Assembly (NCBI GenBank): GCA_027491355.1
Contig: JAIXWI010000041.1
Location: 91,627-132,916 of the forward strand
Reading direction: 5' to 3'
DNA from: Bacteroidota bacterium
GTDB taxonomy: Bacteria; Bacteroidota; Bacteroidia; UKL13-3
Length of the DNA: 41,290 nucleotides
The notes under the pieces were generated by a model, which did no database searches, was not told the DNA's origin, and saw nothing but the letters and a program-made list of their open reading frames with translations. Position numbers and translations under genes: made by a program. Position 1 is the first letter of the stretch, and each line of letters opens with the position of its first letter. Of this stretch, positions 1-41,290 are shown piece after piece.

Positions 1-2
1 CC

Positions 3-656
3 GCCATTCCTCATTTGTATATTGCCGATGGACACCACCGTTCGGCGGGTTCAGCTGCTTATGCAGAGCGCATGCGCAATAAAAATGCTGAAGCAGCGGT
101 TCAAGCTTCTTCCATGTATTTTCCGGTTTGTTTGATTCCATTTAGTAAACTCAGTATTTATGAATACCACCGTTTGGTGAAAGATGCTGGCATTGTAAAA
201 GCACCAGATTTTCTTGAAAGGATTAAGCAGTATTTTGATGCTGTACCTTCTGGTAATTTACCTGTTCAACCTTTAAACAAAGGTGAGTTTGGCATTTATT
301 TTCAGCAAAAGGCCTATTTGTTAAAGCTCAAGCCAGCACTCAAGGCAGCATTAAAAGGGGTCTTAGCTAATTTAGACGTCAGCATTGTGGAACAATATAT
401 TTTACAAGCCATCTTTCAAATCAACGACAGCAAATCGGATGCACGTTTGTCGTTTATGGATGGAGTAAAAGGTATTGGACATTTACAAACTGCAGTTGAC
501 AGCGGCGATTTCGATTTGGCCATTAGTTTGTATCCAACGGCCATTGAAGAAGTAAAAGCAGTTGCCGATCAGCACTTGATCATGCCACCCAAATCTACTT
601 GGATAGAACCTAAAATTAGAACAGGCTTGCTCATCATGGAGCACAAATCGCTCTAG
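3..656 (+). CDS. DUF1015 family protein, C-terminal part (5' truncated by window edge)
   Basis: Open from the first base in this frame, so the true start lies upstream and only about 217 C-terminal residues are present. Members of this family that I know of are around 400 residues, so roughly half is here. The visible N-terminal stretch contains the family's ADGHHRSAGSA-type motif, a His-His-Arg cluster that is the most conserved part of DUF1015. The biochemical role of the family is not established. In Bacteroidota it is often found beside serine-biosynthesis genes (serC/serA), which cannot be checked here. Its stop TAG overlaps the stop of the convergent mtaB gene: both stops lie in one CTAG at 653-656. 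The TTG near position 15 is internal and not a start. Confidence 0.8.
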   Translation, partial: AIPHLYIADGHHRSAGSAAYAERMRNKNAEAAVQASSMYFPVCLIPFSKLSIYEYHRLVKDAGIVKAPDFLERIKQYFDAVPSGNLPVQPLNKGEFGIYFQQKAYLLKLKPALKAALKGVLANLDVSIVEQYILQAIFQINDSKSDARLSFMDGVKGIGHLQTAVDSGDFDLAISLYPTAIEEVKAVADQHLIMPPKSTWIEPKIRTGLLIMEHKSL

Positions 657-1957
657 AAAATAGCTGCTAATTGTTTACTCTGTACAATCATTTCCTCATC
701 AATTGATTGCAATTCAACTTTGGTAATTTCATTGATGAGCATAGGGTCGTAGGTGGTTTTTACTTTCACGTAGTTTTCGGTAAAACCAAATAAAGAATTG
801 GCATTGTTTTCTGCTTCCCATAAAACAGATTGCGTAGAACCCAATTGCGATTCATAGAAAAAGCGTTTTTTCTTTTCACTCAATATTTGTAATTGCTGAA
901 CCCTTTCATTTCTGGTACGCAATAAAACTTTACCAGGCATTTTATTGGCAGTGGTATTGCTGCGTTCGCTATACGGAAACACATGCAAATAGCTAATGTC
1001 TAATTCATTTAAAAACTGGTAGGTTTTTAAAAACTCTTCGTCAGTTTCGCCCGGAAAACCAACTATCACATCTACACCTATACATGCATTGGGCATTTTT
1101 TCTTTGATATGCTGAATTCTTGAAGCATACAATGCCGTATCGTATTTTCTGCGCATGGCTTTGAGTATCTCATCTGAGCCCGATTGCAATGGAATATGAA
1201 AATGCGGAACTATTTTAGTTGAACTAGCCGCAAAATCAATGATTTCATTGCTCAATAAATTGGGTTCAATGCTGCTAATTCGAATGCGTTTCAAACCTTC
1301 AACATTTTCTAGGGCTTGTAACAAACCCAAAAAAGTTTCTCCAGTTTGAACCCCAAAATCACCTGTGTTGACACCTGTCAATACAATTTCTTTGATGCCT
1401 TGATCTACAATTTCATGGGCTTGTTTTACCACGTTTTCAATGGTATCGCTGCGGCTTTTACCTCTGGCCAAAGGAATGGTGCAAAAGGCACAGAAATAAT
1501 CACAGCCATCTTGTATTTTTAAAAATGTGCGGGTGCGGTCGCCAATAGAGTAGGAAGCATGGTAATCCAATACCTCTTTAATTTTACCTTCATGCACAAT
1601 GGCTTGCTCTTTTTTAAAGCCATCGCCTATGTACGCATTGATATTGAACTTTTCAGCTGCTCCTAATACCACATCAACCCCTGGAATTTTTGCAATTTCT
1701 TGAGGTTTCAATTGGGCATAACAGCCAATCACCGCAACAAAGGCGTTTGGGTTATGACGCAATGCTTCTTTCACTACTTTTTTGCATTTGCGGTCGGCAT
1801 GATCTGTTACCGAACAAGTGTTGATCACATATACATCAGCCGACTCTTGAAATGCTACTTTTTGATAGCCTTCTTCCATCAAAGACCTTGCAATGGTTGA
1901 AGTTTCTGAAAAGTTGAGCTTGCAGCCCAAAGTGTAAAATGCAACAGATTTAGACAT
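653..1957 (-). CDS. mtaB: MtaB-type tRNA methylthiotransferase (radical SAM)
   Basis: 434 residues, the normal length for the MiaB/MtaB/RimO methylthiotransferase family. The N-terminal UPF0004 domain begins with the TLGCKLN motif (Cys12), followed by Cys48 in INTCSVT and Cys79 in VIGCY, the three ligands of the auxiliary iron-sulfur cluster. The radical-SAM motif CxxxCxxC is Cys152/Cys156/Cys159. A C-terminal TRAM-like segment follows from about residue 370. The TLGCK(L/V)N opening and INTCSVT favour MtaB, which converts t6A to ms2t6A at tRNA position 37, over MiaB or RimO; I infer the subfamily from motifs, not from a tree. ATG start at 1957. A candidate promoter lies just upstream at 1973-2002. 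Convergent with the DUF1015 gene, with a 4-nt stop overlap. Confidence 0.88.
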   Translation of the reverse strand: MSKSVAFYTLGCKLNFSETSTIARSLMEEGYQKVAFQESADVYVINTCSVTDHADRKCKKVVKEALRHNPNAFVAVIGCYAQLKPQEIAKIPGVDVVLGAAEKFNINAYIGDGFKKEQAIVHEGKIKEVLDYHASYSIGDRTRTFLKIQDGCDYFCAFCTIPLARGKSRSDTIENVVKQAHEIVDQGIKEIVLTGVNTGDFGVQTGETFLGLLQALENVEGLKRIRISSIEPNLLSNEIIDFAASSTKIVPHFHIPLQSGSDEILKAMRRKYDTALYASRIQHIKEKMPNACIGVDVIVGFPGETDEEFLKTYQFLNELDISYLHVFPYSERSNTTANKMPGKVLLRTRNERVQQLQILSEKKKRFFYESQLGSTQSVLWEAENNANSLFGFTENYVKVKTTYDPMLINEITKVELQSIDEEMIVQSKQLAAIF

Positions 1958-1972
1958 GGGCCTGCAAGTTAC

Positions 1973-2002
1973 AAAAAATATGAAAGTAAAAATAAGCTAC
2001 AA
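1973..2002 (-). promoter_or_regulatory. candidate promoter of mtaB
   Basis: On the minus strand, TTG (2002-2000) is followed after 19 nt by TATTTTTT (1980-1973) and then G, close to the Bacteroidota consensus TTG-N17-19-TAnnTTTG. It would give a leader of about 10 nt before the ATG at 1957. Pattern match by eye only. Confidence 0.4.
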
Positions 2003-2087
2003 TTTGTTCATTATGAATAAAATTACTTTGAGTCAGTTGTAATTTTTTATGAGTTTTTAATGAAATTTTATCAACCAACTAACTAAT

Positions 2088-2104
2088 TATATTTGTTATA
2101 TTTG
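2088..2104 (+). promoter_or_regulatory. two tandem -7 boxes before the PKD gene
   Basis: TATATTTG occurs at 2088-2095 and again at 2097-2104, each a perfect TAnnTTTG box. No clear TTG lies at the right distance upstream of either. Starts from these boxes would give leaders of roughly 16 nt and 8 nt before the ATG at 2118. Confidence 0.4.
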
Positions 2105-2117
2105 GTCATTGTTAAAC

Positions 2118-5100
2118 ATGAAAAAAATTACATTTTTCTTATGCTGTTTGTTCTTAATAAAAGCACAAGCCCAAAATTGTCAGTTACTTATAGGTAATTC
2201 AATTGTTTGTTTGGGCAATACTTCATCATTTCAAGTTCAATTTGATGCTGGCTTTATAGCGACGAGTTACAAATGGGATTTTGGAGATGGTGCTACCAGT
2301 TCTCAAACAGCTCCGGTATACCAATACCCAAGCAGGGGAAGTTTTAACCCTCAGGTAACAGTAAAATTCAGTAATGGTTCTTCTTGTACAGTAAATGGCG
2401 GTCCTATTTTGGTGGTAGACAAACCCAAGGCAAATTTTTCTATCTTATCTGAAGATACCCAATGCTTCAAAGGCAATGAGATTTGTATCAAAGATTTGTC
2501 TGTTCCAGGAAAAGATTTAACGCCGCTCAAAACCAGAATACTTTTATTTGGTGATGGCTTGTTTAACAACAGTTTGCCTGGCTCAACTGAAACCATTTGT
2601 CACCAATACACCAATCCATTGGGTGGTCAATACAACTTTGTCATTGAAGTAACCGATACCAATGGTTGTTTAGACCGTTTTGAAATTCAAAAAGCATTTT
2701 TGGTTTATCCTAAAATCCCTGATTTAAATGTCCAAGCCATTTACCAGCCTACTTGTAATCAAACTCCCGTTAATATTGTTAACAACAGTTTATTGACGCC
2801 ATCTAAACTCAACTATTACATTTGGGATTTTGGAGATGGTAGTCCGCGGGTTCAGAGTCCTTGGACCAATTTAGCACATACTTACACCAGTGTTGGAAGT
2901 TTTGATATCAGTTTATTCTTAGAAGACCTTAGTGGTTGCAAAGATACCTTGGTTTTAAAAGGTGCTGTTAGCAATTATAAACTTGATTCAATTATTTATT
3001 TGAACCAAAATAAAGCTTGTTTTAGAGGCAACTCATTCAATTTTACTTCTAAAAATTTAGAGCCCATTCAATTGAATTGGTCTATTTACAAAGAAGGTGA
3101 ACCTATTAGAGTTGATTCTTTTGACAACAATCCGCTCAATTTTCCTAAAAGAATGAAGTCTTGTGGAAAATATTTGGTGAGCATGTATGCCCAAGTAGGT
3201 AATTGTAAACTAAAAGTAGATACTAGCATAGAAGTTTTGGGGCCCCAAGCAATCATTCAAACCACCAAAGACCCTATCATCAACCAAACACAATGCGAAG
3301 TTCATGATACCGTAAAGTTCAGAGGTCCATCTATAGATCGTTCTTGCTTGTACAATAACAACGCATTATACCGAATTTGGGATTTTGATGATGCTTTTGC
3401 TCCCCCTTGTACAACAGATACTCGAAATGGCATTAACCTGAACCGTAATTGTAATTATTCTAAAGATTCAACGCCAGTAGTACATGTATACACCCCAGGA
3501 CAAGACAAATGTTATTACCCTAAATTGATCCTTACTGATTTCAGTTCAGGGTGTACAGATACAAGTGCCGCTTCACTTAAACTTACACAGCCAGATGCTG
3601 GTTGGGATAGTTTAGCTGTTCCTATTAGACCCGGTTTGATGTACGGAGGGAATATTTGTTTGGATTCACCCATAGATTTCTTTTTACAAAAAACATTACC
3701 CATATGCGGTAGAGAAAAAGCATGGATTAATTTCGATTCAACTTGTGGCGCAAATAATTGGGTAGAAATTGATTCGAATTTGAACCAAACAGCTCATTAT
3801 TACTCAGAAACCTGTAATCCATCTGGGCATGTAACGGTAGGTTTGATCATTAAAAATGGTACAGATAAAAATGGCAAACCTTGCTATGACACAGCATGGT
3901 ACCACCATCTATTCAGATTGCTACCCCTGAATCCTGACTTTACTGTCGAAAATTTAAATGGTGCTTGTGGTCCTTGGCAAGTAAAATTGACTTTGAAAGA
4001 CTCAATCCAAGACAGCATTGTTCGCGTACGTTTTAACTGGAACAACCAAACCATAACTACCCTAGAACTTGGACCTAATGACAGCATTATTCCAAGTCAA
4101 TATTTTCAATTTACAACACCAGGTTATAAGCAGTTATCAGTTTATATGCTCAATACCAGGGGTTGTTCAAAAGTTGTGAAGTATCAACTTCCACTAGGGT
4201 TTATAAAAAGCATTTCCATTCCACCTTCAGTAGCTTGTTTAAACACACCACTTAAATTACAGGAATATGTTCAATATTTTAATTCTACACGCGAATATTG
4301 GAAGGAACCTGCAAGGGCTGCTGCTGGAAAAGAACAACTCATATGGGATTTTGGAGAGGGTAAAGGATTCAATGTACAAGGCTCTAATCCATCATATCAA
4401 TACAGTAGGCCAGGGAATTTTCAAATTCGTATGATTGCCATAGATAGTTTGGGTTGCAGAGATACCACAGTTTTGAGCAAGAAAATTAAGATAGTAGACC
4501 TGCGTGCTCAAATTAAGCCCATGTTACCGAGGTATTTGTGTGCACCTCAAATTTTAAGTTTTACCGATTTGTCTTTTGTCATTGATTCTTCAAAATTGTA
4601 TGGTTCACCTTCCACTTACGACAATATCAATGATTGGACTTGGGAATTTGGTGAAAACAAGAATCCAATATATGTTCAAAATCCAGTTTATGATTATACC
4701 AGTAATGGGTTGTTTTATGCAAAATTAAAAATACAATCTGCAGCTGGTTGTATAGCCATAGATTCTACACCCGTATTTATTGATGGTCCTAAGCCTTCAT
4801 TTACCATCAGTGACAGCTTGGGATGTGCACCTTTTACTGTTAAATTAACCAATACAACCGGTAAACAATTGCTCAATTGGGTTTGGTTTTTCAGAGATTA
4901 CAACAACAGTATACTATCTACCCAAAAAGATACTGCTGTTAGCTTTACATACCCGAGCCCTGGAATATTCAAAATTTATTTAATGGGAGAAGAAGATTTA
5001 TTTGACCCAGTTACTGGGCGGAATAAAACTTGCAGGTCTGTATTCCCAGATTCAACCAATGCCAATGCTCCAATCAGAAAAGTAAGGGTATTACCTACCA

Positions 5101-5897
5101 ATAAACTCAATTTGTATGCACCTGATACGGTTTGTAAAAACCAAGCTTTTGAGTTGAGCGGCTCAAGCCCAATACGTGTTCCTGGCTTTACTTGGTTGTT
5201 TGGAGACGGCAATCAGCAAAATCAGGTATGGCCTGATTCTTCGTTGTTTCATACTTATGCAGATACTGGAAGGTATGTTGTTAATTTAGTACCACAGCTT
5301 CAAGAAGGTTTGTGTATTGATACTGCTCAAAAGCTCATATTTGCTACCCAAGTAAAAGCAGATTTTGATTTAGATGAAAGTGATTTTCCTCAAGTAAAAC
5401 TGTTCAATCAATCAGTACAAGCTGTTCGTTACGAGTGGGATTTTGGACAAACCAATGCCGGGGCATCAAATTTTTCAACAGATAAAAATCCAATCCATAC
5501 CTACAAAGCTGATACAGGTACTAGTTTTCAAATTTGTTTAAAAGCTTATGCCTCAAATGACTGTTACGATTCACTTTGCAAGAATACCACACCCAAAGTT
5601 TTATTGGTTATCCCAAATGTATTTACGCCCAATGGGGACAACAAAAATGATGCTTTTGATATCAATATGATGGGAGGAAACTTTTATGAATTGTACATCT
5701 ACAACAGGTGGGGAGAATTGGTGTACGAGTCAAGTAAAGATGGCATAGGAAATGATGGTGTTAACTGGAATGGGAATAACCTTCAAAACGGAGATCCCTG
5801 CCCAGAAGGCATTTATTATTATATCTTTAATTACAGGCTCATTACGCAACCCTCTGTAAGAAATGCCAGAGGTTCCATTACATTGTTTAGGGATTAA
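2118..5897 (+). CDS. giant secreted PKD-repeat protein with T9SS type B (gliding-associated) C-terminal sorting domain
   Basis: About 1259 residues. The chosen start is the ATG at 2118, which opens directly into a signal peptide ([19 protein letters not shown]) and follows two -7 boxes; a TTG nine bases upstream is less likely. About eight PKD-like repeats are marked by WDFGDG-type motifs near residues 53, 236, 421, 743, 841, 921, 1026 and 1107, each followed by a (Y/F)xxxGxF-like strand. The last ~90 residues form the type B C-terminal sorting domain ([11 protein letters not shown], then [27 protein letters not shown]), the family called gliding motility-associated C-terminal domain. This predicts export by the type IX secretion system and surface attachment or release. 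Many regularly spaced cysteines suggest disulfides. The ligand is unknown. Ends 3 nt before the convergent TamL-like gene. Confidence 0.92.
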
Positions 5898-5900
5898 CGT

Positions 5901-8228
5901 TTAAAATGGATAGCCTACCCCAAAATTTAATATAGAGGCATCCCAAAGTATACCTGGATCAATGTAGTTAGGTAATACAAAGCGTTTGCTCAATGTTTTC
6001 CTTGGGTCCATTACTGGTAAAGCCCAATCTATTCTAAAAACTAAAAAGTCTAGGTTTAAGCGAAATCCAAATCCCGTACCCATTGCAATTTGCTTGTAAA
6101 ACTCTGAAAATTTAAATGTTGCCTCTGTTCTTCCATCTTCTTTGATTCTCCAAATATTACCCGCATCTACAAACAACGCTCCTTCAAAATAACGTTTAAA
6201 AATATTGAACCTGTATTCTGCATTGACCTCAATTTTCATATCACCACTGCGGTCTAACTGTTCTTCAACGTTGTAGGCCCCTGGACCCAATGAACGAGGC
6301 AAGAAAGCCCTGATGCTATTTGCTCCACCATTAAAAAATCTTTTGTCGAATGGTACGTACTCAGCCGAATTCCAAAAAGGTAGAGCGCAACCTACAGCCA
6401 ACCGATACACCACTTTATTGTTAAAATCAATAAAATGATTGAACCTAACATCCGCATATGTTTTGGCATAATTAAAAAAGCGGACCCCAAACATTTGATA
6501 ATAACCACTATCAGACCTTGGGAATTTGAAAATTTCATAAACAGCACTGGGTATGATACCTGCTAATTCTAAAACATCCCACCTGACAAAAAAGTAACTG
6601 TTATTTTTTTTGACAGATTGGTTGTTGAACAATAAACCAACCCTTGAGTTGGTAATTAGATTGTTAGCAAAAATACTCTGCAAGTAAGGGTCGTTTTTAC
6701 TTTTACTTTCTAAATCATTGTTTGCAAAATCGGTTCTAATGAAACTGATTTCGCTTGGTGTAACTTGAAATGTCAGTTGTTTTTTAGAAAATTGGTAATT
6801 CAAACCCAAAGAAAAAACTGTTCTTTTCCAATTGACATTTTGTTCAAATAAAACAGATGATGAGATGATTGTTTTGTTGATTGAATTTTCAAATGCTTTA
6901 TCAAGTGTTAAAAAACCAAGAAGTTTAGGGAAAATTAAATTGGCATTGAGCGCAGATTCAAAACTGTTAAAAAAAGGTTTTTCTGAAATTGTAGGCCCAC
7001 GTTGGGCTTCGAGTGAAATTCTGTATCTAAACTGCAAGATTTCTGCACCTCTAAAAATATTGTTGATATTGCTCGTAAATACTGTTGCCAAACCATAATT
7101 CCTGAACGTAGAGCCACTTACCAAATTAGCTTGGTCAGTAGTAATGAGCTGTGGCTCAATACTGAAATTGTATTTGCTGGCAGGTACTAACCTTATTGCA
7201 TAATCTATGCGAGCGGAGTCTGTTTGTTCGTTTTTTGCTACTGTATTGATATTAACTGTTTTAAACAGTTGTAAATCACTCAACCTTTGAAAAGTTCCAT
7301 TCGATTTTTTTTGACTAAACAAACTATTAGGTCCAAACAATAGTGTTGATTTTAAAACAGATGGTTTCAAAGGAAATCCATTAGAGGCGTAACTGAATTC
7401 TCTTAAAAAAAGTATTTTTTTAGCATTGAAATCAAATGTGTCTTTGCTTGGTTCAATCACCACGTGGATGCTATCAACTTTATAGGTATAGTGATTTTTA
7501 AAATGTTCTGGATTTTGAATATTGATACCCAACATGGCTTGGTATTGGCCAAAACGTAAGGTATCAAAATCAAAAGTAATCGCCTCTTTCGTAAATCCAA
7601 AGTAACCATTGTTTCTGAGTAAATCACTTATTCTGTTTTGTTCATTCAATAAATTTTCAAATTTGATAGGATTTCCCAATCTTATGTATGATTCATCCGC
7701 ATTCGAAGACACTATGGAGTCTATAATTGGGTCTGCAATGTGTTGTTCTATTTTATAAATGGTATAGGGTTTTCCCATACTTACATTGAATTGAACAATA
7801 CTCCTGTGTGCAGGACCTTGAATGTTGTATTGTATAACAGGGTAGTAAAAACCTTGAGTTTTGAGGTAAGCCCGCATGGCTTTACAAGATGCATCAATAT
7901 AAGTACTGTCAATGATTACAGGATTTTCTCCAATTTGATACCTCAAAAATTGCTTGAATTTATTGTCTGTTCCTTTTGCTCCTAGTAAAAAAAAGCGTAA
8001 GCCCAATCGGTATATTCCAACAATTTTTTTATTGGGCATTTGTTTTACCTGGCTCATCAAATCGGCATCGTAAAAACGAGCAATTTTACTTTCTTGTATT
8101 TGAATTTTGTTCTTGTACAAAAAACGTGCGTCATTGCTTGCATGTTTGCTTATATTGCATGCACTCAACAAACCCATTAAAAGGCACAAATAAATACAAT
8201 TTTTTATGTTGACTAAATCTGAAATCAA
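5901..8228 (-). CDS. BamA/TamA-family outer-membrane lipoprotein (TamL-like)
   Basis: Up to 775 residues. The N-terminus contains a lipoprotein signal ending in LLSAC-N, so the mature protein would begin at a lipidated Cys. Residues ~100-350 look like POTRA domains, and the C-terminal half is a 16-strand-type barrel ending in an aromatic residue (FGVGYPF), as in Omp85 proteins. A lipidated Omp85 is the hallmark of Bacteroidota TamL, which belongs to the translocation and assembly module; I infer TamL from architecture only. The start is uncertain. The longest frame begins with TTG at 8228 and overlaps the divergent methyltransferase gene by 23 nt. The natural signal peptide begins near the ATA-AAA-AAT codons around 8207, where no standard start codon exists. 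A tamB partner is not visible in the flanking genes. Confidence 0.82.
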   Translation of the reverse strand: MISDLVNIKNCIYLCLLMGLLSACNISKHASNDARFLYKNKIQIQESKIARFYDADLMSQVKQMPNKKIVGIYRLGLRFFLLGAKGTDNKFKQFLRYQIGENPVIIDSTYIDASCKAMRAYLKTQGFYYPVIQYNIQGPAHRSIVQFNVSMGKPYTIYKIEQHIADPIIDSIVSSNADESYIRLGNPIKFENLLNEQNRISDLLRNNGYFGFTKEAITFDFDTLRFGQYQAMLGINIQNPEHFKNHYTYKVDSIHVVIEPSKDTFDFNAKKILFLREFSYASNGFPLKPSVLKSTLLFGPNSLFSQKKSNGTFQRLSDLQLFKTVNINTVAKNEQTDSARIDYAIRLVPASKYNFSIEPQLITTDQANLVSGSTFRNYGLATVFTSNINNIFRGAEILQFRYRISLEAQRGPTISEKPFFNSFESALNANLIFPKLLGFLTLDKAFENSINKTIISSSVLFEQNVNWKRTVFSLGLNYQFSKKQLTFQVTPSEISFIRTDFANNDLESKSKNDPYLQSIFANNLITNSRVGLLFNNQSVKKNNSYFFVRWDVLELAGIIPSAVYEIFKFPRSDSGYYQMFGVRFFNYAKTYADVRFNHFIDFNNKVVYRLAVGCALPFWNSAEYVPFDKRFFNGGANSIRAFLPRSLGPGAYNVEEQLDRSGDMKIEVNAEYRFNIFKRYFEGALFVDAGNIWRIKEDGRTEATFKFSEFYKQIAMGTGFGFRLNLDFLVFRIDWALPVMDPRKTLSKRFVLPNYIDPGILWDASILNFGVGYPF

Positions 8229-8943
8229 GTTGGTAAAGTCTTTGAAAGATAAGAAATCCCGTCAGGAATTTCAACTCTTTGTTGCCGAAGGTAAGAAGCT
8301 TTCTTCAGATTTGATAACTGCAGGATTGGAAATAGACCAACTATTTTGTAAAGAAACGGTGCTTCAAACAACTCCTTTTTCTAACTTACCTGAAAATTGT
8401 ATACGAATTGTCAGCAACAAAGAAATGGAACAACTCAGTGCGCTTCAAAGTGCAAGAGATGTGGTTGCATTGGTTAAAATTCCACAATTTGACTTGCCTG
8501 ACCAATTGACACAAAAACTCAGCATTGCACTCGATACCATCCAAGATCCGGGTAATTTGGGTACCATCATTCGTTTGGCTGATTGGTATGGTATAGAACA
8601 CCTATTTTGTAGCGAACAAACTGCTGATTGCTATAATAGCAAGGTAATTCAAGCTAGTATGGGTTCCATTGCAAGGGTAAAAGTACATTACGTAAACCTT
8701 GAAAATTGTTTTAAAAAATATGGTTTACCAGTTTTGGCAGCAGATTTAAACGGAACGCCTATTCAAGCTTTTACGCTCAATCAGGCTTCCATTTTACTAA
8801 TTGGAAATGAGGGTTCAGGTATCCATCCACTTTACAAGCAATACATTCAAGAAAGCCTATTCATTCCAAGGCTTGGTAAAGCAGAAAGCCTCAATGCAGC
8901 CATTGCTTGTGGAATCATTACCCATCAGTTACTTTTTAAATAA
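8206..8943 (+). CDS. TrmH/SpoU-family RNA 2'-O-methyltransferase
   Basis: 245 residues with the three SPOUT knot motifs in order: motif 1 DTIQDPGNLGTIIRLADWYG (around residues 109-128), motif 2 LLIGNEGSGI and motif 3 LGKAESLNAAIACGI near the C-terminus. An N-terminal substrate-binding segment (residues 1-95) has the KSLKDKKSRQEFQLFVAEG opening typical of TsnR/RlmB-like proteins. These use S-adenosylmethionine to methylate a ribose in rRNA or tRNA; the target base cannot be told from the sequence. ATG at 8206. The gene is divergent from the TamL-like gene with overlapping 5' ends, so each promoter must lie within the other coding region or very near it. Confidence 0.88.
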   Translation: MLTKSEIKLVKSLKDKKSRQEFQLFVAEGKKLSSDLITAGLEIDQLFCKETVLQTTPFSNLPENCIRIVSNKEMEQLSALQSARDVVALVKIPQFDLPDQLTQKLSIALDTIQDPGNLGTIIRLADWYGIEHLFCSEQTADCYNSKVIQASMGSIARVKVHYVNLENCFKKYGLPVLAADLNGTPIQAFTLNQASILLIGNEGSGIHPLYKQYIQESLFIPRLGKAESLNAAIACGIITHQLLFK

Positions 8944-9019
8944 AAAATACTGCCATAAAATACTTGGCATGCGAATTGTTTCAAATCAATGCCTATTTAT
9001 GGTTTCTTAATTTAACAAC

Positions 9020-11497
9020 ATGAATAATTCAATAGATAGAATGATGATGAGCACAATTCTTAACGATGAAACAGAGTCTGCGGATTTTATTTCGCTGCTC
9101 AGTCAAGAAGAAGAAGAAGTGCTCAATAAAGAAGATTTACCAGAAACACTGCCAATTTTACCGCTTAGAAATACAGTTTTGTTTCCTGGTGTAGTGATTC
9201 CAATAACTGTTGGCAGAGATAAATCTATTCAGTTACTTAAAGAAGCATACAAGAGCAATGACAAATTGGTGGGAGTTGTAACACAATTGAGTGCAGAAAC
9301 AGAAGATCCTGCTATGGCCGACTTGTACACCATAGGCACCATGGCTTCCATTGTTAGAATGATTAAAATGCCAGATGGCAGCACCATGGCAGTCATTCAA
9401 GGAAAAAGAAGGTTTCAATTGCAAAAACAAGTACAAGATTCCCCTTATTTGGTATGTGAGGTTAGTACATTGGCTGAAGAAGAATTTTTGAATGACGATG
9501 AGTCATTGGCAATGGTTGAATCTATCAAAGAAGTTTCGCAAAAAATCATAAGCATGTCACCTCACATGCCCAGTGAGGCTGCAATTGCAATAAAAAACAT
9601 CAAAACACCTAATTACTTGGTTAATTTTGTTGCTTCTAATTTAAATGCAGAAGTTCAAGTAAAACAGGCCATTTTGGAATTACTTGATTTTAAATCCAGG
9701 GCTTCAAAAGTCATGGAAGCCCTCAATAAAGATTATCAATTTACAGCACTAAAAGCGCAAATAGAAAATAAAGTAAGAGGCGATTTAGACAAACAACAAC
9801 GCGATTTCTTTTTACAACAACAAATCAAAGCCATTCAAGAAGAATTGGGCGGCGATTCACCTGAGAGAGAGATAGAAAATATGATGAAATTGGCTGCACA
9901 AAAAATGTGGTCAACAGAAGTCAATGAGTCTTTCTTAAAAGAATTAGAAAAATTGAGGCGAATCAACCCGATGGCACCAGATTATAGCATACAATTGAAT
10001 TACTTACAATTGTTGTTAGACTTGCCATGGAACGAAACAACTAAAGACAATTTTGACCTTAAAAAGGCTCAGAAAGTATTGGATGAAGACCATTTTGGAT
10101 TAGAGAAGGTTAAACAAAGAATTTTAGAATATTTGGCGGTTATCAAACTCAAAAAAGATTTAAAAAGTCCTATTCTTTGTTTATATGGACCTCCAGGTGT
10201 AGGTAAAACATCGCTGGGTAAATCAATTGCCAAGGCATTGGGACGTAAATATGCTAGAATTGCTTTGGGTGGTTTACATGATGAAAGCGAAATCAGAGGA
10301 CACCGCAGAACATACATTGGCGCAATGCCAGGTAGGATCATTCAAAACCTTAAAAAAATTAAAACATCAAATCCAGTTTTTGTTTTAGATGAGGTTGATA
10401 AAGTAGGGAGCACCTTTAGAGGAGATCCGTCGAGTGCCTTGTTAGAGGTACTTGACCCAGAACAAAATGCCAATTTCTATGACAATTATGTAGAGATTGA
10501 ATATGATTTGTCAAAGGTCATGTTCATTGCTACAGCTAATAATTTAGACAGTATACAGCCTGCATTGCTTGATAGGATGGAAATCATTGAAATAAATGGT
10601 TATACATTAGAAGAGAAAATTCAGATTGCGCAGAAATATCTAATTCCAAGACAAAAATTGAACCATGGTTTAGACAAAAATGATTTTGCGTTAACAGACA
10701 CTATCCTTGAAAAAATAATAGAGTCATATACCAGAGAGAGTGGGGTACGTGGACTTGAAAAACAAATTGCAGCAATTGCAAGGTTTTTTGCCAAAGAAAA
10801 AGTCATGAATAAAAAGTATGACAAATCGATGAATTTAGAGAAAGTACACCAAATTTTGGGCGCTGCCAGGATGGAAAAAGAATCCTACCAAGGTAATGAT
10901 GTTGCAGGTGTGGTAACAGGATTGGCTTGGACCAGCGTAGGAGGGGAGATACTGTTTGTTGAGTCAAGATTGACACCAGGGAAAGGGAAACTCACTTTAA
11001 CAGGTCACTTAGGAGAAGTGATGAAAGAATCGGCAGTTACAGCTTTAACTTTTTTAAAGTCTCAATGTGCTTATTTGGGAATAGAGGCAAAGGTTTTTGA
11101 CCATTTTGATTGTCACATTCATGTACCTGCAGGTGCAGTGCCAAAAGATGGTCCTTCAGCGGGCATTACCATGTTAACTTCTTTGGCATCAGTTTTTACA
11201 CAACGTAAAATAAAACCCAATTTGGCCATGACAGGTGAAATTACACTCAGAGGAAAAGTATTACCAATTGGAGGTGTAAAAGAAAAAATACTTGCAGCTA
11301 AGCGTGCCGGCATTACCGATATCATTTTATGTGAGGCAAATCGCAAAGACATTGAAGACATACAGCCTATATACTTGAAAGATTTAAATTTTCATTACGT
11401 GAACAATATGCTTCAGGTCATAGACATTGCATTGTTAGATGAGCAGGTTCCTGATGCCATTTCTTTAACCATCACAAAAGAAGATCACAAGGCTTAA
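9020..11497 (+). CDS. lon: ATP-dependent protease Lon
   Basis: 825 residues, usual for bacterial LonA. The N-terminal substrate-binding domain starts at about residue 45 (LPILPLRNTVLFPGVVIPI), followed by a coiled-coil region. The AAA+ module has Walker A GPPGVGKTS with Lys396 and a Walker B FVLDEVDK. The C-terminal protease domain holds the catalytic dyad Ser713 (PKDGPSAG) and Lys756 (GGVKEK), 43 residues apart as in E. coli Lon (Ser679/Lys722). It degrades misfolded and regulatory proteins in the cytoplasm. The ATG at 9020 gives an acidic N-terminal extension of about 40 residues (rich in Glu and Asp), common in Bacteroidota Lon. No heat-shock operator is evident upstream. Its TAA lies in a TTAA shared with the convergent MFS gene's stop (11494-11497). 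Confidence 0.97.
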   Translation: MNNSIDRMMMSTILNDETESADFISLLSQEEEEVLNKEDLPETLPILPLRNTVLFPGVVIPITVGRDKSIQLLKEAYKSNDKLVGVVTQLSAETEDPAMADLYTIGTMASIVRMIKMPDGSTMAVIQGKRRFQLQKQVQDSPYLVCEVSTLAEEEFLNDDESLAMVESIKEVSQKIISMSPHMPSEAAIAIKNIKTPNYLVNFVASNLNAEVQVKQAILELLDFKSRASKVMEALNKDYQFTALKAQIENKVRGDLDKQQRDFFLQQQIKAIQEELGGDSPEREIENMMKLAAQKMWSTEVNESFLKELEKLRRINPMAPDYSIQLNYLQLLLDLPWNETTKDNFDLKKAQKVLDEDHFGLEKVKQRILEYLAVIKLKKDLKSPILCLYGPPGVGKTSLGKSIAKALGRKYARIALGGLHDESEIRGHRRTYIGAMPGRIIQNLKKIKTSNPVFVLDEVDKVGSTFRGDPSSALLEVLDPEQNANFYDNYVEIEYDLSKVMFIATANNLDSIQPALLDRMEIIEINGYTLEEKIQIAQKYLIPRQKLNHGLDKNDFALTDTILEKIIESYTRESGVRGLEKQIAAIARFFAKEKVMNKKYDKSMNLEKVHQILGAARMEKESYQGNDVAGVVTGLAWTSVGGEILFVESRLTPGKGKLTLTGHLGEVMKESAVTALTFLKSQCAYLGIEAKVFDHFDCHIHVPAGAVPKDGPSAGITMLTSLASVFTQRKIKPNLAMTGEITLRGKVLPIGGVKEKILAAKRAGITDIILCEANRKDIEDIQPIYLKDLNFHYVNNMLQVIDIALLDEQVPDAISLTITKEDHKA

Positions 11498-12720
11498 TCG
11501 AACTGAAAAGTTCTAATGGCTTTGGCTTTTACATGGGTAATCCCAACAACCATTAGTGTAATTACTCCACCTCCAACAACGGCAGGTACAGTGCCAAAAA
11601 CTTTGGCTGCCAATCCGCTTTCAAAAGCACCAATTTCATTACTAGATCCAATAAACATGGTGTTTACAGCAGCTACACGTCCTCTCATTGCCGCTGGTGT
11701 CTGGGTTTGAATGATGGCAGACCTGATAACTACACTCACACTGTCAAACGCACCACTAAGAAATAACAAACATACAGACAAATAAAAACTTTCAGATAAA
11801 CCAAATGCAATCATGCACAAACCAAAAGCACCTACAACAAGTAATAACTTTTTTCCAGGGTTGTTTATTTTAGCTTGAAAGCTCATGAAAATCATTGTAA
11901 TGGCCGCACCTAAAGAAGGAGCAGCTTTTAAAATACCCAAACCAGTACTCCCTACTGCTAGAATTTCATTCGCAAAAATGGGTAAAAGGGCGGTAGCTCC
12001 ACCAAATAAAACCGAAAATAAATCTAAGGATAAAGCTGATAGAATTACCTTGTGTTTGAATACAAATTGCACACCGTCTTTTAAACGTTTGTACATAGAC
12101 TCTTTTTCAATAATTGGTGCCGGTTTAAAATCACCTTTTATATTAAGCAAACAAATGAATGCAGTTCCCTCCATGAGCAATACCATTTGAAAACAATGCT
12201 CTAAGTTAATTGAACTGTATAAAATTCCACCCAACGCGGGGCCAATAATTGCTGCAATTTGCCATGCTGTACTTTGAAGGGTTCCAGCTTTTACCAACTG
12301 GTTTTTGGTAACCAATGCTGGAATCATTGAAAAGGATGCTGGTCCATAAAAACCCCTTGCAATTCCACTCACAAAAACAAAAAAATACAAACTTTGAATT
12401 TGCATAGCTTGGTCTAACTCAAAAATATTGGTACTGAATAATTGCATTCCAATTGAGCTCAACAATAGCAAAATCATACAACCAATGAGAATGTTTTTTT
12501 TATTTTGACTGTCTGCTAAATGCCCTGCATACAATGCTACACCGAGTGCTGGAATAGCCTCTGTAAGCCCAATTAAACCTAATGACAAGGGGTCATGGCT
12601 AAGGTTATATATTTTCCATGCAACCAAAATGGCTTGCATTTGAATACCAAAGGTTAAAAAGAAACGGGTACCTAAAAATAAAGTAAAGTAACGGTTTTTG
12701 AAAAGTGAAGTATGCTCCAT
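11494..12720 (-). CDS. MFS transporter (enterobactin exporter/DHA-like)
   Basis: 408 residues from the ATG at 12720, which shares its A with the TAA of the upstream permease (TAATG). That indicates translational coupling and decides this start over a TTG nine codons upstream. The protein has about 12 hydrophobic helices. The loop after helix 2 carries an MFS-like GHLADSQNKK motif, and a basic loop after helix 6 reads ...MYKRLKDGVQFVFKHK. The RGR motif near residue 350 (QTPAAMRGRVAAVNTMF) is typical of the MFS_3/EntS-like group of exporters. The substrate cannot be predicted. Being last in a unit with an ABC-2 ATPase and permease suggests a shared export or resistance role, but that is inference. 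Confidence 0.85.
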   Translation of the reverse strand: MEHTSLFKNRYFTLFLGTRFFLTFGIQMQAILVAWKIYNLSHDPLSLGLIGLTEAIPALGVALYAGHLADSQNKKNILIGCMILLLLSSIGMQLFSTNIFELDQAMQIQSLYFFVFVSGIARGFYGPASFSMIPALVTKNQLVKAGTLQSTAWQIAAIIGPALGGILYSSINLEHCFQMVLLMEGTAFICLLNIKGDFKPAPIIEKESMYKRLKDGVQFVFKHKVILSALSLDLFSVLFGGATALLPIFANEILAVGSTGLGILKAAPSLGAAITMIFMSFQAKINNPGKKLLLVVGAFGLCMIAFGLSESFYLSVCLLFLSGAFDSVSVVIRSAIIQTQTPAAMRGRVAAVNTMFIGSSNEIGAFESGLAAKVFGTVPAVVGGGVITLMVVGITHVKAKAIRTFQFD

Positions 12721-14021
12721 TAGTTGCTTTGTCTGAACATTTTCCAAAATGTTTTATAAGTAGTTTTGTTACCATAACTCAACAAACCTACACGGTAAAT
12801 TTTTCCCGCAAACCAAACGCTCAACATGAAACCTATACACAAACTAACCAATGAACAAACTAGCTCAATAGTTGGAACCCCATAGGGTATTCTTACCATC
12901 ATCACTACCGGAGATGTAAAAGGCAGCATAGATAAGAATGAAGTTAAGAAACCATCAGGGTTTGTGCCTATGATACTCTGTGAATAGATTAAACTAAAAA
13001 CCAATGGCATGGTAATTGGCATCATAAACTGTTGGGTGTCTGTATCATTGTCTACAGCAGCACCAATTGCTGCAAACAAGGCGCCATAAAACAAATAGCC
13101 ACCTATAAAGTAACAAATAAACAGGCTAAATAATAAGGGTAAATTCAGTTCAAATAACCATTCCATTCCAATATTTTGAGATATTTGTTGTATTTGTGCA
13201 CTGTTTTGCAAACTACTTTCAAAGTTACTTTGTACCATTTGACCAATCACACCAGAAAGTGGTCCCATTAAACCTAGGCAAACAATTACCCATATAAGAA
13301 ACTGAGTCATACCAACACCTGCAATACCTATTATTTTGCCATACATTAATTCTGTAGGTTTAACAGAAGAAACTAAAATTTCAACTATTCGGCTCGATTT
13401 TTCTTCGATAGCACCTCTCATTACTTGAACGCCGTATAAGAAAATAAAAATATAAATAACAAATGCCATGATAAAACCAATCAAAGCTCCCATTTCTGAA
13501 TGATTAGCTTTTGTGAGGTTGTCTTTAATTTGCACCGTGTTGATATGTGTTGCCATTTGATTGATTTGTTCAATCAATTCTGGAGAAATACCGTTTTCGA
13601 TGAGTTTGTTTTGTTGAATTTGTTGGGTAAGTGTATTGGCTACTTTTTCTTTTATAAAAAATCCAATATTGTCTAAACTGTATAAATTAAATTCAGGTAA
13701 CTGTTGAGGGTTCTTTTTTACCTCAAGTATAAGGTCGTAATTACCTGAATTCAGTTCTTCTTCATATTTTTTTTGATTGGTAAGTTTAAATTCAAATAAA
13801 ATAGATTTTTCTTGAGGAAGATTTTGTTTTAAAAAATTTTCAGCATCAACAACTAGAAGTCGGTATGGTTTATCAGGGGTTTGTTGTTTGATGTTTAAAT
13901 AAAAAATAATTCCATAAAAGGCTAGCAACAGTAAAGGAGAAAGCAATGTCATGACAATAAACGAGCGCTTTCTTACCCTAGTGAGGAATTCCCTTTTAGC
14001 TATCAATATTATTTTATGCAT
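12720..14021 (-). CDS. ABC-2 type transporter permease (NatB-like)
   Basis: 433 residues from the ATG at 14021, which overlaps the end of the ATPase gene by 8 nt (ATGCATAA). Longer TTG/ATG extensions upstream would overlap more and are less natural. The N-terminus is basic and contains IAKREFLTRVRKRSF, a hallmark of NatB-like ABC-2 permeases, then one membrane helix (about residues 20-42), a periplasmic domain of about 130 residues, and five or six helices in the C-terminal half. EEKSSRIVEILVSSVKP, typical of this family, sits after the second helix. It would pair with the ATPase encoded upstream as a homodimeric exporter, with Na+, drugs or lipids as possible substrates. The TAA overlaps the ATG of the MFS gene. 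Confidence 0.87.
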   Translation of the reverse strand: MHKIILIAKREFLTRVRKRSFIVMTLLSPLLLLAFYGIIFYLNIKQQTPDKPYRLLVVDAENFLKQNLPQEKSILFEFKLTNQKKYEEELNSGNYDLILEVKKNPQQLPEFNLYSLDNIGFFIKEKVANTLTQQIQQNKLIENGISPELIEQINQMATHINTVQIKDNLTKANHSEMGALIGFIMAFVIYIFIFLYGVQVMRGAIEEKSSRIVEILVSSVKPTELMYGKIIGIAGVGMTQFLIWVIVCLGLMGPLSGVIGQMVQSNFESSLQNSAQIQQISQNIGMEWLFELNLPLLFSLFICYFIGGYLFYGALFAAIGAAVDNDTDTQQFMMPITMPLVFSLIYSQSIIGTNPDGFLTSFLSMLPFTSPVVMMVRIPYGVPTIELVCSLVSLCIGFMLSVWFAGKIYRVGLLSYGNKTTYKTFWKMFRQSN

Positions 14022-14928
14022 GTGAGTGATTGTTTTGAGCAACTGCTTCAATAAAAATTGAATTCATGCTAGGTTGGTGTTGTTTGATACTTTTAATAGC
14101 AATATTTTGATGCATTAGTTCTGCCAGTATTTGATTGAGCGAAACTGTTGTAAAAGGTTTAATGAGCAGCATTGAAGCATTGTTTTCTAAAATTTGCTCG
14201 AAGTGAAAAACAGTATTATTTTGGGGTTGATTGCCTTCATACTCCAAAACCCATTCATTTTTGGTAAAAGCTTTTTGTATTTGATTGAATTCCCCATCAA
14301 GTATGACTCTTCCCTGATTGATCAATGCGAGGTGATCGCACAGCAATTCCACTGTTTCCATTCTATGGCTCGATAAAATAATACTGGTACCCTGTGCTTT
14401 CAATGATTTAATTTCTTCTTGTAAAAGTTGTGCATGAATAGGGTCAAATCCTGAAAATGGTTCATCTAAAATAAGTAGTTTTGGGTTGTGTATCAAAGAG
14501 GCCATCAATTGAACTTTCTGCTGCATTCCTTTTGAAAGTTCCTCGGCAGGTTTGTTCAGCAGATGTGCTAAGTCAAATTTTAGGGCCCATTTTTTGATTG
14601 CTTGTTTGGCTTGTATGTATGGAATATTTTTAAGTGCAGCAAAAAATAACAATTGTTCCTCTAACCCCATTTTTTTGTATAGACCTCTTTCCTCTGGCAA
14701 ATAGCCCATGTGGTAAACATCTTTCATTAACAAGGGTTTACCATCAAACAATACTGAACCGCTGTCAGCTTCAATGATTTTGGTTAAAATTCGAATAAGG
14801 GTTGTTTTGCCAGCGCCATTTGGTCCAAGCAGGCCAAAAATAGAAGCTTCAGGAATGTTTATATTGATATTGTCAAGTATCAACTTGCCCTGAAAATACT
14901 TACAAATATTATTAGTTTCAATTATCAT
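14014..14928 (-). CDS. ABC transporter ATP-binding protein (NatA-like)
   Basis: 304 residues: one nucleotide-binding domain (about 1-215) plus a C-terminal extension of about 85 residues typical of ABC-2 exporter ATPases (DUF4162-like). Walker A is GPNGAGKTT near residue 35, the signature LSKGMQQKV is near 136, Walker B is LLILDEPFSGFDP, and the switch His is in SSHRME. It powers the permease encoded immediately downstream. First gene of a three-gene unit (ATPase, permease, MFS) with overlapping reading frames. The 111-nt region upstream is shared with the divergent small barrel gene at 15040 and holds the promoters for both directions. Confidence 0.92.
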   Translation of the reverse strand: MIIETNNICKYFQGKLILDNININIPEASIFGLLGPNGAGKTTLIRILTKIIEADSGSVLFDGKPLLMKDVYHMGYLPEERGLYKKMGLEEQLLFFAALKNIPYIQAKQAIKKWALKFDLAHLLNKPAEELSKGMQQKVQLMASLIHNPKLLILDEPFSGFDPIHAQLLQEEIKSLKAQGTSIILSSHRMETVELLCDHLALINQGRVILDGEFNQIQKAFTKNEWVLEYEGNQPQNNTVFHFEQILENNASMLLIKPFTTVSLNQILAELMHQNIAIKSIKQHQPSMNSIFIEAVAQNNHSHA

Positions 14929-15004
14929 TAGTGTGTTTTTTTAGAAGCATAGAACCATTTTTTTCTTTTTTTAGAACAAGTAATTAATAAAACCTTAAAT
15001 AGGG

Positions 15005-15012
15005 TATCTTTG
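15005..15012 (+). promoter_or_regulatory. -7 promoter box of the small barrel gene
   Basis: TATCTTTG is a perfect Bacteroidota TAnnTTTG box 27 nt before the ATG at 15040, giving a leader of about 20 nt. The -33 half is not obvious (an A/T-rich run lies there). Confidence 0.45.
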
Positions 15013-15039
15013 CTTTTCAATTTCAATTTAAAATTAGAA

Positions 15040-15801
15040 ATGCAATTACGCCTCTTATTGGTATGCTTTACTGTGATTCAAACTTTCCATTTATTGGCAC
15101 AAAGTAATGAATTCAGCAAATATATTTTAAATTCTAGGATTGGAATTGGAACGGGTATTAATTTATATACAGGCACTGCAGGTGATGCAAAAATTACATT
15201 TGCAAAAGGAAATTATTCTGAGCTTAAAAACGCCACTGATTTTTTTGTATTAACAAAGTTAAATTCAAAATGGGATGTCGGTTTCAGATACACTCAAGGA
15301 CATTTATGGAGTTTTTTTGTAAATAGTCAGATTTTGGCTTTTGAGGCGCACACTCAAGATATTCAAATCATTGCAAACAGAGATATAACTCCTGCATTTT
15401 TTAATGGTTATCAATTTAGTTTAGAAGCATTATTTGGAGCTGGATTTGCCAATTTTCAATCTAAAATGTACTCAACAGATCCAAGTGTTTCGGCTTTCAG
15501 CACCAGTATTGGATATGGCAGGAACGAAACTAATGCTGCAGGCATTCAATTACATCAAGCATCTACCATCAATACATTTTTAATCAGTACTGGTTTAAAG
15601 TTAAATTACCACATTCATAGTTTAGTAAACATCTTTTGGGAATCAAGATTAAACCTAACCTCAACGGGCAAACTTTCTGGCAATATGTTTAGAAAATCTA
15701 ATATACCCCCTGATGCTTTCTGGAGTAACTTGATAGGCTTAGAATTTAGTTTAGGTCGGAATAAAAACAACAGCAAAAGAATCAGTTGTCCGCGTTTTTA
15801 A
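15040..15801 (+). CDS. hypothetical outer-membrane beta-barrel protein
   Basis: 253 residues from the ATG at 15040. This start opens into a signal peptide ([21 protein letters not shown], cleavage near AQ-SNEF) and lies at a normal distance from a -7 box; the TTG ten codons upstream is unlikely. After the signal the protein consists of alternating hydrophobic/polar strands rich in Tyr, Phe and Asn (for example the [17 protein letters not shown] and [19 protein letters not shown] stretches), as in small 8-10 strand outer-membrane barrels. I do not recognise a specific family or function. Its TAA lies in a TTAA shared with the stop of the convergent dnaJ (15798-15801). Confidence 0.7.
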
Positions 15802-16949
15802 TTGAAGAAATCACGCATACGGTCGAAAAAATTTCTTTCATTTGCTTCAGGCTTTGGCTCAAAATTTTCAGCACCTCTCAACTTCTCAAGGAGTGCTTTT
15901 TCTTCAGCATTCAATTTTTGGGGTGTCCAAACATTTACATGAATCAATTGGTCTCCAGCATAGCTTTTTGGACCATTTACTTCTGGTAAGCCTTTTCCTT
16001 TGAGTCTTAATATTTTTCCAGCTTGAATACCCGCATCTATTTTTAACTTAACTTTCCCTGTAACCGTTGGAATTTCAACATGAGTTCCAAGCGCAGCATC
16101 TGCAAAGTTTAAGAATAAATCGTAAACCACATTGTTACCATCCCTTTTTAAAACAGGGTCTTCAATTTCCTCAATTAAAATGATTAAATCGCCTGGTATA
16201 CCACCTCTTTCGGGTGCATTCCCCTTTCCGCTCATGCTCAATTGCATACCTTCTGAAACACCAGCAGGTATTTGAACCGAGATGATTTCTTCACCTTCAG
16301 TTCTACCGCTACCTCTACATGAAGTACATTTATTGGTAACAACATTTCCTTCCCCATTACAAGTAGGACATGTACTGGTTGTTTGCATTTGTCCTAAGAA
16401 AGTTTGGGTTACTTTTCTTACTTGTCCTGCGCCACCGCATGTGCCACATGTATTAAAAGAAGATTTGTCTTTAGCTCCATTTCCTCCACAACTTTTACAT
16501 GCAACTTGTTTGGTTACTTTAATTTGCTTGGTTACTCCAGTAGCTATTTCCTGAAGGGTTAGTTTTACTTTCACCCTCAAGTTTCCACCCACCCTTTGTC
16601 TTGTGCCACCCCTTCGACCTCCACCTCCAAAAAAGGAATCAAAAGGACTCCCATCTCCAAAAATATCTCCAAATTGACTGAAAATATCATCCATGTTCAT
16701 GTGTTGACCGCCGCCACCGCCGCCGCCCATTGCTTGGTGACCAAAACGATCGTATTTGGCTTTTTTATTGGCATCGCTTAGCACCTCATATGCCTCTGCA
16801 GCCTCTTTGAACTTGTCTTCGGCTTCCTTGTTACCCGGATTTTTATCAGGGTGAAACTTGATAGCCATTTGACGGTAAGCTTTTTTTATTTCTTCAGGGC
16901 TTGCATTCCTAGAAACGCCTAATACTTCGTAATAATCTCTTTTTGACAT
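15798..16949 (-). CDS. dnaJ: chaperone DnaJ
   Basis: 383 residues with the full type I DnaJ layout. The J-domain (residues 1-70) carries the HPD motif His33-Pro34-Asp35, which stimulates DnaK ATPase. A Gly/Phe-rich linker (about 75-118) includes a run of Gly. The zinc-binding domain has four CxxCxGxG motifs ([32 protein letters not shown]), and the C-terminal substrate-binding domains follow. It acts in the cytoplasm with DnaK and GrpE. It lies 18 nt downstream of grpE in the same orientation, so the two are co-transcribed. dnaK itself is not in this window. Confidence 0.98.
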
Positions 16950-16967
16950 GAATGTTTACAGCTTTTT

Positions 16968-17540
16968 TTATTCTCCTACAACTACCTTAGCAAAACGAAT
17001 AACTTTATCATTTAAAAAATAACCTTTTTCTAGGGTATCAATGATTTTCCCTTTTAAGTCTTCAGATGGGGCTGGTATTTTAGTGATGGCTTCGTGAAAT
17101 TCACTGTCAAAGATTTTTTGATCAGTTTCCATTTCTTTTAGGCCTTTTTGATGTAAAATATTTTTGAGTTTGTTGTGCACCAAATCAATACCGGTTTTAA
17201 CGGCCTCAAAACCTTCTGTGGTTTGAATAGATTTTTGAGCCCTGTCAAAATCATCTAAAACAGGTAAGAGAGAAACCAATGTTTCTTGGTTAGCACTTTT
17301 TAACAAATCTGCTCTTTCTTTGGTGGTTCTACGTTTGAAATTTTCAAATTCTGAATACAAACGTAAATATTTGTCTTGAACTTCTGTCAGTTCACCTTGA
17401 AGCTTAGAAACAGGGTCTAGTGTTGTTTCAGCAGCATTCGTTTCTTGATTTTCAGGTGAACCTATGTTGTCATTTCCGCTGTTGTCTAGCATCTCAGCAC
17501 TTTCTTCGTTATGGTTATTTGTTTGTTCTGTTGGGTTCAT
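16968..17540 (-). CDS. grpE: nucleotide exchange factor GrpE
   Basis: 190 residues. An acidic, Asn/Glu-rich disordered N-terminus (1-45) is followed by a long coiled coil (about 48-110) containing the typical YLRLYSEFENFKRRTTKE segment. The C-terminal beta domain ends in FxLNDKVIRFAKVVVGE, the conserved GrpE tail. It releases ADP from DnaK. ATG at 17540. The gene is 65 nt downstream of the thioredoxin-fold gene. That gap holds a tandem 8-mer (17589-17604) that could be regulatory, while no CIRCE inverted repeat is visible. Forms an operon with dnaJ. Confidence 0.96.
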   Translation of the reverse strand: MNPTEQTNNHNEESAEMLDNSGNDNIGSPENQETNAAETTLDPVSKLQGELTEVQDKYLRLYSEFENFKRRTTKERADLLKSANQETLVSLLPVLDDFDRAQKSIQTTEGFEAVKTGIDLVHNKLKNILHQKGLKEMETDQKIFDSEFHEAITKIPAPSEDLKGKIIDTLEKGYFLNDKVIRFAKVVVGE

Positions 17541-17588
17541 TTGATACTTTTTTTCATTGTTTGTTCAAAGAGTTTGCCAATGCTGTTT

Positions 17589-17604
17589 TTGTGACAATGT
17601 GACA
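17589..17604 (-). promoter_or_regulatory. tandem TGTCACA repeat upstream of grpE
   Basis: On the minus strand the sequence reads TGTCACAT-TGTCACAA, two 8-mers in direct tandem, starting just after the stop of the upstream gene and about 50 nt before the grpE ATG. The position suits a regulator or sigma-factor site, but no known consensus is assigned and it may be chance. Confidence 0.25.
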
Positions 17605-17605
17605 T

Positions 17606-18112
17606 CTATTGAAAGCTTCTCATAAGATTTTCAAGACTATCTGCATCGATGTTTTGAGCTATAACAATACCCTTTTCATTCAATAAAAAATTTGAGGGTA
17701 TACCTTTTAACTTTAGTTGTTTTACCAATTGGCCATCCCAACCTTTTGAATCACAAAAATGGTTGGCCCAATTGAGCCTATCTTTTTTGAGTGCTAAGCG
17801 CATTTCAGCTTCTTCTGTATCAATACTGACTGAAACAATTTCAAAGCCAACAGCTTCTTTAAAAGTTTGATCACGGTATATTGAATAAATGGGTACCTGT
17901 TTCAATTGCATTTTACGGCTTTCTTCATTCCATGAGGCCCAAAAATTGACCAGCACATAACTGCCTTTTAAGTCAGTTAATTTGTAATTTTTATCAAACA
18001 TTCCCACAAAGTTGAAATCAGGAAATACAAATGTTTGATCTGAAAAGGTTTCAGTTCCTTTAAATGAAAATACAAATAAACTAAAGACTAAAAAGATTTT
18101 TCTAATTGACAT
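17606..18112 (-). CDS. TlpA/AhpC-like thioredoxin-fold protein lacking the CXXC active site
   Basis: 168 residues with an N-terminal signal peptide or anchor (about residues 1-22). The rest fits the redoxin/TlpA fold: PDFNFVGMFDKNYKLTDLKGSYVLVNFWASW, then a VSVSIDTE strand and the cis-Pro loop KGIPSNFLLNEKG (Pro139). The position where this family has WCxxC reads W61-N-E-E-S-R, so both redox cysteines are gone; the only Cys in the mature protein is Cys120. It is therefore unlikely to be a thiol-disulfide reductase and may be a structural or binding relative. Its ATG shares a base with the murA stop (TGATG), indicating translational coupling. Function unknown. Confidence 0.8.
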   Translation of the reverse strand: MSIRKIFLVFSLFVFSFKGTETFSDQTFVFPDFNFVGMFDKNYKLTDLKGSYVLVNFWASWNEESRKMQLKQVPIYSIYRDQTFKEAVGFEIVSVSIDTEEAEMRLALKKDRLNWANHFCDSKGWDGQLVKQLKLKGIPSNFLLNEKGIVIAQNIDADSLENLMRSFQ

Positions 18113-19419
18113 CAGTCTATTCTTTGAATGTCTGCTCCAATTGCTTGGAGTCTTTTTTCAATAAATTGATAACCTCTGTCAATTTGTTCTATGTTGTGTA
18201 TGGTACTTTGCCCGTTGGCTGCCAATGCAGCAATGAGCATAGAAACTCCCGCTCTGATATCTGGCGATGACATGGTTATACCTCTTAATTTGGTTTCACG
18301 GTTTGAACCAATCACTACCGCTCTATGTGGGTCGCAAAGTATGATACTGGCTCCCATATCTATTAAATTGTCTACAAAAAACAAGCGACTTTCAAACATC
18401 CATTGGTGAATTAAAACTGAACCTTTTGCTTGAGTAGCTGTCACCAAAGCAATAGAAATTAAGTCTGGAGTGAAGGCAGGCCAAATGCCGTCTTTGATGG
18501 TTAATATTGAACCATCAATTAAGGTGTCAATTTTGTATGAAGGCTGAGAGGGTAAATAAATGTCATCCCCTCTAAATTCCATTTCAATTCCCATTTTTTG
18601 GAAAGTTTTTGGGATGATTCCTAAGCGGTCAATAGCACAATTTTTTATGGTAATTTCTGACTGTGTGGTTGCAGCTAAACCAATAAAACTACCAATTTCA
18701 ATCATATCAGGTAACATGCGGTGTTTGCATCCACCTAATTCTGTAACCCCTTCAATGTGTAATAAATTGGAGCCAATACCAGTAATTTTTGCACCCATGG
18801 CATTGAGCATGGTACACAATTGTTGAACATATGGTTCACTGGCTGCATTGTAGATACTAGTGGTCCCTTTTGCAAGTGTAGCAGCCATTACTATATTGGC
18901 TGTACCTGTAACGGATGCCTCTTCCAAAACCATATAGGTTCCTTGTAAATTGCTTGCATTAATTTTGTAAAAACGTTCGTTTTGTAGGTGTTCGAATTTA
19001 GCACCTAAGTTTTCAAAACCTCGCAAATGGGTATCAACTGGTCTGCGCCCAATTTTATCACCGCCTGGTTCAGGAATGTATGCCTTCCCAAATCGAGCTA
19101 ACAAAGGCCCTATGATCATGATAGAACCTCTTAAGCTGGCACCTTTTTGTTTGAAAGCATCGCTGATGAGGTATTCTAAATTGATGTTTTTTGCCTTGAA
19201 TGAAAAAGTAGATTCATCCAATTGCAATACCTGAACGCCCATTTCAGCCAATAGTTCTATCAACTTCATTACGTCTCTGATAGTTGGTATATTGCTGATG
19301 ATGACTTCTTCTTCGGTTAATAAAACAGCCGAAATAATTTGTAAAGCCTCATTTTTTGCTCCTTGAGGTATCAATTCCCCTTTGAGTTGTTTGCCACCAG
19401 TAACTTTAAATGATCCCAT
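18112..19419 (-). CDS. murA: UDP-N-acetylglucosamine 1-carboxyvinyltransferase MurA with Asp in place of the active-site Cys
   Basis: 435 residues, the usual MurA length. It catalyses the first committed step of peptidoglycan synthesis, transferring enolpyruvate from PEP to UDP-GlcNAc. Family signatures are present: GAKNEALQIISA with Lys22 near the N-terminus, LRGSIMIIGPLLARFG, and GRRPVDTHLRG. In the active-site loop, PGG-D121-KIG stands where E. coli has PGG-Cys115-AIG. The Cys-to-Asp form is known in other bacteria to be active and resistant to fosfomycin, which alkylates that Cys. ATG at 19419, only 9 nt after the barrel gene, and TGATG-coupled to the downstream thioredoxin-fold gene, so it appears to be the fourth gene of an envelope operon. 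Confidence 0.96.
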   Translation of the reverse strand: MGSFKVTGGKQLKGELIPQGAKNEALQIISAVLLTEEEVIISNIPTIRDVMKLIELLAEMGVQVLQLDESTFSFKAKNINLEYLISDAFKQKGASLRGSIMIIGPLLARFGKAYIPEPGGDKIGRRPVDTHLRGFENLGAKFEHLQNERFYKINASNLQGTYMVLEEASVTGTANIVMAATLAKGTTSIYNAASEPYVQQLCTMLNAMGAKITGIGSNLLHIEGVTELGGCKHRMLPDMIEIGSFIGLAATTQSEITIKNCAIDRLGIIPKTFQKMGIEMEFRGDDIYLPSQPSYKIDTLIDGSILTIKDGIWPAFTPDLISIALVTATQAKGSVLIHQWMFESRLFFVDNLIDMGASIILCDPHRAVVIGSNRETKLRGITMSSPDIRAGVSMLIAALAANGQSTIHNIEQIDRGYQFIEKRLQAIGADIQRID

Positions 19420-19428
19420 GTTTTTTAG

Positions 19429-21114
19429 TTAAAAAGTAAATGTAAATCCGGCCATTAAATTAAACCTGTAATTGGTATAAGCTGCCCAGCGTTGGTAATT
19501 GTTGTTTGTTAAATTATTCAGTTGTAAAAAAGTAGAAATGTGTTTTTTATACCTGTATTCAAAACCTAAATTAACATCGGTGTATGCGTTCATCATGCCA
19601 CTTTTTTTGGGGGTTAAATTGCTAATTGTATTGTAACCAAATGCTCTTTCTCCAATGTAAAACAAATCGAATTTAGTGTAAATTTTATCTGCAATATTGT
19701 ACCAAATATTCAACTTACTTTCAAATTCTGGCCTACCAAATGCATCCGATAATTTATCCATTTTATAATTGTTAATCAAGGTACTTAAATTTACTCTCCA
19801 TTTTTCACCATTTTGGTAATATACATGAATTTGTAATTGAGTAAGGGTTCCTTTAGTACCATCATAAACTGCAATTTGTGATCCTGCACTGGCATCAGTT
19901 GTTTTAAGAGAATCAAGTGCTCTGTAAATGAAATACAAATTGTTCTCTAGCTGGCTAGAAGAACTTTGTATATGAAACCCACATTGTGGACTCAGTTGAC
20001 CTTTAAAGCCACCATACAATTCCAATTTATTGACGGTATTGTTTTGAACCGGATTTTGTACAAATGGGTTTTCTGAAGTAATTGTTCTGTAAGTATTTAC
20101 CTGCACGTTTCCGGTTAATCCTGCAAATACTTCAAATTTTTTAGGAATGATATGAAATCCAGCTTCTGCCTTTGGGAAAAAATGACCTTTTGATGCTGAG
20201 CTATCAGTTACAAAAAAAGTATTGAAGCCAGCCTTTAAGTAATAATTGTCTTCTTCTAACCTGATTTCTGGATTCAAATAAAAAAATCTCCTGTTGTATG
20301 CAGTTCCTGCCGAATCAAATTGATTCATTCTAAAACCTGCTTGCAATTCAACAGGTAATTGTTCAAAGCTTTTTCTTAATGTGGTATATATTCCAATGTT
20401 ATTTTCTTTTTGTTTTGCTTGGTTACTATAGCTGTAAAAATGTACCTGTGTAAGGTGCGTAAAGCTAGCACTATCCTTGGCTACATTGCTAGCATTTGCT
20501 TTTACATCAATAAGGTCATACACAATTTTACCATCTTCTTCATTGAAACCCATACTATCGGGTCTGCCATACAATTGCACCCGGTTTCTGTGGTAATATG
20601 CATCTACTCCAAATTGCTGATTAGATTTAAAATAGCTCAAATTACCATGCAAAGTATTGTTGCTAAAATTGGTTAAATTTTCATTGCCATTAGCTGATAG
20701 ATGCTTGTAAAAAATGCCTGCACGCATTTGTTTGTTTCTAACAGTATTGAGATAAAATTCTACCAATGGACTGTTATAATTACCAAAACCAATTTTTGAA
20801 TAATTGTTTTTCAACTTTGGTAGGAGAGATGTACCCAAACTCAAAGGTTTAATGGTATAAATATTGGGTTCTATCGGAATGGTTTTAACAGTCATGTCAT
20901 AGGTATAAACCGGCTTTTTAATTTCAGGTTTATCTGGATTGGGTTGAATTGGAATTTTGATGGCATCTGACAATATGGGTTTGAATGTTTTAACCACATC
21001 TACCACACTGTTACCTATGATACTGTCTTTAACCTGTGCTAATGACTGGATTTGTAAGCCAACCAAACAAAGTCCAAACAGCATTTTAAAGAAGCTATGT
21101 TTATTTGTTTTCAT
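19429..21114 (-). CDS. TonB-receptor-like outer-membrane beta-barrel without plug domain
   Basis: 561 residues with a signal peptide (cleavage near SLA-Q-VKDS, about residue 27). A short proline-rich periplasmic stretch (residues 38-85, with repeated KP/IP/PNP) leads straight into a barrel of alternating strands ending in MAGFTFTF, a classic outer-membrane C-terminus. The strands and turns resemble the barrel half of TonB-dependent receptors, but no plug domain or TonB box is seen. Its start overlaps the end of the TPR gene by 14 nt, so the two are translationally linked and probably work together at the outer membrane. I do not recognise a characterised family; transport or scaffold roles are both possible. 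Confidence 0.75.
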   Translation of the reverse strand: MKTNKHSFFKMLFGLCLVGLQIQSLAQVKDSIIGNSVVDVVKTFKPILSDAIKIPIQPNPDKPEIKKPVYTYDMTVKTIPIEPNIYTIKPLSLGTSLLPKLKNNYSKIGFGNYNSPLVEFYLNTVRNKQMRAGIFYKHLSANGNENLTNFSNNTLHGNLSYFKSNQQFGVDAYYHRNRVQLYGRPDSMGFNEEDGKIVYDLIDVKANASNVAKDSASFTHLTQVHFYSYSNQAKQKENNIGIYTTLRKSFEQLPVELQAGFRMNQFDSAGTAYNRRFFYLNPEIRLEEDNYYLKAGFNTFFVTDSSASKGHFFPKAEAGFHIIPKKFEVFAGLTGNVQVNTYRTITSENPFVQNPVQNNTVNKLELYGGFKGQLSPQCGFHIQSSSSQLENNLYFIYRALDSLKTTDASAGSQIAVYDGTKGTLTQLQIHVYYQNGEKWRVNLSTLINNYKMDKLSDAFGRPEFESKLNIWYNIADKIYTKFDLFYIGERAFGYNTISNLTPKKSGMMNAYTDVNLGFEYRYKKHISTFLQLNNLTNNNYQRWAAYTNYRFNLMAGFTFTF

Positions 21115-24100
21115 GTTGATTGATTCTTTGTTCTACTTGTTGTTTTTGTGTGCTTTTTTGTTGATTTTCAATATCAATGATCTCTAACATTCTTGCTTTA
21201 CAAGCATTGATTATTTCTTCACCTTCATAATTGTCTATTAAACTTTGAAGGGTTGCTTTGGCTTGAAAGAAATCATTTTGTTTGACATAGGTTTCAGCTA
21301 GCAATTGATAAGATTTTGCTACCCACAATTCAAAAGCACTGAAATGGTCGGCCAAATCAAAAATTATTTTTTGTGTTGATTTGTAGTCTTTTTTCTGGAA
21401 TTGAATCAAAGCCAAATTGTATTTAGCTTCAGCGGCATAAATATTCTTACTTTCTTTGAGAATGTATTGCAATGAAATTTGAGCAGAATCAGGTTTGTTA
21501 CGGTTTATATAGAACCTACCTATTTGTAAATGTGCTTCTATCATTGGGTCTTTTAATCCCATTCCTGAATTGATGTATTTGAATGCAGCTGTTGCAGCAG
21601 AATCTTGTTTACCTTGATACATGCTGCTGCGCATTTGTCCTAACAATGCTACCAATGTATTGTCTTTATTAGATGCAATTCGCTCTAATGCGGCATAAAA
21701 AGTATAAGCAGCATCGTAATTTTTTTTCATATAATTGAGTGTTGCAGCTTGTCTAGTTGCTCTCTCTGTGAAATCATTACGCAGTGCATTGGCAACATAT
21801 TCGTAATGAATCAATGCTGCATCATAATTTTTTAAAGAATAATCAGCTTCTGCTTTAAAATAGTTGGCTTTGAGAATAAAAAAACCACCAGAAAATTTAT
21901 TGATATAGTTACCCAATGCTTTTGTTGCTTTTTGTAACTCATTGTTTTTGTATAAATTAAATGCAGCTTCATATGACAATGAATCTTGGGTACTTGGTGC
22001 TAAAACCAAATGTGGCAATACATTCACAAATTCAATGTAGGCTTCTCCTTCTCCTTTGTTGACTAAGATATTTTTTACCAGTAGCAAACCTTGAATAGCT
22101 TCATCAGAATTTGGGAAATCTGTAATTAATTGTTTGAGAACAGCCAAAGCCTCTTCATCATTTTTTAAATTGAACAACGCCAATGATTTATTAAGTTTTG
22201 CCTTTCTGATATAAATACTTCTTGGGTATTTAGCTATAAGTTCATTGAATTCGCTTACTGCAAGTGTATAACTTTCGTTGAGTAAATGTAAGTTGGCACT
22301 CTCAAAAACAGCATCATCTATGTATGGCGACTTTGGGTGGGATTTGATCAAGGTTTTTAATGTGGTACTTTTCTCCTCGTAAAGGTTCAGTACTCCTAAA
22401 ATTAATGCTTTTTGATACAAAGCATAATCAGCACCATTTAAGCTATTCTGAATTACTTTGTCGTAATAATCAATGGCCAATTGGTATTGTTTAGAAACAA
22501 AATAACAATCAGCTATTCGAATAACAGCATCAGTATAAATTTCTGGATTTTTATCCAATTGACTCATTTTAACATATTGCTTAAAAGCATCAACAGCAGC
22601 ATCATAATCTTCAATTTTTAAGAGGGCATAAGCCTTTTCATAAAACGAACTAGCGTAATATTTACTAGATTTAAATTCTGGAATTTCTTGGGCTGTTAAG
22701 AACATTGAAATGGCTTCTTTGAATAGGTTTTGTTTGTATGCTATTTCTGCAAGCCAAAAGGTAGATAATCCAAGTGTTTGAGCATCTAACCGAATACTGA
22801 TGTTTTTCTCAAACAATACTTTAGCCTCTTCTATTTGATTGTTTAGGTACAATTCTTCTGCTCTAAAATAATAAACCTTTTGTAACAAAATCTTTTCGGT
22901 TTTACCCGGGTTTTGGATATGTTCCAAAATGCGTATGGCTTCTTTGTAGTTTCTTGCATTTAGCAAGAGGTTTCCGAGGTTAGTTCTTGCATCATCTGCA
23001 TATTTACTCTCAGGAAAGCTGTCTAAAAAACGAGCATAGGTTTGCATTGCTTGTCCCTGAAAATTCAATTCCTCGGCAATCCTTGCACTGTTGAACAAGG
23101 ACTGTTCTCCAAGTTCAGAACGGGTATTTGCTTCGTAACTTTTGTTGAATGCAGACAAGGCATTGTTTTTTTTCTGTACTTTGATATATGAATCAGCAAG
23201 GGCAAACCAAACAGCTTGTTTAAGTGTATCTGAAGCTTGTTCAATTTTTAACAATTGTTCAATTGCTTGAGGGTACTGCCCATTTTTGTAATAGGCAATA
23301 CCTAGTTGGTAGTAATCTTCATTTTTGGGCATTACTGGCGCATCTTTCATGAAAATTTCTAGGTAAGGAATTGCTTTGGCGTATTTGTTTAAATGGTAGA
23401 ATGATTGGCCTAAAATTCCAGCAACATCTATGGCCAATTCTTTGTTGGTAATGGTGTCGCAATAGGCAATAACAGACTCAAATTGTTTTCTAGAAAAATA
23501 AATTTGAGCCACATATACAGTTGATAGCGGACCAAAAGTTTTATGTGTTTTTACACGCATAAAATGAGTCAATGCTTCTTCAAAATCTTTTGATTGGTAA
23601 CACACATAAGCATAGTAGTAATTTGCTGCATCATAAAACTTGCTTTTCGTGTCTTTTATAACAATGAACGATTTTTTTGAGGCTTCAAATTGATTCAATT
23701 TAAAATGGCAGTAACCTGCAGTAAAATAAAATTCTATTTTATCGTTCTCTGCCAAGTAGGATGGGTCTACTTTCTGAAGCCATTTTACAGCCTCTTTGTT
23801 GTTTTTGGCTCGGTAATTCAATTTGCCTAATTGAAATAAAGCTAGTTTGGCAGTAGGATTTTCTGGATAGTTAGCTATGATGTTTTTAAGTAATTGTTCT
23901 GCATCTTGGCTAAACAATTCCATGGCACATGTTGCAGCATAGTATTGTGATTGAATGCTAAGCTGTGGGGATTTACCCATTTTTGCATACCAATTGAAAT
24001 GGGTGAATGCTGCTGCAAACTTTTCTTTGTCAAAAAGCTCTAGACCTCGGTTGTAATAACGAATCTCATCTTCGTAAATAGCTGTTTTTTGAGCCTTTGA

Positions 24101-24211
24101 TGGCAGTGTACAAAGCAGCATAAATAATAGGAATGCAATGAGCTTTCCAATGAAATGCAGTACCGGATGCCCCCAGTTTTGCAGATTAATTTGGTTGACG
24201 AATATGCGCAT
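21101..24211 (-). CDS. large tetratricopeptide-repeat protein, exported
   Basis: 1036 residues. An N-terminal hydrophobic segment ending LCTLPSKAQ (about residues 23-41) is a signal peptide, preceded by an unusually long polar stretch. Almost the whole remainder consists of degenerate 34-residue TPRs of the YbgF/outer-membrane-lipoprotein type, recognisable by recurrent A-x-Y-x-x-G/A, F-x-x-Y-P-x-S and YYx(A/G) positions, for example YYAYVCYQSKDFEEALTHF. The final ~25 residues are Gln/Lys-rich. It is probably periplasmic or at the inner face of the outer membrane, and scaffolds partners. The neighbours are a TonB-dependent receptor upstream (36-nt gap) and a barrel protein downstream (14-nt overlap). 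A hairpin encloses its ATG. The specific role is unknown. Confidence 0.85.
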   Translation of the reverse strand: MRIFVNQINLQNWGHPVLHFIGKLIAFLLFMLLCTLPSKAQKTAIYEDEIRYYNRGLELFDKEKFAAAFTHFNWYAKMGKSPQLSIQSQYYAATCAMELFSQDAEQLLKNIIANYPENPTAKLALFQLGKLNYRAKNNKEAVKWLQKVDPSYLAENDKIEFYFTAGYCHFKLNQFEASKKSFIVIKDTKSKFYDAANYYYAYVCYQSKDFEEALTHFMRVKTHKTFGPLSTVYVAQIYFSRKQFESVIAYCDTITNKELAIDVAGILGQSFYHLNKYAKAIPYLEIFMKDAPVMPKNEDYYQLGIAYYKNGQYPQAIEQLLKIEQASDTLKQAVWFALADSYIKVQKKNNALSAFNKSYEANTRSELGEQSLFNSARIAEELNFQGQAMQTYARFLDSFPESKYADDARTNLGNLLLNARNYKEAIRILEHIQNPGKTEKILLQKVYYFRAEELYLNNQIEEAKVLFEKNISIRLDAQTLGLSTFWLAEIAYKQNLFKEAISMFLTAQEIPEFKSSKYYASSFYEKAYALLKIEDYDAAVDAFKQYVKMSQLDKNPEIYTDAVIRIADCYFVSKQYQLAIDYYDKVIQNSLNGADYALYQKALILGVLNLYEEKSTTLKTLIKSHPKSPYIDDAVFESANLHLLNESYTLAVSEFNELIAKYPRSIYIRKAKLNKSLALFNLKNDEEALAVLKQLITDFPNSDEAIQGLLLVKNILVNKGEGEAYIEFVNVLPHLVLAPSTQDSLSYEAAFNLYKNNELQKATKALGNYINKFSGGFFILKANYFKAEADYSLKNYDAALIHYEYVANALRNDFTERATRQAATLNYMKKNYDAAYTFYAALERIASNKDNTLVALLGQMRSSMYQGKQDSAATAAFKYINSGMGLKDPMIEAHLQIGRFYINRNKPDSAQISLQYILKESKNIYAAEAKYNLALIQFQKKDYKSTQKIIFDLADHFSAFELWVAKSYQLLAETYVKQNDFFQAKATLQSLIDNYEGEEIINACKARMLEIIDIENQQKSTQKQQVEQRINQHENK

Positions 24212-24236
24212 AGTTGTGATAAACGAATCTATGCGC
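24206..24236 (-). promoter_or_regulatory. hairpin enclosing the start codon of the TPR gene
   Basis: A perfect 8-bp inverted repeat, GCGCATAG (24236-24229 on the minus strand) and CTATGCGC (24213-24206), is separated by 15 nt. The 3' arm contains the ATG (24211-24209) of the TPR gene, so in the mRNA the start codon would be paired. It lies in the 36-nt gap after the TonB-receptor stop and could lower or control translation of the downstream gene. Confidence 0.45.
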
Positions 24237-24247
24237 GTGTAAGCAGG

Positions 24248-26554
24248 TTAAAAGTTCCAATTTATCCCCAAAGTGGGCATAATTGGAAGCTGATTGATGC
24301 GTTTATAGTTCAGTCTGTCGAAATAGAAGATGTTTTCTCTGTTTAAAATATTGGTAGCTGACGCAACAATGGTTAATGTATTTTTTTGACTAAAATTAAT
24401 TTTTTTGCTGACCGAAAAATCTACTCTGTGGAAATAAGGCAATCTGCCTGAGTTTGCATCGCTGTAGCCAATTCCAAGGTTACCATTTTGGTTATTGATA
24501 TTTCCTGATACTCCACCGTTTAAATTGAGCTGTTCATAAAATCCTTGGGTTTGGGTAAATGGAAAACCTGAACCCAAATTGTAACGGGTGTTGACATGCC
24601 AACTTCTGTTCTTTCCAAATTCATAGCTTACCACCAAATTAAAATTGTGTCTTCTGTCAAAATTTGGGAAATACTTGACACTAACGCTGTCATTTTTATC
24701 AAAAATCCTGTTTACATAGGTCAATGAATAAACAGCCCATACATACAATCTTTTGTAATCTAATTTTAAACGGATGTCAAAACCAGAAGCATCACCTGTT
24801 TCTTTAATGATGTCAGCTCTTTGGTAAAATGGTTTGTTTTGATTAACAGGAACATCATCATAAACTTTGTCTCTGTTGATATTGGTAATTTGACTGAAAT
24901 GTTTGTAGAAAACCTCTGCATTGATTTCAATGTAACGCCCTAAATCAAGCTCTAAACCGGCTACAATGTGTTCGGCTGTTTGTCTTTTATAATCTATGGA
25001 AGAGGTGCCATTAACTTTATCTGGACTCGATAAAAATCCATAAAACAAATTTACCACATCACGGTCACTAACAGCACTCATCAAGTTTTGAGAATAAGTA
25101 CCCGCTGCAAGTTTGGTTCTTAAAAAGCTAGTTGTATTCCATTTTACGCCCAAACGAGGTTCTATGCTACTTTCAGAAAGTGAGGCATAGTAAACAGCTC
25201 TTAGCCCAGGTTCTAGTACCAATCTGTTCCATACTTTTTTGTATTTAACAAAACCATGTAATTCTGTGTTGTAATCCGTGGCTTGTAATGTTCTTCCAAC
25301 TGCATTTCTGTAGGTAAAATCAGTAGCAAAACCAACTGCATCAACCCCGTACTTTATATCATCTTTTCCAATAAAATTGGTAAAATTGATACTACCATTG
25401 AAGCCATTGATTGAACTTTGACGTGGCAAATTATCGGCAGCTTCTACTTGGTTCATTAAGTAATTTGAATAACCGAATGCAGCATTGATAACCGTGCTTG
25501 AAGCTTCGGGTATAATCATCATGCTTCCGCCAAAACCAAGTGAATTCCAATTGTATTTGGTGGTGCTAAAATTTGCATTGTCAGTAAAATTAAAACCGAA
25601 TAAGTTTAAACGGCTTCCGTTTTCTGAGATTTGGCTGAATTTGCCGTAAATATCATTGAAGGAATAGGGGAGGCCATACTTAGGGTCTGCTCCCGGATAA
25701 AATATTGGAGCAGTTTTGTTCAAATAAGATGTTTTGTATGAAAAGATAACTGAAGAACTAGAACCCCCTTCTGAAAACTTACTCAATGGTCCTTCTAATA
25801 ATACTTTTGCTGTAATTGGGTTAACACTCATTTTACCTGAAAATTCTTTTTTGTTTCCTTCTCGGGTATTTACATCTATTATACCAGATACCCTACCACC
25901 GTATTGCGCGTTGAAACCTCCAGCACTGACATCAGCGTTTCTGATTAAGTCTGCATCAAAAACAGAGAACAGGCCAATAGAATGAAAAGGGTTGTAAATG
26001 ATCATGCCATCCATCATTACTTTATTCATAACAGGAGGCCCCCCTCTGATGTATAATTGTCCACCTTGGTCTCCACTAAAATTAACACCAGGTAATACTT
26101 GTAAATATTGAACCAAATCAGGTTCGCCTCCAAATGTGGGAAGTTGTTTCAACTCTTTTTGTGTAATAACATTGGTTGAAATATTGATTTGTTCTTTGGC
26201 TTTTTGACGGTCTGCTTTGATCTGAACTTCACCTAATTCAAGGTTTTTAGCTTTCAGGTAGATATTTTGATTTTTAATTTTACCTGGCTCCAAATCCACT
26301 ACAACTTTGGTGGTATCATAACCCAGGGTCCAACACATAAGGGTATAAGTACCTGGCTTTATTCTATTAATGGTGAAAAAACCATTGATATCAGTAGATT
26401 TTCCAATCATTAATTCTTTTACAACAACATTTGTAAAGATGATGGGTTCCCCCGATTTTTTGTCATAAACAAAACCTCTAATTTCAGCATTTTGTGCTGT
26501 GATTGAGCTATATGCTAGTATGAAATAAACTAAAGTAATGAGTATTTTTTTCAT
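24248..26554 (-). CDS. TonB-dependent receptor with carboxypeptidase-regulatory-like N-terminal domain
   Basis: 768 residues from the ATG at 26554, which opens into a signal peptide (MKKILITLVYFILAYSSITAQ); a TTG eleven codons upstream is rejected. The order is: CarboxypepD_reg-like beta-sandwich (about 22-110: IRGFVYDKKSGEPIIFTNVVV ... GTYTLMCWTLGYD), plug domain (about 115-230: PDLVQYLQVLPGVNFSGDQGG, QLYIRGG, GGFNAQYGGRVSGIIDV), then a 22-strand-type barrel to a terminal aromatic (GINWNF). It imports a large nutrient or siderophore-like ligand across the outer membrane using TonB energy. No SusD partner follows, so glycan uptake is not implied. First gene of the minus-strand envelope operon leading to murA. 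Confidence 0.93.
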   Translation of the reverse strand: MKKILITLVYFILAYSSITAQNAEIRGFVYDKKSGEPIIFTNVVVKELMIGKSTDINGFFTINRIKPGTYTLMCWTLGYDTTKVVVDLEPGKIKNQNIYLKAKNLELGEVQIKADRQKAKEQINISTNVITQKELKQLPTFGGEPDLVQYLQVLPGVNFSGDQGGQLYIRGGPPVMNKVMMDGMIIYNPFHSIGLFSVFDADLIRNADVSAGGFNAQYGGRVSGIIDVNTREGNKKEFSGKMSVNPITAKVLLEGPLSKFSEGGSSSSVIFSYKTSYLNKTAPIFYPGADPKYGLPYSFNDIYGKFSQISENGSRLNLFGFNFTDNANFSTTKYNWNSLGFGGSMMIIPEASSTVINAAFGYSNYLMNQVEAADNLPRQSSINGFNGSINFTNFIGKDDIKYGVDAVGFATDFTYRNAVGRTLQATDYNTELHGFVKYKKVWNRLVLEPGLRAVYYASLSESSIEPRLGVKWNTTSFLRTKLAAGTYSQNLMSAVSDRDVVNLFYGFLSSPDKVNGTSSIDYKRQTAEHIVAGLELDLGRYIEINAEVFYKHFSQITNINRDKVYDDVPVNQNKPFYQRADIIKETGDASGFDIRLKLDYKRLYVWAVYSLTYVNRIFDKNDSVSVKYFPNFDRRHNFNLVVSYEFGKNRSWHVNTRYNLGSGFPFTQTQGFYEQLNLNGGVSGNINNQNGNLGIGYSDANSGRLPYFHRVDFSVSKKINFSQKNTLTIVASATNILNRENIFYFDRLNYKRINQLPIMPTLGINWNF

Positions 26555-26562
26555 CAGAACTA

Positions 26563-26570
26563 CAAATATA
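26563..26570 (-). promoter_or_regulatory. possible -7 box of the TonB-receptor operon
   Basis: TATATTTG on the minus strand matches TAnnTTTG, but it lies only 8 nt before the ATG at 26554 and the nearest upstream TTG (26587-26585) is 14 nt away, short for this promoter class. If used, the mRNA would be nearly leaderless. The 137-nt divergent gap 26555-26691 holds no gene. Confidence 0.3.
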
Positions 26571-26691
26571 ACAGGTTTTTGTGCCAATTGAATTGCTTAC
26601 ACCTCCAAGTGGAAATAAATACCTTTTAGGTTGCATGTTTGAAAGTACATGAGCGTTTGATTATATTGCAACATCTACAGTATTTATAACC

Positions 26692-29148
26692 ATGGTCCTA
26701 TTTAATTTTAGAAGTATACAATTGGTCAGTTTCAGTAAATTGCTTGTGATGGCTTGTTTTGTTTTGTTTGTTTTTACAAAACTTGAGGCTCAAAGTTTAG
26801 CAATATTGTCTGCCAATCCTGCAAGCTTCAATGCCGATAAGCTATCGGAATATCAAATCAAACAATTGGGAGAAGAACTCCAAAATTCAGGAAGAAGCTG
26901 GGAGCAATTCAAAGCAGATCTCATTAAGAATAAAGTTGTAGAGTCAGAAATTGAAAAATTAGCCCAACGTTTGCAAAAGCAATCTTTTGTAACCAATGAT
27001 TCAAAAGCTGCTGTTGTTAACAGTGGTAGGTTATGGACCCAAGATTCACCCACAGAAAATACACCTTCAGCCTCTAATTCAGTATTTTACGGAGCAAGTT
27101 TGTTTAGAAATAAACAATACAATTTCCAACCAAATCTGAAAATTGCAACCCCCTTGAATTATGTTTTAGGTCCTGAAGATGAAATTGTCGTAGATTTAAG
27201 TGGGTATTCAGATGCTACTTACAGTGTGAAAATTTCACCAGACGGACAGGCAAGAATACCGATGTTTGGGTCTGTTTTTGTTGCAGGTTCAACCATAGAG
27301 CAAGCCACAAAGAAAATAAAATTACACCTATCAAAATACAATCCAAGTATTCAAAACGGACAAACTCAATTGTCTATCACCCTCGGAAACATTCGCAGTA
27401 TTAAAGTTGTATTGTTAGGAGAAGTAGTCAACCCAGGAACCTACACATTGCCTTCTTTGGCAACTGTTTTCAATGCGTTGTATACAGCCGGAGGCCCTAA
27501 TGATGCCGGAAGTTTTAGAGCCATTAAACTCATACGAAATGGCAAGCAAATAGCTGTAATGGATGTGTACGATTTTTTAACAACTGGTGCCACCAAAGGC
27601 AACCTCAGACTAGAAGACCAAGACATTGTAAAAGTAGAACCTTATATCAGTAGAATTCAATTAACAGGACAAGTTAAACATCCTGGCATATTTGAATTGA
27701 AAGCCACTGAAACCCTCAATGATCTCATTCATTATGCCGGAGGATTCACTCCAGATGCGTTCATAGAACAAATCCAAGTTAATAGAAACGATGGCAGCCA
27801 AAGGTCAATGGTAAATGTTAAACATTCAGAAATTCAGGTGTTTAAGCCTCAAAATGGGGATGAATTTTTAGTGGGTTCAGTTTTAAATAGGTTTAAAAAC
27901 AGGATTGAAGTATCCGGAGCGGTTTTTAGACCCGGTTATTTTGCATTGGAGTCTTGTACAACTGTAAAAGCTTTGCTCAACAATGCGGGTGGATTAAAAG
28001 AAGATGCATTGATGACAAGGGCAATTCTATACAGACTCAATCCAGACAACACACAAGAAATAGTTGCATTAAATATTGCAGCTATTTTATCGAATGAAGC
28101 ACCAGACTTTCAACTCAAAAGAGAAGACCATTTGATTGTTGCTTCTAAGCTTCAAATGAAAATGCCTGAGAAAATTGTTGTAACAGGTGAAGTGTTAAAT
28201 CCAGGTGAATTTGAATTTGGAACAGAAATGGTATTGGAAGATGTTTTGGTTTTAGCAGGTGGTCTTAAATTAGGGGCAGATACCAAAAGGATTCAAATTT
28301 CAAGAAGGGCAAAAGACGCCAATAAACAACTCAAAGATGGTAAATTGGCAGAGGTCAATACCATAGAAATTAACAACAACCTGGCTGATTTACGTAAGTT
28401 CAAGTTGGAACCATTTGATTTAATTCATGTGTTTAGTTCGGCAAATTACCAAGCTTTAAAGTCAGTTACTATTCAGGGAGAGGTTTTATACCCTGGAAGT
28501 TATGCATTGTTAAAAAACAACGAGACCATATCAGCATTCATTAAAAGAACAGGCGGGCTAACAGCCAATGCATTCCCAGAGGGAGCTGTTTTAATTAGAA
28601 CAAGGGCAGACAATGTGATTGATCAAATTAAATCTAAAAAATCGCTCATGTCGCTCTTTAAAATCAACAAGAAAGGAACAGACGACAGTTTATACCAAGA
28701 GCAAAATACCTTTAAAAACAAAGACCTCATAGGTTTAAATTTAAGTAAAATTTTGAGTGGTAAACAGGCCAATTCAGATTTGGTATTGTCAGAAAATGAT
28801 GTGTTGGTTGTGCCAAGTTTTAATCCTTTGGTAAATGTGAATGGGCAGGTTTTATATCCCAATCAACTCAAATTTAAGGCCCATAAAAGCTTTAAAAGTT
28901 ACATTGGGGAAGCTGGTGGATTTACAGCCAATGCCTTAAAAAGAAAAGCATACGTTGTATACCAAAATGGTACAGCGCAATCAACTAGGAATTTTTTGTT
29001 TTTCAAATGCTATCCAAAAATTCAACCTGGTTCAGAAATTATTGTGCCATCAAAGGTTGAGCGTAAAAGCTTGACAACAGTTGAAGCCATTTCTATAACA
29101 ACTTCTATGACTACATTGATGGTACTTATTTTAAATTTCATTAAATAA
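26692..29148 (+). CDS. polysaccharide export outer-membrane protein with six SLBB domains (Wza/OPX family)
   Basis: 818 residues. Signal peptide about 1-34 (...FTKLEAQ-SLAIL) with no lipobox Cys at the cleavage site, unlike E. coli Wza. The poly-export domain spans about 155-235 (YVLGPEDEIVVDLSGYSD, ISPDGQARIPMFGSVFVAG). Six SLBB domains follow, at about 237-275, 322-358, 404-440, 494-531, 591-628 and 714-750, each with G-x-V-x-x-P-G/N-x-(Y/F) and AGG or TGG. A C-terminal hydrophobic helix (about 795-815) could cross the outer membrane. It would form the outer-membrane export channel for the polysaccharide made by the genes downstream. The TAA shares a base with the next ATG (TAATG at 29146-29150). 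Confidence 0.92.
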   Translation: MVLFNFRSIQLVSFSKLLVMACFVLFVFTKLEAQSLAILSANPASFNADKLSEYQIKQLGEELQNSGRSWEQFKADLIKNKVVESEIEKLAQRLQKQSFVTNDSKAAVVNSGRLWTQDSPTENTPSASNSVFYGASLFRNKQYNFQPNLKIATPLNYVLGPEDEIVVDLSGYSDATYSVKISPDGQARIPMFGSVFVAGSTIEQATKKIKLHLSKYNPSIQNGQTQLSITLGNIRSIKVVLLGEVVNPGTYTLPSLATVFNALYTAGGPNDAGSFRAIKLIRNGKQIAVMDVYDFLTTGATKGNLRLEDQDIVKVEPYISRIQLTGQVKHPGIFELKATETLNDLIHYAGGFTPDAFIEQIQVNRNDGSQRSMVNVKHSEIQVFKPQNGDEFLVGSVLNRFKNRIEVSGAVFRPGYFALESCTTVKALLNNAGGLKEDALMTRAILYRLNPDNTQEIVALNIAAILSNEAPDFQLKREDHLIVASKLQMKMPEKIVVTGEVLNPGEFEFGTEMVLEDVLVLAGGLKLGADTKRIQISRRAKDANKQLKDGKLAEVNTIEINNNLADLRKFKLEPFDLIHVFSSANYQALKSVTIQGEVLYPGSYALLKNNETISAFIKRTGGLTANAFPEGAVLIRTRADNVIDQIKSKKSLMSLFKINKKGTDDSLYQEQNTFKNKDLIGLNLSKILSGKQANSDLVLSENDVLVVPSFNPLVNVNGQVLYPNQLKFKAHKSFKSYIGEAGGFTANALKRKAYVVYQNGTAQSTRNFLFFKCYPKIQPGSEIIVPSKVERKSLTTVEAISITTSMTTLMVLILNFIK

Positions 29149-30209
29149 TGCAAACGAATTCAAAAACAGATGCATTGATCAATTCTTGGTGGATTTTTTT
29201 AAAACAAAAAAGAAAACACCTGTATGCAGGACTCGGAGTTGGTCTGCTAATTGGTGTATTACTGGCATTGATTTTAAAGCCAAAATATGAGGCTAAATTG
29301 AGCTTCATTATCAATGATTCTAAAAACAATTCAGGGAATTATTTGAGTGCCATTACCTCGCAATTGGGTATTTTAGGTGTAAGTGCCATGAACGTTACCG
29401 ACGACCGTATTTTATTTTTGAGTAACTCAAAAAAGATATGTGGTCAGGCTTTGTTAGACAGTATGCCAGGTAAAAACCTAATTGCTGATGAGTTCATCGC
29501 ATACCATCAATTGAACAAGCTTTTTGATAAAACTCCTGAAATGAAAGGTTTCAATGGATTTCTGCATACTGATTTGGCCATGTTGAATTACCAAGAGAAT
29601 TTTGCAATCAATGCCATTTTAGAAATTATTACCAAACCAAATTTTTTACAAGTTGAGTCTGTTAAAAAGAAAGCAACCAGCTTCGTTGGTAATACTTCAT
29701 CTGGAATCATAGAGTTAACATTCAAGCACAAAGAAGAAACATTGGCTCAAGCATTTTTAACTGCAATGTATCAAGAATTGACCAAATTTTACTTTAAAGC
29801 CATGACCAATCAACAACAAGAATTGGTAGATTTAATTGAAAACAAAGTTGATTCGGTTGAGCAATTGATTTCAAATTTAGACAAAAACAAAGCCAGAGCC
29901 ATTGATGAGTCTATTGGTATGGTGAGGGTTTCAGGAAGAATTAATGAAACCAAATTGAGACGCTCAGGTGAAATCCTGAACACATTGTATGCGGAATTGT
30001 TGAAAAATAGGGAAGTAGCTAGGTTCAACCTTAACCAACAAAAACCAGTATTTGAATTGGTTGACTTTCCACAATTACCCCTCAAAAAACATGAGTATTC
30101 TATATTGCTATTGCCATTGATTTCTGCGCTTATTTTTTTAATGAGCATATTGATTGCATATACTTCTTGGTTTGTCTATAAATACAAATCGAATGCGCTC
30201 AACAGTTGA
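29148..30209 (+). CDS. Wzz-like polysaccharide co-polymerase (chain-length determinant)
   Basis: 353 residues. Transmembrane helix 1 is at about 24-43 (HLYAGLGVGLLIGVLLALIL), followed by the Wzz beta-alpha periplasmic start (KPKYEAKLSFIINDSKN), a long periplasmic region with coiled-coil helices (about 215-300), and transmembrane helix 2 at about 322-343 preceded by a Pro-containing segment (FPQLPLKKHEYS). There is no cytoplasmic BY-kinase domain and none is encoded nearby, so it is a PCP1- or PCP2-like protein without built-in tyrosine kinase. It would set chain length with the polymerase and contact the OPX channel. Coupled to the export gene (TAATG), with a 17-nt overlap into the polymerase gene. 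Confidence 0.87.
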   Translation: MQTNSKTDALINSWWIFLKQKRKHLYAGLGVGLLIGVLLALILKPKYEAKLSFIINDSKNNSGNYLSAITSQLGILGVSAMNVTDDRILFLSNSKKICGQALLDSMPGKNLIADEFIAYHQLNKLFDKTPEMKGFNGFLHTDLAMLNYQENFAINAILEIITKPNFLQVESVKKKATSFVGNTSSGIIELTFKHKEETLAQAFLTAMYQELTKFYFKAMTNQQQELVDLIENKVDSVEQLISNLDKNKARAIDESIGMVRVSGRINETKLRRSGEILNTLYAELLKNREVARFNLNQQKPVFELVDFPQLPLKKHEYSILLLPLISALIFLMSILIAYTSWFVYKYKSNALNS

Positions 30210-31443
30210 TTTTACATATCAATTGGAGCGAAGGCTCAATTTTATAATTGGTGTTGTATTGCTGCTCAATCTATTTCTCTTAACAGGTATATTTTCTATC
30301 TCATATTTTCCAATCTTAATAACCTGCTTTGCGGTTTCACTGTTTTATTTTATAAAAAGGTTTGAACGGGTTGTAGTAGTTGACTTGATCAACAATTGGA
30401 ATACAATTTTGTATATTTTTCTTTCCCTTTTTTTGATGCTTTTTCAGCTTTTAGTTGCTGATAACAAAGCTGTTTTTAAAATGAACGATTGCATACGAGT
30501 CATCATTTATGCCATTTATTTTTCGTGGACTACATTGCTTTATACTGATATAGCCAAATTCAAACCTTTCATTTTTAGATTTTCTTTGGTTTGCTTTGTG
30601 GTTTTATTAATTGAAGGAATCATTGAAATATCCAACCCATTGTTTTTTTCAATGTTGCTATCAGAAAATGTAAGCAAAACCATTTTAAGAGTTGGTGGCA
30701 CATTTGCGGATGCTAACGCCTTTTCAAATGCAGTTGTAATTTTAGGTTTTATTATACTAAAATTCATGCCCCAAATAGCTGAAAAAAAACAAATGGTATT
30801 GGCTGTTTTTGTTTTGACAGCGATGTTGTATTTGGTTGAATTGTCTGGATCAAGGCAAGGAATTTTGTTGCTGTTAGTTCTTTGTACTTATTTTATGCCT
30901 GGTTTTTTCAAGAAAATAGGATTGAAACGGATGCTCATTGTTGGCTCAATTTTACTCGTATTGTCTTTGCTTTTTTTACCATTTATTTATGATTATTTGT
31001 TAAACAATCCTGATTCTTCAATGGCTAGGATTTTGTTCGATGATGAAAATCCAAAATCAATCAACAGTGATTTGGAGAGAAGCAATGCAATGACTGCAGG
31101 ACTGAATTATATCAAAAATCACTTCTATTTGTATGGAACCGGTATGTTTTTGTTCGAAAATGAATGGGCCGTTCATGCAAAAGGCCCCATTTCATATCCA
31201 CATAACAGTTTTGTTTTCTTGTATTGTCAATATGGTATAGGCGCATTGCTGATTTTTTATTTCTTGTTGATTGCTGTAAAAAGAGCAATTACTCAACAAT
31301 TATGGCCTTTAATGCTCATGTTGGGTATACAATTGTTTTTGTTGTCAAATACTGTTTACTACCCAGTTCATTTTTTTACTTTATTTGTAATTGACTTTTG
31401 TTGGATTAGGCAATCCATGACCCTGAAAAAGTCTTATTTATAA
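30193..31443 (+). CDS. O-antigen polymerase/ligase-like membrane protein (Wzy-type)
   Basis: 416 residues from the ATG at 30193, overlapping the Wzz-like gene by 17 nt; the frame stays open 13 codons further upstream but lacks a better start. There are about 10-12 transmembrane helices. A large periplasmic loop (about residues 265-330) is followed by the PHNSFVFLYCQYGIG motif, typical of the Wzy_C/O-antigen ligase family, and GSRQGILLLL earlier (about residue 218). It is predicted to polymerise lipid-linked repeat units in the periplasm. Sequence alone cannot separate polymerase from ligase; the locus context (Wzz, Wzx, OPX and no other candidate) favours polymerase. Ends 4 nt before the flippase gene. 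Confidence 0.85.
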   Translation: MRSTVDFTYQLERRLNFIIGVVLLLNLFLLTGIFSISYFPILITCFAVSLFYFIKRFERVVVVDLINNWNTILYIFLSLFLMLFQLLVADNKAVFKMNDCIRVIIYAIYFSWTTLLYTDIAKFKPFIFRFSLVCFVVLLIEGIIEISNPLFFSMLLSENVSKTILRVGGTFADANAFSNAVVILGFIILKFMPQIAEKKQMVLAVFVLTAMLYLVELSGSRQGILLLLVLCTYFMPGFFKKIGLKRMLIVGSILLVLSLLFLPFIYDYLLNNPDSSMARILFDDENPKSINSDLERSNAMTAGLNYIKNHFYLYGTGMFLFENEWAVHAKGPISYPHNSFVFLYCQYGIGALLIFYFLLIAVKRAITQQLWPLMLMLGIQLFLLSNTVYYPVHFFTLFVIDFCWIRQSMTLKKSYL

Positions 31444-31447
31444 TTCA

Positions 31448-32779
31448 ATGAATCAGTCAACCAAAATTAGAAGTCTGAATTTGATGAAGAATATTTTTTA
31501 TTCATTTATTATCAAATTTGGCATTGCTGTTTTTGGTCTTTTATTGCTACCCTTAAATCTTCAATACCTGAATCAATCCGATTATGGTGTTTGGTTAACG
31601 GTTGCCTCAATTTCAAATTGGCTTTATGTTTTTGATATAGGATTGGGGAATGGCCTTCGTAACAGATTTACCTATTCTGTTACGCAAAACAATGATTTTT
31701 TAGCAAAGAAATATGTCAGTACAACCTATGCAATTATATTGATACTGGTTTGTTTTTTATTTTTAGTTTTTACAGTTTCAAGTAAATTTATCAATTGGAA
31801 TGTTGTTTTTAATTTAGATACAGACCCTGCAGTATTGAATTTTCTTGTAGTTATTACCTTTTTGAGTTTACTGCTGAGAATGTTTTTTTCTGTACTAACA
31901 ACCGTCTTGATTGCTTTTCACAAGGTAAGTATTGCCAATTTAATAGAGTTTATTGCATCTTTTCTTATTTTAATTACAACTTATTTTGTATTGAAATTTT
32001 CTCATCCTTCTATCCTTAAAGTAGGAATCATTCATTCGTTCATGCCAATAGTTGTTTTGTTGATAGCTAGTATTGTATTGTACAAAAGTACATTGTCAAA
32101 ATACCTTCCTTCTATTGGTGCAGTAGATTTTGGGCTCTCTAAATTTTTATTCAATAAAGGGATACAGTTTTTCATCATACAATTGTCTGCTTTATTAATG
32201 CTGGTTGTGAATCAAGTTTTAGTTGCACGTTTGTATGGACCTGCTGAGGTAACAGTTTATGCCATTGTTAGTAAATATTTTTCTATACCCTTGATAGGAT
32301 TTGGTATTGTAGTTATACCATTTTGGTCGAGTTTTGGTGAATCATACATAAAAGGCGATTTTGATTGGATTCGCAAAATGATCAAAAGGTTATTAAAGGT
32401 ATGGATGGTTGCTAGCTTTGGTATCATTTGCATGATCTTTTTGTTTCCAGTATTTCTGAAATTGTGGATCAATCAACCTATTCAGTATTCCAATGAATTG
32501 GTTTTGTATTTCGGTTTGTATGTTGTGTTAAATACTTGGACCGCAATTTTTAATCAATTAAACAATGCCTTAGATAAATTGCACATACAGCTGCTAGGAG
32601 CAGTATTTATTTTGCTCGTACAAATTCCACTCAGTTTGTTTTTTTATAAATATTTAAATATGGGCTCTGAGGGTGTTTTATTGTCGGCATGTATAGGCCA
32701 ATTACCTGGTGCAATTTTGAGTGCTATTCAGTATTACCTCGTCATCAACAACAAGGCAAAAGGTATTTGGAATAGCTAG
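31448..32779 (+). CDS. polysaccharide flippase (Wzx-like, MOP superfamily)
   Basis: 443 residues with about 12-14 predicted membrane helices. The N-terminus shows the family's opening (NIFYSFIIKFGIAVFGLLLLPLNLQYLNQSDYGVWLTV) and the GLGNGLRNRFT loop common in Wzx/RfbX-like transporters. It would flip undecaprenyl-diphosphate-linked repeat units from cytoplasm to periplasm for the polymerase encoded just upstream. ATG at 31448, a 4-nt gap from the polymerase gene. An 89-nt gap to the next gene is the only sizeable break in the plus-strand cluster; no clear promoter is seen there. Confidence 0.88.
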   Translation: MNQSTKIRSLNLMKNIFYSFIIKFGIAVFGLLLLPLNLQYLNQSDYGVWLTVASISNWLYVFDIGLGNGLRNRFTYSVTQNNDFLAKKYVSTTYAIILILVCFLFLVFTVSSKFINWNVVFNLDTDPAVLNFLVVITFLSLLLRMFFSVLTTVLIAFHKVSIANLIEFIASFLILITTYFVLKFSHPSILKVGIIHSFMPIVVLLIASIVLYKSTLSKYLPSIGAVDFGLSKFLFNKGIQFFIIQLSALLMLVVNQVLVARLYGPAEVTVYAIVSKYFSIPLIGFGIVVIPFWSSFGESYIKGDFDWIRKMIKRLLKVWMVASFGIICMIFLFPVFLKLWINQPIQYSNELVLYFGLYVVLNTWTAIFNQLNNALDKLHIQLLGAVFILLVQIPLSLFFYKYLNMGSEGVLLSACIGQLPGAILSAIQYYLVINNKAKGIWNS

Positions 32780-32868
32780 TTTTTTAATTTAAATTTCCTC
32801 GATATGTCTGAAGCTTATACCCAGTATTTCTGCTAAATTTACCATTCAAGTGCCATTCAGTAAATGTG

Positions 32869-33966
32869 ATGATTAAAGTTCTCTTTGTACAATCAACGCT
32901 AGAAAAAGGAGGTATAACCAACCACCTTAAATCCATATTGTATCATTTGGACAGAAGTAAATTTGAACCAGTAGTATTGTGTTTGTCTAAAGAAAAATCG
33001 AATTCAGATTGGCAAGCCATAGCCAGCTTAGGTGTTCAAATACACCAAATAAATACCAGTAGATGGGAGTCAACGGCTCATGTTATAAAAAAAATAAACA
33101 ATGAGTTACTGGTCATTCAGCCCCACTTAATTCAAACATTTACATTTAGACCAAGTTATTATATTGGTAAATATTTTTCAAACCAATTTAAAACCCTCGG
33201 CGTGCTTTCAAGTAACGTTATTGAGAATTATAAAGATACCTATGGTAAAATCATTGGAAAGTACATAGCAAATAAAGAATTGAAAGGACTTTCTATGATG
33301 CATCAAACCATTGCTGTAGCCAACTATTTGTTGCATGTTTTTCCAGCATTAAAGCTTAAGGCCATTCAAAACGGTGTGCCATTGGCAATTGAATCTCAGT
33401 TTGATTATTTGCAAAAAGCAAAGTTCAAACAAACACTGAACTGGAAGCCCAACGAAAATTATTTTGTAGTAATTGGTGCACTAAGAAAGTTAAAAAACGT
33501 AGGCTTTATCATTGATGCTTTTTTACAGTCTAATCAATCAGAGCAGTCGAATTTGGTAATTGTTGGTGCTGGCCCGCAACAATTGCATTTACAAAAAAAA
33601 TACCATTCTTATACTCGCATCTTATTTGTTGGCCAACAACAAAATGTACACAATTATTTGATGGCTGCAGATGCATTTGTTTCTGCTTCGCTTTCTGAGG
33701 GTATGCCTTTGTCTGTATTAGAAGCCATGACTTTTGAACTGCCATGTTTTTTGAGTCAAATTCCTGCACATCAAGAATTGCAATGTGAGGCAAACAATGC
33801 AAGTGGCATTCAGTTATTTGATTTAAAAGATCAGCAGCAACTGGTTCAATTGTTCAATCATTTCAGCCCTTTTCAGCACAGTTATACCTTTCAAACAGCT
33901 GTTCAAATGACTCAAGCCTATCAAAAAATTTACCAAGAAATTTACCTTAACAATGCAGCCCAATAA
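32869..33966 (+). CDS. GT4-family glycosyltransferase
   Basis: 365 residues with a GT-B fold. The N-terminal Rossmann domain starts VLFVQSTLEKGGITNHLKSI, containing the GG-x-(T/E) acceptor-side loop of GT4 enzymes. The C-terminal domain has the VIVGAGPQ strand, a FVGQQQNVHNYL segment, and the nucleotide-sugar-binding EX7E motif in SEGMPLSVLEAM. It transfers a sugar from an activated donor to the lipid-linked intermediate in the cytoplasm; donor and linkage cannot be told. The ATG at 32869 is preferred over the GTG directly before it. Overlaps the next glycosyltransferase gene by 14 nt. Confidence 0.88.
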   Translation: MIKVLFVQSTLEKGGITNHLKSILYHLDRSKFEPVVLCLSKEKSNSDWQAIASLGVQIHQINTSRWESTAHVIKKINNELLVIQPHLIQTFTFRPSYYIGKYFSNQFKTLGVLSSNVIENYKDTYGKIIGKYIANKELKGLSMMHQTIAVANYLLHVFPALKLKAIQNGVPLAIESQFDYLQKAKFKQTLNWKPNENYFVVIGALRKLKNVGFIIDAFLQSNQSEQSNLVIVGAGPQQLHLQKKYHSYTRILFVGQQQNVHNYLMAADAFVSASLSEGMPLSVLEAMTFELPCFLSQIPAHQELQCEANNASGIQLFDLKDQQQLVQLFNHFSPFQHSYTFQTAVQMTQAYQKIYQEIYLNNAAQ

Positions 33967-34786
33967 ACTAACAGCATCTTTGGTTTTGTTTCACAGTCCA
34001 CCCAAAGCTATTGCAAATATCATTGCTGCTTTTGTTGCTTTAACTTCTGACAAGCATTTGTATTTGATAGACCACTCATCAACAAATGAGTTACAATATT
34101 TAGCTGAACAGTTAATAGATGTCAGTTACCATTTTATGGGGTCTAACAATGGCTATGGTAGGGGGCACAATACTGCTATAGAATGGGCTATTGAGCAAAA
34201 CAGTACCTATCATTTGGTTTTAAATCCAGACATCCAATTTGAAGTTGATGCCCTTCAAAAATTAATGGCATACATGGAACACAACCCAGAAATAGGATTA
34301 CTGATGCCAAAGGTTTTGTATCCATCAGGAGCTTTGCAATACCTCTGCAAATTATTGCCAACACCATTCGATTTATTGGGTAGGAGGTTTTTACCAGGGC
34401 CTTTCAAATTGGCTTTCAAAAAACAAATGGATGCTTATGAATGTCGTCATCTTAGCTACTCAGAAACAATGGATGTGCCTAATTTATCAGGATGTTTCAT
34501 GTTTATGAGAACAGCAGCATTGACAAATGTAGGGGCTTTTGATCCACAATTTTTCATGTATTTAGAAGATACCGATTTGTGCAGGCGTATAGGGATGCAA
34601 TACCGAACAGTTTATTATCCAGAGGTGCAAATCATACATGCCTATGAAAAAGGTTCTTATAGATTCAATAAATTGCTCTTTTACCATTTACAGTCGGCAT
34701 TTAGGTATTTCAATAAATGGGGTTGGTTTTCTGACAAAGTACGTTCACAAAAAAATGCTGCTTTGAAAAACTTACCTCAACGCTAA
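33953..34786 (+). CDS. GT2-family glycosyltransferase (rhamnosyltransferase-like)
   Basis: 277 residues with a GT-A fold. LTASLVLFHS opens the nucleotide-binding strand, NNGYGRGHNTAIEWA is the typical WbbL/rhamnosyltransferase helix, and VLNPDIQFE carries the Asp-containing DXD-equivalent (NPD). LSGCFMFMRTAAL and FDPQFFMYLEDTDLCRRI follow, the latter holding the catalytic ED motif. These match the WbbL-like clade, so rhamnose transfer is plausible but unproven. Last plus-strand gene of the polysaccharide locus. Its 3' end overlaps the convergent acyltransferase gene by 15 nt. Confidence 0.9.
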   Translation: MQPNKLTASLVLFHSPPKAIANIIAAFVALTSDKHLYLIDHSSTNELQYLAEQLIDVSYHFMGSNNGYGRGHNTAIEWAIEQNSTYHLVLNPDIQFEVDALQKLMAYMEHNPEIGLLMPKVLYPSGALQYLCKLLPTPFDLLGRRFLPGPFKLAFKKQMDAYECRHLSYSETMDVPNLSGCFMFMRTAALTNVGAFDPQFFMYLEDTDLCRRIGMQYRTVYYPEVQIIHAYEKGSYRFNKLLFYHLQSAFRYFNKWGWFSDKVRSQKNAALKNLPQR

Positions 34787-35842
34787 AAACTTTTTTTCAA
34801 TTAGGTGCCAAGATAACATTGCAAACAAAAACACTATTAAAACTAAATTGCCTGCCACTAGTATAAAAGGATATTTCAAAAAATAACCCATTTGTACAGC
34901 TATTTGAATCATAGGAAAGTGAATTAAATAAATACCATAAGAGATATCTCCATATTTACCCCAATGGTTCAAGCGAGGAAAATGATAGGCGAACCCAATA
35001 ACTAAGATAGCAATACACAAAGGGAACAACAATTCAATTTCAAAACTGTATTCAAGGATGCAATCACAAAATGCAATTAAATAAATGTATTTAGGAGCAC
35101 CCAATAAATTCGATTTAAAGTCATAGAGGTACATACCTGCAGCGAAATAACTCAAATATGCTGGCAGCTGATGTTCAAGTAATTCAAATAATGCAGTATG
35201 TGTTGGTTTCAAAATATTCATAGTGTTTAGCACAATGAGGTACAATATGCTTGAACCATAAATCATCATGTAAAACAATGTTTTTTTATGGAAACGTTTG
35301 AGTAACAACACCAAAATAGGTAAGCAGAGGTAAAAGCCAATCTCTATTTTGATGGTCCATAAAGCCCCATTAACCGCACAAATGGTATTGTTAGCAAATA
35401 CTCCTGGTAAACAGGGTGCAATAAAGTTCAAGCAGCTCAAATTGGCTATTAAATATTTTAAAGTACCTGCTTGCATCCAAAAAGCTTGGTATGAGTAAGT
35501 GCTGATAAGACCCAAAAATAAAGGTGCAGCAATAACCAACATACCATAAGCAGGTAGCAATCGTTTGGCTCTGTTTAATAAATAAGATTTGAATGAATGT
35601 GCCCGCAAATAACTGCCATATATGAGATGACCACTGATAACAAAAAAACCAGCAACTGCCAGTTTTGAATCTATATAAACTTTATAAGGTTTTAGCCAAT
35701 CTAGTCCAGTAAGGTCTATGAGGTGAGCCAACACAACTATAAAAGCAAAGAAGAAACGCAAAAAATCGAAATTGTTTTTTGCAGTTCTATTCTTGTTTAC
35801 AGTATTCATACCAATATTTTTTAAAATGCTATGGCTTGTCAT
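34772..35842 (-). CDS. acyltransferase family 3 membrane protein (OafA-like)
   Basis: 356 residues with about 10 membrane helices. The N-terminus FDFLRFFFAFIVVLAHLIDL carries the R-x10-H motif (Arg29, His40) that marks acyltransferase-3 proteins, and the C-terminal part has YGDISYGIYLIHFPMI. It likely adds an acetyl or other acyl group to the sugar repeat unit built by the neighbouring enzymes. The ATG at 35842 overlaps the end of the WecA-like gene by 14 nt; an ATG at 35809 would give a protein 11 residues shorter that still keeps the motif. Last gene of the minus-strand run pepT, RidA-family, WecA-like, acyltransferase. Confidence 0.87.
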   Translation of the reverse strand: MTSHSILKNIGMNTVNKNRTAKNNFDFLRFFFAFIVVLAHLIDLTGLDWLKPYKVYIDSKLAVAGFFVISGHLIYGSYLRAHSFKSYLLNRAKRLLPAYGMLVIAAPLFLGLISTYSYQAFWMQAGTLKYLIANLSCLNFIAPCLPGVFANNTICAVNGALWTIKIEIGFYLCLPILVLLLKRFHKKTLFYMMIYGSSILYLIVLNTMNILKPTHTALFELLEHQLPAYLSYFAAGMYLYDFKSNLLGAPKYIYLIAFCDCILEYSFEIELLFPLCIAILVIGFAYHFPRLNHWGKYGDISYGIYLIHFPMIQIAVQMGYFLKYPFILVAGNLVLIVFLFAMLSWHLIEKKFLALR

Positions 35843-36884
35843 TTAAATGGTGCCTGAAAACAAACACTGGAATTTGACCAACTACCAATGCTGTAAGGCC
35901 AATTACCAATGTAACAGAATGTGCAGAGTGTTTTTGAATTAACCATGCAAGTAAAATAAAGGCTATGTTTACAAAACTCAAAGACAACGCTATTTGACGG
36001 TGGTTCATACCCAATTTCATCATTTGGTGGTGCAAATGGTTGTGGTCTGCATGAAAAGGTGATTTTCTTTGCTTGATTCTTAAAATGAAAATACGTAAAG
36101 TGTCGTACAATGGGACAATTAAAATGGCAATTACCATTCCAGGAGAAGCATTCATACGTTCTATGTAACCAAAATTCTGAATGTTCATTTCTAAAAAATG
36201 TATGGAAAAGAGTCCAAGCATAAAGCCTACAATCAAAGAGCCTCCATCACCCATAAAAATTTTTGCAGGATGGAAATTGTAAAATAAAAAACCCAATAAG
36301 GATGCTGAGAGCGTAAATGCAATCATTGCCCATTCCAAATCATTGTTGATGGTAAACAAGCAGCCAAAACTGATGCACATCACTAAACCTAAAGTACCTG
36401 CTAGTCCATCAGCACCGTCAATTAAATTGTAGGCATTACATACTACAATTAGTGTAAACAAGGTAATAATGTAAGCCACTGACAAAGGCAGCTCATTTAC
36501 ACCTAATACTCCATGGAAATTGCTAATGAGTAAATTTGTTTTTATTAAAATAATTCCTGCCGCAAGCACCTGAGCAGCTAATTTTTTGAGTGGAGCAATG
36601 ACTATGATATCGTCTTTAAGACCACTGAAAAAAAGCAATAACAATGCTGAAAGTATAAATTGTAGTTCTTTTACTTTCTCAAATTGTCCCCATAAGGCCA
36701 CAGCAAAAATAAAAGAAACAAAAATGGCCAAACCACCCAGTCTTGGGGTTTTAACCGAATGCCTTTTTCGTTCACTTGGTTCATCGTATAAATGTTTTTC
36801 TTTGGCAATGGTTAAGATAGATGGAATAGAAAAAATCACCATTAAAAAAGAGGTCAAACAAGCATAGATGAGGTTTTGAGTCAT
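35829..36884 (-). CDS. WecA/MraY-family undecaprenyl-phosphate sugar-1-phosphate transferase
   Basis: 351 residues with about 10-11 membrane helices. Cytoplasmic motifs appear in family order: DEPSERKRHSVKTPRLGG (about 34-51), the GLKDD pair Asp91-Asp92, NAYNLIDGADGLAG (150-163), NFHPAKIFMGDGGSL (203-217), and HADHNHLHH (278-286), which in the WecA branch binds the UDP-HexNAc. It loads the first sugar phosphate onto undecaprenyl phosphate, priming the polysaccharide made by the convergent cluster. It belongs to the WecA/TagO branch, since peptidoglycan MraY lacks this HADHNHLHH form. Starts 5 nt after the RidA-family stop, so it is co-transcribed with it. Confidence 0.9.
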   Translation of the reverse strand: MTQNLIYACLTSFLMVIFSIPSILTIAKEKHLYDEPSERKRHSVKTPRLGGLAIFVSFIFAVALWGQFEKVKELQFILSALLLLFFSGLKDDIIVIAPLKKLAAQVLAAGIILIKTNLLISNFHGVLGVNELPLSVAYIITLFTLIVVCNAYNLIDGADGLAGTLGLVMCISFGCLFTINNDLEWAMIAFTLSASLLGFLFYNFHPAKIFMGDGGSLIVGFMLGLFSIHFLEMNIQNFGYIERMNASPGMVIAILIVPLYDTLRIFILRIKQRKSPFHADHNHLHHQMMKLGMNHRQIALSLSFVNIAFILLAWLIQKHSAHSVTLVIGLTALVVGQIPVFVFRHHLNDKP

Positions 36885-36889
36885 GTCTA

Positions 36890-37315
36890 TTAATCTATGG
36901 TGGCAATCACTTTTAATTCAATTGCAATTGGTGTAGGCAGGCAATTGATTTCGAGTGTGGTTCTGCAGGGAGGATTTTCTTTAAAGTACTCTGCCCATAA
37001 TTGGTTGTATGTTTTAAAATCATCCTTCATGTTGGTTAGAAAAACAGTTACATCAACTATTTGGTTCCAAGAGCTACCCGCATCTTCTAATATGTATTTG
37101 ATGTTCTGAAAAACAGCATGGCATTGGGTTGCAATGTCGTAACTGATAATATTTCCGTCAGCATCTAATTCAACCCCAGGAATTTTTTTCGAGCCTTTTT
37201 CTCGAGGGCCAACACCTGATAAAAAAAGTAAATTCCCAACTCGTTTGGCATGTGGATACAAACCAACAGGTTCTGGTGCTTTTGATGAATTGACACTGTT
37301 ATCTTTTTCTTGCAT
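36890..37315 (-). CDS. RidA-family (YjgF/YER057c/UK114) deaminase-like protein
   Basis: 141 residues from the ATG at 37315, which gives the usual family length; a TTG frame extension to 37372 adds 19 residues with no family match. Landmarks are APEPVGLYPHAKRVGNLLFLSG, the DVTVFLTNM helix/strand, and PPCRTTLEIN, whose Arg is the residue that binds the carboxylate of imine or enamine intermediates in RidA. The 57-nt gap after pepT and the YPHAKRVG variant place it closer to the 2-aminomuconate-deaminase-like subgroup than to archetypal RidA. The substrate is not assigned. Sits between pepT and the WecA-like gene. Confidence 0.85.
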   Translation of the reverse strand: MQEKDNSVNSSKAPEPVGLYPHAKRVGNLLFLSGVGPREKGSKKIPGVELDADGNIISYDIATQCHAVFQNIKYILEDAGSSWNQIVDVTVFLTNMKDDFKTYNQLWAEYFKENPPCRTTLEINCLPTPIAIELKVIATID

Positions 37316-37372
37316 AGAGCGAATATAATTAGGTTTGATTGAAGCAGCAACAATTGATTGAAAACTTAACAA

Positions 37373-38632
37373 CTAAACAACAGGGTCTGCTCCTGCCCAA
37401 ATCTGAACAAGGTTCACACAAACTTCTACAGCTTTTTCCATGTCTTGAACACTCACGTATTCTTGTTTGCTGTGAATACCCATTTCACCTGTAAAAATAT
37501 TAGGGCAGGGGAGTCCCATGAATGACAACCTAGATCCATCTGTACCACCTCTGATAGCCATTATGTTGGGTTCAATGCCAGCCATTTTATAAGCCTTTGC
37601 TGCATGTTCCATGACCTGTGGAAATTGGTCTAAAATTTCACGCATGTTTCTGTATTGCTCAGTTCTTTGCAAGGTATAGCTTGATCCGGGAAAAGCATTG
37701 CATGCTGCTTGGGCAAATTTATCTAATGCTTGCACATGCCAATCTAGTTGCACAGTTTCAAAATCTCTGACAATAAATTGTACCTGACACTGTTCGGCAG
37801 TACCTTGTATTTGAACTGGATGTACAAAACCCTTTCGCTCATGGGTACATTCTGGACTCCAATCCAATTGAGGTAAACTGTTTAAAAAAAAGGCAGCTAC
37901 TTTTTGTGCATTTACCAACTTATTCAATGCATAGCCTGGATGAGCACTGATTCCTGTAAATACAATTTTTGCGGCATCAGCAGAGAAACTCTCGCCTTCT
38001 AAACTGCCTCTTTCGCCTCCATCCAAAGTATAACCAAAATTGGCACCTAGTTTTTGCATGTCTACCTTGTCAACCCCTCTGCCAATTTCTTCATCAGGAG
38101 TAAACAAGACCTTTATTTTACCGTGCGGTATTTGAGGGTTACTCATTAAAAAGGCTACCAAATCCATGATAACAGCAACTCCGGCTTTGTCATCAGCACC
38201 TAGCAATGTCAAACCAGAAGCAGTTATGATATCGTCCCCAATTCTTTCCAATAAATAAGGATGGTTTTTACTTGAAATAACAATTGTAGGGTCATCAGGC
38301 AATACCATGTCTGTACCATCCCATTTTTTGTGTAACAAGGGCTTTACATCAGTACCGCTGCAATCGGGTGAGGTATCCACATGCGCACAAAAACAGATTA
38401 CAGGAACATCTAAATTGCTAGTAGATGGCACAGTTGCATATACATAGCCATGCTCGTCCAATTGTGCATCTGTGACCCCTAAATCTACCAATTCCTCAAC
38501 CAATAGTTTGCTGAGGTTTTTTTGTTTCATAGAGGATGGTTGTGTGTTGCTGTTGGGGTCTGCGGTTGTATCTACCTGAACATATTTCATGAGTCTTTGA
38601 GCAACTCCAGATTGGTATATATTTTGAAACAT
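37373..38632 (-). CDS. pepT: tripeptide aminopeptidase PepT (peptidase T)
   Basis: 419 residues, slightly above the ~410 of E. coli PepT. The M20 dinuclear-zinc site is visible: His84 and Asp86 in CAHVDTSPD, the bridging Asp in LLGADDKAG (147-148), and the catalytic Glu pair in PDEEIGRG (181-182). GGTDGSRLSFMGLPCPNIFTG lies near the C-terminus. It removes the N-terminal residue from tripeptides in the cytoplasm. ATG at 38632 with a candidate promoter at 38649-38681. First gene of a four-gene minus-strand unit that ends with polysaccharide priming and acylation genes. Confidence 0.95.
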   Translation of the reverse strand: MFQNIYQSGVAQRLMKYVQVDTTADPNSNTQPSSMKQKNLSKLLVEELVDLGVTDAQLDEHGYVYATVPSTSNLDVPVICFCAHVDTSPDCSGTDVKPLLHKKWDGTDMVLPDDPTIVISSKNHPYLLERIGDDIITASGLTLLGADDKAGVAVIMDLVAFLMSNPQIPHGKIKVLFTPDEEIGRGVDKVDMQKLGANFGYTLDGGERGSLEGESFSADAAKIVFTGISAHPGYALNKLVNAQKVAAFFLNSLPQLDWSPECTHERKGFVHPVQIQGTAEQCQVQFIVRDFETVQLDWHVQALDKFAQAACNAFPGSSYTLQRTEQYRNMREILDQFPQVMEHAAKAYKMAGIEPNIMAIRGGTDGSRLSFMGLPCPNIFTGEMGIHSKQEYVSVQDMEKAVEVCVNLVQIWAGADPVV

Positions 38633-38648
38633 TTGTTTAATTTTTCAA

Positions 38649-38681
38649 GAAAGATAGAAGTTGAAATGTAAAAAAACCAAA
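38649..38681 (-). promoter_or_regulatory. candidate promoter of the pepT unit
   Basis: On the minus strand, TTTG (38681-38678) lies 21 nt upstream of TATCTTTC (38656-38649), one mismatch from TAnnTTTG. The leader would be about 10 nt. The rest of the 180-nt gap 38633-38812 shows no gene. Confidence 0.4.
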
Positions 38682-38812
38682 TTCAGCACCCTAGCAATTT
38701 GGTACTGAGCCATTCAAGTTGTTATTAAAAGGCCATTTCCTGATTAATATGATGAAAGTAGTAGCATTCTTTAAACTTTTATGTTATATACTTGTTGTAG
38801 AATTTTACACTT

Positions 38813-39535
38813 ATGAAACCTATTTATACCTTACACAAAGCTGCAAGCAGGGGTCATGCCAATCATGGTTGGTTAGACTCAAAACATACTTTCAGTTTTG
38901 CGGGTTATTTTCATCCTGAGCGCATTCATTTTGGAGCCCTCCGTGTTTTAAACGACGATACTGTAGCCCCGGGAATGGGCTTTGGAACACATCCCCATCA
39001 AAACATGGAAATCGTATCTATTCCTTTATCCGGTAGCTTGGCACATCAAGATAGCATGGGGAACCAACAAACCATTCGGGCAGGTGAAATTCAAGTAATG
39101 AGCGCAGGAACTGGAATTCAACATAGCGAGTTCAATGCCAGTAAAACAGACCCCGTTCAATTTTTACAAATTTGGGTCATACCTAACAAAATGGGAGTAC
39201 AACCTCGTTACGATCAAATACAGTTGAATCCTGCTGAAGCTCAAAACCGTTTTCAGCAAATTCTATCGCCAAACCCATCAGATGAAGGTGTTTGGATTCA
39301 TCAACAGGCTTGGTTTAGCCTAGGTCATTTCGACCCCAATAGCCAAGCAACTTATACTCTACATGCAAAAGAAAATGGGGTTTACTTGTTTGTATTGGAA
39401 GGAGACATGAGTGTCAACAACCAATTGTTAAACAAAAGAGATGGTATGGGTATTACACATGCTGCAACCATTCAAATAAATACAATTTCCAAAGCAAGCA
39501 TATTGCTCATGGAAGTTCCGATGCTTCAACTTTAA
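38813..39535 (+). CDS. pirin family protein (bicupin)
   Basis: 240 residues. The N-terminal cupin carries the pirin signature: the RGHANHGWLDSKHTFSFAGYF opening, FGTHPHQNMEIVSIPLSG with the metal-binding His pair, and AGTGIQHSEFN with the third His and Glu. The C-terminal cupin (about 125-240) is less conserved. Bacterial pirins include quercetin dioxygenases and regulators of redox or pyruvate metabolism; no single function can be assigned here. The ATG at 38813 fits the family start (MKPIYTLHKA). First of three plus-strand genes with yceI (11-nt gap) and superoxide dismutase. Confidence 0.92.
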   Translation: MKPIYTLHKAASRGHANHGWLDSKHTFSFAGYFHPERIHFGALRVLNDDTVAPGMGFGTHPHQNMEIVSIPLSGSLAHQDSMGNQQTIRAGEIQVMSAGTGIQHSEFNASKTDPVQFLQIWVIPNKMGVQPRYDQIQLNPAEAQNRFQQILSPNPSDEGVWIHQQAWFSLGHFDPNSQATYTLHAKENGVYLFVLEGDMSVNNQLLNKRDGMGITHAATIQINTISKASILLMEVPMLQL

Positions 39536-39546
39536 TCAAAAAAAAT

Positions 39547-40098
39547 ATGGAAAAAATTCAATGGGTATTAGACCCAACACACAGCGAAATTGGCTTCAAA
39601 GTGAAGCATTTAATGATGACTAATGTTCATGGTAATTTCAATCAATTCAATATGAACATGCACACAACAGGTGAAGACTTTACCAGTGCTCAAATAGATT
39701 TTACCATTCAAATGAAATCTATTGATACTGCCAATGAACAACGCGATGCACATTTGTTGTCGGCAGATTTTTTTGATGCTGAAAAACATCCTGAAATGAG
39801 CTTCAATTCAAATAAAATTATGCAAATTGATGCTCACAATTTTCAAGTTGATGGGCAGTTAACCATTAAACATGTTACACATCCAGTTTCTTTGAAAGGA
39901 GAATTTGGTGGGGTGCATAAAGATCCATGGGGCAATCAAAAAGCAGGATTTTCGGTTGAAGGTAAAATCAATAGAAAAGATTTTGGGTTGACTTGGAATG
40001 CACCACTTGAAACGGGTGGTGTATTAATTAGTGAAGAGGTTAAATTGTACGCAGAAGTTCAATTGGTAAAACCAGTTGCCGAAAACCAACAAGCTTAA
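39547..40098 (+). CDS. YceI family protein
   Basis: 183 residues, the normal length. WVLDPTHSEIGFKVKHLMMTNVHGNF at the N-terminus is the family signature, followed by DFTIQMKSIDTANEQRDAHLLSADFFDAEKHPEMSF and the VTHPVSLKGEFGG hairpin. YceI proteins are 8-strand lipocalin-like barrels binding isoprenoid or amphiphilic molecules, often induced by stress. No signal peptide is present, so this copy should be cytoplasmic, unlike E. coli YceI. Four nt before the superoxide dismutase ATG. Confidence 0.93.
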   Translation: MEKIQWVLDPTHSEIGFKVKHLMMTNVHGNFNQFNMNMHTTGEDFTSAQIDFTIQMKSIDTANEQRDAHLLSADFFDAEKHPEMSFNSNKIMQIDAHNFQVDGQLTIKHVTHPVSLKGEFGGVHKDPWGNQKAGFSVEGKINRKDFGLTWNAPLETGGVLISEEVKLYAEVQLVKPVAENQQA

Positions 40099-40102
40099 AC
40101 CC

Positions 40103-40840
40103 ATGAAAAAAGTCAATAACCGTAGAACTTTCATTAAAACTACAGCATTGCTCAGTGGCATGGCATTGGTTGATCCCATTCAAACATTTGCATTCAACCC
40201 CGCACCTGCTTTAACTGAAATTAAAACAGTGAATGGCAAGTATGAGTTGCCAGTATTGGGATATGCCTACAATGCATTGGAACCTTTTATTGATGCCAAA
40301 ACCATGGAGATTCACCATACCAAACACCACCAGGCATACATCAATAAACTCAACGAGGCATTGGAAAAAGAGCCACAACTCAAACAAATACCGCTTGAGT
40401 CTTTGTTAAAAATGATTCAAACCTTACCCGATACAGTTAAAAATGTTGTTCGCAACCATGGTGGCGGTCATTATAACCATTCCTTTTTTTGGAGCATATT
40501 AAAAACCAATACCAAACCATCTGCTGCCACTGAACTGGCCATTCAAAATAGTTTTGGTTCAATGGAACAATTCAAGAAAGATTTTGAAAAAGCAGGTGCT
40601 GGTTTATTTGGTTCTGGATGGGTATGGGTAATCAACCAAATGGGTACACTTAAAATTGTAACCACTCCAAACCAAGACAATCCGCTTATGGACATTGCTG
40701 ATTCAAAAGGCAAACCCGTATTGGCATTGGATGTTTGGGAGCATGCTTATTACTTAAAATACCAAAACAAAAGGGCCGATTATTTAGCTGCATTTTGGAA
40801 TGTATTGAATTGGGATCAAGTAGCCATCAATTTGGGGTAA
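40103..40840 (+). CDS. exported Fe/Mn superoxide dismutase with twin-arginine signal
   Basis: 245 residues from the ATG at 40103, 4 nt after yceI; a TTG nine codons upstream would overlap yceI. The N-terminus KKVNNRRTFIKTTALLSGMAL is a Tat-type signal (RRTFIK then a hydrophobic stretch), so the folded metalloenzyme is probably exported. The mature part is a complete Fe/Mn SOD: metal ligands His71 (EIHHTKHH), His126 (YNHSFFW), Asp210 and His214 (DVWEHAYY). It converts superoxide to peroxide and oxygen. Whether it uses Fe or Mn cannot be decided. The pirin/YceI/SOD grouping suggests an oxidative-stress unit. Confidence 0.93.
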   Translation: MKKVNNRRTFIKTTALLSGMALVDPIQTFAFNPAPALTEIKTVNGKYELPVLGYAYNALEPFIDAKTMEIHHTKHHQAYINKLNEALEKEPQLKQIPLESLLKMIQTLPDTVKNVVRNHGGGHYNHSFFWSILKTNTKPSAATELAIQNSFGSMEQFKKDFEKAGAGLFGSGWVWVINQMGTLKIVTTPNQDNPLMDIADSKGKPVLALDVWEHAYYLKYQNKRADYLAAFWNVLNWDQVAINLG

Positions 40841-40849
40841 TTGCTTCGC

Positions 40850-40866
40850 TTTCAAGCTGCTTGAAA
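40850..40866 (+). terminator. hairpin after the superoxide dismutase gene, possible weak terminator
   Basis: TTTCAAG-CTG-CTTGAAA forms a perfect 7-bp stem with a 3-nt loop, 10 nt after the stop codon. It is followed by an A-rich rather than a T-rich tract, so it would be a poor rho-independent terminator and may only protect the mRNA 3' end. Confidence 0.3.
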
Positions 40867-40882
40867 AAATATTTAGGAATAC

Positions 40883-40913
40883 TTTGTAATATCTGATTCC
40901 TGTTCTACATTTG
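40883..40913 (+). promoter_or_regulatory. promoter of tRNA-His
   Basis: TTTG (40883-40886) and TACATTTG (40906-40913), with 19 nt between TTG and TACATTTG, match the Bacteroidota -33/-7 consensus. Transcription would start near 40918, about 33 nt before the tRNA. A 7-bp stem (40918-40924 with 40937-40943) lies in the leader. Confidence 0.6.
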
Positions 40914-40950
40914 CACTCCTTTGATAGGAATTCTTGTCAAAGGAACAAAC

Positions 40951-41028
40951 GGTGGTTTTAGCTCAGTTGGTTAGAGCGCCTGATTGTGGTTCAGGAGGTC
41001 GTGGGTTCGAGCCCCATATTCCACCCCA
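40951..41028 (+). tRNA. tRNA-His (anticodon GTG), CCA encoded
   Basis: The cloverleaf folds by eye: D-arm GCTC/GAGC, anticodon stem CCTGA/TCAGG with loop TTGTGGT (anticodon GTG at the centre), variable loop AGGTC, T-arm GTGGG-TTCGAGC-CCCAT with one G-T pair. The extra 5' G (40951) pairs with C at 41025, the special G-1:C73 identity pair of tRNA-His, and CCA is encoded at 41026-41028. Oddity: acceptor pairs 5-68 and 6-67 are both U-U, so the stem has a tandem mismatch. Flanked by a matching promoter upstream and a palindromic terminator downstream. Confidence 0.95.
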
Positions 41029-41033
41029 AAAAT

Positions 41034-41061
41034 AAAAAGGTCAGATGCATCTGACCTTTTT
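41034..41061 (+). terminator. perfectly palindromic rho-independent terminator between tRNA-His and CRISPR array
   Basis: A 28-nt perfect palindrome (half AAAAAGGTCAGATG, then its complement) ends in a T-rich run (TTTTTTGTTTTTT), and its minus strand also ends in T-rich sequence (TTTTTATTTTT). It can therefore terminate in both directions, isolating the tRNA from the array. Confidence 0.85.
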
Positions 41062-41156
41062 TGTTTTTTAATATTAAAGTAAACCATTTGCTTTCAAATT
41101 GTATCTTTGGCTTAAATCCAACAACTGTCTTGGTCACATTCAAATCATATCGTTTG

Positions 41157-41185
41157 TTGTGATTTGCTTTCAAATTGTATCTTTG
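41157..41185 (+). promoter_or_regulatory. promoter inside CRISPR repeat 2
   Basis: TTG (41157-41159), 18 nt, then TATCTTTG (41178-41185) is an exact fit to TTG-N17-19-TAnnTTTG. Transcription would begin about 4-6 nt later, still in the last part of the repeat, reading into spacer 2 and the next repeat. Confidence 0.6.
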
Positions 41186-41232
41186 GCTTAAATCCAACAA
41201 CTTGGACACTTATATTACGCCAACACTCGTAG

Positions 41233-41261
41233 TTGTGATTTGCTTTCAAATTGTATCTTTG
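41233..41261 (+). promoter_or_regulatory. promoter inside CRISPR repeat 3
   Basis: Identical to that in repeat 2: TTG (41233-41235), 18 nt, TATCTTTG (41254-41261). It would drive the spacer that begins at 41278 and leaves the window. Confidence 0.6.
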
Positions 41262-41290
41262 GCTTAAATCCAACAACCATAAATTTTAAA

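What the first reader, a model, noticed from the sequence alone, without database searches (positions are those of the whole stretch)
41156..41277. Every intact CRISPR repeat contains a complete Bacteroidota promoter
Repeats 2 and 3 contain TTG-N18-TATCTTTG, an exact match to the phylum's -33/-7 consensus. It is oriented so that transcription would start near the repeat's 3' end and run through one spacer into the next repeat. In Neisseria meningitidis type II-C, each repeat is known to carry its own promoter, giving crRNAs whose 5' ends need no processing. Here the same logic seems to be built from a different promoter grammar, the primary sigma factor of Bacteroidota. If general, the unusually long 46-47-nt repeats of this phylum may be long because they must hold a whole promoter as well as the tracrRNA-pairing region (the 5' part). 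The minus strand of the repeat does not contain the motif.
Basis: partly seen in the sequence, partly recalled or inferred. Interest (0 to 1): 0.78.

Follow-up and report, generated by a model that had tools for sequence, protein, structure and literature searches.

The report
CRISPR repeats carrying their own promoter
Each intact repeat of this bacterial immune-memory array appears to carry its own switch for making a guide RNA; this is known in other bacteria and was suggested for two relatives, and here the missing half of the switch is found in many Bacteroidota, although no RNA was measured.

Summary
The two intact repeats (41156-41201, 41232-41277) read TTG-N18-TATCTTTG; a 5'-degenerate copy (41080-41125) keeps TATCTTTG but lost the TTG. 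The array belongs to a cas9-cas1-cas2 locus with a tracrRNA on another contig of the genome.

The promoter reading is well supported by comparison, not by RNA. Of 61 distinct long II-C repeats, 40 carry TAnnTTTG (at least 5/6) at the consensus spacing, against 9% in shuffles; with any TTG it is 44/61, against 0/33 repeats from other cas1 loci. TAnnTTTG is the commonest of 4096 patterns in the long repeats' 3' half. The anti-repeat match mostly stops before its TTTG. Decayed first repeats lose the tracrRNA-pairing part but mostly keep the box. External promoters are not in excess around 39 arrays.

Ten 36-nt repeats also hold the element, and in long repeats the extra ~10 nt lie downstream of the predicted start, so length is not needed to hold the promoter. 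The predicted start leaves ~12 nt of repeat before the spacer, so a processing-free 5' end does not follow.

Repeat-borne promoters are known in II-C; for Flavobacterium the TTG half was proposed in print. This is a variant of a known kind.

The parts
40884..40913 (+). candidate tRNA-His promoter, TTG-N19-TACATTTG: the same promoter grammar before a neighbouring gene (assignment inferred from position)
   Evidence: scan; tRNA
40952..41028 (+). tRNA-His (GTG), upstream neighbour of the array
41033..41069 (+). intrinsic-terminator-like hairpin (13-nt arms, TGCA loop, T-rich tail), 10 nt before the first repeat copy; could stop read-through from the tRNA
41080..41125 (+). first (trailer-end) repeat copy, positions 1-6 degenerate (TTG lost), rest intact
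41102..41109 (+). -7 box TATCTTTG kept in the degenerate copy; predicted start 41114
41126..41155 (+). spacer 1 (30 nt)
41156..41201 (+). intact repeat 2
41157..41179 (+). repeat positions 2-24: the part matched by the tracrRNA anti-repeat
   Evidence: L007
41157..41159 (+). TTG, candidate -33 element, repeat 2
41178..41185 (+). TATCTTTG, -7 element, repeat 2
41190..41190 (+). predicted transcription start (box at -12 to -5), repeat 2
   Evidence: box position from PMC9723704
41202..41231 (+). spacer 2 (30 nt)
41232..41277 (+). intact repeat 3
41233..41235 (+). TTG, candidate -33 element, repeat 3
41254..41261 (+). TATCTTTG, -7 element, repeat 3
41266..41266 (+). predicted transcription start, repeat 3
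41278..41290 (+). start of spacer 3, cut by the contig end
   Evidence: contig C1 ends at the window end

Best explanation
This is the trailer end of a type II-C array in which every intact repeat is a small crRNA gene. Repeat positions 2-30 hold a primary-sigma (TTG / TAnnTTTG) promoter; transcription starts near position 35, runs through the rest of the repeat and the spacer into the next repeat, whose first ~23 nt pair with the tracrRNA. So the first half of the repeat has two uses: guide handle (RNA) for the spacer upstream and promoter (DNA) for the spacer downstream. The tracrRNA has its own promoter-like sequence of the same kind, set so that its predicted +1 is about the first paired base. 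SHOWN by sequence: motif, spacing, conservation, no excess of external promoters, orientation, decay pattern. INFERRED: that RNA polymerase starts there, and how the RNA is trimmed.
For: Box at the right place: 40/61 distinct long repeats >=5/6 at N17-20, 19/61 at 6/6; 300 shuffles gave mean 9% (max 21%) and 0.7%; >=5/6 holds after clustering (41 clusters 53% vs 10%, max 21%; 18 clusters 41% vs 9%, max 32%). Unanchored search: TAnnTTTG ranks 1 of 4096 patterns in the long repeats' 3' half (85% with <=1 mismatch, any spacing there). Control: 0/33 repeats from other cas1 loci, either strand, vs 44/61 long II-C repeats with any TTG. Not explained by tracrRNA: in 51 of 58 long-repeat loci the anti-repeat match ends at position 26 or before; in this genome at 24. 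Selection: in 25 independent nearest pairs, 20/150 changes in the six fixed box columns vs 83/275 at 31-41 (p=8e-5) and 31/125 at 18-22. Decayed first copies: 33 of 35 breakpoints at or before position 22; 18 of 22 copies whose consensus has a box keep it. Polarity: first copy below 95% identity in 32/59 arrays, last copy in 0/59. External promoters: 0/39 5' flanks at 6/6, 5/39 at >=5/6 vs 6.5 expected. Leader-side terminators on the crRNA strand 27/58 vs 12/58 opposite. Here a terminator-like hairpin ends 10 nt before the first copy. RNA from elsewhere: eight F. columnare reads running toward the leader (PMC8092290, passages).
Against: No 5' ends were measured in this genome or, in the passages I read, for a TAnnTTTG-bearing repeat. 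21/61 long and 17/27 short repeats lack the box at N17-20. 16/61 long repeats have a 5/6 match on the minus strand at the same spacing, 10/61 with any TTG. At the loosest clustering exact matches are 4% vs shuffle mean 0.8% but maximum 12%. In short repeats TAnnTTTG ranks 2nd (1st clustered) with one mismatch, but 12th (5th) as exact match. Decayed first copies keep the box but usually lose the TTG: 3 of 22 have one at 17-21 nt, so either -33 is dispensable or those copies are inactive. Over all 452 related pairs, unanchored, the contrast is small: 0.44 at 23-30 vs 0.56 at 31-41, and 0.40 at 18-22. Upstream terminators were not enriched (5/58 vs 7/58).
Confidence: 0.82

Rival explanations
1. 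The TATCTTTG stretch is conserved because it pairs with the tracrRNA or is read by Cas9, not because it is a promoter.
For: In four short-repeat loci (L089, L094, L097, L105) the match to the anti-repeat runs to or within one base of the repeat end, over a GATCTTTG box in L097 and L105. In 7 of 58 long-repeat loci the match ends at position 27 or 28, 28 being the last base of the query used.
Against: In 51 of 58 long-repeat loci the anti-repeat match ends at 26 or earlier; here it ends at 24, before TTTG at 27-30. The predicted tracrRNA start lies at about that point (52/58 loci have a -7-like box just upstream, no shuffle control made).
Confidence: 0.07
2. The 3' half of the repeat is kept for spacer integration by Cas1-Cas2 at the leader end; the box match is a by-product of shared ancestry in AT-rich repeats.
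For: New spacers enter at the 3' end of II-C arrays (PMC12080349, passages), next to this half; repeats share descent; with 18 loose clusters the >=5/6 signal (41%) only modestly exceeds the shuffle maximum (32%) and the exact-match signal does not (4% vs 12%).
Against: First (trailer) copies, far from the integration end, still mostly keep this half while the other half decays. The phylum's promoter consensus ranks first of 4096 patterns in long repeats. Repeats of other cas1 loci lack it.
Confidence: 0.1
3. One external promoter transcribes the whole array and the internal boxes are silent.
For: Usual design outside II-C; the authors of PMC5006608 report no potential promoter in Riemerella repeats and several in the leader (passages).
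Against: By II-C polarity that leader lies 3' of the array, so a promoter there pointing inward would give antisense RNA (inferred; not tested for Riemerella). No excess of promoters in 5' flanks or leaders of 39 long-repeat arrays. Here a terminator-like hairpin stands 10 nt upstream. PMC5006608 screened leaders with BDGP, which is made for eukaryotic promoters (my knowledge).
Confidence: 0.08

Closest known systems
Type II-C arrays of Campylobacter jejuni (PMC3656092, passages) and Neisseria meningitidis (Zhang et al. 2013, recalled), one promoter per repeat
   Same: cas9, cas1, cas2, tracrRNA, a promoter in each repeat reading into the next unit
   Different: There an extended -10 box (GGTAAAAT in C. 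jejuni) ends the repeat and starts lie at spacer position five. Here a Bacteroidota -7 box lies mid-repeat with predicted start 12 nt before the spacer.
Flavobacterium columnare II-C array (Hoikkala et al. 2021, PMC8092290, passages)
   Same: TTG in the repeat proposed as -33; eight reads support transcription toward the leader
   Different: 36-nt repeat; the passages I saw name only TTG, no -7 box.
Flavobacterium psychrophilum Fp2Cas9 array (PMC10309648, abstract and passages)
   Same: 46-nt repeats, transcribed; TTG 35 bp upstream of each spacer called a repeat-encoded promoter
   Different: In the passages seen TAnnTTTG is named for the cas9 gene promoter, not for the repeat.
Degenerate 'extra repeat' of II-C arrays (PMC12080349, passages)
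   Same: Most mutations of the first repeat lie in its first 15 nt; terminators upstream; the authors suggest it must keep promoter function
   Different: The search terms bacteroid, flavobact and capnocytophaga gave 0 occurrences in its main text; no Bacteroidota promoter motif in the passages seen.

Membership tests
Type II-C CRISPR-Cas locus | cas9, cas1, cas2 only, with type II Cas1 | tested here: met
   L007: TIGR01865 Cas9 3.8e-157, TIGR03639 Cas1 8.2e-86, TIGR01573 Cas2 1.6e-19, adjacent ORFs. That no further cas gene belongs to the locus was judged from the ORF list of L007:8000-15304 only.
Type II-C CRISPR-Cas locus | tracrRNA with anti-repeat | tested here: met
   Minus strand upstream of cas9, matches repeat 2-24
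Type II-C CRISPR-Cas locus | Degenerate repeat at the 5' (transcription) end, leader at the 3' end | tested here: met
   Window copy 1 degenerate; repeats point toward cas2 on C7. Joining of C1 and C7 is inferred.
II-C arrays with a promoter in each repeat | Promoter elements inside the repeat | tested here: met
   TTG-N18-TATCTTTG, comparative tests
II-C arrays with a promoter in each repeat | Primary transcript 5' ends, one per unit | not testable with these tools
   No RNA data at hand
C. jejuni / N. meningitidis layout | -10 box at the repeat 3' end with start inside the spacer | tested here: not met
   Predicted start leaves 11-13 nt of repeat before the spacer in all 40 long repeats with a box
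Bacteroidota primary-sigma promoter | TAnnTTTG -7 box | tested here: met
   6/6 in this repeat
Bacteroidota primary-sigma promoter | TTTG near -33 | tested here: inconclusive
   GTTG: 3 of 4; its conservation is confounded by the repeat's fixed terminus; PMC7366714 states that -33 could not be identified in F. johnsoniae RNA-seq data

The most novel reading that the evidence does not exclude
The extra ~10 nt of long Bacteroidota repeats do not hold the promoter; they lie downstream of it and place the start plus the first 11-13 transcribed nt inside constant sequence. Each crRNA gene would then start identically whatever the spacer, insulating guide dose from spacer sequence, whereas in C. jejuni and in the ten 36-nt repeats with a box the start lies in or within 3 nt of the variable spacer. 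The repeat's first 30 nt would be read twice: as RNA handle and as DNA promoter.
Probability: 0.3. Interest if true: 0.62.

Novelty: new variant of a known kind. Interest (0 to 1): 0.45.

Why it matters
It gives a concrete, testable promoter for crRNA production in a phylum for which I found little array RNA data. It would reconcile a paper that found no repeat promoter in Riemerella with others that named only TTG in Flavobacterium. It shows how one short repeat could serve tracrRNA pairing and promoter function at once, and offers a reason for the extra length of these repeats. It matters for use of these Cas9s: a foreign host without this sigma grammar may not read the native array.

Tried and rejected
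Length as container for the promoter: rejected. Ten of 27 short repeats carry a >=5/6 box at N17-20, and the first 33 nt of 39/61 long repeats already contain a TTG plus box.

TTG conservation as evidence: rejected. GTTG heads repeats with and without the box, and a GTTGTG-like start was a condition for entry.

-7 split over repeat end and spacer in the 36-nt families ending TAGATT, TACATT, GATATT: TG as the first two spacer bases is not in excess (7/157, 6/116, 16/296).

Substitute -33 upstream of decayed first copies: 3/22.

Upstream terminators as a general feature: not enriched with my criteria (5/58 vs 7/58). A hairpin-like stretch just downstream of the last repeat on C7 was seen by eye but not called by that script.

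Control choice: PF01905 and PF05107 gave 2/198 and 9/247 genomes and were not used as such. Cas1 was used: 40 of its best-scoring places were fetched by score; absence of cas9 beside them was not tested; 33 distinct repeats of 28 nt or more came out.

Rows dropped: of 103 arrays (repeat >=35 nt, >=3 copies) 3 lacked a GTTGTG-like start and were dropped. Orientation was set by GTTGTG; a cruder anti-repeat half-test agreed with clear margin in 53 arrays, disagreed in 12 (9 short, 3 long) and was indecisive in the rest. Of 61 long repeats, 58 entered the anti-repeat count: one had no match and two (L164, L166) matched a full stray copy. Eleven genomes with Cas9 hits were not fetched (cap).

Full report
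WHAT IS THERE. The window ends inside a CRISPR array: three 46-nt copies at 41080, 41156 and 41232 with 30-nt spacers. Copies 2 and 3 are identical and contain TTG-N18-TATCTTTG; copy 1 has TAAACC for GTTGTG, so it lost the TTG but kept the box. The contig ends with the window. Another contig of the same genome (C7, L007) ends in the same repeat (one copy cut, three complete) and carries cas9, cas1 and cas2 (TIGR01865 3.8e-157, TIGR03639 8.2e-86, TIGR01573 1.6e-19). I infer that C1 and C7 hold the two ends of one array. Repeats then point from the tRNA-His side toward cas2: degenerate copy first, leader last, the II-C polarity described in PMC12080349 (passages). A terminator-like hairpin (41033-41069) ends 10 nt before the first copy, which leaves no room for a separate promoter between them.

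tracrRNA. Upstream of cas9, on the minus strand of L007 (about 9952 to 9931), lies an anti-repeat that matches repeat positions 2-24. Upstream of it stands TTTG-N18-TATATTTG (box at 9963-9956, read; spacing); with the box at -12 to -5 (PMC9723704, passages) the predicted +1 is opposite repeat position 23. The TTTG of the repeat's own box (27-30) is thus outside the pairing.

HOW RARE. A lone TTG-N17-21-TAnnTTTG is cheap: 4.9 expected per shuffled window, 11 distinct boxes found. So I tested relatives. Cas9 (PF18541) was found in 61 of 395 genomes of the phylum and 81 of 395 of the class; I fetched 60 + 60 regions, leaving 11 hit genomes unfetched, plus 16 named loci and L007. A script found 103 arrays with repeats of at least 35 nt and three copies; 3 were dropped for want of a GTTGTG-like start; 100 arrays gave 88 distinct repeats, 61 of 44 nt or more and 27 of about 36 nt.

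RESULT. In long repeats 40/61 match TAnnTTTG in >=5 of 6 places at N17-20 after TTG (2-4), and 19/61 in all six; 300 shuffles of the part from position 18 to five from the end gave 9% (max 21%) and 0.7%. After single-linkage clustering of the 3' parts the >=5/6 figures are 53% vs 10% (41 clusters) and 41% vs 9%, shuffle maximum 32% (18 clusters); exact matches at 18 clusters are 4% vs 0.8%, within the shuffle maximum of 12%. Searching all 4096 six-base patterns of the same shape in the 3' half with no prior, TAnnTTTG ranks first in long repeats, exact or with one mismatch, clustered at 80% or not; in the 27 short repeats it ranks 2nd (1st clustered) with one mismatch and 12th (5th) exact. The reverse strand has 5/6 matches in 16/61 long repeats but 6/6 in none. 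Among 33 distinct repeats from 40 other cas1 loci, none on either strand has TTG-N17-20-TAnnTTTG at >=5/6, against 44/61 long II-C repeats (10/61 on their minus strand) when any TTG counts; control repeats are shorter (mean 33 nt), but the first 33 nt of long repeats still give 39/61. Variants TAnnTTAG, TAnnTTCG and TAnnTTTA and shifts to N21-23 occur in several others.

SELECTION OR DESCENT. In 25 independent nearest pairs the six fixed box columns differ in 20/150 cells, positions 31-41 in 83/275 (p = 8e-5) and 18-22 in 31/125; over all 452 related pairs with no anchor the contrast is smaller, 0.44 at 23-30 vs 0.56 at 31-41 and 0.40 at 18-22. First copies: of 59 arrays with both ends present, 32 have a first copy below 95% identity, none a last copy. 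Of 61 first copies inspected (long and short repeats), 35 are cut at position 3 or later; 33 of the 35 cuts lie at or before position 22, and 26 of the 35 show no change to the right of the cut. Under cuts spread evenly over 3-33 this has a chance of 4e-5 (rough, since cuts beyond about 33 could hardly be seen). Of 22 such copies whose consensus has a box (N16-24), 18 keep it; 3 have a TTG at 17-21 nt. So decay removes tracrRNA pairing and the TTG but mostly spares the box. That fits the suggestion in PMC12080349 that the extra repeat must remain a promoter, provided the -7 box alone can suffice. [quoted passage not shown] johnsoniae.

ALTERNATIVES. tracrRNA pairing does not explain the box: in 51 of 58 long-repeat loci the anti-repeat match, sought with the first 28 nt, ends at position 26 or earlier. 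52 of these 58 loci have a -7-like box just upstream of the anti-repeat, most often 4 nt away (20 of 52), and where a TTG stands at N16-21 its spacing is mostly 18-20 (29 of 36) (no shuffle control): the same grammar in the same loci. An external promoter is not supported: in 39 long-repeat arrays the 200 nt upstream have 0 complete promoters and 5 near ones (6.5 expected), and leaders pointing inward 0 and 3 (4.5 expected). Leader-side terminators on the crRNA strand are commoner than on the other strand, 27/58 vs 12/58 (p = 0.006); upstream ones are not (5/58 vs 7/58).

LENGTH AND 5' END. Ten 36-nt repeats hold a >=5/6 box at N17-20. In the 40 long repeats with a box, 11-13 nt of repeat from the predicted +1 onward precede the spacer; in the ten short ones 1-3 nt. 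So the extra length lies after the start. In C. jejuni starts are at spacer position five and the -10 box ends the repeat (PMC3656092, passages).

LITERATURE. Nine paper searches, with passages seen in PMC8092290, PMC10309648, PMC12080349, PMC5006608, PMC9367070, PMC10281378, PMC9723704, PMC7366714, PMC5704556, PMC5608340 and PMC3656092. Repeat promoters in Flavobacterium II-C were proposed on TTG alone; PMC5006608 says none were found in Riemerella. I saw no text naming TAnnTTTG in the repeat, in this open-access library and these searches only. Zhang et al. 2013 is recalled, not read.

VERDICT. Observation confirmed; promoter reading likely (0.82); a variant of a known kind. Transcription itself remains unmeasured.

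Noticed in passing
L007:9930-9984 (minus strand) and 52 of 58 long-repeat loci: A -7-like box sits just upstream of the anti-repeat on the tracrRNA strand, most often 4 nt away (20 of 52), so the predicted tracrRNA +1 is about the first base that pairs with the repeat; the handle duplex may need no trimming on the tracrRNA side.
   Followed up: partly
L084, L085, L087, L088, L090, L093-L096, L107-L109, L111-L114: 36-nt II-C repeats ending TAGATT, TACATT or GATATT have no >=5/6 -7 box at N17-20. How these arrays are transcribed is unclear.
   Followed up: partly
L040, L047, L054, L078: Long repeats that carry TA(A/G)CTTAG at N23 in place of TAnnTTTG at N18; a lineage-specific box variant or spacing.
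   Followed up: no
L122: 57-nt repeat, the longest found, with a TTCTTTAAATTTACAG stretch far from the 5' end.
   Followed up: no
L164, L166: A near-complete repeat copy lies outside the main array, perhaps a second array or an isolated copy.
   Followed up: no
G480:C8, G515:C237, G550:C85, G347:C81, G584:C92, G565:C2: cas1 hits in open frames of 752-881 aa, possibly reverse transcriptase-Cas1 or other fusions; domains not checked.
   Followed up: no
L007:14993-15013 (minus strand reading): A hairpin-like stretch with a T run about 27 nt downstream of the last repeat, seen by eye and not called by my terminator script.
   Followed up: no
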